In this document: positions 1 to 64,000 of the stretch, one piece after another
Layout of the letters: each line of letters begins with the position of its first letter
Numbering within the stretch: the first letter of the stretch is position 1
Source of the DNA: Synechococcus sp. UW105
Lineage (GTDB): Bacteria > Cyanobacteriota > Cyanobacteriia > PCC-6307 > Cyanobiaceae
DNA: 64,000 nt
NCBI RefSeq assembly: GCF_900473935.1
Contig: NZ_UCNN01000001.1
Coordinates: 1 to 64,000 of the forward strand
Direction: 5' to 3'
Program-made: the position numbers and the translations under genes
Notes under the pieces: model-generated
Database searches by the model: none
What the model was told of the DNA's origin: nothing
The model's input: only the letters and a program-made list of their open reading frames with translations

Positions 1-26
1 CCGCTCCTGATGGGGCGGCTTTTTTT
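1..26 (+). terminator. Rho-independent terminator of a gene left of the window
   Basis: A 7-bp stem (CCGCTCC with GGGGCGG, one G-T pair) closes a TGAT loop and is followed by seven T residues. It would end a plus-strand transcript whose gene lies outside the window. Confidence 0.75.
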
Positions 27-141
27 GTGCTTTCAGTCAAGGCGATGGCCGCGCAACGGCGGCGCATCGCCTGGCGTCTTCTCCCTGAGCGAAAGAAGTT
101 GCTTCATGTTGCTAGCGTTTGCTATGGCAAAAGTTGTCTGA

Positions 142-1104
142 ATGAGTCGACGATCCAGATGGAAACGATTGCTGGGCTCACTCTGGCGGGCCTATGCGCG
201 TTGGTGTCGTTATGACTGTGTGGATCTCAGTGCGGCATTTGCCTATTACACCCTGCAATCGATCTTCCCGCTGCTGCTGATTGTTCTTTCGATTGCCTCT
301 TGGTTGCTTGGCCGCCAGGCTGGGCTTGCTGAGCAAATTGTTGATTACACGGCTGGCATTTTCCCCCCTTCCGTTGTTGCTCTTGTCCAGGAAACGCTGG
401 ATAAGCTCATGCGTCAGGGTGTTGGTGCTGGTTTGCTAGGTGCTGGTGTCTTGTTGGTAACGGCAACCAACGTTTATCTCACTTTGCAGCGCGGTGCTGA
501 TCGTATTTGGCAAGGTGTTTTGCCTCAGCAGCAGGATGATCGTCCTTGGCGGCAACAGGTATGGTTTTTCATCAAAGTGCGCCTTGAGGCGTTTGTTGTG
601 GTGTTGTTAATTGGTTTACTGATTGTGGTTGATCAGATTAGTGCGAATCTGCGCATGATCCCAGCGGCGGCTTTAGCTGAGTTCGTGCAATCTGTTCCCT
701 GGCTCGAAGGAGTTTTGCGCTATGTCCCTGTCTTGACATTCGGTCGCTTTTTGATTCCTTGTCTTGGATTTGCGGGAATGGCGCTCTTGCTGCAGTTTTT
801 GCTGCCCAGCCGTCGTGTTCCGATCCGGCCGTTAATTCCAGGTGCTGTCTTGATTGGTGTGTTGTTGACGGTGCTCAACCTGGCCGTGAGTCGCAGTATT
901 CTTTCGCTTGGATCTCGCTTCCAGGCGTATGGCGTGATCGGCAGTGTGTTGGTACTGACGCTTTGGGTCTGGATGATCGGTGTGGTGATCTATTTCGGAC
1001 AGTGCTGGAGTGTGGAGATGGCCAAAGGGCGATTGCGCAGAAGCGGAGATCCGCACGTGAGGTTGGCCTCTGTGCCCGCAGGAATCGGCGACACTGAAGT
1101 CTGA
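142..1104 (+). CDS. YihY/BrkB-family inner membrane protein
   Basis: A 320-residue polytopic membrane protein. The N-terminal segment containing DLSAAFAYYTLQSIFPLLL, with an invariant-looking AxAYY motif, and a run of about six hydrophobic segments ending near residue 290 are typical of the YihY/BrkB family (once annotated as ribonuclease BN). No biochemical role is firmly established for the family. The ATG at 142 puts the basic cytoplasmic start MSRRSRWKRLL just before the first helix. A small zinc-ribbon membrane protein follows 17 bases downstream on the same strand. Confidence 0.85.
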   Translation: MSRRSRWKRLLGSLWRAYARWCRYDCVDLSAAFAYYTLQSIFPLLLIVLSIASWLLGRQAGLAEQIVDYTAGIFPPSVVALVQETLDKLMRQGVGAGLLGAGVLLVTATNVYLTLQRGADRIWQGVLPQQQDDRPWRQQVWFFIKVRLEAFVVVLLIGLLIVVDQISANLRMIPAAALAEFVQSVPWLEGVLRYVPVLTFGRFLIPCLGFAGMALLLQFLLPSRRVPIRPLIPGAVLIGVLLTVLNLAVSRSILSLGSRFQAYGVIGSVLVLTLWVWMIGVVIYFGQCWSVEMAKGRLRRSGDPHVRLASVPAGIGDTEV

Positions 1105-1121
1105 TCTGAGCCGTTGATCCC

Positions 1122-1484
1122 TTGCGTTCTCCGATTCCCCTGGTTTGGATCGCATTGTTGGCGCTGGTGCTGCTGCCGACGGCAGCCGGGCGGGTCTTGC
1201 TTGATCTTGCCGGCGGGTTTGTGCTTTTGATGCTTGCCTTGCCGTTCGTGCTGGGTGGGGTTGGTTGGATCGGCTGGAAGTTGATGCAGAGTCGGATGCG
1301 CACCTGCCCTGCCTGCGGCACCGTGAACTTTGCCCCAGCTGTGGTCTGTCAGATGTGCGGCACCGAACTGCCTTCTGGCTCAGGAGGCACGCCTGCTGAT
1401 GGAGCCTCGACACAACGAACACAGGAGGTGTCTGTGCCTGCAAGTTCGGCCACCATCGACATCAGCGCTGAGGATGTGGACTGA
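1122..1484 (+). CDS. Small membrane protein with a C-terminal zinc ribbon
   Basis: 120 residues, reading from a TTG codon. Residues about 1-50 form two hydrophobic segments separated by a short loop. Residues about 62-82 hold two CxxC-type knuckles (CPAC and CQMC), the pattern of a treble-clef or zinc-ribbon fold. The tail is Ser/Thr/Ala-rich and ends in an acidic stretch. I do not recognise a specific function; membrane-anchored zinc ribbons often act as adaptors. It follows the YihY gene closely, so the two may be co-transcribed. The start is uncertain because no ATG lies nearby. Confidence 0.6.
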   Translation: MRSPIPLVWIALLALVLLPTAAGRVLLDLAGGFVLLMLALPFVLGGVGWIGWKLMQSRMRTCPACGTVNFAPAVVCQMCGTELPSGSGGTPADGASTQRTQEVSVPASSATIDISAEDVD

Positions 1485-1487
1485 CGG

Positions 1488-1847
1488 TTAGGCCGTTTCC
1501 TGTTCCTGTTGCTGCAGTTCAGCCAGCCGGCATTCCCGCAGGAACAGGAACAGCGGTGCCCCGCAGGCAAAGGAGATGCTGAAACTGGCTATCAGGGCAA
1601 TCCACCAGCGTTTCACCTTCAGCCTTTTCGCTTCTGCAACGATCCAGATGGTGATGCTTGAAGCGCCGATCAGAAGATCACGACTGAGGGAGCGGGCTGC
1701 AGGATTGATGTTTGCATCAGCAATGAATTGCTGGATGTCAAAGCCGTTGCCTCCGCTGGCCTGGATGAATTCAAGGTTGGCTTGCCAGGGAGCAACAGCC
1801 CCCAGTAGCGCCAGGAGTAGATAGACCCATCGCAGTCCTTTCGTCAT
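1488..1847 (-). CDS. DUF2834 family membrane protein
   Basis: 119 residues with the layout of DUF2834 proteins: an N-terminal helix (YLLLALLGAVAPW), a middle segment FIADANINPAARSLSRDLLIGASSITIWI, and a third hydrophobic stretch before a Gln/Glu-rich tail. The function of the family is unknown. Its ATG overlaps the last four bases of xseB, so it is probably translated from the exonuclease VII transcript. It converges on the zinc-ribbon gene with three bases between the two stop codons. Confidence 0.75.
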   Translation of the reverse strand: MTKGLRWVYLLLALLGAVAPWQANLEFIQASGGNGFDIQQFIADANINPAARSLSRDLLIGASSITIWIVAEAKRLKVKRWWIALIASFSISFACGAPLFLFLRECRLAELQQQEQETA

Positions 1848-2116
1848 CGAGTGCCACCGGCATCAAGGGGTGCTGTTGTCATGGTCTTTGGATCGAGCTG
1901 AAGCACCGTTTGCTCCACCTCCTCCAGAAGCCTCTCGCAGCGGTCGAGATAGATCTGGCCTCGTTGATAGGTCTGCTGAAGTTCCGTCAGGGGGATGCTG
2001 TCGTTCTGCAGTTGATTCAGGAGGAGATCCGCGGCCTGTAGAGCTTCCTCGTAGCTGAGGGCCTCCGCATCCTTCCGCCATTGTTTCAACGGGTCTTTGG
2101 TTGTCCTCGGGCCCAT
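1844..2116 (-). CDS. xseB: Exodeoxyribonuclease VII small subunit
   Basis: A 90-residue helical protein with the XseB core LSYEEALQAADLLLNQLQNDSIPLTELQQTYQRGQIYLDRCERLLEEVEQ. XseB coats the large XseA subunit to form exonuclease VII, which degrades single-stranded DNA from both ends. The gene starts 24 bases after the xseA stop codon and overlaps the DUF2834 gene by four bases, giving an operon order xseA-xseB-DUF2834. Length and residue pattern agree with the family. Confidence 0.92.
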   Translation of the reverse strand: MGPRTTKDPLKQWRKDAEALSYEEALQAADLLLNQLQNDSIPLTELQQTYQRGQIYLDRCERLLEEVEQTVLQLDPKTMTTAPLDAGGTR

Positions 2117-2140
2117 GAGAGTGGCGTCTCTGGCTTAACG

Positions 2141-3331
2141 CTAGGGGGTCAAAGAGTCGCTCGGCGCGACGTCTGGCACTGACTGCGGATCGCATTCTGT
2201 GCTTTGCGCTTTCACCCGAATCGAGCCGTCACTGAGTCGAACAACCAGCTCTTGCTCGGCCTCTACAGCGTTGACACTGCGAATGACGGCGCCGCTCGGT
2301 GATTCGAGGATGGCAAACCCGCGGGCCAGCCAGCGCTGGGGAGACAGGGCCTGCAACAGTTGCTTGCGCTGCTCCAGTTGGCTGCGACGCTGGATCAGAA
2401 CGCTGGGAAGGCTGAGTTCCTGCCAGCTTTGCTGGCGTTCAGCAAGACGCTGTCGCTGTCGTTCCGTCCACCAGCTGCGATGGTTGGTGAGTTGCCGTCT
2501 TCGTTCACTGATCTGTAGCTGGGCTGTGTCCCGCGAGGGCAGCAGAGCCACCATGGCGGCTGTGGGTGTTGCGGCGCGGTGATCCGCCACGAGGTCTGCG
2601 ACGGTGAGATCGTCTTCATGGCCGATCCCGGTCACCACTGGTAAGGGGAAGCTGGCCAGGCTGCGACAGAGCTCTTCATCGTCGAACACCATCAGGTCTT
2701 CTCGACTGCCGCCTCCGCGTGCAAGAACCAGGGCGTCTGGTTGTAGGCCTGCTGATGCATTGCGCAGCTGCTGGAGAGCAGCCTTGATGCGATCCGCGAC
2801 GTCTCCCTGAACAGGAATGGCCATCACAACCAATTCGGTTAGGGGCCAACGTTCTCTGGCGGTTCGCAAGATGTCGGCGAGGGCCGAGCTGGGAACACTG
2901 GTGAGCACCGCCACGCGCTGGGGGCTTTGGGGTAGAGGCCGCCGCCGGTTGGGATCGATCACCCCTTCGCTTTCCAGGAGCGAACGGACGGCCTCGAAAC
3001 GGCGGAGCACCGTGCTCAGACTCGGACGCATATCCAGGACTTGCACCGCGAGGCTGGCGCGCGCTGCCCAGAAATTGAGCTTGCCAACCACGGTGACCCC
3101 TTCGCCATCGGCAGGGACGTAGTTGAGTTGCTTGAGTTTGGAGGCCCAGGCCACTGCCGTAATGCTTGCCTCACCGTCGGTGAGGGTCAGCCAGAGGTGG
3201 CCTTTTTTGACCTGGGGACGGGACGCTGTGGCTTGCACCAGAAAACGAGGAGCAAAACCGCGTTCCAGTAGAGAGCCGATGGCGCCGTTGAGTTCCTGAA
3301 CGGAATAGGTCGGGGGTGCGTCAGCGGTCAA
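2141..3331 (-). CDS. xseA: Exodeoxyribonuclease VII large subunit
   Basis: Catalytic subunit of exonuclease VII. The N-terminal OB-fold (YSVQELNGAIGSLLERGF, then a beta-rich stretch with LWLTLTDGEASITAVAW) is followed by the catalytic domain with TSVPSSALADILRT, LARGGGSREDLMVFDDE and GIGHEDDLTVADLVADHRAATPTAA. A coiled-coil region and a short C-terminal beta segment complete the usual layout. I chose the TTG at 3331, which gives 396 residues, begins just before the conserved YSVQELN and overlaps the upstream gene by 11 bases. A longer reading to 3445 would add a Cys/Pro-rich stretch foreign to the family. Confidence 0.92.
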   Translation of the reverse strand: MTADAPPTYSVQELNGAIGSLLERGFAPRFLVQATASRPQVKKGHLWLTLTDGEASITAVAWASKLKQLNYVPADGEGVTVVGKLNFWAARASLAVQVLDMRPSLSTVLRRFEAVRSLLESEGVIDPNRRRPLPQSPQRVAVLTSVPSSALADILRTARERWPLTELVVMAIPVQGDVADRIKAALQQLRNASAGLQPDALVLARGGGSREDLMVFDDEELCRSLASFPLPVVTGIGHEDDLTVADLVADHRAATPTAAMVALLPSRDTAQLQISERRRQLTNHRSWWTERQRQRLAERQQSWQELSLPSVLIQRRSQLEQRKQLLQALSPQRWLARGFAILESPSGAVIRSVNAVEAEQELVVRLSDGSIRVKAQSTECDPQSVPDVAPSDSLTP

Positions 3332-3563
3332 GGCGTCGATAGGCCATGCCCCAGTAGAGACACAGCACGGCGAAGAACAGGGTGAGGAGCAATCCCCAGG
3401 GTTGAAGGATCTGGGTGGCGCTGATGGTGAACAGCACCAAAGCACTGCTGATCAACCGAGCGCCGTCACGGCGGTTATCGACAAAAAGTCGGGACAAGGC
3501 CAGTGGGCGGATGGCGATACTCTCGCGCAGCGCGGTCGGTTCCTTGGCATAAAAAGACCCCAC
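3321..3563 (-). CDS. Small unknown membrane protein upstream of xseA
   Basis: 80 residues from a GTG at 3563. The first half is basic and the second half holds two hydrophobic segments (LISSALVLFTISATQIL and LLLTLFFAVLCLYWGMAY). It overlaps xseA by 11 bases, which suggests translational coupling. The GTG lies inside the terminator hairpin of the upstream hli gene, so either translation begins at a later codon or only read-through transcripts are translated from this start. I do not recognise a family. Confidence 0.55.
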   Translation of the reverse strand: MGSFYAKEPTALRESIAIRPLALSRLFVDNRRDGARLISSALVLFTISATQILQPWGLLLTLFFAVLCLYWGMAYRRLDR

Positions 3564-3580
3564 CTTGGCTTGGCGGGGTT
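3551..3580 (-). terminator. Terminator of the hli gene (minus strand)
   Basis: Read on the minus strand, CCCCGCC pairs with GGTGGGG (one G-T pair) around an 8-base loop and is followed by TCTTTTT. It lies about 40 bases past the stop codon of the small hli gene and overlaps the apparent start of the next minus-strand gene. Confidence 0.75.
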
Positions 3581-3621
3581 GGGCGACTCAGATGGGCTGA
3601 GTGGCTGAGCTGTCCTGGTGA

Positions 3622-3762
3622 TTAGCCCAGGCCGATCTGGGTCAGAATCCCCTGACCGGTGAGCAGTTCGGTGCCAAGGCCGATGACGAAACCCATCATG
3701 GCTAGACGTCCGTTCCAGGTTTCAGCAAAGTTGACGAAACCAAAGCGAGTGTTGTCAGACAT
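3622..3762 (-). CDS. hli: High-light-inducible protein (small Hli/SCP family)
   Basis: A 46-residue protein beginning MSDNTRFGFVNFAETWNGRL, followed by AMMGFVIGLGTELLTG. This is the single chlorophyll-binding helix of Hli proteins: the ETWNGRLAMMGF motif corresponds to the ExxNGRxAMxGF signature, where Glu and Asn/Arg ligate chlorophyll and form the helix-helix salt bridge. Hli proteins sit in the thylakoid membrane and help photoprotection and chlorophyll recycling. GGAG lies about ten bases before the ATG. The gene has its own terminator downstream, so it is probably a single-gene unit. Confidence 0.93.
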   Translation of the reverse strand: MSDNTRFGFVNFAETWNGRLAMMGFVIGLGTELLTGQGILTQIGLG

Positions 3763-3849
3763 GGGTGGCAGCTCCAAGACTTGCTAAAGGTAACAAAAAA
3801 TTGAGATCGCTTGACGAGGTGGCGATGAGTCGTTTTGGGGTCGCTTAAT

Positions 3850-6429
3850 TCATGGCCTCGGCTTGCCTCCGTCGCGATGCAGTCTCGCTTTGGTCATGGC
3901 CGTCGCCGCGCTTGTGCGGGGGTCGTCGGGCCAGGGATGTTTCGGATACCGCCCCCTCATTTCGCGACGGACGTCTTGATAGCTGCCTTGCCAGAACCCT
4001 TCTAAATCCTGGGTTCGTTGTAGGGGGCGACCGGCTGGGGAGAGCAGCTCGATGGTGACGGGCAGGGCGTGATCGAGCAGATGGGGCCCTTGATCGCAGC
4101 CGAACATTTCCTGCAGTTTCACGGACAGCACCACTTCTTGATCGGTATAGCGCAGGCGCGCTGCGCGGCCGGAGGGGATCATCACTGTGGTTGGCATGAG
4201 GCGATCCACGCGTTGTCGTTCACTCCAGTCCAGCCCGCCCCAGAGCGCCTCGATCAGCCCGTCTTCTTGAAGATCACGCCAGGCCATGCAGCCCATCAGT
4301 GCACTGCTCAGCCATGTTTCGGGTGCCTGGCGCAGATGGTCGACATCTCTGCAGGGCCAGGGCTCTCCGCGCTGAAGGTGGAGCAGCTGTAGGCGGGCCC
4401 GCAGCTGTTCGCTGGCCTCTCCCCAGGGCAGAAGGTTCAGCCCCTGCTCCTTGATGCATTCGAGCAAGAGTTGGCAGGCGGCCTCGGGAGATGGTTTCGG
4501 TCGCGTTTTGGTCTGCAGTCTCAGACCTCCGAGCAGCAGGGTGCTTTGGGCGCGGACGCTGCCGTTGGCCTCATCCCAGAACACAGTCGTCTGCCAATCC
4601 CCTTCCAGTTCAGCTCGCTCCACTAACCAGGCTTTCGCTAGGGGCAGGGCCAGTTGGATCTGGGCATTGCTGTGGCCAAGATCAAGGCGAGCCACGGCCA
4701 GTGCCTCCTGGCCGACCAGGGGGTCCTGTGGATGCAGGAGTGCCCCTCGTCCCTGACGCAATTGGTAGCGACCCGGTTGTTGCGCGCGTTGGAGAGCCAG
4801 CCACTCTGGAAATGCTGCCGCGATCAGGCTGGCGGCGATGGCCTCGTCTCCGTCTTGACTGGAGGGGGCGCTGGCCCAGCCCGGCAGCTCGGTCTCGGGC
4901 AACTCCGGAAGTGCTTTGACCTGTTGCTGCAGTTGCTTGCTGAGCCGGCGGATGGCGCCGACGCGTTCTCCTTTGCGTTCTCGCAGCAGCTGTAGGCGGG
5001 CCCCGAGGTCGACCCCGTGCTCCCGCGGGTTGAGAGGGTCGCGCTCGCTCAGGAGTGCGGCGAGGTCAGCGCCAAGCGTGCTGCACCCCCAGGCGCGGGC
5101 TTGAAGCAGAATCATCGCCAAGCGTGGGTGGGCGCCGAGTTGGGCGAGTTGACGGCCTGCCGCATTGAGGTTGCCGGAGGCTGTTAGGGCTCCTTGAGCC
5201 TGCAGTTGTTGCTGCCCCTCCAAAAGGGCTGGGCGTGGTGGCGGGTCGAGCCAATGCAGTCCATCCCCCAGCCCGGCGCCCCAAGCGGCCAGGTCGAGGA
5301 CTAGGGGTTGTGGGTCACTTCTCAGGAGTTCGGGAAGATCATGGCGCGGTCTGCGCTGTTGTTCTGCCTGCGACCAGAGGCGGATGCAGTGGCCAGGGCC
5401 CTGACGTCCGGCCCTGCCTCGGCGTTGGTCAGCACTGGCCACACTGGAGGGCACGGTGATCAGTCCTGCCATGCCACTGCCTGGGGAGTATTGGCTGTGG
5501 CGGCTGAGGCCGCTGTCGATCACGAGACGGACGCCGTCGATCGTGAGAGAGCTCTCCGCGATTGCCGTGGCAAGCACCACCCGACCATCGACATCGCGGC
5601 GGCAGGGGCGCAGCACTTGGCCTTGGCTTGCCAGGGGCTGCTGACCGTGGAGGCAGCAGATCTCCCAACCCTCAAGGGAAGGGGCTTTGGTGAGTTGCTC
5701 TCGGCAGCGCTCAAGCTCCCTGAGGCCAGGCAGAAACACCAGCAGGGTGGGAGGAGAGTCAGGGTCTCCCAGGTCGAGGCCATGCTTTTCGATGGCTCGG
5801 AGCACCGTGCGGTTGAGCTGTTCATCGGGGCGGGGCGGAAGGTGGTGGGTCTCCACCGGATAGGCGCGCCCTTGGCTCGTGAGGACGGTGGCCTTCGGTA
5901 ATCGCGCTTGCAGGTCGCTGAGGTCCAGCGTCGCTGACATCAACAGCAGCGAGAGGTCAGGACGCACCAGGGCTTGCGTGTCCCGCACCAGAGCCAGGGC
6001 TAGGTCGCTGTCGCGTCCCCGTTCGTGGAATTCGTCGAAGATCACGCAACCGATGCCCTCCAGCTCCGGGTCGGATTGCAGACGACGTAGAAACAGCCCT
6101 GAGGTGATCACCTCGAGGCGAGTTCGGCTGCTGCGCTGCTGTTCGTGGCGTACGGCGTAGCCGACCTGCTCTCCCAATGGCTCGTTCAGTTGATCCGCCA
6201 AGCGAGTGGCTGCCGCCTTGGTGGCGAGTCGCCGCGGCTCAAGCATGAGCAGCTTGCCCTTGATCGGGGGCAGGTTCGGCCAGCATCCGAGCAGGGCCAG
6301 GGGTGCCCGTGTGGTTTTGCCGGCTCCCGGGGGGGCCTGCAGAAGAACAATGGAGCCTGGACTCAGGTGCTGACGCAGCTCCGGCAGCAGGGAGTCAATT
6401 GGGAACGAACCCGATGGGGCGTGAGGCAA
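3850..6429 (-). CDS. hrpB: ATP-dependent helicase HrpB
   Basis: An 859-residue DExH helicase. Motif I GAGKTT is at residues 35-40 and DEFHERGRD at 132-140. Motif VI, including DQRRGRAGRQGPG, and the long C-terminal HrpB-specific region ending near YQDVRREMRGRYPKHPWPDDP are present. HrpB is a conserved bacterial relative of the RNA helicase HrpA; its cellular role is not settled. Length and domain order match full-length HrpB. The start is a TTG at 6429, which gives MPHAPSGSFPIDSLLPELR before the helicase core; no closer ATG fits. Confidence 0.92.
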   Translation of the reverse strand: MPHAPSGSFPIDSLLPELRQHLSPGSIVLLQAPPGAGKTTRAPLALLGCWPNLPPIKGKLLMLEPRRLATKAAATRLADQLNEPLGEQVGYAVRHEQQRSSRTRLEVITSGLFLRRLQSDPELEGIGCVIFDEFHERGRDSDLALALVRDTQALVRPDLSLLLMSATLDLSDLQARLPKATVLTSQGRAYPVETHHLPPRPDEQLNRTVLRAIEKHGLDLGDPDSPPTLLVFLPGLRELERCREQLTKAPSLEGWEICCLHGQQPLASQGQVLRPCRRDVDGRVVLATAIAESSLTIDGVRLVIDSGLSRHSQYSPGSGMAGLITVPSSVASADQRRGRAGRQGPGHCIRLWSQAEQQRRPRHDLPELLRSDPQPLVLDLAAWGAGLGDGLHWLDPPPRPALLEGQQQLQAQGALTASGNLNAAGRQLAQLGAHPRLAMILLQARAWGCSTLGADLAALLSERDPLNPREHGVDLGARLQLLRERKGERVGAIRRLSKQLQQQVKALPELPETELPGWASAPSSQDGDEAIAASLIAAAFPEWLALQRAQQPGRYQLRQGRGALLHPQDPLVGQEALAVARLDLGHSNAQIQLALPLAKAWLVERAELEGDWQTTVFWDEANGSVRAQSTLLLGGLRLQTKTRPKPSPEAACQLLLECIKEQGLNLLPWGEASEQLRARLQLLHLQRGEPWPCRDVDHLRQAPETWLSSALMGCMAWRDLQEDGLIEALWGGLDWSERQRVDRLMPTTVMIPSGRAARLRYTDQEVVLSVKLQEMFGCDQGPHLLDHALPVTIELLSPAGRPLQRTQDLEGFWQGSYQDVRREMRGRYPKHPWPDDPRTSAATAMTKARLHRDGGKPRP

Positions 6430-6440
6430 CGGGTTTGCAG

Positions 6441-6545
6441 TCAGCTGAAGAGATTGAGCAGGCCGACGAGCAGCAGGCTGCTGACGGCACCGAGGGCGGC
6501 CAGCAGCCGCACAAGAGGACCGAGAGAGGCTTTGAGCGTGGCCAT
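6441..6545 (-). CDS. 34-residue single-helix membrane microprotein
   Basis: An ATG-initiated frame of 34 codons: a short basic N-terminus (MATLKASLGPLVR), one hydrophobic helix rich in Leu, Ala and Val, and the end LLNLFS. The stop codon lies 11 bases before the hrpB start, on the same strand. Size and layout resemble the single-helix subunits of photosystems or cytochrome b6f, but the sequence matches none that I know (PsaM, PsbM, PetN, PsbX or Psb30). It could also be chance. Upstream, AAGG lies about ten bases from the ATG. Confidence 0.45.
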   Translation of the reverse strand: MATLKASLGPLVRLLAALGAVSSLLLVGLLNLFS

Positions 6546-6656
6546 AAAGAAAACCTTAAGGGCCGTACTCCTTCTGTCTACTTTGTCTGGATGCGGTGTG
6601 CCGTAGTCATTCGCACGCCTTCACAGGATTGGGTGGCGTGGGTGTCTTCCTAGGGC

Positions 6657-7040
6657 TTAGCGCACGTGGCGAGCGCCATCGACGGGGTGGTATTCCTCGC
6701 CAGTGAGCTCTTCATAAACAATGGCTGGGAGTCCTGTCTCAAACATTGTTTGGAGGGCTTCCTTCAGATAAGGGTTCCAGCCTCCGGTGCTCACTTGACC
6801 GTGGCGCACTGTCCAGTCCCAGGTGCCCTGGAGGTCGCGAGGGATGCGGCCTTCGCGGTCACGGCGGGCCACCAGGTCAAGGGATTCCACTAGGCCCACC
6901 TGGATTGGCTCCTTGCCATAGGACGGGGTGAGGCTCAGCTCAAGGCGCACGGGGTCATCCTTGAGCATGTGCAGCCGAAAGCGCGGAGGCAATTTCACGG
7001 ATTTGATCACCGCTGCCACGATCCGTGTTCGTTGATCCAC
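6657..7040 (-). CDS. Conserved-looking hypothetical protein, 127 residues
   Basis: A soluble 127-residue protein from a GTG at 7040. It is mixed alpha/beta in character, with two Trp-rich patches (GTWDWTVRHG and GGWNPYLKEA), no signal peptide and no membrane helix. I do not recognise a domain. Codon use is like its neighbours and the frame is uninterrupted. It stands between hrpB with its microprotein and a DUF2973-like gene, all on the minus strand, but the 60-base spacing does not force an operon. Confidence 0.65.
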   Translation of the reverse strand: MDQRTRIVAAVIKSVKLPPRFRLHMLKDDPVRLELSLTPSYGKEPIQVGLVESLDLVARRDREGRIPRDLQGTWDWTVRHGQVSTGGWNPYLKEALQTMFETGLPAIVYEELTGEEYHPVDGARHVR

Positions 7041-7100
7041 CTGGGAGTCCCCCTACGAGTCCAATCGGCGCTTTCATGGCAGCCTTTGCACCAACCTTAT

Positions 7101-7331
7101 TCAGTCGGCGTTCTCTGAGGGCTCTTGGTCGCCGCTGAATCGCACCGTCAGCAGATCTTCGTCAGTGAGGCGACCGTCTTGGTCGAGCAACTCGGGATGC
7201 ACCGTGATCTTCCCGGTTCGATCCTTATCAGGGTTGGCAGCCTTGAATCCTTGGCCCATCACCTTGAAGGCCTGCCAAAGCAGCAGCACAAAAACGGTGC
7301 CGTAGATCAGGGGAAACAGGCTGTTCAGCAT
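7101..7331 (-). CDS. DUF2973-like small membrane protein
   Basis: 76 residues: an N-terminal helix ([21 protein letters not shown]) followed by a soluble tail with [21 protein letters not shown]. The HPELLD-G-LTDE-LL-V pattern is characteristic of the cyanobacterial DUF2973 family, whose function is unknown. The ATG at 7331 is well placed. The gene is divergent from the HtrA protease gene, and the region between them should hold both promoters. Confidence 0.75.
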
Positions 7332-7497
7332 GGTGAAGAGTCGAGGCGAGCTGTCCGAGGCTGAGGACTGGGATCGGGGCGTGTCTCAATCATCGCCGTT
7401 CTGGTCGCATCCGGTCACGTCTGCGGCGTCGAAGCTCGCGGATCTTCGTCTACATCCCTTCTACCGTCAGTCGATCGTGTCCACTGAGTTGTCGCTC

Positions 7498-8628
7498 ATG
7501 ACGGGACTCCGTTCCTTGCCGGTGATCGTCTCTGCTGCCGCCCTGGCGATACCTCTGCTCCCATTGGCGACTCCCTCTCCAGTGCTGGCGCGCTCGGCCG
7601 CTCAGGCTCTGATTGCCCCAAGATCGTTTGTGGCGGAGGCGGTCAAGCGCAGCGGGCCTGCCGTTGTCACCCTGGAAACCCAGCGGACCGTGCAAACCGG
7701 CGGTGGGATCCCCGGCCTGCCACAGGGGCTGCTGATGGATCCTTTCTTCCGGCGTTTTTTCGGCCTTCAGGGATCTGCTGCTCCGCGGTCTCGCGTTGAG
7801 AGGGGCCAGGGAAGTGGCGTGATCTTTGATGCGTCAGGGCTTGTCCTCACCAATGCTCACGTGGTCGAGAACACCGACCAAGTGATGGTGGGCCTCCCCG
7901 ATGGTCGTCGGGTGTCCGGCCAAGTGCTCGGACAAGACAGCCTCACTGATCTGGCAGTCGTGCGTCTTGATCAGGAGGGCCCCTGGCCCATCGCTCCTCT
8001 TGGAGACTCTGATCAATTGCTGGTCGGAGACTGGGCGATCGCTGTTGGCAATCCTTTTGGTCTTGAGAACACCGTGACGCTCGGCATCATTAGCAACCTC
8101 AATCGCAATGTGTCCCAGCTGGGAATTTCCGGAAAGCGCTTAGATCTGATTCAGACGGATGCCGCCATTAATCCCGGTAATTCCGGTGGCCCCCTGCTCA
8201 ATGCAGCGGGTGAAGTGGTTGGGATCAACACCCTGGTCCGCTCTGGTCCAGGCGCTGGCCTCGGCTTCGCCATTCCGATCAATCGGGCTCGCACCATTGC
8301 CGGCCAGTTGGTCAGCACTGGGCGCGCCAGTCATCCGATGGTGGGGATCGGCTTGTCCTCGGTGCCCTCACCGCAACCCGGTGCTCCTGCTCCGCTAGGC
8401 GCTGTGGTCCGATCGTTGGTGCCTGCTGGTCCTGCTGCCCAGGCTGGCCTGCAGTTGGGGGATGTGATCGTTTCGATCGGCGGATCACGGGTCAGTGGAC
8501 CCGCTGATGTCGTCTCGGCGGTGGACCGTCATGGCGTGGATCGGCCGTTGAATCTGGTTGTCGACCGTGATGGTCAGGCCCTTCAGGTGACGATGACGCC
8601 GGTCGAGATGAGCGGCCTGCAACCTTGA
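7498..8628 (+). CDS. HtrA/Deg-family serine protease with one PDZ domain
   Basis: A periplasmic or thylakoid-lumen quality-control protease of 376 residues. An N-terminal signal peptide ([31 protein letters not shown]) precedes the trypsin-like domain. The catalytic triad is visible as NAHVVEN (His near 119), LTDLAVVRL (Asp near 150) and GNSGGPL (Ser near 228). One C-terminal PDZ domain with [13 protein letters not shown] follows. Cyanobacteria have HtrA, HhoA and HhoB paralogues with this layout; I cannot say which this is. The ATG at 7498 was preferred over the frame opening at 7330 because it begins the signal peptide. The stop codon abuts that of the next gene. Confidence 0.92.
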
Positions 8629-8808
8629 TCAGGCGTCAGAATCGCGTAATTGGTCCACGCAGCGGGTGATGCATTCCCCGTCATCAAGGGAGCAAGTGGT
8701 GATGCACTGGAAATAGGTCTCCACGGAGTCCCATGTGTTCTCATGCTGCTGATCGGCGTCGCTGCCGCGGTTGTTCAGGCCGTCATGGTTGGGCTGGATG
8801 CTTGTCAT
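8629..8808 (-). CDS. Small twin-CX3C protein
   Basis: A 59-residue soluble protein from an ATG at 8808. The N-terminal 25 residues are polar and Asn/Asp/His-rich. The rest holds two closely similar motifs, CITTC and CITRC, at residues 35-39 and 46-50, six residues apart. This twin CX3C spacing could form a disulfide-stapled helical hairpin or bind a metal. There is no signal peptide. I recall similar small proteins in marine picocyanobacteria but know of no function. It converges on the HtrA gene with no intervening base. Confidence 0.65.
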   Translation of the reverse strand: MTSIQPNHDGLNNRGSDADQQHENTWDSVETYFQCITTCSLDDGECITRCVDQLRDSDA

Positions 8809-8923
8809 GACAGGCCTCGAACAATGAAATCAGCCTATGTACACAAAACCTGTGGGTAAAGCGAAATAAGTCTTCCTGCCTAACCAAGCATGAAGTTTCG
8901 TCTTGCGTTGGCCAGATTCTCTG

Positions 8924-10648
8924 TTACTGGCCCTTTTTGCGTTTCGCCTGTTTCTGCTTCTGTTTTTGCTGATTGGCTTTGCGTTTGGCGTCTCGATCAG
9001 CAGCAGCTTGGGCTTGCTTGGCCTGCGCAGCTTCCTCGTCTTTCTTCTGGAGGTAGTAGTCGTAATCGCCGCGATAGAGGATGAGCTCGCCATCGCGCAG
9101 TTCAACAATCCGATTGGCGACGCGGGAGATGAAATAGCGGTCGTGCGAGACGAGAAGCGCTGCCCCTTCGTAGTCGCAAAGAGCCGACTCCAGCATCTGC
9201 TTGGCTGGAATATCCAGGTGGTTGGTGGGTTCGTCAAGCACCAGCAGGTTGCAGGGGCTGAGCAGCATCAACGCCAGGGCTAGGCGTGCTTTTTCGCCCC
9301 CGCTGAGTTGCCCTACCTCCTTGAAGACGCTGTCGTTGCTGAAGCAGAAGCTGCCCAGCAGTGAGCGCACTTGGGTCTGAGTCCAGTCGGGCACGGCTTC
9401 GAACAAGGTGTCAATCACCGTTTTGCTCAGGTCCAGGGCTTCGGCCTGGTTTTGCTCGAAGTAACTGGCAATGATGTTGTGCTCGCCGAGCCTTGCACTG
9501 CCTTCATCGGGTGTCTCCAGTCCCATCACCAGGCGCAGCAGCGTGGATTTGCCGGCCCCGTTGGGGCCCACGAAGGCGATGCGGTCACCTCGCTCTATTT
9601 CCAGTTCTGCCCCCAAAAAAAGGATGTGATCTCCGTAGGAATGGGTGAGATTGTCAATGCGAGCAACCTCTCGGCCGGAGCGAGGCGCAGCGGGAAATTG
9701 AAAGCTGGGGCCACTGATGCTTTCGATTGGTGCATCCACGAGTGCAACCTTCTCAAGCTGCTTTTCACGACTTTTGGCCTGGGTGCTGCGGGTGGCGCTA
9801 GCTCTGAAGCGGTCGATATAGGCCTGTTGGGTGGCGAGCTCTTTTTGTTGTCGGTCGTAGGCGGCCTGCGTTGCTTCCAGTTCCTGTGCTTTCTGTTCGA
9901 GGTGGGCTGTGTAATTGCCGAGGTAGGAACGCGAGATCCCTCGCTCTGTGCTCACGATCTGATTGCAGATCCGGTCGAGGAAGGTGCGGTCGTGGCTGAT
10001 GACCACAAGGGCCGCCGTCTGTTCCGTGAGGTAACCCTCCAGCCATTGGATTGTTTCCACATCCAGGTGGTTGGTGGGTTCGTCGAGAAGCAGTAGGTCT
10101 GGGTCCTGAAGCAGGATCTTCCCCAGGGCGATGCGCATTTGCCAGCCGCCTGAGTAGTCGGCCACGGTGCGTTCGGCACCCTCCGGGGTGAAGCCGATTG
10201 TGGGCAGAAGTTTGTCGATGCGCGCCTCCAGCTCATAGCCGTGCAGGCCTTCGAAGCGCGCCTGCAGCCGGCCGAGCTCGTGGATCAGCTGGTCAAGTTG
10301 CTCAGGATCGTCTTGGGCCTGCTGCGATCCCATCGCTGTTTCCACCTCGCGCTGGCGATTGAGGACGGCTGCAGCCTCGCCGAAAGCCTGGAACAGTTCC
10401 TCGCGCACTGTGCGCTTGAGGTCCACATCGAATTCCTGTTGGAGGTAGGCGATCCGGGGTTCCCCTTGGCGGACGACTTGTCCGGATGAGGGTTCTTCCA
10501 GCCCAGCGATCAGTCGCAGCTGTGTGGATTTCCCCGCGCCGTTGACGCCAACCAGGCCAATCCGGTCGCCGGCCTTGACCTCCCAGGTCACATCACGCAG
10601 CACCTCCCCAGTGGGATAGATCTTGCTGACGCGCTCCAGTCTCAGCAC
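8924..10648 (-). CDS. ABC-F family ATPase (ribosome-associated type)
   Basis: 574 residues with two nucleotide-binding domains and no membrane helices. The first Walker A is GVNGAGKST near residue 34 and its signature is YSGGWQMRIALGKIL; the second domain has GPNGAGKST and LSGGEKARLALALML, with LDEPTNHLD in both. The linker between the domains is helical and charged. The last 30 residues form a Lys/Gln-rich tail, as in Uup or YdiF-like members. ABC-F proteins act on the ribosome or, for Uup, on DNA recombination; I cannot assign the subclass. The start is a GTG at 10648. Confidence 0.9.
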   Translation of the reverse strand: MLRLERVSKIYPTGEVLRDVTWEVKAGDRIGLVGVNGAGKSTQLRLIAGLEEPSSGQVVRQGEPRIAYLQQEFDVDLKRTVREELFQAFGEAAAVLNRQREVETAMGSQQAQDDPEQLDQLIHELGRLQARFEGLHGYELEARIDKLLPTIGFTPEGAERTVADYSGGWQMRIALGKILLQDPDLLLLDEPTNHLDVETIQWLEGYLTEQTAALVVISHDRTFLDRICNQIVSTERGISRSYLGNYTAHLEQKAQELEATQAAYDRQQKELATQQAYIDRFRASATRSTQAKSREKQLEKVALVDAPIESISGPSFQFPAAPRSGREVARIDNLTHSYGDHILFLGAELEIERGDRIAFVGPNGAGKSTLLRLVMGLETPDEGSARLGEHNIIASYFEQNQAEALDLSKTVIDTLFEAVPDWTQTQVRSLLGSFCFSNDSVFKEVGQLSGGEKARLALALMLLSPCNLLVLDEPTNHLDIPAKQMLESALCDYEGAALLVSHDRYFISRVANRIVELRDGELILYRGDYDYYLQKKDEEAAQAKQAQAAADRDAKRKANQQKQKQKQAKRKKGQ

Positions 10649-10730
10649 AGGGAAGGGGGCAGGCGGTTCTCATCATCCCGTGCGGGGGGTGCGATGCAGA
10701 CTGGGAAGCCGAGAAGGGATCCCGTGGGCC

Positions 10731-10910
10731 ATGCGCCGACTCGAACAGATCACCGCAGTGGTGGTGGCTGCCGGCCTGGCGATCGTCAGCTACTGGTTGT
10801 TCTTCAGCTGGGCCGACGGTGGTGGCTACCGCCGCAACAAACAGCTGTCGGATCCAACGGCAAACCAGGAACGCACAATGCCTGACAAGGATCAGGGCGG
10901 TCTTCCGTGA
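10731..10910 (+). CDS. Small single-helix membrane protein
   Basis: 59 residues beginning MRRLEQITAVVVAAGLAIVSYW. One N-terminal transmembrane helix is followed by a polar tail with GGGYRRNKQLSDPTANQE. It is divergent from the ABC-F gene and ends 22 bases before the converging Nif11-like gene. I do not recognise a family. The helix with its basic flank and clean codon use support a real gene. Confidence 0.6.
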   Translation: MRRLEQITAVVVAAGLAIVSYWLFFSWADGGGYRRNKQLSDPTANQERTMPDKDQGGLP

Positions 10911-10932
10911 TCCACGAGCCTTGGGTTGCGCC

Positions 10933-11160
10933 TCAGAGGCCTCCTCGGGCCTTGATCAGCCATTGCTTGGTGGAGTCGTCATCCAGGCTCTTGATGTGAG
11001 CCTTCACGTCTTCCGGGCTGACGGGAAGCCCCATGGACTCGCCGAGTTCGCAGATCGCCGAGATGGCGCCTGAGGGGTTTTGTAAGGCTTGGCGGAAGAG
11101 CCCGTTGGTGAGCGCATGGTCGCTCTCGATCCGGCGATAGAGCTCAGCGGCGTTGCTCAT
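10933..11160 (-). CDS. Nif11-like small protein ending in Arg-Gly-Gly-Leu
   Basis: A 75-residue helical protein from an ATG at 11160. The segment LYRRIESDHALTNGLF, then ISAICELGESMGLPVSPEDVKAHI, follows the Nif11 domain pattern of an N-terminal helix, a D-x-x-L-x-x-x-L repeat and a G-[FL]-x-[VF]-[ST]-x-E-[ED] motif. It ends with KARGGL and has no Cys-rich core after the double glycine. Nif11 domains occur as leaders of modified peptides and as stand-alone proteins of unknown role; this one looks stand-alone. Similarity to the leaders at 37-39 kb is weak. Confidence 0.5.
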   Translation of the reverse strand: MSNAAELYRRIESDHALTNGLFRQALQNPSGAISAICELGESMGLPVSPEDVKAHIKSLDDDSTKQWLIKARGGL

Positions 11161-11230
11161 GGAGGCGGAATTAGCTCGACTCAACGCTATTCCTCCTGGA
11201 TGGTTTTGGGCTGAGGCTGTTGCGTTCTGC

Positions 11231-11704
11231 TCAGGCTGCAAGGTCGAGATCGGCATCGCGTAGGCCAGTGGCTGATGCGTCTTCCATGCTGCGGGCGTCC
11301 ATGCACAGAACCTTTCTCAACTGGGCATAGTTCGCGGCCTGTGAACGACGCCCTTCCTGGACAGCGCTGTACTCAGCCCGTTGCAACACATGGTGGAGGT
11401 GCGTGAGCAGATAGGTGCTGATCACGGCTGACACCAGCACATCGCTGTGTTCCTGGCTGCGGCGTGGCCGCCTGGCATTGCTGTTTTGGCTGCTGCTTTG
11501 GCCGGCGGCTTTCGCTTTGGACCGTGCGGGTGACCGTGCTGGCTGGGCGCTGTCTGCCCCCGCTGTGATGGCGCGGGTTGCGCGACGACGGGGAGGCCTG
11601 CTTGGTAGTTCAGGGACCTGAATGCCGCTGGCTTTTGGCTTTTGGACAGCTGGGGTTTGGGTTGTTTCCCCGGCGCTGGACGCCTGGCTGGCTGATCGGG
11701 GCAT
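11231..11704 (-). CDS. Basic hypothetical protein, partner of the divergent RHH gene
   Basis: 157 residues from an ATG at 11704 with GGAG eight bases upstream. Residues 1-90 are low-complexity and rich in Arg, Pro, Ser, Ala and Lys, suggesting a disordered DNA- or RNA-binding tail. Residues 95-150 are a compact helical region (SDVLVSAVISTYLLTHLHHVLQ, then YAQLRKVLCMDARSMED). I recognise no domain. It is divergent from the ribbon-helix-helix-like gene at 11816, with about 110 bases between the starts, so the two may be regulated together. Confidence 0.6.
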   Translation of the reverse strand: MPRSASQASSAGETTQTPAVQKPKASGIQVPELPSRPPRRRATRAITAGADSAQPARSPARSKAKAAGQSSSQNSNARRPRRSQEHSDVLVSAVISTYLLTHLHHVLQRAEYSAVQEGRRSQAANYAQLRKVLCMDARSMEDASATGLRDADLDLAA

Positions 11705-11815
11705 GGGCTCTCCGGAGGGGTGAGCGGTGTGCTGAAGAATGACCACAGCATAGTGCTGGATACTACCCTTGCGCATCTCAGTACACTTTTTAGTAGCTGT
11801 GATGCTTTCTGGGGC
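11705..11815. promoter_or_regulatory. Divergent promoter region with AGTA/TACT repeats
   Basis: The short region between two divergent genes contains TACTA at 11761, AGTAC at 11780 and TAGTA at 11791, an arrangement of short inverted and direct copies. Ribbon-helix-helix repressors commonly bind such repeats in their own promoter. That the neighbouring protein binds here is inference. Confidence 0.3.
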
Positions 11816-12154
11816 ATGGCCACCCGCCAAACCTCATCGAGTGGGAAGACGAAGTCCCCTCGAATCCAGGTCGTGCTGCCTGAGGAGCTGTGTGTGCGCC
11901 TGTCGGCCTTGGCCGACCAGGAATCGCGCACGGTGAGCAACATGGCCAAGGTGCTGATTCAGCAGGGCCTCCAGCGCTTGGAGCAGGGCGAGGTCTCGAC
12001 ACCGCCAGCGAGTGCCCAGGCCTCGGTCGTGCCTCCTGCGTCAGCGCAGATCTTGCCTCGCAATGCTGAACAGATCCGCTCAGAGTTAGAAGCTCAGCCC
12101 CCCCGTCGATTGCGCGGGGCTCCTCGTCGGTTGCGCCTTTACAAACCCAGCTGA
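11816..12154 (+). CDS. Ribbon-helix-helix-like DNA-binding protein
   Basis: 112 residues from an ATG at 11816. Residues about 15-50 read PRIQVVLPEELCVRLSALADQ, then ESRTVSNMAKVLIQQGLQRL. The beta strand RIQVVLP followed by two helices with SNMAKVLIQQGL fits the ribbon-helix-helix (CopG/Arc) fold. The second half is a Pro/Ala-rich linker and an Arg-rich tail. It is likely a small transcriptional regulator or a DNA-binding accessory protein. There is no toxin-like partner beside it, so I do not call it an antitoxin. Confidence 0.65.
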   Translation: MATRQTSSSGKTKSPRIQVVLPEELCVRLSALADQESRTVSNMAKVLIQQGLQRLEQGEVSTPPASAQASVVPPASAQILPRNAEQIRSELEAQPPRRLRGAPRRLRLYKPS

Positions 12155-12202
12155 TGCGGCGGAGCTGATGGGTCCTAGCTGATGCGTTCGTGTTCTCCGG
12201 AT

Positions 12203-13363
12203 TCAGAAGCCAGGAGGATTCGCAATCACGCCAAGCACGCTGCGTCCTCGGGCGCCTGTTACCGCAGGCGCATTGCCAGGGTGCTGCTGGTGGTGCCACC
12301 AGGCCAAGAGCGCAAACACAAGGGCTTCACGGCTGTCCGCCGGTAGATCCAGTTCGTCGCTGCAGCGGACGCGCGTGCCACGACAACGTTGTTCCAGTTC
12401 GCGCATCAGGATGGGGTTGCGACAGCCCCCCCCGGCGGCGACCAACTCCTGGGGTCGCGGTAAGCCTCGCTCCACCATCTGATTGATGTCTTGGGCGACC
12501 ACCGCTGCCGAGAAGGCGGTAAGAGTGGCGATGCAGTCGTCAGCGTTCTTGGGGTTTAGGTCTTTGAGTCGGCGCTGGAGATCCTGGCGGCCGAAGAGTT
12601 CACGGCCCGTGGATTTCGGTGGGGGCTGATGCAGGTAGGGCTCTTCAAGCCAGCGATGTAAAGCCGCTTCATCCACCTGTCCTCGACTGGCTCGCTGACC
12701 GTCTTTGTCGACGCGGTCTCTGCCGCCGCTGAAGTGCTCCACCGCCAGATCAATCAGCGTGTTGGCAGGTCCGCAGTCCCATCCGAGTACATCGGCTTTG
12801 CGATCCGGGCCTTGGGCCGGAGGGATCAGGGTGAGATTGGCAATGCCTCCGAGGTTGAGTAATGCCCGCCAGCCCGTTGCCGCTCCAAGCAGCGCGGCAT
12901 CCGCCATCGGCACCAGAGGTGCCCCCTGTCCACCCAGGGCGAGGTCGGCGGCGCGGAAGTCATGCACCACAGGTCGCTTGAGGATCTGGGCGAGCAGAGG
13001 TGCCTGCAGCATCTGCCAACTGGCCCCTCTGCGGCCGTCACGGTTGGTTGTGGAGGCTGGGGGGCGATGCCAAACCGTCTGGCCATGGCAGCCCACCAGC
13101 GCGGCTCGGCCCTCAGGATCACAGGCCTGGGCGGCCGCTGCCTGATGCTCGGTGATGGCTTCCGTGAGGTCGAGTAGATCGGAGGCCGTGTGCGGCACCC
13201 CCTGGCCTACAGCAAGGATTCGTTCCTGGAGCGGTGCTGGATAGGCGATCGACGCTTGTTGGATGAGCGACCAGCGGGGGTGTTGGGGGGAACCGTTGAA
13301 CGAGGCCAGCACTGCATCCACCCCATCGGCGCTTGTGCCGCTCATGAGGCCCACAACGTGCAT
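12203..13363 (-). CDS. anmK: Anhydro-N-acetylmuramic acid kinase
   Basis: 386 residues from an ATG at 13363. The N-terminal phosphate loop GLMSGTSADGVDAVL, the middle segment GWRALLNLGGIANLTL, the DCGPANTLID motif and ELVAAGGGCRNPILM near the C-terminus are diagnostic of AnmK, a member of the ASKHA kinase superfamily. AnmK opens and phosphorylates 1,6-anhydro-MurNAc to MurNAc-6-phosphate in cell-wall recycling. No murQ or nag gene is adjacent. It begins six bases after the KtrA-like gene and ends a long minus-strand run. Confidence 0.93.
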   Translation of the reverse strand: MHVVGLMSGTSADGVDAVLASFNGSPQHPRWSLIQQASIAYPAPLQERILAVGQGVPHTASDLLDLTEAITEHQAAAAQACDPEGRAALVGCHGQTVWHRPPASTTNRDGRRGASWQMLQAPLLAQILKRPVVHDFRAADLALGGQGAPLVPMADAALLGAATGWRALLNLGGIANLTLIPPAQGPDRKADVLGWDCGPANTLIDLAVEHFSGGRDRVDKDGQRASRGQVDEAALHRWLEEPYLHQPPPKSTGRELFGRQDLQRRLKDLNPKNADDCIATLTAFSAAVVAQDINQMVERGLPRPQELVAAGGGCRNPILMRELEQRCRGTRVRCSDELDLPADSREALVFALLAWWHHQQHPGNAPAVTGARGRSVLGVIANPPGF

Positions 13364-13368
13364 GTTGC

Positions 13369-14073
13369 TTAGTCCTTTGGCAGATCCTGCAGATCGTCGA
13401 TCAGGCCCATCACCACCAAGACATTGTCTTCCACCAGCATGTGCGAGGCCGGCGGGTTCACCGTTAGCTCCTTGGCAGGCCCTGCAGCGAGCACGTTGAC
13501 GCGGTAGTTCTTGCGCAGATTGAGATCGCGTAGGGAACGTCCAACAAATCGACTGGGCACCTTGATCTCTTCGATGCAATGCCGTTCATCCAATTCCAAC
13601 CGCTCCATCAGGTTGGGCCGGACCAGTTCCAAGCCAAGACGCTCTCCCTGCATGCGTGACGGGAAGACAACCCGGTCTGCGCCGACGCGTTTGAGCATCT
13701 TCTCGTGCAGATCACTGGTCGCCCTGGCGATCACCCGACGCACCCGGGTTCCTTCGCTGTCTTTGGCGATCAGCGTGGCCGTAATGCTGGCTTCGATGGG
13801 TTCGCTGATCGCAATCACCACGGTGTTCATGGCGAGGATGCCGGCTTCCCTCAGCGATTCCTCATCGGTGCAGTCGACGACCCGAGCTTCCACGGAGGGA
13901 AGTTGCTGCCTCAGTTCTTCAATTGCCCTTGCAGACCGGTCAACCGCTAAAACCTCAGCCCCGTTTTGGAGCAGTTGCTGGCAGACCGCAGTGCCAAAAC
14001 GGCCCACTCCCACAATCCCGAAGCTCTCAAGTTGATCGCCCTGGGTGGGAGACCAATGCCACCACTCCCTCAT
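13369..14073 (-). CDS. ktrA: KtrA/TrkA-type K+ channel regulatory subunit
   Basis: 234 residues: a Rossmann RCK_N domain with the nucleotide-binding loop GVGRFG near residue 22 and the acidic AVDRSARAIEEL at the second strand, then a C-terminal RCK_C domain (EIKVPSRFVGRSLRDLNLRKNYRVNVLA). These cytosolic proteins form a gating ring that binds ATP/ADP or NAD(H) and opens the partner membrane subunit. The partner gene lies directly upstream, 15 bases away. In cyanobacteria such KtrAB systems are Na+-dependent and used in osmotic adaptation. Confidence 0.88.
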   Translation of the reverse strand: MREWWHWSPTQGDQLESFGIVGVGRFGTAVCQQLLQNGAEVLAVDRSARAIEELRQQLPSVEARVVDCTDEESLREAGILAMNTVVIAISEPIEASITATLIAKDSEGTRVRRVIARATSDLHEKMLKRVGADRVVFPSRMQGERLGLELVRPNLMERLELDERHCIEEIKVPSRFVGRSLRDLNLRKNYRVNVLAAGPAKELTVNPPASHMLVEDNVLVVMGLIDDLQDLPKD

Positions 14074-14088
14074 GGCCTTCGTTCCTGC

Positions 14089-15492
14089 TCAGACATACAC
14101 ATCTTCGCGTGGGAAACCAATCCGATTCTGACGATTGAGCCTGTCGCGGTTGAGAGTCTCCCAGATGGCGCTGAGCAACAACAGGATCCCCAGCCGTCCG
14201 ACGAACATTCCCACCACCAGCACAAGCTGTCCAAAGCGGCTGAGGTTTTCGGTCACCCCCAGATCCAAACCGACGGTGGCGAAGGCGGAAATACAAGTGA
14301 ATAGCAATTCGAGGAAGGTGAATGGTTCATCTCCCTTGAGGTTGCTGTTGAGCGCGAGTAGCAGCGCCATGGCGAGCACAAACAACAGCGAGGCCACTGT
14401 GATGCTCACGGCTCGAAGCACCACCTTGTCGGAGATTTGTCGGTTGCGGATCACCACTTCCTCACGGCCACGCAAGGTGGAGCGGGTGGCGGCCATCAGC
14501 GCTACCACGGTGGTGGTTTTGACACCGCCACCTGTGCCGCCTGGGCTGGCGCCGATGAACATCAAGGTCATCAGCAGCAACAGCCCTGAATCGGACACGC
14601 TGTTGAGGGACAGATGCACCGTGGTGAAGCCTGCGGTTCGGGAGCTGACCGATTCGAACAAGGCACTCATCAACCTCTCCGGCCAGGCCAGTTTCGTTAG
14701 CAGTTGCCCTTGGGTCAGACTTTCAGTCACCAGCAGCCCGAGCGTGCCGATCGCGATCAAGATGATCGTGGCGCGCAGAACGAGACGGGTGTGCAGACTG
14801 AGGTTGCGACGTTGAAGGCGTCGGCGATTGGTCCAGAGGTCATTGGTGACCCTCCATCCCAGTCCACCGAGCACAATGAGCAGCAGCACCACGGCATTCA
14901 CCACCTTGTTCGTGCGGTAGTGCTCCAGGCTGTCGCTCCATAGCCCGAAGCCGGCGTTGTTGTAGGCCGAGATGCTGTGGAACAGCGCAGCCCAAAGCCG
15001 TCCACTACCGCGAGGCAGATCGGTGAACCCGTAGAAGTAGAGCACCAGAGCTCCCAGCACGATCAGCACGGCCGCTGTCAGGGCGATGCCGCGAAAGGTG
15101 TTTCCCACACCGCCGACGCCAAATTCATCCAGGGTCTGACCACGGTCGAGCCGCCGGCGCAATGCTGTTCCCCGCACCACAAATCCCTGCAGGAAGGTGG
15201 TGATGGCCATCAGACCGAGACCACCAACCAGAATCATCAGGGCCAACACACCCTGTCCAAACCCGGTGAGATCTTGGCCCACGTCGATCACACTCAGTCC
15301 CGTCACCGTCACCGCCGAGGTGGCGGTGAAGAAGGCTTCCCACAGGCCGACGCTTGGGCTCGAACACAATGGAGTGGCCAGCATCACCGTGCCGATGGCC
15401 ACGACCAGCAGGCCCGTCACCACCGTGAACTGGGGCACTGTGAGCCGGCGATACCAGGCTTGGGTTCGATGCAGGGCGGCGGGAATCGGCAT
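14089..15492 (-). CDS. ktrB: KtrB/TrkH-type K+ transporter membrane subunit
   Basis: A 467-residue polytopic membrane protein of the Trk/Ktr/HKT superfamily. It contains four imperfect M1-P-M2 repeats; pore-loop segments such as FFTATSAVTVTGLS, FHSISAYNNAGFGLW, SVSSRTAGFTTV and CISAFATVGLDLGV carry the conserved pore glycines. It imports K+, gated by the adjacent KtrA-like protein. It starts three bases after the SLC13 gene stop, so the genes are surely co-transcribed. Confidence 0.9.
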   Translation of the reverse strand: MPIPAALHRTQAWYRRLTVPQFTVVTGLLVVAIGTVMLATPLCSSPSVGLWEAFFTATSAVTVTGLSVIDVGQDLTGFGQGVLALMILVGGLGLMAITTFLQGFVVRGTALRRRLDRGQTLDEFGVGGVGNTFRGIALTAAVLIVLGALVLYFYGFTDLPRGSGRLWAALFHSISAYNNAGFGLWSDSLEHYRTNKVVNAVVLLLIVLGGLGWRVTNDLWTNRRRLQRRNLSLHTRLVLRATIILIAIGTLGLLVTESLTQGQLLTKLAWPERLMSALFESVSSRTAGFTTVHLSLNSVSDSGLLLLMTLMFIGASPGGTGGGVKTTTVVALMAATRSTLRGREEVVIRNRQISDKVVLRAVSITVASLLFVLAMALLLALNSNLKGDEPFTFLELLFTCISAFATVGLDLGVTENLSRFGQLVLVVGMFVGRLGILLLLSAIWETLNRDRLNRQNRIGFPREDVYV

Positions 15493-15495
15493 CGA

Positions 15496-17340
15496 TCAGG
15501 CGGCGCCGTACTGCCAAAGGATGAGAGCGGGAACCAACAGCGTCATCAGCAGAGTGAGACCAGCGCCATAACGGGGAACGTCGAGAAAGTGATAGCGCCC
15601 TGGTCCGAACACCATCAGGTTTGTTTGATAGCCCATGGGTGTCAGAAAGGACTGACTGGCGCCGAACAACACCACAAGCAGCAAAGCCTGGGCCGGAATG
15701 CCGAGCGGTCCTGACAGCTGGGTGGCCACTGGAATGAGCAGCGCAACGGATGCGGCATTGCTCATCACGCTGGTGATCAGATTGGTGGCCAGAAAAATCA
15801 GCAGTAGGGCCCAATAGGTCGGCCAGTGCAGCAGCAACCGCTCCATGTCGGCGGCGAGTCCATCCGCCAGGCCACTGGTCTGCATCGCAATGCTGAAGCT
15901 GGAGAGTGATCCCAGCAGCAGAATCACATCGAGGCGTATCGACCGTTGCACTTCACCAGGTCGCAGGCAGCCCACCAGCACGAGCAGAACCACTGCGAAC
16001 AACACCGATGCCACCAGAGGGATTGTGGTGACCGAAGGCACCAGCAACATCAGCAGGGTGATGGCGATGGCCAGAGGTTTACGCCTGATGGTGGGCAGGT
16101 CATTTTCCAGTTGGTCCAGCACCAACAGGTCGTTGCTGGCCTGCAGCCCGCGGATTGCATCCAGTGGAGCCTGGAGCAGAAGCACATCACCCTCACGCAG
16201 CACCGCTTGCCCTAGGCGCTCCTGCACGGTCTGTTGGCCGCGGCGTAGAGCCAGCACGGTGGCGTTGTGGCGCTGACGGAAGCGTAGTTCGCGCAGACTG
16301 GCGCCAGCCAAGGTGGATCCGGCAGGCAAGAGAACCTCGACGGTTTTCTGCCCTCCCGCATCGCCTCCAAACAACGGGGCATCAACCGGTCCAAGAGGAG
16401 TCTGGTTTGTGGGTGGCCTGTCGGCGTCGGCCAGCTGCACGGTGTGTTCCTGCTGGAGACGAAGCAGGTCGGCACGGGTGACACGGAGTAGAAGCCTGTC
16501 GCAGGCTTCAATCTGGCGGTCGGCGAGAGGCGGCAGGATCCGTTCATTGCCCCGTTGCAATTCGAGTACATCGACATCGAAGCGCCGTTGCAGGCGGCTG
16601 TGGCGCAGGGTCTGCCCCACCAGCATGGAATCGCCTGGGATGGTGACCTCGGTGAAATAGCCGGTCTGGGAAGGAGTGGTCCCAAGCTGATCGTCGGGGG
16701 CACTGCGGTTGGGAAGGAGCACGCCTGGCGCCAGCAGCATGTAGGCCGAACCGACCAGCCAGACCGGTACTCCGATGGCGGTGAAGCTGAAGAGGTCGAG
16801 AGCGCCGTAACCAAGCTGCTGGCTGATGTCGCTGGCCAGCAGGTTCACTGAGCTGCCCAGCAGGGTGAGGGTGCCGCCCAACAGGGTGGCGAACGATAGG
16901 GGCAGCAACACCCGGGATGGAGCGATGCGCCGCCGCTGACACCAGGTTTCCAGAACCGGTAAAAGGCTTGCCACAATTGGTGTGTTGGGCACCACTCCCG
17001 AAATCGGCCCGACCACCAGTGCGAGTAGACCGACCATCCTCCGGGGGGTGCGGATGCGCTCGGAGGCGATCAGTTCGCGAAGTCGGTCGAGTGCTCCACT
17101 GCGAAACAGTGCTGCGGAGACGGCGAACAGTCCCATCAGGGTGATCAGGGCGGGGCTCCCGAACCCGGCGAGCCCCTGCTCGGGAGTGAGCACATTGGTG
17201 CTCACCAGAAGGGCCACGCTGAGCAGACCGGTCAGTTCCGGGGCGAGAGCACCGGTGATGAACAACACCACCGCTAGCCCGAGCACGGCCAGGGTGATCA
17301 GGGCCTCGGGGTGCTGGAGCGCCGCACTCAATTCGGCCAT
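15496..17340 (-). CDS. SLC13-family permease with two internal RCK_C domains
   Basis: 614 residues with the layout of bacterial and algal SLC13/SAC1-like transporters: an N-terminal helix bundle (residues 10-200), a hydrophilic centre with two RCK_C domains (GDSMLVGQTLRHSRLQRRFDVDVL and STLAGASLRELRFRQRHNATVLAL), then a C-terminal helix bundle with MSNAASVALLIPVATQL. Members carry sulfate, di- or tricarboxylates, or serve as Na+/sulfate sensors; the substrate here cannot be read from sequence. It overlaps hflX by 13 bases and is followed by the Ktr genes, suggesting a Na+-linked or osmotic context. Confidence 0.85.
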   Translation of the reverse strand: MAELSAALQHPEALITLAVLGLAVVLFITGALAPELTGLLSVALLVSTNVLTPEQGLAGFGSPALITLMGLFAVSAALFRSGALDRLRELIASERIRTPRRMVGLLALVVGPISGVVPNTPIVASLLPVLETWCQRRRIAPSRVLLPLSFATLLGGTLTLLGSSVNLLASDISQQLGYGALDLFSFTAIGVPVWLVGSAYMLLAPGVLLPNRSAPDDQLGTTPSQTGYFTEVTIPGDSMLVGQTLRHSRLQRRFDVDVLELQRGNERILPPLADRQIEACDRLLLRVTRADLLRLQQEHTVQLADADRPPTNQTPLGPVDAPLFGGDAGGQKTVEVLLPAGSTLAGASLRELRFRQRHNATVLALRRGQQTVQERLGQAVLREGDVLLLQAPLDAIRGLQASNDLLVLDQLENDLPTIRRKPLAIAITLLMLLVPSVTTIPLVASVLFAVVLLVLVGCLRPGEVQRSIRLDVILLLGSLSSFSIAMQTSGLADGLAADMERLLLHWPTYWALLLIFLATNLITSVMSNAASVALLIPVATQLSGPLGIPAQALLLVVLFGASQSFLTPMGYQTNLMVFGPGRYHFLDVPRYGAGLTLLMTLLVPALILWQYGAA

Positions 17341-19106
17341 GGAGGGGCGTGCTCATTTGGCGTCTGCAAGGCCACCGTATCTGTGCTCGTTTCTGTGGGA
17401 AGTTCAGGCACGACTTCTCTGTCTTCCTCGGCAGCTGGATCATTCCAGAAGGTTCGCTCGAGGCGTTGCTTGAGGCCCTTCAGACCCGTGCCGTCGGTTG
17501 CGGAGATGAAAATCACCTGCGGCTCCAGGTCGATCATTGCGGTGATCGCCTCCGCATGACAGCGGTCGATTTGGTTTGCCACGACCTGTCGGGGCTTGTT
17601 GCATCCCAGTTGATCCAGCAGTCCTTGCACTGCTTTCAACTGGGCCTCCCAGTCCGGATCCGCCAGGTCGACCACCAGCAACAGCAGGTCGGCATCCAGC
17701 GCTTCTTCCAGGGTTGCGCGAAAGGCTTCCACCAAGGCGTCGGGCAGATCACGAATGAAGCCCACGGTGTCAGTGATCAGCAGCTCTCGAGCAGCAGCAG
17801 CAGGTTGGGGCAGGGTGAGACGGCGTGTGGTGGGATCGAGGGTGGCGAATAGTTTGTTTTCCGCCAACACCTTTTTGTGCTCATGGCGTGAGCAGAGGGC
17901 ATTGAGCAGAGACGATTTGCCGGCGTTTGTGTAGCCCACCAAGGCCAGCCTCGGCAGGCCTTCACGGCGGTCGCGCAGGCGAGCGCGATGCTCTTGGAGT
18001 TGTCGCGTCGAGCGTCGAAGCGCTTCAATGCGGCGGCTGATTGCACGGCGATCCTTCTCGAGCTGGGTTTCACCTGGCCCTCGGGTGCCGATGCCGCCCC
18101 CTTGTCGGGACAGACTGCGTCCCCGCCCCAGCAGACGGGGCAGCCGATAGCGCAGTTGGGCCAGTTCCACCTGGATTCGTCCGGCAGCGCTGGCAGCGCG
18201 TTGGGCGAAAATGTCGAGGATCAGCTCGCTTCGATCCATCACCGGGCAGTCGAGCCAGCGTTCAAGATTTCTGGCCTGCACAGGGGAGAGTTCTCTATCG
18301 GTGATCACTAAGGAGGCGTTATGCCGTCGAGCCTCCAGGGCCGCCTCCTGCAGTTTCCCAGTGCCCCAGAGGGTTTGTGGGTTGGCTGCTGATTGCTTTT
18401 GTTGGCACATCATCACGGGGTGTGCTCCGGCGCTGCGCACCAACCCCTCCAGCTCCGCCAGGTCCCGTTCGTTGCGATGAGGATCGGAGCCGCTGAGGGT
18501 GAGCAGCAACACACGCTCCTCGTCGGTGGCGGCCGGAACCGGCAACGCCGCTGGATCAGTGCTTCGGATTCCTGGAAGTTCTTCACGGCAGAGTTGGTGC
18601 AGCTGATCGCCGCCAACGGCAGACCATCCCAGGGGCGCCGTTGGGTCAGGGCGCCAGGCTGCTGCTGTCCAGTTCCCCCCCGCCTTCGCTTGACAGGGGT
18701 AACGCAACCAACTGTCTGGGCGCAGATCAAGAGCGACGACGGCCTCGCGGGAGTCGGGGCTGAGTGGTGCCTTGCTATTGACCTTCAAGCAGCTGATCAG
18801 TCGCCAATGGCGTTGATCTCCGGAGCGTCGTCGAGAGCTGCCTGGCACATGGGAGAGCAACTGGCCCGATTCGCTCAGTGGCCCCACCCAGAGCAGACGG
18901 CAGAGTCCCCTGCTGTCAATCAGCAAATGCAGGGGTTGCTCCAGATCCAGCACTAACTCCGCGAGGCGTTCCAGGGTGAGGGGATCAGCCCCAGTGCCTT
19001 GAGGATGCCGGCGATGCCCGAGTCGTTCGGCTTGGCGCAGTTGGGAGGGACGCAGGCCTTTGGTTCGTCCCGCCAGGTGGGTTTGTTTCAACGGCTCAGT
19101 AACCAC
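17328..19106 (-). CDS. hflX: GTPase HflX
   Basis: 592 residues. The N-terminal HflX domain with the segment HPVMMCQQKQ is followed by the glycine-rich linker RQGGGIGTRGPGETQLEKDRR and the G domain: GYTNAGKSSLLN (G1), DTVGFIRDLP (G3) and NQID (G4). HflX binds the 50S subunit and splits stalled ribosomes during stress. The first 180 residues are longer than in E. coli HflX, as I recall for cyanobacterial members. It overlaps the upstream oxidoreductase gene by 19 bases and the downstream permease gene by 13. Confidence 0.92.
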   Translation of the reverse strand: MVTEPLKQTHLAGRTKGLRPSQLRQAERLGHRRHPQGTGADPLTLERLAELVLDLEQPLHLLIDSRGLCRLLWVGPLSESGQLLSHVPGSSRRRSGDQRHWRLISCLKVNSKAPLSPDSREAVVALDLRPDSWLRYPCQAKAGGNWTAAAWRPDPTAPLGWSAVGGDQLHQLCREELPGIRSTDPAALPVPAATDEERVLLLTLSGSDPHRNERDLAELEGLVRSAGAHPVMMCQQKQSAANPQTLWGTGKLQEAALEARRHNASLVITDRELSPVQARNLERWLDCPVMDRSELILDIFAQRAASAAGRIQVELAQLRYRLPRLLGRGRSLSRQGGGIGTRGPGETQLEKDRRAISRRIEALRRSTRQLQEHRARLRDRREGLPRLALVGYTNAGKSSLLNALCSRHEHKKVLAENKLFATLDPTTRRLTLPQPAAAARELLITDTVGFIRDLPDALVEAFRATLEEALDADLLLLVVDLADPDWEAQLKAVQGLLDQLGCNKPRQVVANQIDRCHAEAITAMIDLEPQVIFISATDGTGLKGLKQRLERTFWNDPAAEEDREVVPELPTETSTDTVALQTPNEHAPPWPN

Positions 19107-20290
19107 GCTCCGGCCGAACGCAGCCCCAGGGATGCTTTCGGGAGCCTGGCTAGATAGGTCAGCCGGCGCAGGTTGAAGGCGAGAGGGCCGGCCATGGTTA
19201 GGCCCATGCCTGTCACGGTGGCGTCGCCCTTGCCCAGGCTGAGCATCTCGCCAAGGTCGTTGAAATGGAAGGGCTTCGGAGCCTGGTCTTGACGCATGGC
19301 CATCACGGTGGCTGCCGCTGCCTCACCTTGTTGCATCGCAACCTGAGCGGTGCTCGGCCAGCTGCTGGTTTTGGTATCGGCCTGGGAATGCATGGCCAGA
19401 TCCCCGATCACCAGGCAATCGGGGATCGACAGGCTGCGAAGACTGTCATCGACGGCGAGCCTGTCGGTTGTCTCTGAGAGTTCTGGGGTGAGTGTGGGTC
19501 GGCTTGACCTGGTGCCAGCGGTCCAGATCAGGCCGTGGTGGGCCAGGGTGGTGGTTCGACCTTGGCCTGTGAAGGTCACGCTGTTGTCGGTCATGGTCTC
19601 CACCCTGGCGTTGAGGTGGCACTGGATGCCCTTTTGGCGGATGCTGGCCTCCGCTTGTTCTCGGTTGAAGGCGCGGGCTAGGGGCAGGATCTGATCCCCT
19701 TGCTCGATCAGGTGAAGTGCCACCCGTCCTTCCACCAGGTCGGCGAGTTTGCAGGCCAGCTCCACGCCTGTCGCTCCTGCTCCCACAATGATCAGGGCCG
19801 GTAACGTCCCATTGATCTGGTTGCCGTTTAACCGTTGCACGGTGCGCAGCCGTTGACGCAGGCTGCTCACATCGGCCAGGGAATGGAAGTGCAGGGCATG
19901 CTCACTCACTCCCGGAATGCCGAAATCATTTGGTTTTGAGCCTGTCGCCAGAACCAGTTGGCCATAGGAGAGGTTCTGCCCGGATGCGGTCATCACTGTC
20001 TTCGACTGCCAGTTGATGCTGTTGACCCGGTCCTTGATCAAAGAGATTCCGGAACTGTTGAGCAGCGTGTCGTAGCGAGGGGCAACCTCCCAGGGCTGTA
20101 GCTCACCGCTGAGAAGTTCATAGAGCAGTGGAAGAAAGGCGAACTGCTCCCTGGGTTCCACAAGCACGATCGGTGGCCGGGGGTGCTGACGGCTGAGCTT
20201 GAGGGCAAGGGTGAGGCCGGCAAATCCGCCGCCGACGATCACAACAGGCTGGAACGGCGCCGCCTCAAGGCCGTTGGATGGGGCGGACAT
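19088..20290 (-). CDS. ndb: NAD(P)H dehydrogenase type 2 (NDH-2-like flavoprotein)
   Basis: A 400-residue pyridine nucleotide-disulfide oxidoreductase-fold protein. The FAD-binding loop [17 protein letters not shown] lies near residue 17, the NAD(P)H-binding loop [20 protein letters not shown] lies mid-protein, and CLVIGDLAM in the second FAD motif follows. NDH-2 enzymes oxidise NADH on the membrane surface and reduce quinone without pumping protons; in cyanobacteria they are thought to act mainly in redox sensing. The C-terminal region ([18 protein letters not shown]) is a likely membrane-association patch. First gene of the minus-strand run that ends with anmK. Confidence 0.82.
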
Positions 20291-20359
20291 GGGCGCAGGT
20301 TGGCAGTGGAATTGACCATAGGCATGCCATCACGGCCGCCGACATTGGAGGATGGAGTG

Positions 20360-21124
20360 ATGACTGAAGGCCCCAATCCCAACGCCGCCGACGGGACCGC
20401 ATCGCTAGCGGCCGCCAGTTCATCCGCAGAAGCGGTTGCTTTGGAGGCAATGACGCCTCCAGAGCGACTGGGGTGGGCCCGGAAGCGGTTTGGGTCTGGA
20501 TTCGCTTTGACGACCAGTTTTGGGATCCAGTCGTCGGTGCTGTTGCACATGCTCAGCACTCTCCAGGATTCAGACAACGTGCCTGTGATCTGGGTGGATA
20601 CGGGCTATCTGCCGGCGGAGACCTATCGCTACGCCGATCAGCTCAGTGAGCGTTTCAATCTGAAATTGCATGTGGCCCAGAGCACGCTCTCACCGGCTCG
20701 GATGGAGGCCCTTCATGGCCGCCTGTGGGAGACCGGAGAGGTGGAAGATCTCGAGCTTTATCACCAACTCCGCAAGGTGGAGCCCCTCGAAGCGGCCATG
20801 GCCGCACTGGATGTGACCTGCTGGGCTAGTGGTGTGCGGCGTGGTCAGACAGACCACCGCAAGACGATGGGCTGGCTGGAGCCGATGCGCGGGCGATTGT
20901 CGTTGAGGCCTCTTTTGAGTTGGACGCCCAGGGATGTTTTTTATTACATGCAGGAGCATGATCTTCCCCAGCATCCCTTGTTCGAACAGGGATATTCGAC
21001 GGTGGGTGATTGGCATTCCAGTGCGCCTGATGGGGCTGAGCAATCCGGACGCCAGACCCGTTTCGGTGGGCTCAAGCAGGAATGTGGAATCCACCTGCCG
21101 GGTGTGATGGGTGACGGCATCTAG
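20360..21124 (+). CDS. cysH: Phosphoadenylyl-sulfate (PAPS) reductase
   Basis: 254 residues of assimilatory sulfate reduction: PAPS (or APS) plus reduced thioredoxin gives sulfite. The nucleotide-binding segment [15 protein letters not shown], the stretch [19 protein letters not shown] and the catalytic cysteine in KQECGIHLP near the C-terminus are present. Only that cysteine is conserved; there is no paired-Cys iron-sulfur site of the APS-reductase type, so a PAPS-using enzyme is expected. I chose the ATG at 20360, preceded by GGAGG; an upstream extension would overlap the divergent ndb gene. Confidence 0.93.
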
Positions 21125-21126
21125 GC

Positions 21127-21807
21127 ATGCCCAATGGCTGCACATGTTTGCTGATCGGGAACAGTCGGTGGCACTGGGCAACGCGTACTGCGGAGGGGTG
21201 GGTGTTTGCGCACACCAATCCGGATCCTTTGCGATTGGACGGACTTGAGCTGGTGCGTTGGGCAGCAGTTGGCCCGGTGCCCGTTCATCCAGTCCTGTCT
21301 CAGACCACGCGGCTTGGTTTGGAGGATCTGCCCCTGAAGGGCATGCCCCCTTGGCTCGGCGTGGATCGTGCGTTGGCGGCCTGGGCTGCCACGACCAGAG
21401 CGGTGCCGTTGCCAACGCAAGGGGGGTTACTGGTAGCGGATGCCGGCACCGTGCTCAGCCTCACCCGGGTCACCTCGGAGGGGGAGTTCGCAGGAGGGCA
21501 ACTGGCGGCTGGTTTCGGTCTGCAGCTGCGGGCGATGGCTGCTGGGACCCGTGACCTGCCTGCACCGGGGGCGCTGCATCAGTTGCCCTCAGAGCTTTTC
21601 CCCCACGCCACGCTTGCGGCGATGCAGCAGGGTGCCATCCAATCGCTCCTGGGTCTGCTTCTTGAAGCGCAGCGCAGCTGTTCTTGGCCGTTGTGGATCT
21701 GCGGAGGCGATGCTCCCCTGCTGATCGATTCGCTGCGTCAGCAGGGGGCTGAAGTGATCCATGCCCCTGATCTGGTGATGGAGGGGATGGTGACTTTGGT
21801 CAGCTGA
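21127..21807 (+). CDS. coaX: Type III pantothenate kinase
   Basis: 226 residues of the ASKHA fold. The N-terminal phosphate loop (LLIGNSRWHWA) replaces the usual DxGN, the aspartate-containing ADAGTVLSLTRV lies at mid-protein, and GGQLAAGFGLQLRAM is the third motif. CoaX phosphorylates pantothenate, the first step of coenzyme A synthesis. It starts two bases after cysH, so the two are an operon, and its last eight bases overlap the converging peroxiredoxin gene. Divergence of the first motif is usual in picocyanobacteria but lowers certainty slightly. Confidence 0.85.
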   Translation: MPNGCTCLLIGNSRWHWATRTAEGWVFAHTNPDPLRLDGLELVRWAAVGPVPVHPVLSQTTRLGLEDLPLKGMPPWLGVDRALAAWAATTRAVPLPTQGGLLVADAGTVLSLTRVTSEGEFAGGQLAAGFGLQLRAMAAGTRDLPAPGALHQLPSELFPHATLAAMQQGAIQSLLGLLLEAQRSCSWPLWICGGDAPLLIDSLRQQGAEVIHAPDLVMEGMVTLVS

Positions 21808-22267
21808 GGCCCAGGTCCTCCAAGATCTGATCCGCCATGCTCTCGGCCTTGACCTTGCGGTAAATCAGTTCGAGCTTGCCTTCAGCATCGACAACGAAGG
21901 TATGGCGCATCATGCCCATGAACTCTTTGCCCATGAATTTCTTGAGCCCGTAGCTCTCATAACTGGTGGCCACAGCGCATGGCTCCACATCGGTCAGCAG
22001 GGTGAAGGGCAGCTCCTGTTTGGTGATGAAGCGCTGGTGTGAGGCTGCGTTGTCTTTGCTGATGCCCAGAACGGTGATGTCGTGCTGCTTAAAAGCGTCC
22101 CAACGGTCTCGGAAATTGCAGGCTTCCTTGGTGCAGCCAGGGGTGGCGTCCTTGGGATAGAAGTAGATCACAACTCGCTTCCCTTTCAGGGATGAAAGCT
22201 GCACCGATGCATCGTTCTGGTCCGGGAGAGTGAAATCCGGTGCTGGATCTCCGATCTGAAGTGGCAT
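21800..22267 (-). CDS. bcp: BCP/PrxQ-type peroxiredoxin
   Basis: 155 residues from an ATG at 22267. The motif PKDATPGCTKEACNFRD carries the peroxidatic cysteine at position 45 and the resolving cysteine at 50, the spacing of two-Cys atypical BCP/PrxQ enzymes. These thioredoxin-dependent peroxidases reduce H2O2 and alkyl hydroperoxides. A longer frame to 22417 would overlap the divergent gene and lacks family similarity. It converges on coaX with an eight-base overlap. Confidence 0.93.
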   Translation of the reverse strand: MPLQIGDPAPDFTLPDQNDASVQLSSLKGKRVVIYFYPKDATPGCTKEACNFRDRWDAFKQHDITVLGISKDNAASHQRFITKQELPFTLLTDVEPCAVATSYESYGLKKFMGKEFMGMMRHTFVVDAEGKLELIYRKVKAESMADQILEDLGLS

Positions 22268-22947
22268 GGCGCAATGCAAAAAGGCCGCAGCGCAGCGTAC
22301 CCGCCCTTTGGTTGGTGCCGTTCTCGCGAACCGCTCCGACAACGAACCTCTCCGCCCAGGAGCAGGCCTGGGCAGATGGTTTGCCGTCAAAACGCCGGCA
22401 ACAGTACGTGTGGTCACGCCGTTGGATGCGAAGTCTGCTTGCGGACTTGCTAGGGCTGCCGCAGGAAGTTTTGCCCCTGGACGCTCCTCCTGGACAGCCG
22501 CCCAAGCTGGCGGAGGGATGGGGGTTTGTCAGTCTCAGTCATTGTCCGGATGCACTGCTCCTGGCTTGGGCGCCGTGGCGGGTTGGGGTGGATCTGGAGC
22601 GATGCGACCGTGTCATTCCCGCCGAATCCATCCTCAAGCGCTTTTTTTGTGCCGAGGAGCAAGAACACCTGAGCGGGCTGGTGCCAGAAGCCCTACGCCA
22701 GGCGGTGTTGGCGCACTGGTTGCTGAAAGAGTCGGCGATCAAATGGCAACGGGGCAGTTTGGGCCGCGATCTCACCCAGTGGTGCTGTAGTCGCGACCGA
22801 AGTGTTGTGATCCATCGGGGAGATGGCGCAGTGCTCTCAGCCAGTCGCTGGCGGCAGGGACCTTGGTGCCTGGCGATGGTGGCAGGCCAGGGGGATGTGG
22901 GCAATGGTGCCAATCCCATGCACACAGCGATGCTCTGCCTAGCGTGA
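22240..22947 (+). CDS. 4'-phosphopantetheinyl transferase (Sfp/HetI type)
   Basis: 235 residues. VGVDLERCDRV and KRFFCAEEQEHL, followed by HWLLKESAIKW, are the Mg2+/CoA-binding motifs of Sfp-type phosphopantetheinyl transferases, which load the pantetheine arm onto carrier proteins. Cyanobacteria usually have a single such enzyme serving fatty acid and other carrier proteins. The GTG at 22240 has GGGAGAG upstream, but this start and the next (GTG 22261) both overlap the divergent peroxiredoxin start; a shorter start at TTG 22309 or GTG 22312 is possible. Confidence 0.85.
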   Translation: MLDLRSEVAWRNAKRPQRSVPALWLVPFSRTAPTTNLSAQEQAWADGLPSKRRQQYVWSRRWMRSLLADLLGLPQEVLPLDAPPGQPPKLAEGWGFVSLSHCPDALLLAWAPWRVGVDLERCDRVIPAESILKRFFCAEEQEHLSGLVPEALRQAVLAHWLLKESAIKWQRGSLGRDLTQWCCSRDRSVVIHRGDGAVLSASRWRQGPWCLAMVAGQGDVGNGANPMHTAMLCLA

Positions 22948-23484
22948 TTGACCGCTCAGAAACGGGTTGTTGTGGTGTGGATCAGTGCTCGTTCGATCCC
23001 TTCGCTGTTGGCAGCGGCTGCACTGTTTGGTCTCGGGCTGGTGGGGATGCGTCAGCCGCTGCAGCTCTCTGAGAATCAACGTCTGGCATCGTCTGGGCGT
23101 CCTGATCTAGCGGCCGTGGATGCGGCACTGCAAGAGCGTGAAATCACCTTGCATCAGCGGCGAGAAGCAGAAGCCTTGCTTGGTCAGTTCATCCGCGGCC
23201 AGATGACTCGGCACTACTGGGGGCATTTCGCCTCTTCCCTGATCGACCTTGGCCTCGATAGCGGCAGCCATTTGCGAGCACGGGTGATCTCCTCTCCGAC
23301 AGGAACGGAGCTTTGGCTCACCCCTCGACGTGGAGGCGAGGCGTATGCAGCGGCTGTGCGTCAGAAGGGACCAAGGGTGGTGCGATGGCAGTGTCGTGGA
23401 CCGCTACCTAAGAAAGACTTACGGCTCAGTCTTGTGCGGGGTTGCCCGGCAGGTTGGGTTGAGATCGAGATGCCCCAGCCCTGA
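22948..23484 (+). CDS. Unknown exported or membrane-anchored protein
   Basis: 178 residues with one N-terminal hydrophobic helix (IPSLLAAAALFGLGLVGM), then a helical charged region (AALQEREITLHQRREAEALLGQFIRGQ) and a beta-rich C-terminus with three Cys-containing segments. I do not recognise a family. It starts at a TTG immediately after the stop of the phosphopantetheinyl transferase gene, or at GTG codons near 22972. The hydrophobic helix is either an uncleaved anchor or a signal peptide. Confidence 0.6.
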   Translation: MTAQKRVVVVWISARSIPSLLAAAALFGLGLVGMRQPLQLSENQRLASSGRPDLAAVDAALQEREITLHQRREAEALLGQFIRGQMTRHYWGHFASSLIDLGLDSGSHLRARVISSPTGTELWLTPRRGGEAYAAAVRQKGPRVVRWQCRGPLPKKDLRLSLVRGCPAGWVEIEMPQP

Positions 23485-23682
23485 TCACGGCTTAAGCAAC
23501 TGATGTAATTGCTTTCTTTTGCTGATGCTCATTGGCAGCGCTCATTTTGATGCCTTGCGTTGGCGTTCGAATGATCCCTATCGGCTCGAAATTGCCATTG
23601 CAGCAGTGACCTCTCTGACCAATGTGTTGGCAGTTTTATCCGCTCTGACTAAAAAAGGATTGACGTCTTCAATTCGCCGTCC

Positions 23683-24306
23683 GTGTTCACTCGTCTTGCA
23701 GCCGGTCTTCTCGCTGGCGCCTCTCTTTCAACCCTGGCTGTAGCAGCCGAAGCTGGCACCTCGCGCCCTGTGCGTTGGGAAACCGGTGGCGCTGTCTGGA
23801 CCACCAAATCCAGTGCTTTCAAAACGTTCTTCAATAACGGTGAAATCACCGATCGTGCCCTGGAAGCAGGCATCAACGGTTCCGGATGGACCGCTGATGA
23901 AATCCGCGAAGGCATGACCAAGAACTACAACGTTGATCTGATCGGGGTGTCCCGTTTCCTGTATTCAGATGACGGGGAGAAGTTCCTTGATGATCAGACC
24001 CGCAGCTACTTCCCCTACTGGATGAAGAAGAAGACTGCTGTGGTCGCTCTTCGTTCCGCCATCATCGCCGACTCCGTCGATGGCCAGCTGTCTTCAGCCG
24101 GCATCATGGACAACCTGCCTGTTGACTTCGCCCTGGCGGACAACGGTGCTTCCGATGGTGCTCAGAACGTTTGCAAGCCTGGTCTCGACGCTCCTCGCGA
24201 CACCTCCCTGCTGTCGTGGTACGTGTTCCTGCCCGCTTGCGTGCAGGCCAACCAGATCCTGCCTGCTGCTCCTGTTCGTCAGGCGCCCGTTCGCGGCCTC
24301 TGGTGA
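23683..24306 (+). CDS. Exported protein with a stand-alone DUF1400-like domain
   Basis: 207 residues from a GTG at 23683. A signal peptide (FTRLAAGLLAGASLSTLAVAAEA) precedes a domain with FFNNGEITDRALEAGINGSG, VDLIGVSRFLYSDDGEKFLDD and AVVALRSAIIADSVDGQLSS. This resembles DUF1400, usually found in front of a cyanobacterial alpha/beta hydrolase domain; here no hydrolase follows and the protein ends in a Pro/Ala-rich tail. Two cysteines near the C-terminus could form a disulfide. A strong terminator lies 30 bases downstream. About 200 bases without a gene lie upstream and probably hold the promoter. Confidence 0.7.
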   Translation: MFTRLAAGLLAGASLSTLAVAAEAGTSRPVRWETGGAVWTTKSSAFKTFFNNGEITDRALEAGINGSGWTADEIREGMTKNYNVDLIGVSRFLYSDDGEKFLDDQTRSYFPYWMKKKTAVVALRSAIIADSVDGQLSSAGIMDNLPVDFALADNGASDGAQNVCKPGLDAPRDTSLLSWYVFLPACVQANQILPAAPVRQAPVRGLW

Positions 24307-24335
24307 TCACTCACGCCCAACTGGGTGTTCCTTCA

Positions 24336-24359
24336 GCCCCGGCATGCCGGGGCTTTTTT
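24336..24359 (+). terminator. Strong terminator after the DUF1400-like gene
   Basis: A perfect 18-base palindrome, GCCCCGGCATGCCGGGGC, is followed by six T residues. It separates the plus-strand gene from the converging rarA fusion gene, whose stop codon overlaps the end of the T run. Confidence 0.9.
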
Positions 24360-26575
24360 CATGGTGACGTTGATGGCTTGCGGCCAATGATGCGTCGATG
24401 CAGGAGTCGTTGCGGCAGTTGCTTTCCCTGCACATGCTTCAGCAGGCGGTTGAGCAGCGCTATTTCGGTTCGCTGCTGCGCCCCAGAGGCAAGCACCTGC
24501 CGGTAGGGTCGCTCTTCTCCCAGCCACCGCTCCTGAAAGGAGGCGTCCACAGGTAGATAGACGGATTCGTCCCAGCATTCGCTGTCCAGTTGCCAACCTT
24601 GGGCGCGCAGTTGGTCTAGAAACTCCTCTTGTTCTGCTTGGCTATTCAGCCAGGCCTCCTCTCGTTTCAGTAATGGAGTGAGGGCCTTTCGCTCCTTGTC
24701 ATTGAGCTGTTGCGCGTGTTCGCAGAGCTCAAGCAGAGCGGCTGCGGGGCCCAGTCCGGCATCCGTGAGCAGGAGGCGCAGCTGCGCGTCGCCTCTGCAG
24801 CGGTCGTTGCAGTGTTGAAGCAGGTCAGCGCTGCTGCCATGCCTTAGTTCATGGCGGTTGAGGCGTCCGCCCACAACTTCGAATTGATGCTCGATGGGTA
24901 GCTTCGCCAGGGCCTGCTTTCCCACGATCACCGCGGGGCGTTGCAGAGGATCCAACAGTTGCAACTGGGCTTCGAGACGGTCCTGCTCCAGGGCAGATTG
25001 GCAGTGGATGGTGAGGCCCCCATCCGCAACAGCGCCAAGAGGATCCAGGCTCCACAACAATGACGAGCCCCCCAGCATCAGAACCCGGTCTGTCCGTTTC
25101 CATTGCACTCCTTGCCAGAGCTTCTCCCTGAGGCGTTGCAAACGTGCGCCGTCCTGACTGAGCTGACGCTGAAGCCAGCGTTCCATGTCAGGGACTTCCG
25201 GGCCGCTGCTCACCAGCAGAGGATGTTCATCCACGGCTTCGGCTGCCGATGCCAGCTGGGCCGCGCGGCGTTCCAGCATGCGTTGCCGTCGCTCGCCTTC
25301 CCAGCCTTGGTTGCTTGGCGTCCAGAACACCTCTCCCTGCAGGGCTGTTGGCAGGTATTGCTGGGCGACCCAGTGCTCCCGAAAAGCATGGGGGTAGCGG
25401 TATCCCTTGCCATCGCCGAAGGCATCACCGTCGCGATGGGCATCGCGGAGATGGCTGGGAACGTCCTGGCGGGAACTGGCGCGTACGTGCTTGATCGCTT
25501 CGAAGATGCCGATGGTGCTGTTGCTCTTCTCCGTGTTGGCTAAGTACAGAGCAGCCTGCGCCAGCGGATAGAGACCCTCGGGCAAGCCGATGCGTTCGAA
25601 GGCAGCGGCACACGCTTCCACCACCACCACCGCTTGGGGGTCGGCCAGGCCGATGTCTTCGCCGGCGGAAATCAGCATGCGCCGGAAAATGAATCGCGGA
25701 TTTTCTCCGGCTTCCACCATGCGGGCAAGCCAGAACAGAGCGGCATCAGGGTCGGAGCCCCTCAGTGATTTGATGAAGGCGCTAATGGTGTCGAAGTGGG
25801 CATCGCCCTGTTTGTCGTACAGAACAGCCCGCTGTTGGATCGACTCTTCGGCAATGGTGAGATCGATCTGAATCGCATCGTTGGAATCTTGGGGGGTGCT
25901 TTCGACGGCCAGCTCAAGGGCGTTGAGCAGGCTGCGGGCATCACCATTGGCGACATCGACGAGATGGTCGATCGCCTCGGGGCTGATCGTGACCTGGCGC
26001 TCGCCATAGCCGCGCTCCCGATCGTCGATGGCGCGTTGCAGTAGATCACGGAGGTCGTCGACCTCGAGCGTTTGGAGTCTGAACAGGCGTGAGCGGCTCA
26101 CTAATGCCTTGTTCACTTCGAAATAAGGGTTTTCTGTGGTCGCCCCGATCAGGGTGAGTGTGCCGTTTTCGACCCAGGGGAGTAGGGCATCTTGCTGCGC
26201 GCTGTTGAAGCGGTGGACTTCGTCGATGAACAGGATGGTGCGAAGGCCATGGCGCTCGAGGCGCAGTCGCGCAGCATCCACTTCGCTGCGCAGCTCCTTG
26301 ACCCCAGCGAGCACCGCATTGAGGCTGCTGAAATGGGCTCGGGTGTGGTTGGCGATGATCCGGGCCAAGGTGGTCTTCCCTACCCCGGGCGGGCCATGCA
26401 ACAGCAGGTTCCCGACACGATCAGCGGCAATGGCGCGGCGCAGCAGCCGTCCCTCCGCCAGGATCGCTCCCTGACCCACGAATTCCTCCAGCGTGCGGGG
26501 CCGCATTCGATCTGCCAGGGGAGCCTGGCGTTGGCGTAGCTGATCGCCGTGATGGGAGAACAGGTCAGCCGTCAT
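24359..26575 (-). CDS. rarA: RarA/MgsA AAA+ ATPase fused to a C-terminal methyltransferase-like domain
   Basis: 738 residues. Residues 1-430 are RarA (MgsA/WRNIP1): Walker [15 protein letters not shown], Walker [12 protein letters not shown], sensor 1 [14 protein letters not shown], and the C-terminal part [16 protein letters not shown] and the HLRDAH segment. RarA works at stalled replication forks. Residues about 480-738 are an extra domain with [17 protein letters not shown], which looks like the glycine-rich loop of a SAM-dependent methyltransferase fold, though diverged. Such RarA plus unknown-domain fusions are known in cyanobacteria; the second activity is unproven. Confidence 0.88.
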
Positions 26576-26658
26576 GGCTCAATTTCCATTCGCCAATTTT
26601 GACCCTTTGCGCAGCCACGGCCTTCGCAAATCCACCCATAATCTGCTCCGTGAGGTGA

Positions 26659-27801
26659 GTGCTTGTGAACAGTTGCGCCCGAGTGGCTGGTGTCGTGGCC
26701 CTGGCAATGTCCCTGACGGCCTGTGCTTCGTCTGCACCAAGACGCCCACCGGTTGCGGTGCAGCAGGCGACTGTTCAGGAGGCGCAGTTCACCGATGATG
26801 TCGATACTGTCAGCACCTTGGAGGCCTTCGAGTTGGTCCAGCTGGCGGCTCAGGCTTCCGGTCGGGTGATGGAGCTGAAGATCAGCCAAGGTGATCAGGT
26901 CGAGCCCGGACAATTGCTGGTGGTGCTTGATCAGGCTCAGCAGAGGGCTGCTCTAGCGGAGCAGAGGGCTAAAGCGGAAACGGCAAAGACCGAGTGGGAG
27001 CGTGAAGAGTTTCTGGCCAGGGTGGGAGCATCCAGCCTGCGTCAGCGTGACTCCTATCGCACGCGATACTTCGCAGCGGCAGAGCAGGTCAAGTCATTGG
27101 AGGCCACGCTCAGCTATCGGAATCTGCGTTCGCCGACGGCCGGCACGGTGGCTGATGTGCAGGTGAAGGTGGGTGATCTGGTGCAACAGAACCAACCTTT
27201 CACCAGCGTGGTGCAGAACAACGCTCTGGAAGCACGCGTTGAAGTGCCAGCTGTCTTCGGAGACCGGCTTGCTCTTGGTCAACCCGTGATTCTCACTGCG
27301 CCCGGCAGCTCCAAGGTGCTGGCCACCGGTCAGGTTGATTCGATCGATCCACAGGTCAACCCTCAAACCCAGGGCCTGTTGGTGAAAGCTCTTTTTGCGA
27401 ATGTGGATGGGCGTTTACGCAGTGGCCAGCGCCTGCGCACGCGTGTGCAGTTGCAGTCGCTCAATCTGCCGTCCGTGCCGTTCGCGGCGGTGACCCAAAC
27501 CTCAGGCCAAAGCTTCGTGTTTCGCATCGGTCGTTTCGAGGAGCTTGAAGCCAACCCAGGCAAGGTCGATCTCAATCGCATCCGTCAGGGCATCAAATAC
27601 AACAAATTGCCTGCCAACACCCTCTTTGCGCTGCAAACACCGGTCACTGTTGGCGAATTGCAGAACAATCGTTACCCGATCACGAAGGGATTAAGGCTCA
27701 ATCAGAAGGTGATCACCACTAATCTCCTCAACCTCAAACACGGCATGCCGGTGCAGGTCAAAGCAGTGAGCGCGTCGGCTGGCTTCGCAGCTCGGAACTG
27801 A
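26659..27801 (+). CDS. RND efflux periplasmic adaptor lipoprotein (membrane fusion protein)
   Basis: 380 residues. A lipoprotein signal (VVALAMSLTACASS, cysteine near residue 22) is followed by a biotinyl-lipoyl half, a short coiled-coil hairpin (LAEQRAKAETAKTEWEREEFLAR), a second lipoyl half (RSPTAGTVADVQVKVGDLV) and beta-barrel domains. This is the AcrA/MexA layout. It would link the inner-membrane pump encoded 9 bases downstream to an outer-membrane TolC-type channel, which is not in the window. The start is a GTG at 26659 or 26665. Confidence 0.9.
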   Translation: MLVNSCARVAGVVALAMSLTACASSAPRRPPVAVQQATVQEAQFTDDVDTVSTLEAFELVQLAAQASGRVMELKISQGDQVEPGQLLVVLDQAQQRAALAEQRAKAETAKTEWEREEFLARVGASSLRQRDSYRTRYFAAAEQVKSLEATLSYRNLRSPTAGTVADVQVKVGDLVQQNQPFTSVVQNNALEARVEVPAVFGDRLALGQPVILTAPGSSKVLATGQVDSIDPQVNPQTQGLLVKALFANVDGRLRSGQRLRTRVQLQSLNLPSVPFAAVTQTSGQSFVFRIGRFEELEANPGKVDLNRIRQGIKYNKLPANTLFALQTPVTVGELQNNRYPITKGLRLNQKVITTNLLNLKHGMPVQVKAVSASAGFAARN

Positions 27802-27810
27802 CGCTGAGCC

Positions 27811-30800
27811 ATGTCTGCTTCCAATACCTTCATCACACGGCCGGTTCTCAGCACGGTTTGCAGTCTGCTGATTGTGATTGTTGGTTTGATCGCGATCCCG
27901 ATCCTCCCGATTGAGAACCTGCCGGATATTGCACCGCCAACAGTGAAGGTACAGGCCACCTATGTGGGTGCTGATGCTGTGTCGGTGGAGCAGGGCGTCA
28001 CCTCGGTGCTCGAGCAGCAGATCAATGGTGTGGAGGAGATGGATTTCATTACCTCCACCAGTTCCTCAGATGGGGTGAGTGCGATTTCGGTGTCTTTCAA
28101 CAGCGGCACCGACGGCAATATCAATCAGGTCAACGTTCAGAACCGTGTCTCCCTGGCTGAACCTCAGCTCCCGGAGGAGGTGCGCAAGGCCGGCGTCACG
28201 GTGAACAAGGCCTCTAACTCGATTCTTCTGGTTTACAACTTCGTCAATTCCGATCCAGCCCAAACGGAATACAGCGTTGAGACCATTAGCGGTTATCTCG
28301 ATAAGAGCCTCACAGACAACATCAAGCGGGTTCCTGGTGTTGGCGATGTCACCTATTTCGGCAACCGCAAAGTGGCGTTTCGTCTCTGGTTGGATCCTGA
28401 CAAGCTCACGTCTTACGGGCTCACATCCACCGATGTTGTCAATCAGCTCAAGAGCCAGAACCGGCTGGTCCCTGCCGGAAAGGTCGGCGGCGCACCAGCT
28501 CCTAAGGGGCAAGAATTCACCTTCACCGTTCAACTCCGAGGTCGTCTGACCACGGAACAGGAGTTCGAAAATCTGGTGCTCAAGAGCACCGATGCAGGAG
28601 GTCTGATCAGGCTGCGCGATGTGGGTCGCGTCAGTCTCGGTGGAGAGACTTACGGCATTGACGCCATGGATCTCAAGGGCTCACCGTCTGTTGGGGTTGC
28701 TGTTTATCAGCTCTCAGGCAGTAACGCCATTCAGGTGTCGAACGCGGTGAAGGATGTCATTGCTGAGTTTGAGCAAACTCTGCCGGTGGGTTTGGAATCT
28801 GAGGTGATTTACGACACCACCGACTTCATCAATCAGTCGATCAAGGGAGTCACCAATTCCCTGCGGGATGCTGTGATTCTGGTGGTGCTGATCCTGTTCC
28901 TGTTTCTTCAGAACTGGAAGGCCACTTTGGTGCCCGCTATCGCCATTCCTGTTGCCCTGATCGGTACCTTCGGTCTGGTGCTGGCCTTTGGCTTTTCTCT
29001 TAATCAGCTCACCCTTTTTGGTCTTGTTTTGGCCACCGGTCTTGTGGTGGATGATGCAATCACCGTGGTGGAAGACACATCGGCGAAGAAGGCGGAGGGC
29101 CTCACCGCCGTCCAAGCGGCGATGGCCACGATGGATGAACTGTTCAGTGCAGTCATCGCCACCTCTTTGGTGAAGATGGCCGTGTTTTTGCCGGTCCTGT
29201 TTTTCCCTGGAGCGACTGGAACGATCTACAAACAGTTCGCTGCAACCATCCTGTTTTCGATCGGTATTTCCACGTTCAATGCCCTCACCTTTTCCCCGAT
29301 GTTGGCGGCATTGCTGCTCTCCCGTGACACCAAGGAGCTGAGCAAAGAGCAGTACGCCACGGCTGGCATTTGTCTTGGTTTCGTCTATGGCCTGCTGAAC
29401 GCTGGCGATGGTGCGCCCTTGGTCCTGCTGCCTGTGGTGGTGGGAGCACTGCTTGGTTTTGTTGCCATGCAACTCACCGGTCGTCCCCTTCGGATGCCAG
29501 GTGCGGTTGGAGGTGCTGTGGTGGGCTTGGTGGTGCTTGGTGTGACCAATCTGATCCCGGTGCTTCTTTTCAGCGCCATCGGCGTTGGGGTGGGCTGGTT
29601 CATTCCCGTGATTTTCACCAACTTCAATCGCTGCTATGCGGCCTTTGAAGAGCGTTATTCGACCTTGCTTGATCAGGTGCTTAAGGCAAGGCCGCTGGTG
29701 ATGGCGGCCTTGGCGGCCGGCATCCTTCTCACTGGCTTCGCATTCACCCGTATCCCTGGCGGGTTTGTGCCGATAGAAGACCAGGGCTATGCGATTGGCT
29801 TTGTGCAGGCCCCAGAAGGGGCCTCCAATGAGACCACGTTGGACATCAACCGCAAGGTGGCAGCGGTGCTGCGCAGTGAGGAGGACATCAAGGCTGCAGC
29901 TCTCTTCAGTGGTGCCAGCTTCGATGGCAATGCTCCGAATAAAGGTCTGTTCTTTTTCGGCACCAAGCACTGGGATGAGCGCAAAGGCAGTGACCACAAC
30001 GTGGCGGCACTTGTTCAACGTCTGAACAAGAAGCTCTTCATGGCAGTGGATGGTGCACGGGTATTCGTGGTCGAGCCCCCGTCGATTCCTGGCTACGGAT
30101 CCGGTGGCGGTTTTGAGTTCCAACTTCTCGATCAGAGCAGCGGCTCCTATTCCTTGAATCAGTTCTTCGGCTCTGCCGAGCAGATCATTCAGGCGGGCAA
30201 TGCCAATTCAGTACTGAATCGCGTCTATTCGCTGTTTTCCCCTGAAGCTCCACAGATCGAAATCAAGGTGGACCGCCAACAGATGGCCAGCCTCGGTGTC
30301 GACTTTGGTTCGGCGATGCAGGCCTTCAGCGTCAATTTCGGTGGTGCCTATGTCAATGACACGTTTCAGGAAGGAAAGGTGAGACGGGTCTATGTCCAGG
30401 CGGACGACGTCAGCAGAGCCACTCCTGAGCAGTTGTCGTCGATCTATGTCAACAATCTCAAGGGTGACCAGATCCCTCTTTCGGAATTCTTCACGGTCAA
30501 GTCCACCACTGGCCCGAGTGTGATTCCCCATTTCAATCTTTATCGTTCAATCAAGGTCGAGGGCACTCCGGCAGAGGGCAAGAGCTCAGGTCAGGCGATT
30601 GGTGCGATGAAAACCATCTTTAGAGATGGGAACTTCCAGGGCTTGAGCTTTGACTGGACTGGAATCTCCCGCGAGGAGGTGAAAGCGGGGTCTCTTGCGG
30701 TGGTGATCTTTGCTCTCGGAATCTTGGCTGTGTTTCTAGTGCTTTCGGCCCAATACGAGAGCTACTCCGACCCGATCATCATTTTGCTCACCGTTCCCAC

Positions 30801-31221
30801 AGCCCTGCTTGGCGCTCTGGTGTTTCTTGGTGCTGCTGGACAGGTGCTCAATATTTATGCCCAGGTGGGTCTGGTGATGCTGATTGGTCTTGCGGGCGGC
30901 AACGCGATCCTGATCGTCGATCTCGCCAATCAGAAGATGGGTGAGGGGGCGTCAGCACTCGATGCCGCTCGGTTTGCGGCCCAGTCGCGACTGAGGCCGA
31001 TTCTGATGACGGCAATCTCCTCCCTCACAGGCTTCCTGCCGCTGATGCTTGCCAGTGGTGCGGGTGCCCAGAGTCAGTCCTCGCTTGGGCTTGTGGTCTT
31101 CGGTGGGCTGTTGGTCGCCACTTTTCTTTCCACCCTGGTCGTGCCTGTGTTCTACGTGGTGATGAAGTCACTGCTGGGTCAGGATCAAGGCCGCCCTCCC
31201 GTTGATCCCCAGGTGAGCTGA
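27811..31221 (+). CDS. RND-family efflux pump, HAE1 (AcrB-like) with a membrane insertion
   Basis: 1136 residues, a proton-driven trimeric exporter of the hydrophobe/amphiphile efflux family. TM1 (TVCSLLIVIVGLIAIPILP), the proton-relay helix with GLVVDDAITVVEDT, and the second-half counterpart GLAGGNAILIVDLANQKM are visible. Between about residues 505 and 610 there is an extra hydrophobic stretch with three or four helices (VLLPVVVGALLGFVAMQL, AVVGLVVLGVTNLIPVLLFSAIGVG) where AcrB has a cytoplasmic linker. The start codon ATG is nine bases past the adaptor stop. Substrates are unknown. Confidence 0.9.
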   Translation: MSASNTFITRPVLSTVCSLLIVIVGLIAIPILPIENLPDIAPPTVKVQATYVGADAVSVEQGVTSVLEQQINGVEEMDFITSTSSSDGVSAISVSFNSGTDGNINQVNVQNRVSLAEPQLPEEVRKAGVTVNKASNSILLVYNFVNSDPAQTEYSVETISGYLDKSLTDNIKRVPGVGDVTYFGNRKVAFRLWLDPDKLTSYGLTSTDVVNQLKSQNRLVPAGKVGGAPAPKGQEFTFTVQLRGRLTTEQEFENLVLKSTDAGGLIRLRDVGRVSLGGETYGIDAMDLKGSPSVGVAVYQLSGSNAIQVSNAVKDVIAEFEQTLPVGLESEVIYDTTDFINQSIKGVTNSLRDAVILVVLILFLFLQNWKATLVPAIAIPVALIGTFGLVLAFGFSLNQLTLFGLVLATGLVVDDAITVVEDTSAKKAEGLTAVQAAMATMDELFSAVIATSLVKMAVFLPVLFFPGATGTIYKQFAATILFSIGISTFNALTFSPMLAALLLSRDTKELSKEQYATAGICLGFVYGLLNAGDGAPLVLLPVVVGALLGFVAMQLTGRPLRMPGAVGGAVVGLVVLGVTNLIPVLLFSAIGVGVGWFIPVIFTNFNRCYAAFEERYSTLLDQVLKARPLVMAALAAGILLTGFAFTRIPGGFVPIEDQGYAIGFVQAPEGASNETTLDINRKVAAVLRSEEDIKAAALFSGASFDGNAPNKGLFFFGTKHWDERKGSDHNVAALVQRLNKKLFMAVDGARVFVVEPPSIPGYGSGGGFEFQLLDQSSGSYSLNQFFGSAEQIIQAGNANSVLNRVYSLFSPEAPQIEIKVDRQQMASLGVDFGSAMQAFSVNFGGAYVNDTFQEGKVRRVYVQADDVSRATPEQLSSIYVNNLKGDQIPLSEFFTVKSTTGPSVIPHFNLYRSIKVEGTPAEGKSSGQAIGAMKTIFRDGNFQGLSFDWTGISREEVKAGSLAVVIFALGILAVFLVLSAQYESYSDPIIILLTVPTALLGALVFLGAAGQVLNIYAQVGLVMLIGLAGGNAILIVDLANQKMGEGASALDAARFAAQSRLRPILMTAISSLTGFLPLMLASGAGAQSQSSLGLVVFGGLLVATFLSTLVVPVFYVVMKSLLGQDQGRPPVDPQVS

Positions 31222-31538
31222 TGCTGCCTCCCTCCGAGATGCCGCCACGGCCTGAGTACGCCGCCCACAAGCGTTTCAGTGGATCGAGAGTTCTGGTGGC
31301 GATCGCCATCGGCGCAGTTGTTGGTGTGGCGCTCTCCTACTTCCTCAAGGTGTTGATTGAGAACACCCCAGCCGACCTCGACATCCGTCGGATGCGGCTC
31401 TTCTTTCTGATGGTGATCACCTCCTGCAGCCTGGCTGGATTTGCAATCGAATCAACCCGTCAGCTGCAGGAGCAGGCCACCGATCCCGTTTACCGCCGTC
31501 CCAATTCTCGTCTGAGCCGGCGTTCGCCCAAATCTTGA
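31221..31538 (+). CDS. Small two-helix membrane protein in the RND operon
   Basis: 105 residues with two hydrophobic segments (VLVAIAIGAVVGVALSYFLKVLI and LFFLMVITSCSLAGFAI) and a basic C-terminal tail. The ATG shares its first base with the last base of the pump's stop codon, a tight coupling typical of an accessory subunit. I recognise no family. The inference that it assists the RND pump rests only on this overlap. Confidence 0.65.
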   Translation: MLPPSEMPPRPEYAAHKRFSGSRVLVAIAIGAVVGVALSYFLKVLIENTPADLDIRRMRLFFLMVITSCSLAGFAIESTRQLQEQATDPVYRRPNSRLSRRSPKS

Positions 31539-31545
31539 AGTCAGC

Positions 31546-31566
31546 AAAAAGCCCCCATTGGGGGCT
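31546..31566 (-). terminator. Terminator of pgm (minus strand)
   Basis: Read on the minus strand, AGCCCCC pairs with GGGGGCT around an AAT loop and is followed by TTTT. It lies between the converging RND accessory gene and pgm. Confidence 0.85.
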
Positions 31567-31599
31567 GCTGCTCTGTGGATCAAGTGGATGGAGCCTCGA

Positions 31600-33279
<1,680 letters not shown>

Positions 33280-33386
33280 TCAAGCAGATAAACACGGGGA
33301 ACCGCCTCTGCCGTGTGGTCATGACCACTTCTCTGAGCTCATGCTCAGTGTTCGCGATTGCTGGGCTTGATTCCCTGAGAAGAGCG

Positions 33387-33782
33387 TCAGGTTTGGTTGG
33401 GATTGAAGCCTCCGATCGGAGGGGTTGCTGGTTTGACGGGTTTGACCGGATTGCCGCAGACCACGGTCAGCCTGCGAGCGGGCCTGTCAATGCTGTCGCG
33501 CCTTTGAAAGCTGTTGCTGGAAACCACTTTCGCGACTTGGAGTAACTCCCACAGTGTGTCCTTGCAAGAGGCTGGCAGCCGCGGGTGGTCCATCAGCGGA
33601 TCCGTGAGTGTTCGGGTGCGTTCGCAGGCCTCGCTCTGGTTCTCCCTCGAACAGCTGTATGCCAGCAGCTGGATCTCCCGCAGCTCTTCGCGGGTGGGTA
33701 GCGGCATTGAGACGGGCTTGGCTTGCAGTCCGCATGGCCAGGCCAGACTCAAGCCGATCAGAAGCTGCAGTGGGCGTCTCAT
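33387..33782 (-). CDS. Unknown secreted protein with three cysteines
   Basis: 131 residues with a signal peptide (MRRPLQLLIGLSLAWPCGLQA) and a mature part holding CSRENQSEACERT, then CKDTLWELLQVAKVVSS, then VVCGNPVKP. The cysteines could pair in the periplasm. The C-terminus is Pro/Asn-rich. I do not recognise a family. The gene is isolated, with about 125 bases to pgm and about 350 bases to the next gene. Confidence 0.65.
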   Translation of the reverse strand: MRRPLQLLIGLSLAWPCGLQAKPVSMPLPTREELREIQLLAYSCSRENQSEACERTRTLTDPLMDHPRLPASCKDTLWELLQVAKVVSSNSFQRRDSIDRPARRLTVVCGNPVKPVKPATPPIGGFNPNQT

Positions 33783-34128
33783 CTGGATCCTGTTCCTTTC
33801 GCCATTTTGGGGGCTGAATCGGCGTACAGCCGATCAGCATGGCCAGCTGAGACGAGGATGCAACCGCTCCTTGCATGCCTCCTCCCATCGGTTGGCGCAT
33901 CCAGTGTTGTTGGCGTCTTTCCCCTCGCCAGCTGAATGTATCGATCTTGCGTGTTCAGTTGGATCACATTCCGATAGAACCTTTGTTGCTTGAAGGCAAA
34001 GATCGCGGGGCTTGGTGGGTGGGCTGGACGCAACATTGGCGGTTCAGGCTGATTCGGTCGGAGAGAGTGTCTGGGTTGTGCTTGGTAAGCATGTTGTTCG
34101 TTGCTTCGTTCAGTGATGAGATGGTTTG
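33783..34128. other. 346 bases without a supported gene
   Basis: I see no convincing gene, RNA or repeat. A plus-strand open frame (33875-34129) spans much of it but has no clear ribosome binding site and an improbable composition. The region marks the change from G/C-rich genes to the A/T-richer segment that extends to about 39.3 kb. Confidence 0.4.
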
Positions 34129-34494
34129 ATGTGGCGGGAGAGGTTTGTTCGGCATGCTCAATTCCACGTGGCACTATTCATCCACGTCAGGTGGCTTCCC
34201 TCTCGAGATGGGCCAGGCCCGAGTGGCTTTTTGCTGTGGGGTTTCACAGCTTTAGGATTCTTTTCCGGACCTCTTGCGCCGATGCCTCCGATTGAAATTG
34301 AGAGGCCCATACCACCTTCTCAGGAGGGTCTCCGTCTCGATCAGTTTGAGATTGAGATTGATCAAAACAGCTTGGATTGTTCGGCAGGAGAATTGGCCTC
34401 TGGGATTAGGGCTCCGTTTCTCTATCGCCCCGAATCTGAGGCTTATCAGGGTGAGCTGCAGCTTCATGCTGCGCGCTGCAACATACGTTTTTAG
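34129..34494 (+). CDS. Unknown exported or anchored protein
   Basis: 121 residues from the ATG at 34129. A hydrophobic segment (GFLLWGFTALGFFSGPLAPM) lies at residues about 32-52, followed by a polar beta-like region (LDQFEIEIDQNSLDCSAGEL, then LYRPESEAYQGELQLHAARCN) with two cysteines. Because the hydrophobic stretch is internal, the real start may be later, near the TTG at 34225, making it a signal peptide. I recognise no family. Codon use is less G/C-rich than in the flanking housekeeping genes. Confidence 0.45.
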   Translation: MWRERFVRHAQFHVALFIHVRWLPSRDGPGPSGFLLWGFTALGFFSGPLAPMPPIEIERPIPPSQEGLRLDQFEIEIDQNSLDCSAGELASGIRAPFLYRPESEAYQGELQLHAARCNIRF

Positions 34495-34609
34495 GCGCGT
34501 TTGGTGGTCTTCCCGCACTGTTCCCCTTGCCCGGCTCAGCTGCGCTCTTCAGCTTTTCTCCCTGAGGTTTGGCTCCGAGTTGGCTGCCCTCTCTTTGAAC
34601 GATTGAGGT

Positions 34610-35113
34610 GTGGTGATTACGCTAAGGCAAGGCCCGATGGCGTTAGTTGTTGCTTTGAGTATGGCTAGAACTTTACGGCGAGTCTTCTTAAAATATATAC
34701 TTCCAATCACATTGGGTGGTGCTCTTTACGCCTCTTGTCGCACTCCTGTGCTTCTGTATGAAAGGCTTGCGCTCGTCTTGTTTGGTGTGCGCTGGCTTGG
34801 TGTTAAAGCCACATTGAATTCGGCTTGTTTGAGTCTGATTGGTGAAGGCCAGGTCTATGCGCTAATCGTTTACTCTCTGCCCAATGCTTTGTGGCATTTG
34901 TCCTTATGTTATTTCCTTGAGCAGGGACTGCGATCTTTTTTTGGCCGAGCTTCTTTGGCTTGGAGATTTCGTTTGGTTTGGTTTGTTTTGTTGGCTCAGA
35001 TGCCTGATCTCTTGCAGTGGGCTGGTTATTTGAGTGGTGTTGCCGATCCTGCGGATGTGCTTCTCGCTGTCGTCGCTTCTGTCATTGTTTGTGCTACCAC
35101 GAAGACTGCTTGA
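34610..35113 (+). CDS. Unknown membrane protein, 167 residues
   Basis: A hydrophobic protein with about four predicted helices (ITLGGALYASCRTPVLLYERL, VYALIVYSLPNALWHLSL, RLVWFVLLAQMPDLLQWAG, DVLLAVVASVIVCATT). The pattern NALWHLSLCYFLE near the middle resembles the helix-with-histidine seen in small integral membrane families, but I cannot name one. Starts are a GTG at 34610 or ATG at 34637. The DNA is clearly A/T-richer than the window average, suggesting a different origin or weak selection. Confidence 0.5.
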   Translation: MVITLRQGPMALVVALSMARTLRRVFLKYILPITLGGALYASCRTPVLLYERLALVLFGVRWLGVKATLNSACLSLIGEGQVYALIVYSLPNALWHLSLCYFLEQGLRSFFGRASLAWRFRLVWFVLLAQMPDLLQWAGYLSGVADPADVLLAVVASVIVCATTKTA

Positions 35114-35160
35114 CTTGGTTTTATCGATGCTGTAAATTGTCGCACTGGTCAATTCTTCTC

Positions 35161-35589
35161 ATGCGCAAACTGCGTCAATCTGCAGCCTTTTTTGCTGGCT
35201 TGGGCATTTTTTCTTTGTTGGCTGCTGGTTCTGTTGAGGATGAGGTTGATTATTCTGGGCTTGATTATTCAAGCCCCGCCTATAGGGTGAATTATAAGGA
35301 TTTGGCTGATGAATTTGATGAGAATTCAATTGCCGCTGAAAGTAAATACGATGGACAGTTGATCTATGTGAGCGGTCCGGTGGGGTCGGTGGATAAAGAT
35401 ATCCTTGATAATCCTTATGTTTCGATCACTGGTCAGTACGATTTTGCTTCTGTTCAATGCTTCCTGACGCCAGGAGAGGTGGAGGGTGCTTCTTCTCTCA
35501 GGAAGGGCCAAAGGGTTGTTGTGGCTGGTGTCGTTGGCGGTACAACTTTAGGGGTCACCCTTGATGGATGCAGGGTTGTGAGTGACTAG
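35161..35589 (+). CDS. Periplasmic OB-fold protein (tRNA_anti-like family)
   Basis: 142 residues from an ATG at 35161. A signal peptide (MRKLRQSAAFFAGLGIFSLLAAG) precedes the domain with DLADEFDENSIAAESKYDGQ, then LIYVSGPVGSVDKDI, PYVSITG, VQCFL, LRKGQRVVVAGVVGGTTLGV and LDGCRVV. The AESKYDGQLIYVSG and LRKGQRVVVAGVV motifs fit the tRNA_anti-like OB-fold family, found in many secreted bacterial proteins, for which no activity is established. The two cysteines of that family are present and could pair. Confidence 0.75.
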   Translation: MRKLRQSAAFFAGLGIFSLLAAGSVEDEVDYSGLDYSSPAYRVNYKDLADEFDENSIAAESKYDGQLIYVSGPVGSVDKDILDNPYVSITGQYDFASVQCFLTPGEVEGASSLRKGQRVVVAGVVGGTTLGVTLDGCRVVSD

Positions 35590-35622
35590 AACCTTGGCTT
35601 TAGTGAAGGTATTTCCATCAAT

Positions 35623-36267
35623 TCACCCTTTGGTATTGATGATAATCTCAACCCGGCGATTGCGTTGGCGACCTGATGGGTCATCTTCGCCATTTTCTGT
35701 TTCGTTGGGCACTGCTGGTTTCGTTTCACCGAAACCTTTGATGACGAATTGAAATGCTGTGAGCTCCCCACGATTGATCAACCAATCACGAACGGACCTT
35801 GCGCGTTTTTCTGAAAGATTTTGATTGTAAGAGTCTGATCCTTTTGAGTCAGTGTGTCCTTCAATCCGAATCTCACCGCGCCCAGAATTGCTGATCCGTT
35901 GTGCGACGCTTTTTAGGGATGTCAAAGCGGAAGATTTTAGCTTAGCTTGATCAAAGTCGAAGAGAATGTCAGCCGCCAATTCGATTACGATCTCATTCTC
36001 TGATTCGGTGATTGTGTTCAGATTGATGACAGGATAATCTATATCCTGAATCACAAACTCAAGGTTTTGTATGGATGCTTTTCTCTCTTTATTGGAAATA
36101 TCGGGCTTCGTATCTTGAGCTCTTGTTGCTTCAGCTTCACTGGCTGTTCCTGAAGTTGGATTGCCCCGCGCAGCACTGGCTGATCCAAACAGATGTAGAT
36201 GGAACAGCAGAATAAGGAAGAGCAAGTTTCGAGGCATTTGTTGGCTATGAAGGTAGTGCTTTGGCAT
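35623..36267 (-). CDS. OmpA-family peptidoglycan-binding protein
   Basis: 214 residues from the ATG at 36267 (an ATG at 36237 is also possible). A signal peptide (NLLFLILLFHLHLFGSASA) is followed by about 60 polar residues and a C-terminal OmpA domain: ILFDFDQAKLKSSALTSLKSVA, IRIEGHTDSKGSDSYNQNLSEKRA, FVIKGFGETKPAVPN and NRRVEIII. The Asp and Arg that bind diaminopimelate are in place. There is no beta barrel, so it is a periplasmic or cell-wall-associated protein. It begins five bases after the stop of the lipoprotein gene, so the two form an operon. Confidence 0.85.
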   Translation of the reverse strand: MPKHYLHSQQMPRNLLFLILLFHLHLFGSASAARGNPTSGTASEAEATRAQDTKPDISNKERKASIQNLEFVIQDIDYPVINLNTITESENEIVIELAADILFDFDQAKLKSSALTSLKSVAQRISNSGRGEIRIEGHTDSKGSDSYNQNLSEKRARSVRDWLINRGELTAFQFVIKGFGETKPAVPNETENGEDDPSGRQRNRRVEIIINTKG

Positions 36268-36271
36268 GTCC

Positions 36272-36886
36272 TTATTCCGTAATGCGAATGTCTTCGATTG
36301 GTGCAACGCCAGGCAAATAGATCGATACGGTCTTGACATCTGCAGGCGGTGCTGGGAATTTTGCCCAGACATTGATGCTTGAGTTTGGAGATAGAATGAT
36401 TGGCATTTTGAATCTGCTGGCTACAGGCTTTTTGTTGGCTCTAACGACTAAGTGCTTCTTCTGATTGATGCTGTCGATAATATAAGTGCCGTTGCCGTGT
36501 GCGCCTGCAGCCAACTGGTAGGCGCAATACCATGCGTAGCACTTCACCAGTGTCTTATCTTCTGCGGATGTATTGGTCATCTTCCAGTAAACATTCAACG
36601 TGTTCCCACTTGATCGCTTCACGTTTAGAAGAGAAACAACAACTCCTTCAATTTCATAGGGTTCAATGGCCAAAGATTTCTCTGTTTGATTCTGGGGCTT
36701 TGTTTCATTGTCTTCTTCTCCAATGGTCTCCTGAGGTGTTGCGCTTGCCTGCGCCTCTCTTCCCTCTGCGACTGGATCAGCGGGTGCTTGAGTGGTTCCC
36801 GTGTTGTTATTGCAGCTTGCAAGCCCGATTGCAGCTGTTGAGAAGACCACAATGGCAAGGAGGTAAGTTTTCCAGTTTCTCATCAT
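36272..36886 (-). CDS. Unknown lipoprotein, partner of the OmpA-family protein
   Basis: 204 residues. The lipobox LASC at about residues 22-25 follows a hydrophobic stretch, so the protein is predicted to be lipidated. An acidic Gln/Glu-rich linker precedes a beta-rich domain (EPYEIEGVVVSLLNVKRSSGNTLNVYWKMTN) resembling periplasmic immunoglobulin-like folds such as DUF4352. Two cysteines in CYAWYC may form a disulfide. Its stop is five bases from the OmpA gene start; a shared cell-envelope role is inferred. Confidence 0.75.
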   Translation of the reverse strand: MMRNWKTYLLAIVVFSTAAIGLASCNNNTGTTQAPADPVAEGREAQASATPQETIGEEDNETKPQNQTEKSLAIEPYEIEGVVVSLLNVKRSSGNTLNVYWKMTNTSAEDKTLVKCYAWYCAYQLAAGAHGNGTYIIDSINQKKHLVVRANKKPVASRFKMPIILSPNSSINVWAKFPAPPADVKTVSIYLPGVAPIEDIRITE

Positions 36887-37291
36887 TATTCTGTTTTGAT
36901 GATGTTGGCGGTTGATTCCTGATTCTTGTTAGCAGGCTGCAGCGGCCTCTTCAAGGCTGTTTCACATTTTAATATTTACTGATAGCTTCTTGCGCTACGT
37001 CTTCGTTTAGAGCTTTCTCAATTTGTGATTGGCTTCGCAGAAGGAGCAGAAAGGTCATACGAGTATGACTGCGCATGGTTAAACTGTAATGCGAATAGGA
37101 TTGTCAAGAAGATTCGTTTCATTCTTTCCAGAGGTTTCAGTGAATCTACAGACGCCAAATGCATCAACAGGATTGGTGGCAATCATCCCTTTTGACAACA
37201 TTAGTCATGGCAACTGTGTCTATAAATTTAATTTAGATTATTTTATCCATTCTGACTTCTGTTTGATCGCTTCTGATGTGATTTCGTAAGT
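36887..37291. other. 405 bases without a supported gene
   Basis: A/T-rich sequence upstream of the lipoprotein gene, containing a plus-strand open frame of 66 codons at 37089 that I do not believe because it lacks a ribosome site and any recognisable motif. The promoter of the lipoprotein-OmpA operon must lie here. Confidence 0.4.
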
Positions 37292-37326
37292 CAAAATAAA
37301 AGCCCCTTGCCTGAGCAGGAGCTTTT
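37292..37326 (-). terminator. Terminator of the first Nif11-type precursor gene
   Basis: Read on the minus strand, AAAAGCTCCTGC pairs imperfectly with GCAAGGGGCTTTT around TCAG and is followed by ATTTT. It sits about 35 bases past the stop codon of the precursor gene at 37359. Confidence 0.7.
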
Positions 37327-37358
37327 GAGGCGATGATCCGTATCCTCTACTTGCTGAA

Positions 37359-37610
37359 TTAAGCGCAGCTAAATAGGCTGACGCAGATCGTTTTCGAGCA
37401 ATATTTGCCGCCTGCGACGCCTTCTAGCTCATCATCGGAAAGCACTTCAAATCCAGAAACTTTTTTGAGTTCCTCAGCGGAAAACATAAAACCTGCTTCT
37501 TTTGCAATGCTAATAACGATCTCGGCTGAAGTTGCTGTCTTAAGTTTCTCCTGAAGATCGCTGTTGCCTTTGACTGTGTCCAGGAATGCTTTGAGTTGCT
37601 GTTCTGACAT
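37359..37610 (-). CDS. Prochlorosin-like lanthipeptide precursor (Nif11 leader), copy 1
   Basis: An 83-residue precursor. Residues 1-68 are a Nif11-type leader: MSEQQLKAFLDTVKGNSDLQ, then EKLKTATSAEIVISIAKEAGF, and a DDELEGVAGG end. This matches the leaders of ProcA peptides (prochlorosins) of Prochlorococcus and Synechococcus almost motif for motif. The core after the double glycine is 15 residues, KYCSKTICVSLFSCA: three Cys, three Ser and one Thr, suitable for (methyl)lanthionine rings. No LanM is nearby, so modification by an enzyme encoded elsewhere is inferred. Confidence 0.88.
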   Translation of the reverse strand: MSEQQLKAFLDTVKGNSDLQEKLKTATSAEIVISIAKEAGFMFSAEELKKVSGFEVLSDDELEGVAGGKYCSKTICVSLFSCA

Positions 37611-37945
37611 GTGCAATAAGGTCTGGATGATTCTATTGTCGCTTCAGCAAGCAGAGTTGTCAGGCTTAGGTTAAGAAATATTCGCTCCAGTGATGCCCAA
37701 GGCCTTCTCCCTTCTGCGCTGCAGAGCTCCTACCCCCAGAATCGTTGAGTCTGTTTGTATTTGGGTCTTTGTAGCAAAATCTGGCTTGGTCTTGTCTATG
37801 AGGTTCATGCATATGATGTCACCAGCATGCAGATGCATTTTAAGTATTTCGCCGGTCAGTTGAGAATGCAAAGCTCTGTAGGTTGGAGTCTTGAGTGTAT
37901 TGTATTAATGCCTTTGCTTGTTATGGGGAAACGTCAAAGTATCTA
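37611..37945. other. 335 bases between precursor genes
   Basis: The first 60 bases (37611-37668) are the upstream region of precursor 1 and include the element shared with precursor 2. The remainder has no convincing gene; a minus-strand frame at 37671-37871 lacks any recognisable feature. A 12-base segment, TCTGTAGGTTGG, near 37880 recurs near 38389. Confidence 0.4.
37631..37668 (-). promoter_or_regulatory. Conserved upstream element of precursor 1
   Basis: On the plus strand TTCTATTGTC, then GCTTCAGCAAG, then TTGTCAGGCTT. The same order and spacing occur at 38221 upstream of precursor 2, in both cases starting 21 bases from the ATG. It could be a shared promoter or 5' leader element. Confidence 0.5.
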
Positions 37946-38200
37946 CTAGCAATTAAAGCTTAACCGGGTGTTTGCTGCGCATCCAGTTAACTGAACGCAA
38001 GTTCCTCCAGACAGGCTTTCCAGGTCTTCTTCTGATAGGTCGGATTGAGCCTTGGCAATGTCATTGGTAGAGATATTAAATCCCGCTTCTTTTGCAATAG
38101 AAATAACAGCATTGGCATCACTTGCTGCTTTGAGCTTCTCCTGGAGACTGCTGTCTACTTTGACTTCTTCCAGGAAGGCTTTGAGTTGCTCTTCTGACAT
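37946..38200 (-). CDS. Prochlorosin-like lanthipeptide precursor (Nif11 leader), copy 2
   Basis: An 84-residue precursor from an ATG at 38200. The leader (residues 1-66) begins MSEEQLKAFLEEVKVDSSLQ, contains VISIAKEAGFNISTNDI and ends LSEEDLESLSGG. The 18-residue core TCVQLTGCAANTRLSFNC has three Cys and four Ser/Thr. Leader residues 1-41 closely resemble those of the other copies while the core is unrelated, the hallmark of prochlorosin families. Its first 75 bases are nearly identical to those of copy 3. Confidence 0.9.
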   Translation of the reverse strand: MSEEQLKAFLEEVKVDSSLQEKLKAASDANAVISIAKEAGFNISTNDIAKAQSDLSEEDLESLSGGTCVQLTGCAANTRLSFNC

Positions 38201-38790
38201 CAGCAAAAGGGTTTTTATTCTTCAATTGTCCCTCCTGCAAGAACTATTGTCCGGCTTGAGTGGAGAAGGTTAACAATCCAGCCACTGCCATGGGCGCTGA
38301 TCGCATTGCCAAAGGTTTCTCGGCTCTCTGTAAGACCTTTCCTGCCGACATGTAGAGGTGGTGGGGCCTGTCTTAGAGGTCTGTAGGTTGGTGAAATGGC
38401 TGGCGGAAGGACCTCTGATGCGCCTTATGGTTTGTTGTGGATGAGCTTGTGTGACTGGATGACTTTCAAATGGGTTCAACGATTTGCTCGATTAATCTCC
38501 TGACTGGCGATTGGAATACGTGGGTGAGTGAGTACTCGGTGTTGTTCCCTTCAGTATTCATAAGATCACGGTTGTTTCTGTGGACAATGCTGTCCCCGTC
38601 TGGGTTACTGTTGAAGCGGTTGTGAAAGGATACTGCTCGTTTCCAGAATGAGAAAGATGAGTTACCCTAAAAGAGAAATGCTGGCAGGTGTTGGAAGCTA
38701 ATGTGTGGGTTTATGGGCTTGGCTAAAGAAGTGAAAAACTATAATTGCAGGGCGGGCGTGACTCCATCAATATTTATCCATCATTTTGAC
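38201..38790. other. 590 bases without a supported gene
   Basis: The first 60 bases are the upstream region of precursor 2. The rest is A/T-rich, with scattered short open frames. A plus-strand stretch near 38600-38655 encodes VDNAVPVWVTVEAVVKGY before a stop and might be a decayed gene, but I cannot identify it. I see no RNA gene, insertion sequence or tandem repeat. Confidence 0.4.
38221..38258 (-). promoter_or_regulatory. Conserved upstream element of precursor 2
   Basis: TTCAATTGTC, then CCTCCTGCAAG, then TTGTCCGGCTT on the plus strand, aligned without gaps to the element at 37631. Precursor 3 lacks a clear copy. A common promoter, a mRNA structural element or simply shared ancestry of the duplicated genes would all explain it. 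Confidence 0.5.
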
Positions 38791-39063
38791 TCATGCAAAC
38801 TCGCATGATGCGTCTGCAGTGTCTCGAGTTCTGCATGTGTTGCCAGTCTGATCGCATCCCTTGCTTCCGGTGATGACCTCCAGTTCTGCTTCTGAAAGCT
38901 CTGTGATGATCGGGTGATTCAGGTCATCGGAAGAGATTCTGAATCCTGCTTCTTTCGCAACGATCGCAACAGTCTCGCTATTAGTAGCAGCTTTGAGCTT
39001 CTCCTGGAGACTGCTGTCTCCTTTGACTTTTTTCAGGAAGGCTTTGAGTTGTTCTTCTGACAT
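38791..39063 (-). CDS. Prochlorosin-like lanthipeptide precursor (Nif11 leader), copy 3, with a Gly-Ser leader end
   Basis: A 90-residue precursor from an ATG at 39063. The leader starts MSEEQLKAFLKKVKGDSSLQ, contains VAIVAKEAGFRISSDDL and ends LSEAELEVITGS; the usual second glycine is serine. The 23-residue core carries Cys at core positions 3, 10 and 20, four Thr and one Ser, and is richer in charge than the other two. GA and GS ends are tolerated by some C39 proteases, so it can still be functional. No transcription terminator is obvious downstream. Confidence 0.87.
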   Translation of the reverse strand: MSEEQLKAFLKKVKGDSSLQEKLKAATNSETVAIVAKEAGFRISSDDLNHPIITELSEAELEVITGSKGCDQTGNTCRTRDTADASCEFA

Positions 39064-39349
39064 CAGGCTTTAGGTGGATTGCTTTAGTGTTAACAGAGGA
39101 ATCTAATTCATACCTTAGTGATAGTTAGTGGTTGATGTTGCCAGGTATTGAAATCAGATTGCTGGGCTTGTGGACGTGATTGTAGCAATGAAAATTCTCT
39201 GAGATTGCAAGAGATTTGAGAAAATAGGATTCACAAGTCTAACCGCAAAAGGGGCTTGACATGTAACGATTCGAAGCACATCCTGCCATATTTCTGGACG
39301 GCAAACCACCAGCCACTTCTCAAGCCAATCTTCTCATCTCTCGACCTTC

Positions 39350-40765
39350 TCACCCCCTCTCCACCCCACTCCCGCACTTGGCGCGCTGCCGTTCCAGCTT
39401 GCGGCGCATTCGAGCGGTGATCCCCAGCTCCGCACCACGCCACATTCGGTTCATCTCGCGCGTGAAGTGCGCGGCGAGCTTTGGTGATTCAATCACCAGC
39501 AGGGTTTCATCGTTGGTGTGAGCGGCGGAGGGGCTCCAGTTGAAGGATCCTGTGATCACGGTTTTGTTGTCGATTACGGCAAACTTGTGATGAAGCTTGT
39601 CACCGCGTGCCAAGCGTGGGGTGCCGACAGTCTGGAGGGGATCTTGAAAAGGGTTGTTGCCGGCTTCCAGTTTGCAGAAGCGATCCGGCATGGCCATACC
39701 GAGTAGATCCAGCACTTCCGAAAAGGGCCGGCTGGCGAAGCCGGGATCAGCCAACAGGCGTACCTTCACGCCTTCATTCACGCGCTGTCGTAAGGCGTCG
39801 GTCAGATCCTGGGCTGAAAACACGAAGACTGCCATATCGATGCTTCGTTGGGCTTTGTTCAGTTCCTGGCCAATCAGTGCAAGGCCGTGCTCGCTGTTTC
39901 GTTTGGCATGGGGAGCGAAGAGCACCTTGATCCTGGCCTCGCCAACATCGACCTGCTCGATCGAGGGAGCGTCTTTGGCGCGCCCAAAGCGGCTGTTCTG
40001 TTGTCCTCCGGGGCCATCCCCCCACATGCGCTCGAACTCCTGGCTGAATAGGGAGGCGAGTTCAGGGCTCTTCACCGTGATCAGATGGTTCACATTGCCT
40101 CTGGTGCGGGGGGCATCGGCGTCTCCATGCAGACCGGAGCTTGTGAAATTGGCGCTGCCGGTGACGACCTGGTTGCGATCGATCACCACGAATTTGTGGT
40201 GCATCAGGCCGCTGCCCTTGCTGCCGTCTTCTGTGTCGTCAATTCGAGGCACAGCTCCTCGCGCAAGAATGGCGATCGCATCCCCCTGTAGGCGCTCCTC
40301 CGCGCTGAGCACGCCATCACCATTGCGATCGGCCAGTCGCTTGAGGCGTTGAAGCCGCTTGCGCTCATGTGGCGTCAGGCCCGCCTCGTGCTGCTGGCTC
40401 CAGGCCTTGCTGTAGTTGTTCTCCAGCACCACTTGGACGCGCACACCACGTTGATGGGCCCTGACGAGGGCATTGGCGATCGCCGGTAGGGATAGCTCTT
40501 GAATGGCGACCAGGCACTCCACTTGGGCTTGATCGATGGCCTCGATCAGTTGCTGCTCGAGGTTGTCACCGTTGCGCCAACGGCCGTTAAGCGGGCTGCG
40601 GTAGCGGGCGTCGTCGCGATGGTTGAAGGAGACCTGAATGTGCTGGAGTTGAGCTAACCCCTTTGTCGGTTCCCCCAGCAGCTCCCCGGCCTGGCTGCAG
40701 GATCCACAAAGCATTGGCAGCAGCACCAGCAAGATGCGGAGTCCAGGCGGCTGACGTCTGATCAC
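39350..40765 (-). CDS. Phospholipase D-like lipoprotein with an EF-hand loop
   Basis: 471 residues. The signal LLVLLPMLCGSCSQ contains a lipobox, so a membrane-attached exported enzyme is expected. Two HKD motifs, HHKFVVIDRNQVVTGSANFT and HHKFAVIDNKTVITGSFNWS, form the phospholipase D active site; each has the trailing GS/N residues. Between residues about 140 and 155 lies DRNGDGVLSAEE, a textbook EF-hand calcium loop (D1, N3, D5, S9, E12). The substrate may be phospholipid or nucleic acid; I cannot tell. It ends close to the precursor cluster but its base composition is like the core genome. Confidence 0.88.
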   Translation of the reverse strand: MIRRQPPGLRILLVLLPMLCGSCSQAGELLGEPTKGLAQLQHIQVSFNHRDDARYRSPLNGRWRNGDNLEQQLIEAIDQAQVECLVAIQELSLPAIANALVRAHQRGVRVQVVLENNYSKAWSQQHEAGLTPHERKRLQRLKRLADRNGDGVLSAEERLQGDAIAILARGAVPRIDDTEDGSKGSGLMHHKFVVIDRNQVVTGSANFTSSGLHGDADAPRTRGNVNHLITVKSPELASLFSQEFERMWGDGPGGQQNSRFGRAKDAPSIEQVDVGEARIKVLFAPHAKRNSEHGLALIGQELNKAQRSIDMAVFVFSAQDLTDALRQRVNEGVKVRLLADPGFASRPFSEVLDLLGMAMPDRFCKLEAGNNPFQDPLQTVGTPRLARGDKLHHKFAVIDNKTVITGSFNWSPSAAHTNDETLLVIESPKLAAHFTREMNRMWRGAELGITARMRRKLERQRAKCGSGVERG

Positions 40766-40857
40766 CGATCCTCGCGAGAGCTTGCTCCAGCATTCCCCCG
40801 TTTTGTTCTGACTGCTGTCAGCACTGACATCCCATCTGGTTTGAGCTCAGTTCCGGT

Positions 40858-41046
40858 TCAGTGGGGCATCTCCGCAGTGCGCAGCATGGCCAAAAACCAA
40901 AGCGTGCTCAGAACGAGAGCCACGCCCACGCCTGCTCCAATACCCACTCGGGCAATGGTGAGTGGCACAACAATTGGAAACGCCATCGCCCCGGCAAGGG
41001 GGGTGATGGCGACAAACCAACGCAAGCCTGAACGCTCGTTGGTCAT
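40858..41046 (-). CDS. Small two-helix membrane protein
   Basis: 62 residues from an ATG at 41046: RSGLRWFVAITPLAGAMAFP and ARVGIGAGVGVALVLSTLWFLAML form two hydrophobic helices with a basic N-terminus. It begins five bases after the stop of the DUF4912 gene, so the two are probably co-transcribed. I recognise no family; similar small proteins are common in picocyanobacteria. Confidence 0.6.
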   Translation of the reverse strand: MTNERSGLRWFVAITPLAGAMAFPIVVPLTIARVGIGAGVGVALVLSTLWFLAMLRTAEMPH

Positions 41047-41050
41047 TGGT

Positions 41051-42139
41051 TCAGAACCATTCAACCTGCGCTTCGCTGGCTGGATTGGTGTTGTCTTCCG
41101 GAGTGACTCTCTCAAAGTTGAGGGTGATGTTGCGCTTCTGGGCTCCGTCAGCTGCGGTGGCTTCGATGGGGTAGAGCTGCTTGCCATCCCGGAACGGCAC
41201 CTGGATGCGGAAGGTGCCATCGCTTGAGAGGGGCACATCTTCTCCTCCAATGGTGAGACGAGCGGAGGGATCGGTGGCGCCGTAGACGATCAGTTCGGCA
41301 TCGGCGATGAGCCAGAAGGAGCGCTGGCGGGGAGCGACTCCACCCAGGCCGGACTCATTGCGACCACTCGCCCAAAGGCCTGCTCCCGAGTCGCTCAAGC
41401 CGCGCTGATCGGAGCTCAGGCCCTGCTGCTCATGGAGCACCTCAGAGCCGACGCGACGGCTGCGGAAATGCGTGGTCGCAGTTTGGTACAGGCGCTCGTG
41501 CAGACCACTGTCTGTGCTCTCGGGAGCGCTAACTGGAGCGGCGGCTGGAATGGTTGCTGGGGTTGCATCCAGGCTGAAGGGAACGAACTGATCCATGATC
41601 TGATCGCTCGGGTGCAGAGCTGGAACGCGCGCCACAGAGGAGAGGGCCAGAGAGATCCAGGTCGAGCCGGCGCGATAGCCCAGCTCAACGCGGTAATCGC
41701 GGTCGCAGAGAGGAACAGGCAAATACCACTCGGTGCTGTGGCTGTCGACAGGAACTTCCTGGAGGGTATGGGGATGGGAGCTGCCATCCTGGATGCCGGT
41801 CACGTCGGCTAGGCGCAGGCTGAGGTGAGCAGCGCCTTCGTTTTGTGCCGCTTTACGGTCGCTGTCTGAGATCTCCCAGAACACATAGGCCCATTGGGGA
41901 TCACGTGGGAGGAACACAACCCGTGTCGTCGTGTCGGAGCGCGTTGCTGCTGTGACGCCTGATTCGATCGACTTTGGCTCACCGCTCTTGCGGTCTTGGC
42001 GTTTGGCAATGGCCGTGACGAGGTCCTGCTTGCTCTTCCTGCTGTAGAGAGTCACGCCCAGATCACTGGCCATCTGGCGCAGTTGACGCAGCGTGAGGCG
42101 GGCCAGAGAGGACAGTGCTTGCGTCACGGACGGATTCAC
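41051..42139 (-). CDS. DUF4912 protein with an N-terminal SAP/Rho-N-like helix
   Basis: 362 residues. Residues 14-47 (LTLRQLRQMASDLGVTLYSRKSKQDLVTAI) look like a SAP or Rho-N-terminal motif, a short nucleic-acid-binding helix-extended-loop-helix. Residues about 75-190 contain VVFLPRDPQWAYVFWEISD and DYRVELGYR, the signature of DUF4912 (an immunoglobulin-like domain). The C-terminal part has FWLIADAELIVYGATDPSARL, another beta-rich segment of the same kind of protein. The function is unknown. No signal peptide, so cytoplasmic. Confidence 0.82.
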   Translation of the reverse strand: MNPSVTQALSSLARLTLRQLRQMASDLGVTLYSRKSKQDLVTAIAKRQDRKSGEPKSIESGVTAATRSDTTTRVVFLPRDPQWAYVFWEISDSDRKAAQNEGAAHLSLRLADVTGIQDGSSHPHTLQEVPVDSHSTEWYLPVPLCDRDYRVELGYRAGSTWISLALSSVARVPALHPSDQIMDQFVPFSLDATPATIPAAAPVSAPESTDSGLHERLYQTATTHFRSRRVGSEVLHEQQGLSSDQRGLSDSGAGLWASGRNESGLGGVAPRQRSFWLIADAELIVYGATDPSARLTIGGEDVPLSSDGTFRIQVPFRDGKQLYPIEATAADGAQKRNITLNFERVTPEDNTNPASEAQVEWF

Positions 42140-42242
42140 CCAGGTTTCTTTGGGATCAGTCTGCGTGAAAGAGCTGCATTTCGATCACTAGGGGGTGCTG
42201 ACGTCAGCATCTTCTGACTGCTCTGACCTTCCCGTGGCCATG

Positions 42243-42270
42243 AAAAAAGGGGGCTTGATGCCCCCTTTTT
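42243..42270. terminator. Bidirectional terminator between cpcG and the DUF4912 gene
   Basis: GGGGGC and GCCCCC pair around TTGAT; six A residues precede and five T residues follow, so the hairpin can work on both strands. On the minus strand it ends the cpcG transcript, 27 bases past the stop. Confidence 0.88.
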
Positions 42271-42296
42271 CGCTGTGGTGGTAAGGATTCTGTCGA

Positions 42297-43061
42297 CTAG
42301 CGGCCGACGCTGCGATAGGGGACTTTGGACATGTAGTCCATGTCGGCATTCCCAATTGATGGGGCTGTCCTGATGGCAATCCCCGGCACCCATGCCATGT
42401 AATCGGCGGGAGAGCCTCCGCGCGTGATCTTGGCCCGAGCCGGAATGCTTTTGGATGTGCCTGTGAAGACGATCTGAGGGAAGCCCAGAATGCCGCGGTA
42501 GTACTCGTCGTAACGAGGGGTGCTGACGTTGAACGGGGTATCACCAAGGTCGCGTCCAGGCAGGATGCGATTGCGTTGGTAGGGAACGGTGTCGTATCCG
42601 AAAGCATCCAGGTATTCCTGGCTGTCCAAGAGCTCGTCCACCATGCCGACGATGCCTTTGGTGGCGATCACGATGGACCAAGCCAACTCTTCGCCCTTGC
42701 CGTTGGTCTTGCGGCCCAAGACACGCTCAACCAGATGACGAACAACTTTGTAGTTGCTGTTCAGGTTGTAGAAGCTGCGCTGGAAGGTTTCGGACAGCAG
42801 CAGGCCACGGATGAAGTCCCTGACGGTGATCTGACCGTCACGCAGCTGGGACTCAAGATTGACGTCGCGATCGCTCTTGAACGCATGAAAGAAAATCTGG
42901 CGGTAACCGCTTTCGATCACCGTGGTCAGATTGTCTGCATCCATGGCGATGTCCATGGAGTAGGCCCTTGATTCCTCTTCGGACCCGACGCGAATGTTCG
43001 GAACACCGGCCCTCAGAGAATTCTGAGTGATTGGTGCGTACTTAAGAAGAGGGATGGCCAC
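42297..43061 (-). CDS. cpcG: Phycobilisome rod-core linker polypeptide
   Basis: 254 residues from the GTG at 43061, which yields the conserved start (V/M)AIPLLKYAPITQNSLRAGVP. The linker domain (Pfam PBS_linker_poly) occupies residues about 15-190, with IRVGSEEESRAYSMD, YRQIFFHAFKSDRDV, QITVRDFIRGLLLSETF and VERVLGRK. CpcG attaches phycocyanin rods to the allophycocyanin core. Its presence argues for Synechococcus rather than Prochlorococcus. A GTG at 43079 is an alternative start. The bilin lyase gene lies 105 bases upstream on the same strand. Confidence 0.93.
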   Translation of the reverse strand: MAIPLLKYAPITQNSLRAGVPNIRVGSEEESRAYSMDIAMDADNLTTVIESGYRQIFFHAFKSDRDVNLESQLRDGQITVRDFIRGLLLSETFQRSFYNLNSNYKVVRHLVERVLGRKTNGKGEELAWSIVIATKGIVGMVDELLDSQEYLDAFGYDTVPYQRNRILPGRDLGDTPFNVSTPRYDEYYRGILGFPQIVFTGTSKSIPARAKITRGGSPADYMAWVPGIAIRTAPSIGNADMDYMSKVPYRSVGR

Positions 43062-43165
43062 GCGAGCATCAGCGTCCACTGATGGGGATCGTAATTGCAG
43101 GTATCAGGAACGAATCCCTTCAATCTGAGAACGGATTACAGACCGTAATACTCGCTACAAGCTTG

Positions 43166-43768
43166 CTACCAGCCAAAGGCTGACAGGGCCTGGGATGCGG
43201 AGGCTTGGGCCCTTGGGGCTGATGCGGTTTCGCCCAGGTCTTGCTCTCGGGTCTCGACACAGAACGAGGCGTTGTTCGACAGCCCTTCGACTGTGCTGCT
43301 GCGAACGCGCACATCCGGGCCGATGAAGCTAAACCGTTCCCACACACGCATGGTTTCGTAGCTCGTTTCGAGGATCAGACCATCCTCGGAATCCATCGCG
43401 AACAGAGATGACGCCGGCGCTTTTTCTGCGTAGCCCATCGTTCTCAGCATCAGTCCGCTGCGACCGTCGTCGCTGGTGGGGATGAGCCCAAACACTGTTT
43501 CGCCGTCGTGGCCCTCCTCGCTTCTGTCCCAAGCCATCGACGCGCTCCAGCGCACATAGCTTCCGCCGATGACCTGACTGGCTTCCTTCCCATGCGCGAC
43601 CGCTAATTCGCCCAGGCGGCTATCGCTTGGATCGAGGTCCTCGACAACAATTAGCGATCCACCCGCCTCAGCCCGGCGATGCAGTAGATGGTGAACGCTG
43701 CGTTGCGAGCGCCAGCGACCACAGCTGAGCTGAAAAAAACTGAGGGCATCGGGGATGACAAGGCTCAT
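43166..43768 (-). CDS. CpcS/CpeS-family phycobiliprotein lyase
   Basis: 200 residues with a lipocalin-like fold. The N-terminal DALSFFQLSCGRWRSQRSVHHL, then GGSYVRWSASMAWDR, LRTMGYAEKAP and ETSYETMRVWERFSFIGPDVRVRSS are characteristic of CpcS/CpeS lyases, which attach phycocyanobilin or phycoerythrobilin to Cys-82-equivalent sites of phycobiliproteins. Which biliprotein and bilin it serves cannot be read from sequence. The proximity of the phycobilisome linker gene supports the role. Confidence 0.88.
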   Translation of the reverse strand: MSLVIPDALSFFQLSCGRWRSQRSVHHLLHRRAEAGGSLIVVEDLDPSDSRLGELAVAHGKEASQVIGGSYVRWSASMAWDRSEEGHDGETVFGLIPTSDDGRSGLMLRTMGYAEKAPASSLFAMDSEDGLILETSYETMRVWERFSFIGPDVRVRSSTVEGLSNNASFCVETREQDLGETASAPRAQASASQALSAFGW

Positions 43769-43822
43769 GCTCAGCTCCGAAGGGGACCCAGGGGGTCTTT
43801 GGATGTTCGCAGGCGACCAGGC

Positions 43823-44206
43823 CTACGTGATCTGTTGCCTTGCATTGAAGGCCACAACGGCTTGATCGATCAGTGCGCCCAGGGTCAGTTCCAGCGGAGT
43901 GATCCCCAGGGCATCCGCAATCGACTCAAGCCGATCAGCCGCTGTCGAGAACTGACGCAGGAGTAGATCGCAAAACTCGGGATCGTTCTTCAGCAGAGGT
44001 TGATCCCTGCACCAACGTTGTTGCTGTGCCAAGGCGGGGATTGGGCCTTTGCATTCAGGCGACGCCATCTGTTGAAAGCTGGCCAGGCAGTGGGCAAGCA
44101 GTCGTAGGTGATGCCGCTCAAGACTCGGCAGCATGGACGCATCGATCTGTTCCACCATTTCCCTTGTGAGAGGGCTTTCTGCGGAGGTGGACGATGGGTC
44201 AGTCAT
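43823..44206 (-). CDS. Hypothetical helical protein encoded behind sufR
   Basis: 127 residues from an ATG at 44206, overlapping sufR by eight bases, so translation is probably coupled. It is predominantly helical, with a cysteine-containing SPECKGPIP and two further cysteines in the middle (RWCRDQPLL and EFCDLLLRQF). I recognise no domain and can only infer a link to iron-sulfur metabolism from its position in the sufR transcript. Confidence 0.65.
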   Translation of the reverse strand: MTDPSSTSAESPLTREMVEQIDASMLPSLERHHLRLLAHCLASFQQMASPECKGPIPALAQQQRWCRDQPLLKNDPEFCDLLLRQFSTAADRLESIADALGITPLELTLGALIDQAVVAFNARQQIT

Positions 44207-44840
44207 CGCCTGGGGTGATCCGAAAACCACAGGAATGCTCTCCTTTCAGTCGCCAGTGCACTCGTTCCACTTGGCAGTCGGGAAAGGTCTGGCGAATTAG
44301 CTCAAGCTCCTGATCACAAACCACCGGGTATTCCTCGGCGATGCGTTGCACGGAGCAATGGAACTCACTCAGGCACCAGCCCTGGCCATCAGGTGCATCT
44401 TGCAGTTCGGTGACATAACCCTCCTGGCGGCGCAGTTCGGCTAGGAGGGCCACGCGTTCCTCTAACGGTGCTGAGCCCAGCTGTTGTCGGTAATGGCCTG
44501 CTTTGTCGATGGCTTGTTGGGTGAGCAGGGAGACCATCGTCTCGGGCGGCAGCGTTGCGGCCATGGAGTGGAGCAGGCCAAGAGCGAAGTGTTCGCTGCC
44601 ATCGGGAAAATGTTGGTGGCCGCGGTCTGTAAGCCGCCAGCTGTTCGAGGGGCGGCCGGGTCCCGCTGGCATCGGCGTTGATTCGACTAAGCCGTCATCT
44701 TCAAGACTGCGCAGGTGTCGCCGCATGGCCTGCACTGAAATCCCAAGTTGGTTGGCCAAATGCGCAGCACTGGTCTCACCCTGCCTCAGCAGCAGGGTGA
44801 GAGTGGTCTCACGGGTGGGTGCCTGCGCGTGTGCGCCCAT
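44199..44840 (-). CDS. sufR: SufR, iron-sulfur cluster biosynthesis repressor
   Basis: 213 residues. An N-terminal winged helix (TTLTLLLRQGETSAAHLANQLGISVQAMRRHLRSLEDDGLV) of the DeoR type is followed by an effector domain with Cys residues in GWCLSEFHCSV, VVCDQEL, FPDCQVERVHWRLKGEHSCGF. In Synechocystis SufR carries [4Fe-4S] clusters and represses sufBCDS when clusters are plentiful. The gene is divergent from the ftrC-suf operon, and a strong palindrome lies in between. The ATG at 44840 begins MGAHAQAPTRETT, as in picocyanobacterial SufR. Confidence 0.92.
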   Translation of the reverse strand: MGAHAQAPTRETTLTLLLRQGETSAAHLANQLGISVQAMRRHLRSLEDDGLVESTPMPAGPGRPSNSWRLTDRGHQHFPDGSEHFALGLLHSMAATLPPETMVSLLTQQAIDKAGHYRQQLGSAPLEERVALLAELRRQEGYVTELQDAPDGQGWCLSEFHCSVQRIAEEYPVVCDQELELIRQTFPDCQVERVHWRLKGEHSCGFRITPGDD

Positions 44841-45230
44841 GGGTCGGTGGTGATTCCATCACGATGCCACGCAAATTGGGTGACTGACGGATTCTCGCCA
44901 GAGTGCCCCCGGCATGAAGGTCGTCATCGTGACCGGCTTGGACGAGGGTGACGTCCTGATCAAGCGGTTTTTCCCAGGCCTTGCGCCCCAGATCGCCAGC
45001 TTCCACCGGCGCGTTGATAGGCCTTGTCGGTGCGATTGGCGCTAACAGGAACGTTGCGCAGCTTCGTCCATGGCCCCTCATCCGGGGCGTTGCGGGGGCA
45101 CAATGAGCCTTGACCGGCAGCTGTCGTGACTGTGCCCTAGGCTCCAAATACGAAACCGAATGGTTTCGTATCTCCTGAAGCCTGCGTGCCCACGGCCTGT
45201 TTCCGTTGACTGCTCAACTCATCGCTGTCC
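44841..45230. other. 390-base divergent control region between sufR and ftrC
   Basis: Contains the SufR palindrome at 45148-45171. A plus-strand frame of 43 codons (44914-45045) and a minus-strand frame of 112 codons cover part of it; neither has a clear ribosome site and I do not call them. No RNA gene seen. Confidence 0.5.
45148..45171. promoter_or_regulatory. SufR operator palindrome
   Basis: A perfect inverted repeat, ATACGAAAC and GTTTCGTAT, separated by six bases. It contains the known SufR-type core (CAAAC-N6-GTTTG in Synechocystis) in the form GAAAC-N6-GTTTC. It lies 60 bases upstream of the ftrC start. Binding by SufR is inferred from motif and position. Confidence 0.8.
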
Positions 45231-45590
45231 ATGACTGACGCACCTGCTGGCACCGCTGAACCAACCCCGGAAAGCCTTGAGGTGATCCGTAAGTTCGCTG
45301 AGACCTACGCCCAGCGCACCGGAACGTATTTCTGCAGTGATCCGGGTGTGACTGCTGTTGTGCTCAAGGGTCTGGCTCGTCACAAGGACGAGCTCGGCGG
45401 CGCACTCTGCCCGTGCCGCCATTACGAAGACAAGGGTGCTGAAGTTTCCCAGGCGTTCTGGAACTGCCCCTGTGTGCCGATGCGTGAGCGCAAAGAATGC
45501 CACTGCATGTTGTTTCTCACTGAGGACAATGCTTTCCGTGGTGATGCGCAGACGATCAGCACCGAGGAGATCCACGCCTCCGCAGGTTGA
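45231..45590 (+). CDS. ftrC: Ferredoxin-thioredoxin reductase, catalytic subunit
   Basis: 119 residues. The conserved cysteines sit in [38 protein letters not shown], the arrangement that binds a [4Fe-4S] cluster next to the redox-active disulfide. It passes electrons from photoreduced ferredoxin to thioredoxin for light regulation of carbon metabolism. It leads the suf operon and so is probably under SufR control; its stop codon is eight bases before the sufB ATG. Confidence 0.94.
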
Positions 45591-45595
45591 CTCCT

Positions 45596-47035
45596 ATGAC
45601 CAGTGTCTCCACTCGTGATCTTGTCAGTCAGCCGTATAAATATGGCTTTGTTACTGATATCGAGACTGAGAAGATTGCCAAAGGCCTTAGTGAAGATGTT
45701 GTTCGCCTGATTTCCTCCAAGAAAGAGGAGCCTCAATTTCTGCTTGATTTCAGGCTGCGTGCCTACAAGCATTGGCTCACTCTGGAAGAGCCTGATTGGG
45801 CTGCTTTGGGATACAGCGCGATCGACTATCAAGATATCATTTATTACGCTGCTCCTCGCCAGCAAGAGAAGAAGGCAAGTCTCGATGAGGTTGACCCAAA
45901 ACTTCTGGAGACATTTGACAAGCTGGGGATACCTCTGAGTGAGCAGAAACGTTTAAGTAACGTCGCGGTCGATGCCGTTTTTGACAGCGTTTCCATCGCT
46001 ACGACCTATCGCGAGAAGCTCGCTGAGCATGGAGTGATTTTCTGTTCGATCAGCGAAGCGGTGAAGGAATATCCTGAGCTTGTTGAGCGTTATATCGGCA
46101 CAGTTGTTCCCAGTAATGACAACTATTTTGCCGCGCTGAATTCAGCAGTTTTCAGTGATGGATCGTTTGTGTTTATTCCGAAGGGCGTGGAGTGCCCGAT
46201 GGAGCTTTCGACTTACTTCCGGATTAATTCAGGTGATACAGGTCAATTCGAGCGCACGTTGATCGTTGCCGAGGAAGGCGCATCCGTTAGTTACCTTGAG
46301 GGTTGCACCGCGCCAATGTTTGATACCAATCAGCTTCACGCCGCCGTGGTGGAGCTTGTTGCTTTGGACGATGCTTCGATTAAGTACTCCACTGTTCAGA
46401 ATTGGTATGCCGGTGACGAGAACGGAGTCGGCGGCATTTACAACTTTGTGACCAAGCGCGGACAGTGTCGCGGTGCACGAAGTCGCATCAGTTGGACCCA
46501 GGTGGAAACGGGTTCAGCGATTACCTGGAAGTATCCGAGCTGTGTCTTGCAGGGTGCCGACTCTGTCGGCGAGTTCTATTCCGTTGCTCTCACGAACAAC
46601 TGCCAACAGGCCGATACAGGCACCAAGATGATTCACCTCGGTGCCCGTACCCGCTCCACGATCGTGAGCAAGGGCATTAGTGCTGGGCGCTCCAGTAACA
46701 GTTATCGAGGCCTTGTGCAGATTGCTCCTGGTGCCAAGGGTGCCCGCAATTACAGCCAGTGCGATTCGATGTTGATTGGCGATGAGGCGGCGGCCAACAC
46801 CTATCCCTATATCCGTTCCCAACAGCCTCAGGCAGCAATCGAGCATGAGGCCAGCACCTGTCGTATCTCCGAAGATCAGCTTTTCTACCTCCAGAGTCGG
46901 GGCATTGGTTTCGAAGAGGCTGTGTCAATGATGGTGAGCGGTTTCTGCCGAGATGTTTTCAATCAGCTGCCCATGGAGTTTGCGGCGGAAGCCGACAAGC
47001 TTCTGGCTCTCAAGCTTGAGGGATCTGTCGGATAG
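45596..47035 (+). CDS. sufB: SufB, Fe-S cluster scaffold subunit
   Basis: 479 residues from the ATG at 45596, beginning [18 protein letters not shown]. The protein has the FeS assembly core (SufB/SufD beta-helix): [19 protein letters not shown], then [13 protein letters not shown], and [23 protein letters not shown] near the end, with cysteines that bind the nascent cluster. SufB acts with SufC and SufD as a BC2D scaffold receiving sulfur from SufS. Codons in the first 300 bases are more A/T-rich than those of its neighbours. Confidence 0.96.
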
Positions 47036-47115
47036 ACCGTTGATCCCGTTAGTGGTCCCCCCTGCCACTTATCGCTGTTGTCCACACCTTCTTTCTTACT
47101 CACTCGCTTTCACCC

Positions 47116-47910
47116 GTGATCCGTCCTGACGCCGAGCTGTTGCTCGATATCAACGATCTGCATGCTTCCGTTGAGGCTCAGCCCATCCTCAACGGTGTGA
47201 ATCTGCAGGTTCGTGCTGGCGAGATCCATGCGGTGATGGGTCGTAACGGCAGCGGCAAAAGCACCTTGTCGAAGGTGTTGGCTGGTCACCCTGCCTATCG
47301 CGTCACCGGTGGGAGCGTCCGTTACCGAGGTTCTGATCTGCTCGAGCTGGAGCCGGAAGAACGCTCCAGGCTTGGTGTCTTCCTTGGCTTTCAATACCCT
47401 GTGGAGATCCCAGGTGTCAGCAATCTCGAGTTCCTGCGGGTCTCCAGCAATGCGCGCCGGCAACAGCAGGGCCTTGAGGAGCTCGACACTTTCGATTTTG
47501 ACGATCACGTGCGCGAACGCCTCAGCGTTGTGCAGATGGATCCTGCCTTTCTGGAACGCAGCGTGAACGAGGGCTTCTCCGGAGGGGAGAAGAAGCGCAA
47601 TGAGATTCTGCAGATGGCGCTTCTGAATCCGGTGGTGTCCATCCTTGATGAAACGGATTCCGGCCTTGATATCGATGCCCTCAGAATCGTTGCAGGCGGA
47701 GTCAACCAGCTGGCCACGCCTGAGAACGCCACGCTGTTGATCACCCATTACCAGCGTTTGCTGGATGAGATCACCCCTGACTATGTCCATGTGATGGCGG
47801 CTGGCCGAATCCTCCGAACCGGGGGGCGTGAGTTGGCACTTGAGCTGGAAAAAACCGGTTACGACTGGGTGGATGAGGAGGTGGCGTCCACCGGACAGGG
47901 GGTGGCCTAA
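47116..47910 (+). CDS. sufC: SufC, Fe-S assembly ATPase
   Basis: 264 residues. Walker A is [12 protein letters not shown] near residue 40; the signature is [14 protein letters not shown]; Walker B is [17 protein letters not shown]. SufC is the ABC-type ATPase of the SufBCD complex. The conserved [13 protein letters not shown] ([14 protein letters not shown]) segment is present. It starts 80 bases after sufB and ends two bases before sufD. Confidence 0.96.
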
Positions 47911-47912
47911 CC

Positions 47913-49154
47913 ATGGTGTCGACTGCGACCGACTGGTTGACGCGTCTGCCTGCTCCAGCAGGAGCCCTCGAGCCTATTCAGCGCCGCGGGCGAGAGGCCC
48001 TGGCCCAACTTGGATTGCCCACCCGCCGCCAGGAAGACTGGCGTCTCACCGATCTGACCCGCCTACAGGGTTTATTGACGCTGCCCTTGGCCGCTTTGGA
48101 TCATGCTTCGGCTGAAGCAGCGTCGGCTCAAAACGTGCCCGGGCGTCCTGAGAATGGCTGGCGTGTTGTGCTCGATGGCCACTCCGATCCCCTCGCAGGG
48201 GTTACCCTCCCTGAGGGCGTGAGCGAGCTGAGCGGGAGTGAGTTGAAGCAGGCTCTGGGTCACACCCTCGCGCGCTGCGGCTCGGCCCATCACTGGCCCG
48301 TGGAGTTCAATCATTCACTGGCGTCGCAGGTTCTGGCCCTTCGCATCCGTGGTTCTGTGCCTCCTTTAGAGGTGCTGGTTGGCGCCGCTGAGGCATCCCT
48401 AAGCCCTACCAGGATCCTGTTGGTGGTTGAGGAGAAAGCAGAGCTGGAGATCCTTGAGGTGTTCCTGGCTGATTCGGGTGCGGCCCATAGCCATTTATTC
48501 GAGATGCATCTTGGCCAGGAGGCCAGGGTTCGACATGGCGTTGTGGCCCAGGGATCGGGGGATTCTGCGTTGATGGCCCACTTGGCGGTGGAGCAGGAGC
48601 CGCGCAGCAGCTATGAGCTCATCACGGTGTCGCGGGGATGGGCCTTGGGGCGCCTTGAACCTCAGGTTGTTCAAGTGGATGGCCAGGCCTCCACGGTGCT
48701 GAAGGGTCTCGTGCTGACGGCTGACGAGCAACAGTTCGCGACCCATACGACCATGCGCTTTGAGGGCGAGGAAGGAGAGCTTGATCAGCTGCAGAAGACG
48801 GTCGCCGCCGGTCGTTCCCACAGCATCTTCAATGGTGCAGTCAACGTTCCGAGGGCGGCGCAACGCACCAATGCCGCACAGCTCAGCCGCAATCTGCTGT
48901 TGTCAGATCGTGCCCGCATCGACACCAAGCCGGAACTGGAGATCGTCGCAGACGATGTGCGCTGTGCTCATGGGGCCACCGTGACCCAGTTGCAGGAGGA
49001 GGAGATGTTCTATCTGCGCAGTCGTGGAATCTCCAGTGCTCGTGCTGCCGCTTTGTTGCTGCGGGGTTATTGCCAGGAGGTGGTGGATGGCCTGCCGCCT
49101 CTGGCGCAGCGTTGGCCAGTGATCGATCACCTGCTTGAGGGCCTTGAGCGATGA
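47913..49154 (+). CDS. sufD: SufD, Fe-S assembly scaffold subunit
   Basis: 413 residues. The N-terminal helical part includes GRREALAQLGLPTRRQEDWRLTDL, and the C-terminal beta-helix includes TNAAQLSRNLLLSDRARIDTKPELEI and VRCAHGATVTQLQEEEMFYLRSRGI, typical of SufD, with the conserved Cys/His (CAHG) that takes part in cluster assembly. Overlaps sufS by four bases. Confidence 0.94.
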   Translation: MVSTATDWLTRLPAPAGALEPIQRRGREALAQLGLPTRRQEDWRLTDLTRLQGLLTLPLAALDHASAEAASAQNVPGRPENGWRVVLDGHSDPLAGVTLPEGVSELSGSELKQALGHTLARCGSAHHWPVEFNHSLASQVLALRIRGSVPPLEVLVGAAEASLSPTRILLVVEEKAELEILEVFLADSGAAHSHLFEMHLGQEARVRHGVVAQGSGDSALMAHLAVEQEPRSSYELITVSRGWALGRLEPQVVQVDGQASTVLKGLVLTADEQQFATHTTMRFEGEEGELDQLQKTVAAGRSHSIFNGAVNVPRAAQRTNAAQLSRNLLLSDRARIDTKPELEIVADDVRCAHGATVTQLQEEEMFYLRSRGISSARAAALLLRGYCQEVVDGLPPLAQRWPVIDHLLEGLER

Positions 49155-50422
49155 CCGCAGCACCTGAGTGCAATGCGTCTAGGTCGTTGGCAGAGCGGAC
49201 CCGTTCCGATTTCCCGATCCTGGCGCAGCGCTCCAGTTCGGGACAGCCACTGATTTACCTCGATCATGCGGCGACCAGCCAGAAGCCCACAGCAGTGCTA
49301 GAGGCTCTGCAGCGCTACTACAGCAACGACAACGCCAATGTGCATCGCGGGGCCCATCAGCTCAGCGCCCGTGCCACAGAGGCGTTTGAAGGCGCACGAT
49401 TGATCACGGCTCGTTTCATTGCAGCGGCCAGTCCCCGCGAGATCGTTTTCACCAGAAATGCCAGCGAGGCGATCAATCTTGTAGCCCGCACCTGGGGTGA
49501 TTCCAATCTCCAGCCTGGAGACGAGGTGCTGCTCACCGTGATGGAGCATCACAGCAATCTGGTGCCCTGGCAGCTGCTGGCCCAGCGCACTGGATGTGTG
49601 CTCCGTCATGTCGGTGTGACCGAGCATGGAACCCTTGATCTAGAAGACCTGCGCCGTCAGTTCACGAGTCGAACCCGGCTGGTGGCCTTGGTGCATATCA
49701 GTAACACCCTGGGTTGCTGCAATCCTGTGGATGAGGTGGTCAGCCTGGCCTCTGAGCATGGAGCTCTGGTGTTGCTCGATGCCTGTCAGAGCCTGGCCCA
49801 TAAACCCGTGGCTGTGCATCAGCTCGGGGTGGATTTTTTGGTCGGCTCCTCCCACAAGCTCTGCGGTCCCACCGGGATGGGTTTCCTCTGGGCGAAAGAG
49901 GCTCTACTGGAGGCGATGCCGCCCTTTCTGGGTGGTGGAGAAATGATCCAGGATGTGTTCCTCGATCACAGCACTTGGGCGGACTTGCCCCACAAATTTG
50001 AGGCGGGAACCCCCGCCATTGGTGAGGCGGTTGGAATGGGCGCCGCGATCAGCTACCTCGAGACCGTTGGCCTCGAGGCGATTCAGGCTTGGGAAGCTGA
50101 GCTCACCGCCCATCTGTTCTCCCGACTACAGGCCATCGACGGTGTTCGCATCCTTGGGCCCACCCCAGAGCAGCAGCCCGATCGAGGAGCCCTGGCCACC
50201 TTTCTCGTGGAGGGCGTTCATGCGAATGACATCGCGGCCATGCTTGATCTGGAAGGTGTCTGCATCCGCAGTGGTCACCATTGCTGCCAACCCCTGCATC
50301 GCCACTACGGCGTGACTGCTTCAGCGCGGGCCAGTCTCAGCTTCACGACCACTGTTGCTGAGATCGACCACTTTGCTGATGAGTTGACGTCCACGCTGGA
50401 TTTTCTCCGCGCTCACAGTTGA
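49151..50422 (+). CDS. sufS: SufS, cysteine desulfurase (class II)
   Basis: 423 residues of the class V aminotransferase fold. The PLP lysine is in GSSHKLCGPTGMGFL near residue 238, and the reactive cysteine is in IRSGHHCCQPLH, the short loop of class II (SufS-type) desulfurases. It takes sulfur from cysteine and passes it to the SufBCD scaffold. No SufE gene is in the window. Its end overlaps the converging metallophosphoesterase gene by ten bases. Confidence 0.95.
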   Translation: MTAAPECNASRSLAERTRSDFPILAQRSSSGQPLIYLDHAATSQKPTAVLEALQRYYSNDNANVHRGAHQLSARATEAFEGARLITARFIAAASPREIVFTRNASEAINLVARTWGDSNLQPGDEVLLTVMEHHSNLVPWQLLAQRTGCVLRHVGVTEHGTLDLEDLRRQFTSRTRLVALVHISNTLGCCNPVDEVVSLASEHGALVLLDACQSLAHKPVAVHQLGVDFLVGSSHKLCGPTGMGFLWAKEALLEAMPPFLGGGEMIQDVFLDHSTWADLPHKFEAGTPAIGEAVGMGAAISYLETVGLEAIQAWEAELTAHLFSRLQAIDGVRILGPTPEQQPDRGALATFLVEGVHANDIAAMLDLEGVCIRSGHHCCQPLHRHYGVTASARASLSFTTTVAEIDHFADELTSTLDFLRAHS

Positions 50423-51426
50423 GTGAGTGGACGCAAAGCGCGATTGCGCATCAAGGTGCCCCGATGCCCTTGTAGCTGCTCTGGCAAGGCATCCCAGTCC
50501 AGCGTCATGCCTGTGGCGGCGTCATAGCTGGTTTCCTCGAGGGTGTGCTCCTGCCAGTCGAGATCAAGGGTGGTGAAGCTTTGGGGTCTCGGACGGCGAT
50601 CTCCAATCAAGAGGCGAGGCCCGCTTCCCATTGCCCCCAGCTGGATTAGATCGAGTCCGGCCTCGCTGGCGGGGTACCAGGCGTGTTGATGGCCACTGAT
50701 GTACCCCTGGACTCCTGTCTCTTGCAGCAGTCTTTTGATCCTGTGGTGCTCCGTGAGCACTTCGCCGGGTCGGTCGCGTCCCTGACTGATCCCTGCCAAT
50801 GGCAGGTGCCCCACCACCAGCCGAAGCCGTGCCTGACGGGCTTCAGCTCCCATCAGTTGCCGGCGGGCCCAGAGCAGTTGCGCCTCGGGAACACGGCTGG
50901 AGCTCGCATCCCACACCAGCCAGAACACGTCTTGATCCAGAACGCTGTAGTGAAATGGGAAATCGGCACTGTCGACCCATCGCAGCCCCAGGGCTTGACG
51001 ACGATGCTTCCAAAAGCGGCGAACGGCCTGCCGGTCGGCGCTGAATCCGGGGGCTCCATCGTGATTCCCCACCGCTGGCAGAAAGGGAATGCCCTGTCGA
51101 CGCACTGGCAGGAGGATCGTGCGGGCAAAGGCCTCCCACATTTGGTCCAGTCTGCGGGCGCTGAGGCCCTTTTTCTGGCCCGCCACCATGTCGCCGGCGC
51201 AGACCACTAGGGCTGGCTTCAGCGCTAACAGATGGGTGAGACCCTGCTGTACTTGGGGGATGTAGGAGGTGGAGCCGTAGCTGCTGTTGAGGTCGCTGAT
51301 CAGGCCGATGCGGAGTGCATCAGCGGCTGCATTGGCCTGGAGCGCTCGTCCCGCCAGTGAATGACCCGCGGCCAGGCCAAGCGCCCCGGAGGCAAGCGTC
51401 AGCAGCTGGCGGCGATCACAGCGCAT
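50413..51426 (-). CDS. Exported metallophosphoesterase with a Tat-like signal
   Basis: 337 residues. The N-terminal MRCDRRQLLTLASGALGLAAGHSLAG looks like a Tat signal (RRQLL), followed by the calcineurin-like metal sites: GLISDLNSSYG, CAGDMVAG, VGNHDG, VVGHLPLAG and SGHQHAWY. The first motif lacks the usual D-x-H (it reads DLN), so one metal ligand may be missing. Substrate unknown. Its ATG at 51426 is divergent from mtnA by 55 bases. Confidence 0.85.
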   Translation of the reverse strand: MRCDRRQLLTLASGALGLAAGHSLAGRALQANAAADALRIGLISDLNSSYGSTSYIPQVQQGLTHLLALKPALVVCAGDMVAGQKKGLSARRLDQMWEAFARTILLPVRRQGIPFLPAVGNHDGAPGFSADRQAVRRFWKHRRQALGLRWVDSADFPFHYSVLDQDVFWLVWDASSSRVPEAQLLWARRQLMGAEARQARLRLVVGHLPLAGISQGRDRPGEVLTEHHRIKRLLQETGVQGYISGHQHAWYPASEAGLDLIQLGAMGSGPRLLIGDRRPRPQSFTTLDLDWQEHTLEETSYDAATGMTLDWDALPEQLQGHRGTLMRNRALRPLTQL

Positions 51427-51481
51427 CAGGGAGGCCCCCATCGGAGGGCAGCATGGACCATTCCCTGCGCATCCGCAGCTG

Positions 51482-52582
51482 ATGAATATTGATGGTCAGG
51501 CCTGGCGCACCATCTGGCTCGAGGCGGATGGTCGGTCGGTGGGGGTGATTGATCAGACCCTGCTCCCGCATTGCTTCACCACGCGCACTCTCACCACTTG
51601 TCACGCCGCTGCGGAGGCCATTCAAACGATGGTGGTTCGGGGCGCACCGTTGATCGGGGTCACCGGTGCTTACGGCCTGATGCTGGCCCTGCAGGTTGAT
51701 GCCTCGGATGAGGCCCTGGCCACCGCTTTCGATCAGCTCAACGCCACAAGGCCCACAGCCGTGAATCTGCGCTGGGCTTTGGAACGGGTGCGTCAACGTG
51801 TGCTGCCCTTGCCCGCATCGGAGCGGGCCGCGGCGGCCAGGGAGGAAGCGGCTCTGATTGCGGAAGAAGATGTGGCCATGTGCGCTTCAATCGGCGACCA
51901 CGGCCTGGGATTACTCCAGACGCTGGCCAGGGCACGTTCGCCGCAGCGACAGGAGCAACCGTTGCATGTCCTCACCCACTGCAATGCTGGCTGGCTGGCC
52001 ACCGTTGACTGGGGAACGGCGTTGGCACCGATCTACAAGGCCCATCGTGCTGGCCTCAACATTCATGTTTGGGTGGATGAGACCCGTCCGCGCAACCAGG
52101 GGGCGTCCTTGACCGCTTATGAGCTGGGACGCGAAGGCGTTCCCCACACGGTGATCGTCGATAACGCCGGAGGCCACCTGATGCAGCATGGTCAGGTGGA
52201 TGCGGTGATTGTCGGCACAGATCGCACAACGCGACGCGGCGATGTGTGCAACAAAATCGGCACCTATCTCAAGGCGCTCGCCGCCCACGACAACGATGTT
52301 CCGTTCTATGTGGCGCTTCCGGCCTCCACGATCGACTGGGCGATCGGTGACGGCGTGGCCGAGATCCCGATTGAGGCCAGAGCGGCAGCTGAAGTGACCC
52401 ATATCCAGGGGCGTGATCCTGCCGGTGCCGTCAATTCCGTGCAGCTGACTCCGGATGGCAGCGACGGATTCAATCCTGCTTTTGATGTGACCCCGGCCAG
52501 ACTCGTGACTGCTCTGATCACTGATCGAGGCGTGGCTCCGGCCAGTGAGCAGGCTCTCAAGGGGTTGTATGTCGATGCCTGA
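51482..52582 (+). CDS. mtnA: S-methyl-5-thioribose-1-phosphate isomerase
   Basis: 366 residues. The conserved VVRGAPLIGVTGAYG, THCNAGWLAT with the catalytic cysteine, and VGTDRTTRRGDVCNKIGTYLKAL with the catalytic aspartate are diagnostic of MtnA, separating it from eIF2B-like relatives. It converts methylthioribose-1-phosphate to methylthioribulose-1-phosphate in methylthioadenosine salvage. The stop overlaps the start of the class II aldolase gene. Confidence 0.94.
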   Translation: MNIDGQAWRTIWLEADGRSVGVIDQTLLPHCFTTRTLTTCHAAAEAIQTMVVRGAPLIGVTGAYGLMLALQVDASDEALATAFDQLNATRPTAVNLRWALERVRQRVLPLPASERAAAAREEAALIAEEDVAMCASIGDHGLGLLQTLARARSPQRQEQPLHVLTHCNAGWLATVDWGTALAPIYKAHRAGLNIHVWVDETRPRNQGASLTAYELGREGVPHTVIVDNAGGHLMQHGQVDAVIVGTDRTTRRGDVCNKIGTYLKALAAHDNDVPFYVALPASTIDWAIGDGVAEIPIEARAAAEVTHIQGRDPAGAVNSVQLTPDGSDGFNPAFDVTPARLVTALITDRGVAPASEQALKGLYVDA

Positions 52583-53273
52583 TGTCACCTCTGGCGCTGA
52601 TGGGCTCGCTGCCGATGACCTGGCCTTGCGGCAAGAGTTGGTGTCCGTGGCTCGGCGCCTCAATGCCAGTGGGCTCAACCAGGGAACGTCTGGCAACCTC
52701 TCCCAGCGAATCCCAGGAGGACTGCTGATTACTCCCAGCTCCCTGCCCTACGAGCAGATGGAGCCCACCGATCTGGTGGCGATCGATTGGAGCGGAATGC
52801 CGCTCAACGAGCCTTCTCGTAGGCCTTCATCGGAATGGCGCCTGCACGCTGATGTGCTTGCGGCTCGCCCCGATGTGCAGGCGGTGTTGCATTGCCACCC
52901 GATTCATGGAACTGCCCTCGCCTGTCATGACCGGGGCATCCCCCCCTTTCATTACATGACGGCTGTGGCGGGGGGAGATGACATCCGTTGTGCTCCTTAC
53001 GCCACCTTTGGGACGGAGCAGTTGTCGCGGATGACGGTTCAGGCGCTGCATGGTCGTCAGGCCTGCCTGCTGGCCCGCCATGGTCTTGTCAGCCTTGGCG
53101 ACAGCCTTGACCAAGCCCTGCGCATCGCCGTGGAGGTGGAGACACTGGCGCGCATGTATCTGCAGGCCTTGCAATTGGGAGAGCCACCTCTTCTCACTGC
53201 TGAACAGATGCAGGCTGTCCATGCCCAATTCCGAGGCCTCCACTACGGCCAGGCGGATCAAACTCCCAGGTGA
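52569..53273 (+). CDS. Class II aldolase/MtnB-type enzyme
   Basis: 234 residues from an ATG at 52569 (or 52575) inside the end of mtnA. GTSGNLSQRI, the catalytic glutamate in PSSEWRLHADV, the zinc histidines in LHCHPIHGTALA and the third histidine in RHGLVSLGDSL define the class II aldolase/adducin fold. Next to MtnA it could be MtnB (methylthioribulose-1-P dehydratase) or the Ald2-type aldolase of the 5'-deoxyadenosine/methylthioadenosine DHAP shunt. No other mtn gene is nearby, so I leave the choice open. Confidence 0.85.
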   Translation: MSMPDVTSGADGLAADDLALRQELVSVARRLNASGLNQGTSGNLSQRIPGGLLITPSSLPYEQMEPTDLVAIDWSGMPLNEPSRRPSSEWRLHADVLAARPDVQAVLHCHPIHGTALACHDRGIPPFHYMTAVAGGDDIRCAPYATFGTEQLSRMTVQALHGRQACLLARHGLVSLGDSLDQALRIAVEVETLARMYLQALQLGEPPLLTAEQMQAVHAQFRGLHYGQADQTPR

Positions 53274-55195
53274 CGGCGGAAGAAGGCTTCGGTGGCCTCG
53301 AGCACAGCAACTTGCACAGCACTGTCTCGGAAGCCATGGCCCTCCTCGGGGAAGGTGATCACTTCCACGGGAATGCCGTTTGCTGTCAGGGCTGAGGCCA
53401 TCCGCTCGGTCTGCTCCGGTGGAACGACCTTGTCTTTGAGACCTTGGAAGAAGATCACGGGACAGCGAATTTTGTCGGCATGGTGCAGGGGGGAACGGGC
53501 TTCATAGCGTTCCCGCTCTGCTGGCCAGTCACCGACCAGGCCATCGAGGTAGCGCGCCTCGAAGCGGTGTGTGTCAGTGGCCATTGCGGTGAGGTCGCTG
53601 ACGGCATATCGGCAGGCCCCGGCCCGGAAGACATCCGTAAAGCAGAGGCAGGCCAGTGTGGTGAAGCCGCCGGCACTGCCTCCCTCCATGGCGATCTGAT
53701 CGGGATGGGCTCGGCCGTTGGCAATCAGGGCTTGGGCGGCTGCGGCGCAGTCCTCAACATCCACCACGCCCCATCCCTGTTGCAGTCGATCGCGGTAAGC
53801 CCTGCCAAAACCTGTGGAGCCTCCGTAGTTCACATCCACCACGCCCCAGCCCCGTGAGGTCCAGAACTGGATCGCAAGGTTGAGGCCAGTTCTGGCCATA
53901 GCGGTGGGTCCGCTGTGACCCTTCACAAGCAGGGGAGATGGTCCGGGGTGCGCCCCGGTTGGGGGGTAGTACCAGGCATGGGTGCGCTCACCATTGGCGC
54001 CGTTAAACCAGATCGCTTCCGCACGACTGATCTGCTCGGGGGGCAGCACGGCCGGGCTGGCGGGTGTGTGGCGCCAGTCTCCGTTGGTGAGATCCAGCTC
54101 CAGCAGGCCCATGCCTGTGTTGCCATTGCTGGCGATGGCAACGGCTCGTCCGTTTGCTGCCCGCAGCCCTGCCAGGTCATCGAACGGTTGCTCAATGGCT
54201 TGGATCGTCCCGTCATTGGTTAAACAGTTCAGTTGCCAGCGCCCCTGATCGCAGATCGCCGCCACCACCTGCTCTCCATCCCAGGCGGTGGTGCTCATCC
54301 CATAGATCCACTGGGGCATGGCCGTTTCCGCCTGCATGGGCCATGGTCTTTGCCACTGCGGGGCTGATGACCAAGCCTCCGGACGGCAATGGATCAGATT
54401 CCACCAGCCGCTGCGGTCCTCCGCCACTAGCAGGCGTCCATCCTCCAGCCACTGGGGTTGGAAGACGGAGACCCGATCGCCGGACTCCGTGGTGCCGCCG
54501 GCTAGCTGGAAGGGCTGCTCGGGCATCCCCTCTCCATTGAGGCAGGCGCACCAAAGCGTGCTGCAATCCCATGGCATCGCCGGCTGCTGCCATTCCACCC
54601 AGGCAAGCCGAGCCCCATCGGCGCTCAGAGTTATGTACCCGGCAAAGTCCTGCGGTTGATGCAGCACGGCGGGCGTCTGATCGGCGCGCTCAAGATCCAC
54701 GCTCACCAGCCAGTCACGACCCTCGGCTTCCATCACCCCCAGCCATCGCCGGCGATGGTGGTCGATGATCCCGTCGGCTAATGGGGATCCCGGTTGGGTG
54801 AGGCGTCGTGGTGGTGCGATTGGCTTCAGGCTGTTCAGCGGGTTCCTGTTTTGGCTCAGGCCCTGCCAGCTCTGGCTCCATAAACAGCCATCCGTGTCAT
54901 CGACCCAAACCAAAAGCAACAGGTCACCGTCGGCATGGCTTGCAAGGGTGCCGCCGCCGTAGTCGTGGACGCGGCTTCGCAGGTTGCAAGGGCAAGGTGT
55001 CAGCTCCTGGGGCTGTTGATCTCCTGCCTGCCAGGGGCGGATGAGGGCCGTGGTGCGTCCCTTCTCCTGGGGGCGCTGCTCCAGCCAGAGCACCCAGTCC
55101 CCAACCAGCTGTGGATCGCGCAGCACCGGACTGCGGCCGAGCGCCACGTCGGCTGCGAGGGGGATGGCCTGCTTAGGACCAGAAGCGTTGGACAC
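53258..55195 (-). CDS. S9-family serine peptidase (prolyl oligopeptidase-like)
   Basis: About 645 residues: an N-terminal beta propeller (residues about 30-390) and a C-terminal alpha/beta hydrolase. The nucleophile is in EGGSAGGFTTLACL, the aspartate in LKDKVVPPEQTE and the histidine in FPEEGHGF. S9C-type peptidases of this layout act as acylaminoacyl- or dipeptidyl-peptidases. I chose the GTG at 55195, whose product begins shortly before the conserved PLAADVALGRSPVLRD; a longer frame to 55339 would overlap the divergent deformylase gene. The last 16 bases overlap the aldolase gene's end. Confidence 0.87.
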   Translation of the reverse strand: MSNASGPKQAIPLAADVALGRSPVLRDPQLVGDWVLWLEQRPQEKGRTTALIRPWQAGDQQPQELTPCPCNLRSRVHDYGGGTLASHADGDLLLLVWVDDTDGCLWSQSWQGLSQNRNPLNSLKPIAPPRRLTQPGSPLADGIIDHHRRRWLGVMEAEGRDWLVSVDLERADQTPAVLHQPQDFAGYITLSADGARLAWVEWQQPAMPWDCSTLWCACLNGEGMPEQPFQLAGGTTESGDRVSVFQPQWLEDGRLLVAEDRSGWWNLIHCRPEAWSSAPQWQRPWPMQAETAMPQWIYGMSTTAWDGEQVVAAICDQGRWQLNCLTNDGTIQAIEQPFDDLAGLRAANGRAVAIASNGNTGMGLLELDLTNGDWRHTPASPAVLPPEQISRAEAIWFNGANGERTHAWYYPPTGAHPGPSPLLVKGHSGPTAMARTGLNLAIQFWTSRGWGVVDVNYGGSTGFGRAYRDRLQQGWGVVDVEDCAAAAQALIANGRAHPDQIAMEGGSAGGFTTLACLCFTDVFRAGACRYAVSDLTAMATDTHRFEARYLDGLVGDWPAERERYEARSPLHHADKIRCPVIFFQGLKDKVVPPEQTERMASALTANGIPVEVITFPEEGHGFRDSAVQVAVLEATEAFFRRHLGV

Positions 55196-55311
55196 AGCGT
55201 TGGGGAGGGCAGAACGGTGAGGCTGGACGGTGAGGGTGGAGGCAGCCAGGGCTGGTATCGGCCAGCACTGCCTAAAGTGGCCGGACACTATCCAATCGCG
55301 AGAAGAGGATC

Positions 55312-55917
55312 TTGGCCCGCAGCTTCGCTCAATTGGCACGGTCAGCTGAACGGAGCAGCTCCTCCGTGGCCGTGGCCAAAGAAGCTCTTGAGGTCTCTCC
55401 GCTTGAGATCCACACGCTCGGGGATGAGGTCTTACGCAAGGATGCTCGTCGGATCAGCAAGGTTGACGAATCTGTGCGTGAGCTGGCGCGCGACATGCTT
55501 CGCAGCATGTACACCGCCAAGGGAATTGGTTTGGCCGCTCCGCAGGTGGGCGTGCACAAGCAGCTGCTTGTGATCGATCTTGATCTTGAGAATGCCACCT
55601 CGCCGCCGCTGGTGTTGATCAATCCTGAGATCACAGCCTCCAGTGCATCGGTCGATACCTACGAAGAAGGCTGCCTCAGTATTCCCGGTGTGTATCTCGA
55701 CGTGGTGCGTCCGACGGCGATTCAGTTGAGTTTTCGCGATGAGATGGGTCGCCCGCGGAGCATGAAAGCGGATGGCCTGATGGCCCGTTGCATTCAGCAT
55801 GAAATGGATCATCTCAAGGGTGTGTTGTTTGTTGACCGCGTCACCGATGCAGGCGGCCTGAACAAAGAACTTCAGGATCACGGCTTTGAAGCTGCTGATG
55901 TTCGTTCTCTTGTCTGA
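55312..55917 (+). CDS. def: Peptide deformylase
   Basis: 201 residues. Motif 1 GIGLAAPQVG, motif 2 EEGCLSIPG with the metal cysteine, and motif 3 IQHEMDHLKG with the metal histidines and catalytic glutamate are all intact. It removes the formyl group from nascent N-terminal methionine. It carries about 25 extra N-terminal residues (MARSFAQLARSAERSSSSVAV), as I recall for picocyanobacterial PDFs. Confidence 0.96.
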   Translation: MARSFAQLARSAERSSSSVAVAKEALEVSPLEIHTLGDEVLRKDARRISKVDESVRELARDMLRSMYTAKGIGLAAPQVGVHKQLLVIDLDLENATSPPLVLINPEITASSASVDTYEEGCLSIPGVYLDVVRPTAIQLSFRDEMGRPRSMKADGLMARCIQHEMDHLKGVLFVDRVTDAGGLNKELQDHGFEAADVRSLV

Positions 55918-55938
55918 CCAACTCTTGTTTCTCTACCC

Positions 55939-56136
55939 ATGCCGATGAAACCTTTGGCCGGACTGTTCTTGGCCCTCGCCTGCGTGCTCGGCATCGCTGC
56001 CACAGGTTCTGTGTTTGAGCTGGCCTATGGAGATCCTGAGCTAGGGCTCACCCCCACTCGTTGGATCCTTGGCTTGACTGCGCCCGGCACCGTCGGGTCA
56101 CTTCTTGTCGCGATTCGGCTCAACAAACCGGCCTGA
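55939..56136 (+). CDS. Small two-helix membrane protein
   Basis: 65 residues: LAGLFLALACVLGIAATGSVFELAYG is the first helix, and WILGLTAPGTVGSLLVAI the second, separated by DPELGLTPTR. It follows def by 21 bases on the same strand. I recognise no named family; size, layout and codon use suggest a genuine gene. Confidence 0.65.
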   Translation: MPMKPLAGLFLALACVLGIAATGSVFELAYGDPELGLTPTRWILGLTAPGTVGSLLVAIRLNKPA

Positions 56137-56194
56137 GCCCCCCTGACTGGCAGCGCCGCGACTTATACGATCCGCCCAACCAACATCACTCCCG

Positions 56195-56863
56195 ATGGTT
56201 CGCTCCTTCCCCGCAACCCTGGCCTTTGCTGTGGCTGGGGCCACGATGTTCACGGGGCTGGGGAGCCCAGCATCAGCGCAGGGTTCGCTGTTTTCAGCGA
56301 CGCCAGTGGAGCAGGCGAATTTCATCCTTGTCGCGGCCCCAATCGGCAAGGGGGAATCTTCTCAGCTCAATATCTATGAGCAGCGCACCAATAAACGTCC
56401 TTGTTTTGCGGTGTCTGGCAGTGAGCCGGCAGTGGTGGATCCGCTGCTCGCCACCTTTGATTTCACAGGGGTCTGCAACCGCTATATCGACGGCAATGGC
56501 TATTCCTTGCGAATTGGTGGGGATGATTTCGGTACCCGTTATCGCCTCTCTGTGGTGAAGTCCAATCAGGACGTGGAGCTGCTGGCGGTGCCGACTCGCG
56601 ATCCGTCGCAGCCCACGATGGTGGTGGCCAAGGCCGGTGGTGCCGGCGGCGGCTTTCTGCAGTTGCAGCTGGAGCCTGGCTGGCTGTTGATGCGCCGTCA
56701 ATACGGCACCCGTTCCCTGGGTCACCTCTACGTCTTCCGAGAGGTCTGGCCTGGCAATGAGGCGGAACCCGTGCAGTCGGAGGGCAACCCAGTTGGCGAA
56801 GGCACGTTGCCGGCTGATGCTCCTGTTGCTCCGGAACTGACTCCGGCTGCTCCGGAATCCTGA
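56195..56863 (+). CDS. Exported DUF3747 protein
   Basis: 222 residues with a signal peptide (FPATLAFAVAGATMFTGLGSPASA) and the DUF3747 core: FILVAAPIGKGESSQLNIYEQ, then CFAVSGSEPAVVDPLLATFDFTGVCNRYIDGNGYSLR, and TRSLGHLYVFREVWPG. DUF3747 is a cyanobacterial family of unknown function; two cysteines around the middle probably pair. The tail is Pro/Ala/Glu-rich. It likely resides in the periplasm or attached to the outer envelope. Confidence 0.85.
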   Translation: MVRSFPATLAFAVAGATMFTGLGSPASAQGSLFSATPVEQANFILVAAPIGKGESSQLNIYEQRTNKRPCFAVSGSEPAVVDPLLATFDFTGVCNRYIDGNGYSLRIGGDDFGTRYRLSVVKSNQDVELLAVPTRDPSQPTMVVAKAGGAGGGFLQLQLEPGWLLMRRQYGTRSLGHLYVFREVWPGNEAEPVQSEGNPVGEGTLPADAPVAPELTPAAPES

Positions 56864-56910
56864 GTGAGGTCAGGTTGCTACATTGACGGGCTGGAAAACA
56901 CGCTTGTTGC

Positions 56911-57081
56911 ATGACTCAGGTCACGGTCGGAGAAAACGAAGGCATCGAATCAGCGTTGCGTCGCTTCAAGCGCCAGGTCTCCAAGGCCGGAATCTTTGCC
57001 GACCTCAAGCGTCTGCGTCACCACGAGACTCCGATCGAGAAGTACAAGCGCAAAGCACAGCAGCGTCGTCGTCGTCGTTGA
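56911..57081 (+). CDS. rpsU: 30S ribosomal protein S21
   Basis: 56 residues: [20 protein letters not shown], then [31 protein letters not shown] and a terminal run of five Arg. This is the canonical bacterial S21 sequence, a small RNA-binding protein near the anti-Shine-Dalgarno region of the 30S subunit. It is shorter than the usual reporting limit for gene finders yet unmistakable. Confidence 0.95.
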
Positions 57082-57178
57082 GTGCGGTTGTCCAGTCGGT
57101 TTTAAAAAACGGGTAGTTCCACCTGTTGGCTCCTGACGGTCCCGTTCCCAGACTGGGATGAGACGCCAGGAGCAGTCC

Positions 57179-57322
57179 ATGGATCTGAAGCCCAGAAGCA
57201 TTCGCCAGTGGTTCGGGGAAACCCTCTCCCATGCCATCGGCAATCCGCGTGAGGAGAAAATGCATCTGCCGCCCCCGATTGGTGAGCAGCCTTTCCGCGA
57301 TTCCCCCGTGAAGTCCAAGTAG
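57179..57322 (+). CDS. Short hypothetical protein, 47 residues
   Basis: MDLKPRSIRQWFGETLSHAI, followed by GNPREEKMHLPPPIGEQPFR and a basic end. CAGGAG lies six bases before the ATG, a good ribosome site; an in-frame ATG at 57158 is the alternative. The protein is polar with one possible amphipathic helix (IRQWFGETLSHAIG). I do not recognise it; it may be a picocyanobacteria-specific small protein. Confidence 0.5.
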   Translation: MDLKPRSIRQWFGETLSHAIGNPREEKMHLPPPIGEQPFRDSPVKSK

Positions 57323-57352
57323 GGCGATTGGCTCAAGGCATCGCCGCTCAAG

Positions 57353-57380
57353 GGCAACTGATCGGTTCAGATCAGTTGCC
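57353..57380. repeat. 11-bp inverted repeat at the 3' end of the comM-like gene
   Basis: GGCAACTGATC and GATCAGTTGCC flank a six-base loop. The minus-strand stop codon of the ComM-like gene falls within one arm. No T run follows on either strand, so it is not a classical terminator; it may stabilise the 3' end of the mRNA or act as a rho-assisted end. Confidence 0.6.
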
Positions 57381-58910
57381 TGTATCAAAGCTGCGAAAGC
57401 AGAGGGCCGCGGCGAGGTCGCGGCCGCTGATCTTGGCCTGATCGCGAAGATCTGCAAGGGTGCGCGCCACCCGAAGCACCCTCAATCCGCTGCGGGCGCT
57501 CAGTTTGCGTTGATGGACCGCTCGTTCCCATTGTTCGAGTACCCCGTCACAGAGTCCTCCGTGGTCACCGAGCTGTGGGCCGCTCAGTGCAGCATTGAGG
57601 CATCCATCCGGGTTGCGAGTCTTCATTCGTTGCCTTGCGCTGATGATTTGCTCCGGTGTGGGCGTTGAGACTGCCTTGGCTGCGGCGGTTGTTGGGGTCA
57701 GGCTGGCGCGAATTTCGCTGCTCGTGAGACGTTCCAGCCGCAGCTGCAGATCAAGACGATCGATGAGAGGACCTGAGAGTCGAGACCAGTAACGCTGCCG
57801 TTGCAATGGCGTGCAGCGGCAGGTGTGATCAGGATCGCCGTACCAGCCGCATGGACAGGGATTGGTTGCTGCAACCAGGGTGATTTGGCAAGGGAAGGCG
57901 CATTTGAGCCGCGCCCGGCTGAGCCACAGCACCCCTTCTTCCAGAGGTTGGCGCAGTTGATCGAGCACCCGTCGGGGAAACTCAGCGAGCTCATCGAGGA
58001 AGAGCACGCCGCCATGGGCCAGGCTGAGCTCACCGGGTCTGGGGATGGCGCCGCCACCGAGCAGCGCAGCACTCGAGCAATTGTGATGGGGTGCACGGAA
58101 GGGTCGCTGCTTTGCCAGGCCATCTCCTGAAACCAGCACACCGGCAATCGATTGCACGCGACTGATCTCCAGTGCTTCCTGCCGTGTCAGTGGTGGCAAC
58201 AGTTGGGGCAGGAAACGGGCCAGGAGGGTTTTGCCGCAGCCTGGTGGTCCCACCATCAACAAATGGTGGCCTCCAGCGGCCGTCACTGCCAGGGCGGTTT
58301 GCGCTAGCGACTGACCGATGATGGCGGCTGGTGTCTCCGTTGCCTTGGCTAGAGGTTGCTGCTCCGTTTGGCTGTACACCCTGTAGGACCGCTGTTCTGG
58401 TTTCTGGCGCAGCAGCGTCACCACTTCCTGCAGCGAGCTTGCGGCGATCACCTTCAGTCCTGGAACGAGTAAGGCTTCGCTGGCATTGGCTTCTGGCACG
58501 ATCAGGGCTGAGGCTTCGCTGCTTGCAGCAAGGCAGGCCACCGCCAGAATGCCGCGACAGGGGCGCAGGCTGCCGTCGAGTCCGAGTTCACCGGCACACC
58601 ACAGGCCTTTGAGCAGTGGCGCATCCAGCTGACCACTGGCTGCCAACAGGGCGAGGGCAATCGGAAGGTCGAAGGCGGGACCTTCCTTGCGTAAATCGGC
58701 TGGTGCAAGATTGACGATCACCCTCACCAGAGGGCCACGAAAGCCGCTGTTGCGCAGAGCTGCTCGGACTCTCTCCCTCGATTCCTGGATGGCGGCATCA
58801 GGTAGGCCCACCAGTTGCAGGCCAGGAAGGCCTGGTGCCAGATCCACTTCAACCGTGACAGGGCAGGCCTCCAGTCCGAGCAGGGAGGCGCTTTGGCAGC
58901 GTGCCAGCAT
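57372..58910 (-). CDS. comM: YifB/ComM-family AAA+ ATPase
   Basis: 512 residues. The N-terminal Lon-protease-like fold (VEVDLAPGLPGLQLVGLPDAAIQESRERVRAAL) is followed by the AAA+ Mg-chelatase-like module: Walker A VGPPGCGKTLLAR, Walker B GVLFLDELAEFPR, a small Cys cluster CPCGWYGDPDHTCRCTP, and arginine-finger segment RLSGPLIDRLDL. ComM is a helicase that promotes branch migration during natural transformation. The start is close to a GTG or ATG near 58910. Confidence 0.92.
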   Translation of the reverse strand: MLARCQSASLLGLEACPVTVEVDLAPGLPGLQLVGLPDAAIQESRERVRAALRNSGFRGPLVRVIVNLAPADLRKEGPAFDLPIALALLAASGQLDAPLLKGLWCAGELGLDGSLRPCRGILAVACLAASSEASALIVPEANASEALLVPGLKVIAASSLQEVVTLLRQKPEQRSYRVYSQTEQQPLAKATETPAAIIGQSLAQTALAVTAAGGHHLLMVGPPGCGKTLLARFLPQLLPPLTRQEALEISRVQSIAGVLVSGDGLAKQRPFRAPHHNCSSAALLGGGAIPRPGELSLAHGGVLFLDELAEFPRRVLDQLRQPLEEGVLWLSRARLKCAFPCQITLVAATNPCPCGWYGDPDHTCRCTPLQRQRYWSRLSGPLIDRLDLQLRLERLTSSEIRASLTPTTAAAKAVSTPTPEQIISARQRMKTRNPDGCLNAALSGPQLGDHGGLCDGVLEQWERAVHQRKLSARSGLRVLRVARTLADLRDQAKISGRDLAAALCFRSFDTGN

Positions 58911-58937
58911 TGCATTTCAGATGGTGCATCGGATTGA

Positions 58938-59321
<384 letters not shown>

Positions 59322-59372
59322 TCAGCCACCTGTTGGGACCAGTCGCCACAATGGGCCCAGGTGTGTGTATCC

Positions 59373-61664
59373 ATGGCGTCCCTGCAGTCGTTCCGTGCCC
59401 AGCTGACGCGGCTGCGCCGGTTGTCGCAGCCTTATTTCCTTCCCTACACCGAGAGCAACGGCTGGCAGTTTGCGCTGCTGTTGTTGTCTCTGCTCTTCTG
59501 TGTAGCAGGCACTGTGCTTGGCCTGCTGTGCGGTTTGATGGCTCTATTGGGAGTCATTTGGCCGCAAGTTACATCTCAGTATCTAGGGGGTGTGCAGGGG
59601 GCAATCGAATCGATCTGGTCCTTGCCGATCATCAAGATCGTGTCGTGGGGACAGCTTTCGTTAGGCATTTACCCCCTTTCTTTGGTGGTGTCCCTGATCT
59701 GTAGGGACCGCTTGCGGCGCGGTTTTGCGACGAAGCTCTGGCTTTATTTCCCCGCGCTCATTGTTAGTTGGTTAATCACCGCTCAGTTCGCTTCCTCGGG
59801 GTTATTTGCCTTGGTGGGTGTGGTGGCTCCTGCTCTGGCTGCCAGCCAGTTGGCGGGGGTTATTGGCCCTCTTAATCAGTTCTGGACCGTTCCGATTGGA
59901 ACGCTTAGTCCCTTGCTTAATCAATTTGGTCTGAGCCTGCTCTGTTGGGGGCAGTTAATTCTGCTGTTGTTTATATCAGGACTTGGCTGCTTTATTAACT
60001 TCCGCTCGCGTTTGCGTCAGCGCCGTTGGTTGCCTTGGCTTTTGTTAGGGGTAATCATTATGATGCTACTGGCAGTGAATGGCATCAATGCTGGCATCAC
60101 CTTCGTTGCCCGCGATCTCACCAATGAGCTGATCAAGCGTAATCCTGAGCTGAGTTATCGCAATCTTTGGGTGTATGGCATCTGCTTCATGGCGGCACTG
60201 CCGATACGCACACTTCAGTACTACCTCACTGCCAAGCTCAGCTTGGTCTGGCGCGACTGGTTGACCACAAACCTGGTTTCTGACTACTTCAAAGATAGGG
60301 CTTATTACGTTCTTAACCCCAATGAAGGGTCCGGTGGTGATGTTGATAATCCTGATCAGCGGATGGCCGACGACACCAAGGATTTCACGAAAGAAGCTCT
60401 TAAGTTCACTCTAGATATTTTTGACTCCATTTTGATGTTCTCTTTGAACATCGCGATTCTTTGGAGTATTAGTGGTGAGCTTGCTTTTGCCCTCTTCGTT
60501 TATGCGGCAACGATTTCGGCTGTCATGGTCTATGCGGGGCGTCGGCTTGCTGCAATTAACACCGATCAGCTTCGCTATGAAGCTGATTTTCGTTTTGGAC
60601 TCGTCCACGTTAGGAATAATTCAGAGTCAATCGCTTTTTATTCGGGAGAGCCTGAGGAGTCTCGAGAAGTTGGTCGCAGGCTGCGAACAGTCATTCGAAA
60701 TTTTGACCTGCTGATTATTTGGGAGGCCCTGTTAAAGGTTCTTCAAAGGGTTGGTAATTACGGTAGTAATTTCATTCCCTATTTGATTCTGATTGTTCCG
60801 ATCCTGTCTGGAGAGATGGATTATGGTGGTTTTTCGCAGGCCAGAGTTGCTTACAGCTTGGTTGAGTTTTCATTGTTTTTTATTGTTAATAAGATTGAGG
60901 ATCTTGCGCGCTTCTCTGCCTCGGTTGGGCGCTTGGAGGGCTTCCAATCCAACATCTCCCATGTTGATCGTGAGGAATACAAGGATTTCTTCGCTGATGT
61001 CGCGCCGGCAAACTCAATTGTGCTGAAGGGTGCAGCTGTCAAAACGCCCTTCTCTGACCGACTTCTCGCCAAGGATCTCAACTTCAGCATTTCAGGAAGT
61101 CAGAAAATGTTGGTTGTTGGTCCCTCCGGCTGCGGAAAGACGTCACTTCTGAGGGTGATTAGTGGCCTTTGGGCTTCCCCCACTGGTCAGGTCTTCACCC
61201 CACCTTCAGGGGAATTGTTGTTTATTCCTCAGCGCCCTTACATGACCCTGGGCTCTCTTCGGGAGCAACTTTGCTATCCGCTCGACTGTGATCGCTTCAG
61301 CGACGATCACCTTCAAGCGGTGCTGAAGGAGGTGCAGCTCCAGTCTGTGCTGGATCGTTATCCCTCCTTTGACGTGAAGCAGGACTGGCCACGGCTGCTG
61401 TCGCTTGGCGAACAGCAGCGTTTGGCGTTTGCTCGTTTGTTGCTTAATGCTCCCAAGGTGGTGGTGCTCGATGAGGCAACGAGTGCACTTGATGTGAAGA
61501 CGGAACGCCATCTCTATTCACTGCTGGTGGAGCGGGAGATGGCGGTGGTGAGTGTGGGGCATCGGCCCACACTCACCTCCTTTCACGACCTTGTGCTTGA
61601 GCTCAACGGTCAGGGAGGCTGGCAGCTGCTCCCCGCCTCCAGTTATGACTTTGATGATTCCTGA
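59373..61664 (+). CDS. ABC transporter with fused permease and ATPase, and an extended N-terminal membrane region
   Basis: 763 residues from the ATG at 59373. Residues about 25-220 are an unusual extra membrane region; about 230-510 are an ABC_membrane_2 (SbmA/BacA/ABCD-like) domain with FKDRAYYVLNPNEGSGGDVDNPDQRMADDTK; the rest is the ATPase with VVGPSGCGKTSLLR, LSLGEQQRLAFARLLL and KVVVLDEATSALD. Relatives carry fatty acyl groups, peptides, or (in cyanobacteria) unknown cargo. Two segments of the N-terminal region resemble each other. The stop is nine bases before the hli gene. Confidence 0.88.
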   Translation: MASLQSFRAQLTRLRRLSQPYFLPYTESNGWQFALLLLSLLFCVAGTVLGLLCGLMALLGVIWPQVTSQYLGGVQGAIESIWSLPIIKIVSWGQLSLGIYPLSLVVSLICRDRLRRGFATKLWLYFPALIVSWLITAQFASSGLFALVGVVAPALAASQLAGVIGPLNQFWTVPIGTLSPLLNQFGLSLLCWGQLILLLFISGLGCFINFRSRLRQRRWLPWLLLGVIIMMLLAVNGINAGITFVARDLTNELIKRNPELSYRNLWVYGICFMAALPIRTLQYYLTAKLSLVWRDWLTTNLVSDYFKDRAYYVLNPNEGSGGDVDNPDQRMADDTKDFTKEALKFTLDIFDSILMFSLNIAILWSISGELAFALFVYAATISAVMVYAGRRLAAINTDQLRYEADFRFGLVHVRNNSESIAFYSGEPEESREVGRRLRTVIRNFDLLIIWEALLKVLQRVGNYGSNFIPYLILIVPILSGEMDYGGFSQARVAYSLVEFSLFFIVNKIEDLARFSASVGRLEGFQSNISHVDREEYKDFFADVAPANSIVLKGAAVKTPFSDRLLAKDLNFSISGSQKMLVVGPSGCGKTSLLRVISGLWASPTGQVFTPPSGELLFIPQRPYMTLGSLREQLCYPLDCDRFSDDHLQAVLKEVQLQSVLDRYPSFDVKQDWPRLLSLGEQQRLAFARLLLNAPKVVVLDEATSALDVKTERHLYSLLVEREMAVVSVGHRPTLTSFHDLVLELNGQGGWQLLPASSYDFDDS

Positions 61665-61673
61665 GCTGGATGC

Positions 61674-61889
61674 ATGACGACAAGCAGCACTGAAGCCGCT
61701 TCTCAGGAGCCTCGACCGGCGCAAGTCCCCGCCACCAGTGCAACGACCTCGGATGTGCCTGGCTTCGGTTGGAGCGGCTATGCCGAGCGGGTCAACGGTC
61801 GGTTTGCCATGGTTGGATTTGCGGCCGTCCTGCTCGTCGAAGCCCTCTGCCACGACAGTTTCTTGCACTGGGCCGGCCTGGTTCCCTGA
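61674..61889 (+). CDS. hli: High-light-inducible protein (long form)
   Basis: 71 residues. A Ser/Thr/Pro-rich N-terminus of about 30 residues precedes GYAERVNGRFAMVGFAAVLLVEAL, the Hli chlorophyll-binding helix with its ERVNGRFAMVGF motif. Compared with the small Hli at 3.6 kb, the N-terminal extension is longer and the helix is followed by a short tail. It lies nine bases after the ABC transporter gene and is probably translated from the same transcript. Confidence 0.93.
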   Translation: MTTSSTEAASQEPRPAQVPATSATTSDVPGFGWSGYAERVNGRFAMVGFAAVLLVEALCHDSFLHWAGLVP

Positions 61890-61894
61890 GCCAT

Positions 61895-62416
61895 TCAGGG
61901 GAGCCGAATGATGTCGACATCCCAGCGTCCGCTGCGGCTGATCTGAACGGCCAGGGTCCTGCCGTCGCCATTGAGACTCACCTGACGGGGCACTCCTGGC
62001 GGATTGATGTCCAGGCGCTGGAGGGCTCCGATGCTGCGGCGGTAGAGCATGAGTTCTGTCCGTCCCTCGCGCTGCTGCACCAAGGCCAGCCGCTCTCCAT
62101 CCCCGCTGAGGCTGATGCTCACAGGTTGTGCGTCGGCGCTGTTCAGTCCTGGCGTGGGAACGGGTGTGCCGTTCCGAAGATTGATCAGTTCGATCCGCTC
62201 CCGTCCTCCCCGGCTGGACAGGGTGGCCAGCCATTCCTGTGCCAGGGTTGGGTCTCGGCGGGCATCGCTGCTGCGGTCGAGGGCGCTGTTGAGGTTTTGC
62301 AGTGGACGGATGTCCTCGGTTGAGCAGCCGCCCACCAGCGTGAACAGCAGCAGACTGTTCCAGAGCAGCAGGCTGGTGCGGCCACCGGTCTTCTCCTTTC
62401 GAGACTGGGCGATCAA
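61895..62416 (-). CDS. TolB-like lipoprotein, second of a tandem pair
   Basis: 173 residues. A lipobox (LFTLVGGCS) near residue 31 implies lipidation. The mature part has repeated beta-blade motifs (VSISLSGDGERLALVQQREGRTELMLY, VSLNGDGRTLAVQISRSGRWDVDIIRL), of the TolB/WD40-like beta propeller type but only two or three blades, too few for a closed propeller. It overlaps the related lipoprotein gene by four bases; both probably arose by duplication. Confidence 0.75.
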   Translation of the reverse strand: MIAQSRKEKTGGRTSLLLWNSLLLFTLVGGCSTEDIRPLQNLNSALDRSSDARRDPTLAQEWLATLSSRGGRERIELINLRNGTPVPTPGLNSADAQPVSISLSGDGERLALVQQREGRTELMLYRRSIGALQRLDINPPGVPRQVSLNGDGRTLAVQISRSGRWDVDIIRLP

Positions 62417-62967
62417 GGGCCCTCCTGCGGTGTGGTGACTCGCAGGCCCCCGGGTCGGTCTGGTTCGAGCACGGAGCTGAGGTCGAGCATCTCGACACGC
62501 CAGCGGCCGCGGTCGGAGACTTGAATCGCCATCCTCTGCCCATCCGGGGCCAGACTGACCCGAACCGGATCCCGGTTGCCAGGTGGCCTGAGGGGATGGG
62601 CTCTGCCGGTGACGCGGTCTTCGACCAGTGCCATGCGCCGATTGCCCCGTTGGGTGATCACTGCCAGATAACGACCGTTCCAGCTCAGGGACGGGGAGCT
62701 GTGGGGCTGCTGGCGGTTGAGGTGCCGTAGTGGAAGTCGCTGGCCGCTGCGCAGATCACGCAGCTCCACGGTGGGGCGGCCTCGTTGTTCAACGATGACA
62801 GCGAGGATGTTGCCGTTGCCGCTGATGGCCGGATCCTGCTGCTGGCGGTCCACGGATGCCCCAGGCGCTCGACGGGCATTCGGGCTGCACCCCAGCATGA
62901 GCAGGGAAACAGTTGCAGCGATCAAGCTGTATTCAGCGACGCGGGCGATCGGAGGCAGGCGACGCAT
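62413..62967 (-). CDS. TolB-like lipoprotein, first of a tandem pair
   Basis: 184 residues with lipobox LLMLGCS near residue 26. Blade motifs PAISGNGNILAVIVEQRGRPTVELRD, PSLSWNGRYLAVITQRGNRRMALVED and VSLAPDGQRMAIQVSDRGRWRVEMLDL resemble those of the adjacent lipoprotein. A homo- or hetero-oligomer could complete a propeller. Function unknown. Its ATG is 22 bases beyond the stop of ycf66 on the minus strand. Confidence 0.75.
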   Translation of the reverse strand: MRRLPPIARVAEYSLIAATVSLLMLGCSPNARRAPGASVDRQQQDPAISGNGNILAVIVEQRGRPTVELRDLRSGQRLPLRHLNRQQPHSSPSLSWNGRYLAVITQRGNRRMALVEDRVTGRAHPLRPPGNRDPVRVSLAPDGQRMAIQVSDRGRWRVEMLDLSSVLEPDRPGGLRVTTPQEGP

Positions 62968-62989
62968 GGGCCCTTAGCTGGAATGGGCT

Positions 62990-64000
62990 TCAGTCGTCGA
63001 ACCTGGAGCTGTTGTCGCGCGGGCGAGAACTGCGAGGTGCCGGGCGACCGGAGGCTGTTCCGGTGTTCTCGGGCCGGTTCGAGCCAGGACGTGCCTGACT
63101 TCCTGTTTGGGGACTCGGTCGAGATGAGCCTGGGCTTGTTGTGGAGCGTGGACCGCGCTTGGAGGGTGAAAAGGCAGCGTCTTCAGGGCCTTGGCGCAGC
63201 GGAGTGCCTTGGGGGATTCCAGCTTGGCTTGAGGTGGTGGGAGGGGTCTCGCTGGAGCGGCCTCTGGAGGGGCTGCCAGGTCGTTCCCTTGGGTTGCGAT
63301 CGTCGTTGCTCGCAGCGCTATCGGCGCGCGCAGCACTGGGGCGGGTGCCCCGCCGTTGATCCTGTCGTTGGGTGCGGCGGGATCCGAAGTTAGAGCGGGA
63401 GTCGCTGTCTTCATCGCGTCGCCCGAAACGGGCCATGCGCCGCTGTTGCTCACTGCGTTCGTCCCAACCGTCTGCCGAGTCGTCACGACCACGGCGACGG
63501 CTGGCAGCCTGCTCGGGAATCGCAGCTCGAGACTGACGCTGTGGACGGTAGAAGTCTCGCTCTCCCTCCTGGCTGTAGTCGTCACCAGAGGCACCCTGAA
63601 ACCGTCGGCGCAGGGGTTCTGGTTCTGTGTCGTCGAAGCGGTCATAGGGCGAATCCCACCCTCCGTTTAGGCCTCCAGCAGGGCCAGGCCCTGGGGCGGG
63701 TTCATCGTCAAAGTAGGCCGAACGCCTTGCTTGCTCGACGGAGACGCCGCGGAGACGCACGCTTTCGAAGGCGAAGAATCCTGTTGAGGCCGAGAGTAAA
63801 AAAACGCCGAACTGCAAGATCGGGTCAAGACGCCAGCTTTGCGTCAGCAGAATCCCGCCGCAGAGCAAGCCAACCGCGGAGAAGAACACGTCATAATCCC
63901 TAGCCAGCGCAGGCTTGAAGCTGCGCATGAAGTAGAGAAGTGCTCCTCCAACGGCAAGTGCAATTCCGCACAGACTGCCGAAATTGAGGCTTGCATTAAA
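62990..64000 (-). CDS. ycf66: Ycf66-family protein (start off the window)
   Basis: The frame stays open to the last base: 24 more codons upstream of the ATG at 63928 read ASLNFGSLCGIALAVGGALL, which is the Ycf66 start. The N-terminal third has three hydrophobic segments (GSLCGIALAVGGALLYF, VFFSAVGLLCGGILL, ILQFGVFLLSASTGFFAF) and the motif FESVRLRGVSVEQARR. The remaining 230 residues are low complexity and rich in Arg, Ser, Pro and Gly, as in picocyanobacterial Ycf66. Function unknown, although the gene also occurs in plastid genomes. The true start is just outside the window. Confidence 0.88.
   Translation of the reverse strand, partial: FNASLNFGSLCGIALAVGGALLYFMRSFKPALARDYDVFFSAVGLLCGGILLTQSWRLDPILQFGVFLLSASTGFFAFESVRLRGVSVEQARRSAYFDDEPAPGPGPAGGLNGGWDSPYDRFDDTEPEPLRRRFQGASGDDYSQEGERDFYRPQRQSRAAIPEQAASRRRGRDDSADGWDERSEQQRRMARFGRRDEDSDSRSNFGSRRTQRQDQRRGTRPSAARADSAASNDDRNPRERPGSPSRGRSSETPPTTSSQAGIPQGTPLRQGPEDAAFSPSKRGPRSTTSPGSSRPSPQTGSQARPGSNRPENTGTASGRPAPRSSRPRDNSSRFDD

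What the first reader, a model, noticed from the sequence alone, without database searches (positions are those of the whole stretch)
37359..39063. Orphan cluster of three prochlorosin-like lanthipeptide precursors
Three minus-strand genes share a Nif11-type leader (MSE[EQ]QLKAF..., KEAGF, then an acidic segment and GG or GS) but have unrelated short cores of 15, 18 and 23 residues, each with three Cys and several Ser/Thr. This is the pattern of ProcA prochlorosins, which in Prochlorococcus MIT9313 and some Synechococcus are all modified by one promiscuous LanM (ProcM). No LanM, LanT or C39 protease lies in the window. The three core sequences may be new compounds.
Basis: partly seen in the sequence, partly recalled or inferred. 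Interest (0 to 1): 0.85.

Follow-up and report, generated by a model that had tools for sequence, protein, structure and literature searches.

The report
Three mobile prochlorosin precursor genes
Three small genes in a marine cyanobacterium each encode a conserved 'address tag' followed by an unrelated short cysteine-rich peptide; they look like prochlorosin precursors served by one ring-making enzyme elsewhere in the genome, they sit in a small DNA insert that the closest relative lacks, and the DNA element flanking such genes also flanks a second, unrelated family of genes with equally scrambled ends.

Summary
Three minus-strand genes (37359-37610, 37946-38200, 38791-39063) score 75-89 bits against the Nif11-leader model (cut-off 32.3), end the leader in GG, GG and GS, and carry 15-, 18- and 23-residue cores with three Cys each. 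They are orphans only locally: the genome holds 17 ProcA-type leaders and one class II LanM with the ProcM-type CCG motif, beside a C39 exporter. Across 31 genomes of the genus, LanM presence and precursor number go together.

Further results: a sister genome about 96% identical on both flanks lacks the 2.3 kb holding the three genes, and has no LanM hit. The insert lies at the 3' end of a phospholipase-D-like gene, an integration hot spot. Gene 2 carries a dead piece of a DNA-glycosylase gene that betrays its source locus. A conserved block of about 110-130 bp flanking precursor genes also follows 23 of 25 RAYT-transposase matches, and follows a second family: a secreted barrel-like protein with scrambled C-terminal tails. 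Some paralogue pairs keep both flanks and differ in the middle. A preprint title already links RAYTs to lanthipeptides; I did not find the second family in print.

The parts
37359..37610 (-). procA-type precursor gene 1; leader ends ..ELEGVAGG, core KYCSKTICVSLFSCA
   Evidence: TIGR03798 80.5 bits
37946..38200 (-). procA-type precursor gene 2; leader ends ..DLESLSGG, core TCVQLTGCAANTRLSFNC
   Evidence: TIGR03798 88.7 bits
38791..39063 (-). procA-type precursor gene 3; leader ends ..ELEVITGS, core KGCDQTGNTCRTRDTADASCEFA
   Evidence: TIGR03798 74.8 bits; the only GS ending among 183 precursors (177 GG, 5 GA, 1 GS)
37037..39355 (.). strain-specific insert (2.3 kb) holding the three genes; in the sister genome G029 the same place holds 998 bp of other DNA
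   Evidence: BLASTN of window flanks against L149: 95.5% over 5,990 bp up to 39356, 96.5% over 12,042 bp from 37036 on; sequences
39350..40765 (-). phospholipase-D-like gene (PF13091) whose 3' end bounds the insert; integration hot spot in the genus
   Evidence: Pfam; found in 29 of 31 genomes; displaced copies of its 3' end downstream in 12 of 20 loci examined
39114..39244 (-). full copy of the procA-flanking block upstream of gene 3 (degenerate terminator-like hairpin plus spacer)
   Evidence: nhmmer E 1.8e-20; model R1 E 3.0e-18 in the whole genome
38677..38752 (-). partial copy of the block downstream of gene 3
   Evidence: nhmmer E 4.7e-8; R1 E 1.4e-7
37294..37331 (-). terminator-like part of the block 27 nt after gene 1
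   Evidence: nhmmer E 0.0011, model positions 23-60; not listed by R1 nor by the terminator scan: weak
38221..38410 (+). dead 5' stub of a methylpurine-DNA-glycosylase (MPG) gene, upstream of gene 2 and divergent from it
   Evidence: 69-74% identical over 152-209 nt to the MPG-linked upstream regions of eight other procA genes, alignment; frame with VEVVGPVLEVCRLVKWLAEG and stop codons; intact MPG elsewhere is PF02245
37626..37699 (-). short promoter-proximal stretch upstream of gene 1 shared with the same MPG-linked procA class
   Evidence: 75-81% identity over 43-76 nt to eight other genes

Best explanation
The three genes are ProcA/SyncA-type lanthipeptide precursors. Ribosomes make leader plus core; the single trans-acting ProcM-like LanM coded on contig C2 binds the Nif11-type leader, dehydrates Ser/Thr in the core and closes thioether rings with the three Cys; the C39-domain ABC exporter coded beside LanM cuts after GG (or GS) and exports the peptide. 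Shown here: the genes, the leader family, the presence and motif of LanM and exporter, the genus-wide link of LanM with precursor number, the strain-specific insert, and the shared flanking elements. Inferred: expression, modification, cleavage, export, ring pattern, and any biological role. The genes reached this place as a 2.3-kb insert at a hot spot; genes 1 and 2 derive from the MPG-linked procA lineage and gene 3 from a unit of the kind found in tandem arrays.
For: Leader models above cut-off for 3 of 3 genes. One LanM in the genome, TIGR03897 763 bits, with WCHG and CCG motifs; the CCG motif is in 14 of 14 LanMs compared (13 of this genus, 1 of Roseovarius). C39 exporter, a second ABC protein, HlyD-like and TolC-like genes beside it (the exporter genes score below the strict NCBIfam equivalog cut-offs). 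ProcA-type leaders at E<=1e-8: 4 to 150 in the 12 LanM-positive genomes, 0 to 5 in the 19 LanM-negative ones (one-sided Mann-Whitney p 2.3e-6; at most 150 candidates per genome were scored). Core Cys enrichment 10.1% against 2.3-4.2% in other frames. Core Cys numbers show no even-number bias (83 odd, 83 even above zero, of 166 cores with Cys), unlike the barrel-protein tails (1 odd, 16 even, of 17; Fisher p 5e-4), which fits Cys paired with Ser/Thr rather than with Cys. Insert boundaries, MPG stub, flanking blocks.
Against: No direct evidence of expression or modification. The promoter and terminator scan of 36900-39500 finds no more sites than shuffles do (4 against 3.1 promoter-like, 1 against 2.8 terminator-like). 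Gene 3 ends its leader in GS, seen once in 183; whether the protease accepts it is unknown. Gene 2 has no recognisable block after it. The precursor counts include some other Nif11 proteins, overlap slightly between the two groups (4 against 5) and ignore relatedness of genomes. The parity argument is statistical and ignores relatedness too.
Confidence: 0.86

Rival explanations
1. The three genes are decaying copies stranded in a hot spot: recognisable by leader but no longer expressed or processed.
For: The insert is low in G+C (43-48% against about 60% around) with long non-coding gaps; the block before gene 3 has a degenerate hairpin, the one after gene 3 is partial, gene 2 has none; the leader end of gene 3 is GS. 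The LanM-negative sister still has 2 ProcA-type leaders at E<=1e-8, so leaders can outlast their enzyme.
Against: All three frames are open, leaders score 75-89 bits, and all three cores keep three Cys with 4-5 Ser/Thr. The genome has a full-length LanM and exporter.
Confidence: 0.12
2. The cores are not lanthipeptides but linear or disulfide peptides exported by the C39 system.
For: Only leader homology and the presence of LanM in the genome speak for lanthionine; nothing physical was measured. C39 exporters also serve unmodified peptides (recalled).
Against: Precursor number follows LanM presence. Cys numbers in cores lack the even-number bias seen in the barrel tails.
Confidence: 0.05
3. 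For the conserved-flanks, different-middle pattern: the flanks are kept alike by gene conversion between copies, while old cores diverge on their own (by the insertion-deletion mode that the literature gives); no dedicated 3'-end diversifying process exists.
For: 15 of the 21 same-genome procA pairs with conserved flanks and unrelated cores are in G022, which has no detectable RAYT. RAYT is found in only 5 of 12 LanM-positive genomes. PMC10783134 (passage) gives insertion-deletion events as a source of core diversity.
Against: The same 3' block and transposase flank a second, unrelated gene family with the same pattern. Barrel genes 98% alike before the junction and 99% alike after the stop have unrelated tails of different length, which gradual change does not easily give.
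Confidence: 0.5

Closest known systems
Prochlorosins / synechococsins (ProcA/SyncA with ProcM/SyncM) of Prochlorococcus MIT9313 and Synechococcus MIT9509 (PMC10783134, parts 1-3 of 7 read; PMC9872173 and PMC10306099, passages)
   Same: Nif11-type leader, double-glycine type end, short hypervariable Cys-rich core, scattered and tandem genes, one CCG-type LanM in trans, C39/ABC/HlyD/TolC genes near lanM
   Different: Cores unlike the other cores held; gene 3 ends in GS; the three genes form an insert at the 3' end of a phospholipase-D-like gene next to no biosynthetic gene
TnpAREP (RAYT) transposases associated with lanthipeptide genes (Laurenceau et al. 2022, bioRxiv; title seen in the reference list of PMC10783134; text not held)
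   Same: RAYT genes beside procA genes, here with a shared flanking block 107-168 bp after 23 of 25 RAYT matches
   Different: Here the same block and RAYT also sit beside a barrel-like protein family with scrambled C-termini; whether the preprint reports that I could not check
Integrative elements that use the 3' or 5' part of a host gene as attachment site
   Same: Tyrosine recombinases beside displaced ends of the phospholipase-D-like and MPG genes, and a 39-bp exact repeat of the 6S RNA 3' end around an island in G029
   Different: The insert in the window contains no recombinase and no recognisable displaced end

Membership tests
Prochlorosin (ProcA/SyncA) precursor | Nif11-type leader above the curated cut-off | tested here: met
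   TIGR03798 80.5/88.7/74.8 bits against 32.3; PF07862 61.6/64.5/60.6 against 23.8
Prochlorosin (ProcA/SyncA) precursor | Double-glycine type end of the leader | tested here: met
   GG in genes 1 and 2; GS in gene 3, a rare variant (1 of 183)
Prochlorosin (ProcA/SyncA) precursor | Short core with Cys and Ser/Thr, unrelated between paralogues | tested here: met
   Three Cys and 4-5 Ser/Thr each; core nucleotide identity at shuffled level, 0.49 against 0.49, over 60 sampled genes
Prochlorosin (ProcA/SyncA) precursor | ProcM-like LanM (CCG motif) in the same genome | tested here: met
   One LanM, TIGR03897 763 bits; WCHG and CCG present
Prochlorosin (ProcA/SyncA) precursor | C39-domain exporter in the same genome | tested here: met
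   PF03412 99.9 bits in the ABC protein beside LanM; a second C39 protein on C14
Prochlorosin (ProcA/SyncA) precursor | Core is dehydrated and cyclised by the LanM | not testable with these tools
   Needs mass spectrometry
REP sequence mobilised by a RAYT (for the flanking block) | Repeat adjacent to RAYT genes | tested here: met
   Convergent block 107-168 bp downstream of 23 of 25 RAYT matches; the exceptions are a truncated copy and one at a contig end
REP sequence mobilised by a RAYT (for the flanking block) | Conserved palindrome supported by covariation | tested here: not met
   RNAalifold: 0 pairs on 24 copies chosen for divergence; the named 6-pair hairpin is 76.6% paired against 75.3% in shuffles
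Inverse autotransporter (for the second, barrel-like family) | IAT_beta domain PF11924 above cut-off | tested here: not met
   14.1, 11.5 and 14.0 bits against 22.3; AlphaFold model mean pLDDT 33.7, not usable

The most novel reading that the evidence does not exclude
Marine picocyanobacteria have a shared 3'-end diversifying module: a conserved block, tied to a RAYT (HUH) transposase, placed just after genes whose last 10-100 codons are replaced wholesale while the gene body and the block stay put. It acts on at least two unrelated families: lanthipeptide precursors (core replaced, rings then made by LanM) and a secreted barrel-like protein (C-terminal tail replaced, Cys count mostly even, as for disulfide loops). 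The three window genes would be products of that module, moved together into a hot spot.
Probability: 0.3. Interest if true: 0.88.

Novelty: new member of a known kind. Interest (0 to 1): 0.58.

Why it matters
As found, the three genes add three unseen cores to a family valued for its promiscuous ring-making enzyme, and they show a precursor set as a strain-specific insert beside a near-identical empty-of-procA site in a relative without LanM. If the wider reading is right, the open question of how prochlorosin cores diversify becomes testable: a second, enzymatically unrelated gene family shows the same scrambled 3' end next to the same block and transposase, so a common cause can be looked for by resequencing, by assays of the transposase on the block, and by long-read population data.

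Tried and rejected
Named-genome relatives of gene 1: 110 pattern stretches, none confirmed (very near genomes may be left out). LanM in genome contigs gave only Roseovarius lutimaris, and viral contigs gave nothing; gene 2 had no match among phage records. MIT9313 was therefore not compared directly.

A decayed fourth precursor in the intergenic gaps of the insert: tblastn of 200 precursor proteins against the window found only the three genes convincingly; the 16 other places have E between 9e-5 and 7e-3, mostly one query each.

A remnant of the phospholipase-D-like 3' end downstream inside the insert: local alignment gave only the overlap of the two query pieces.

A conserved small ORF or a structured RNA upstream of gene 2: rejected, the conservation is that of a divergent MPG gene. 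Rfam finds nothing in the window.

Common source of cores and barrel tails: no cross-match between 19 tails and the cores of the 200-gene set.

Structure of the barrel-like protein: model too poor to search with, so no fold search was run. LanM tree: the place of this LanM is not firmly supported (with G005, 91/93).

Papers: 10 searches used. The two on the second family found 0 papers. Cubillos-Ruiz et al. 2017 and the Laurenceau preprint are not held; what I say of them comes from PMC10783134.

Full report
WHAT IS THERE. Three minus-strand genes were read at 37359-37610, 37946-38200 and 38791-39063. Each begins MSE[EQ]QLKAF, scores well above the curated Nif11-leader cut-offs, and ends its leader in GG, GG and GS. 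The cores are KYCSKTICVSLFSCA, TCVQLTGCAANTRLSFNC and KGCDQTGNTCRTRDTADASCEFA, with three Cys each.

THE REST OF THE PATHWAY. The genome (2.66 Mb, 31 contigs, 99.9% complete) has one LANC_like protein: a 1059-aa class II LanM (TIGR03897 763 bits, cut-off 304; DUF4135 and LANC_like domains). It carries the WCHG and CCG motifs; CCG, the mark given for the ProcM group in PMC10783134, is in 14 of 14 LanMs compared. Beside it lie a C39-domain ABC protein, a second ABC protein, a HlyD-like and a TolC-like protein; the exporter proteins match the NHLM export families but below those strict cut-offs. At E<=1e-8 the genome has 17 ProcA-type leaders, among 33 Nif11 matches of all kinds at E<=1. The three window genes are thus part of a scattered set served in trans, as published for this family (PMC10783134).

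GENUS-WIDE LINK. LanM is found in 12 of 31 genomes of the genus. These have 4 to 150 ProcA-type leaders; the 19 without LanM have 0 to 5 (one-sided Mann-Whitney p 2.3e-6). Limits: at most 150 candidates per genome were scored, some other Nif11 proteins are counted, several genomes are incomplete, and the genomes are not independent.

THE INSERT. The closest genome found, G029, matches the window at 95.5% over 5,990 bp up to position 39356 and at 96.5% over 12,042 bp from 37036 on. Between these points the window has 2.3 kb with the three genes; G029 has 998 bp of other DNA that includes a 79-bp displaced piece of the neighbouring phospholipase-D-like gene. G029 has no LanM hit, keeps two ProcA-type leaders elsewhere at E<=1e-8, and has an exporter region about 69% alike at another place. 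The phospholipase-D-like gene is in 29 of 31 genomes. In 12 of 20 loci examined, extra pieces of only its 3' part lie downstream, and in six genomes a tyrosine-recombinase match lies close before such a piece; five of these recombinases were compared and are 70-94% identical. The gene's 3' end is therefore an integration hot spot. In the 20 sites a precursor-like match appeared in only one, weakly (E 1.7e-6, G006). The insert itself has no recombinase, so how it arrived is not known.

TWO MORE MOBILE CONTEXTS. In this genome the LanM region begins at the point where G029 and G000 stop matching, just after a 39-bp sequence that in G029 is the 3' end of the 6S RNA gene (Rfam 98.1 bits); in G029 that sequence occurs twice, exactly, about 15.5 kb apart, with a tyrosine-recombinase match near the second copy. 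In G005 a recombinase, a RAYT and a procA lie between a truncated and a complete copy of a methylpurine-DNA-glycosylase (MPG) gene (for the recombinase; the MPG and RAYT families were tested on the G000 copies).

WHERE GENES 1 AND 2 CAME FROM. Upstream of gene 2, positions 38221-38410 are 69-74% identical to the region upstream of eight other procA genes. In six of these (G000 C22, G005, G006, G008a, G021, G028) the alignment runs on into a divergent MPG gene. The window copy has only its beginning, with stop codons. Gene 1 shares a shorter part, 43-76 nt. So genes 1 and 2 belong to the MPG-linked lineage, moved with a piece of its neighbour (inference). Upstream of gene 3 is a different region, shared at nearly fixed distance with many procA genes of tandem arrays.

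THE BLOCK. That region, built into a profile, matches 251 times in procA-rich loci, 189 of them close to a procA on the same strand, 39 near one on the other strand and 23 near none (some loci overlap, so a few places count twice). Where it follows a gene it begins a median 27 nt after the stop, and it ends a median 63 nt before the next start. The consensus holds a terminator-like GCCCCTGCAATCGCAGGGGC-TTTTT, but the hairpin has no support from covariation and the window copies are degenerate. A search of seven whole genomes with a sequence-only model gave 77 matches: 13 in G000, 6 in G029, 22 in G021, 19 in G005, 17 in G018, none in G003 and G019 (at most 150 candidates per genome scored). 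Of the 13 in this genome, 10 lie beside procA genes, 2 follow a barrel-like gene and 1 (C27, E 2.8e-4) is unassigned.

TRANSPOSASE AND SECOND FAMILY. The block also lies 107-168 bp after, and convergent with, 23 of 25 RAYT (IS200-like) matches, fragments included; one exception is truncated, one is at a contig end. In G021, which has no LanM and 4 ProcA-type leaders, the 22 block copies fall mostly after another gene family: a protein with a signal-peptide-like start, a conserved body to NRDVRVHD and then a scrambled tail. In G029 four of six blocks follow such a gene or its remnant, one follows the tip of one at a contig end, and one lies before such a gene instead. This genome has at least two: contig C17 near 80 kb, 40 kb beyond the window's insert, beside a RAYT, and on C26. 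The body resembles the inverse-autotransporter barrel below cut-off, and the structure model is unusable, so 'barrel-like' is a lead only.

THE COMMON PATTERN. Before the junction the second family is 81% identical (median of pairs, last 240 nt); the first 60 nt of the tails are at the shuffled level, 0.52 against 0.52. For 60 sampled procA genes: leaders 0.71, cores 0.49 against 0.49 shuffled. Two barrel-like genes of G021 are 98% identical over 240 nt before the junction and 99% over 136 nt shortly after the stop, with unrelated tails of 32 and 23 residues. Of 44 same-genome procA pairs with leaders at least 88% identical, 24 also share at least 60 nt downstream at 85% or more, and 21 of these have unrelated cores: 15 in G022, 3 in G012, 1 each in G005, G010 and G028. 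Tails with Cys have an even number in 16 of 17 (20 tails examined, 3 without Cys), cores in 83 of 166 (Fisher p 5e-4); relatedness is ignored. This fits disulfides in the tails and lanthionines in the cores.

WHAT SPEAKS AGAINST THE BOLD READING. RAYTs were found in 8 of 31 genomes and in only 5 of the 12 with LanM. G022, with most of the swapped-middle pairs, has none. Gene conversion that keeps flanks alike could give the same picture. No source for any core or tail was found. The link of RAYTs with lanthipeptide genes is not mine: it is the title of a preprint by Laurenceau et al. 2022, seen in a reference list and not readable here. PMC10783134 also notes recombination genes and transposases near such genes.

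VERDICT. Three genuine prochlorosin-type precursors, new members of a known kind, modified in trans (inferred, 0.86). The wider reading, a shared 3'-end diversifying module acting on two unrelated families, is open at about 0.3 and would be of high interest.

Noticed in passing
L172, L169, L204-L212, L218, L221-L223 (genomes G000, G005, G021, G029): The procA-flanking block also follows a secreted, barrel-like protein family with scrambled C-terminal tails, and sits convergent with RAYT transposases.
   Followed up: partly
window 39350-40765 and L149-L168: The 3' end of a phospholipase-D-like gene is an integration hot spot: displaced 3' pieces downstream in 12 of 20 loci, with a tyrosine-recombinase family close by in six genomes.
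   Followed up: partly
L002 about 5746-5791; G029 C14:108461 and C14:124036 (L195, L196): The LanM region begins just after the 3' end of the 6S RNA gene; in the sister genome an exact 39-bp repeat of that end brackets about 15.5 kb with a recombinase match.
   Followed up: partly
L169 5900-10600 (G005): A recombinase, a RAYT and a procA lie between a truncated and a complete copy of a methylpurine-DNA-glycosylase gene.
   Followed up: partly
L203 (Roseovarius lutimaris): A LanM 55.5% identical over 1061 aa, with the CCG motif, and a Nif11-leader ORF (51 bits) nearby, in an alphaproteobacterium: possible horizontal transfer.
   Followed up: partly
G000:C14:10510-10896 (L033): A second, stronger C39-domain match (125 bits, 775-aa frame) away from lanM; not examined further.
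   Followed up: no
window 34000-39300: G+C falls to 43-51% here against about 55-61% on either side.
   Followed up: no
G000:C27:18599-19051 (L171): A tyrosine-recombinase gene lies about 1.5 kb before two tandem procA genes.
   Followed up: no
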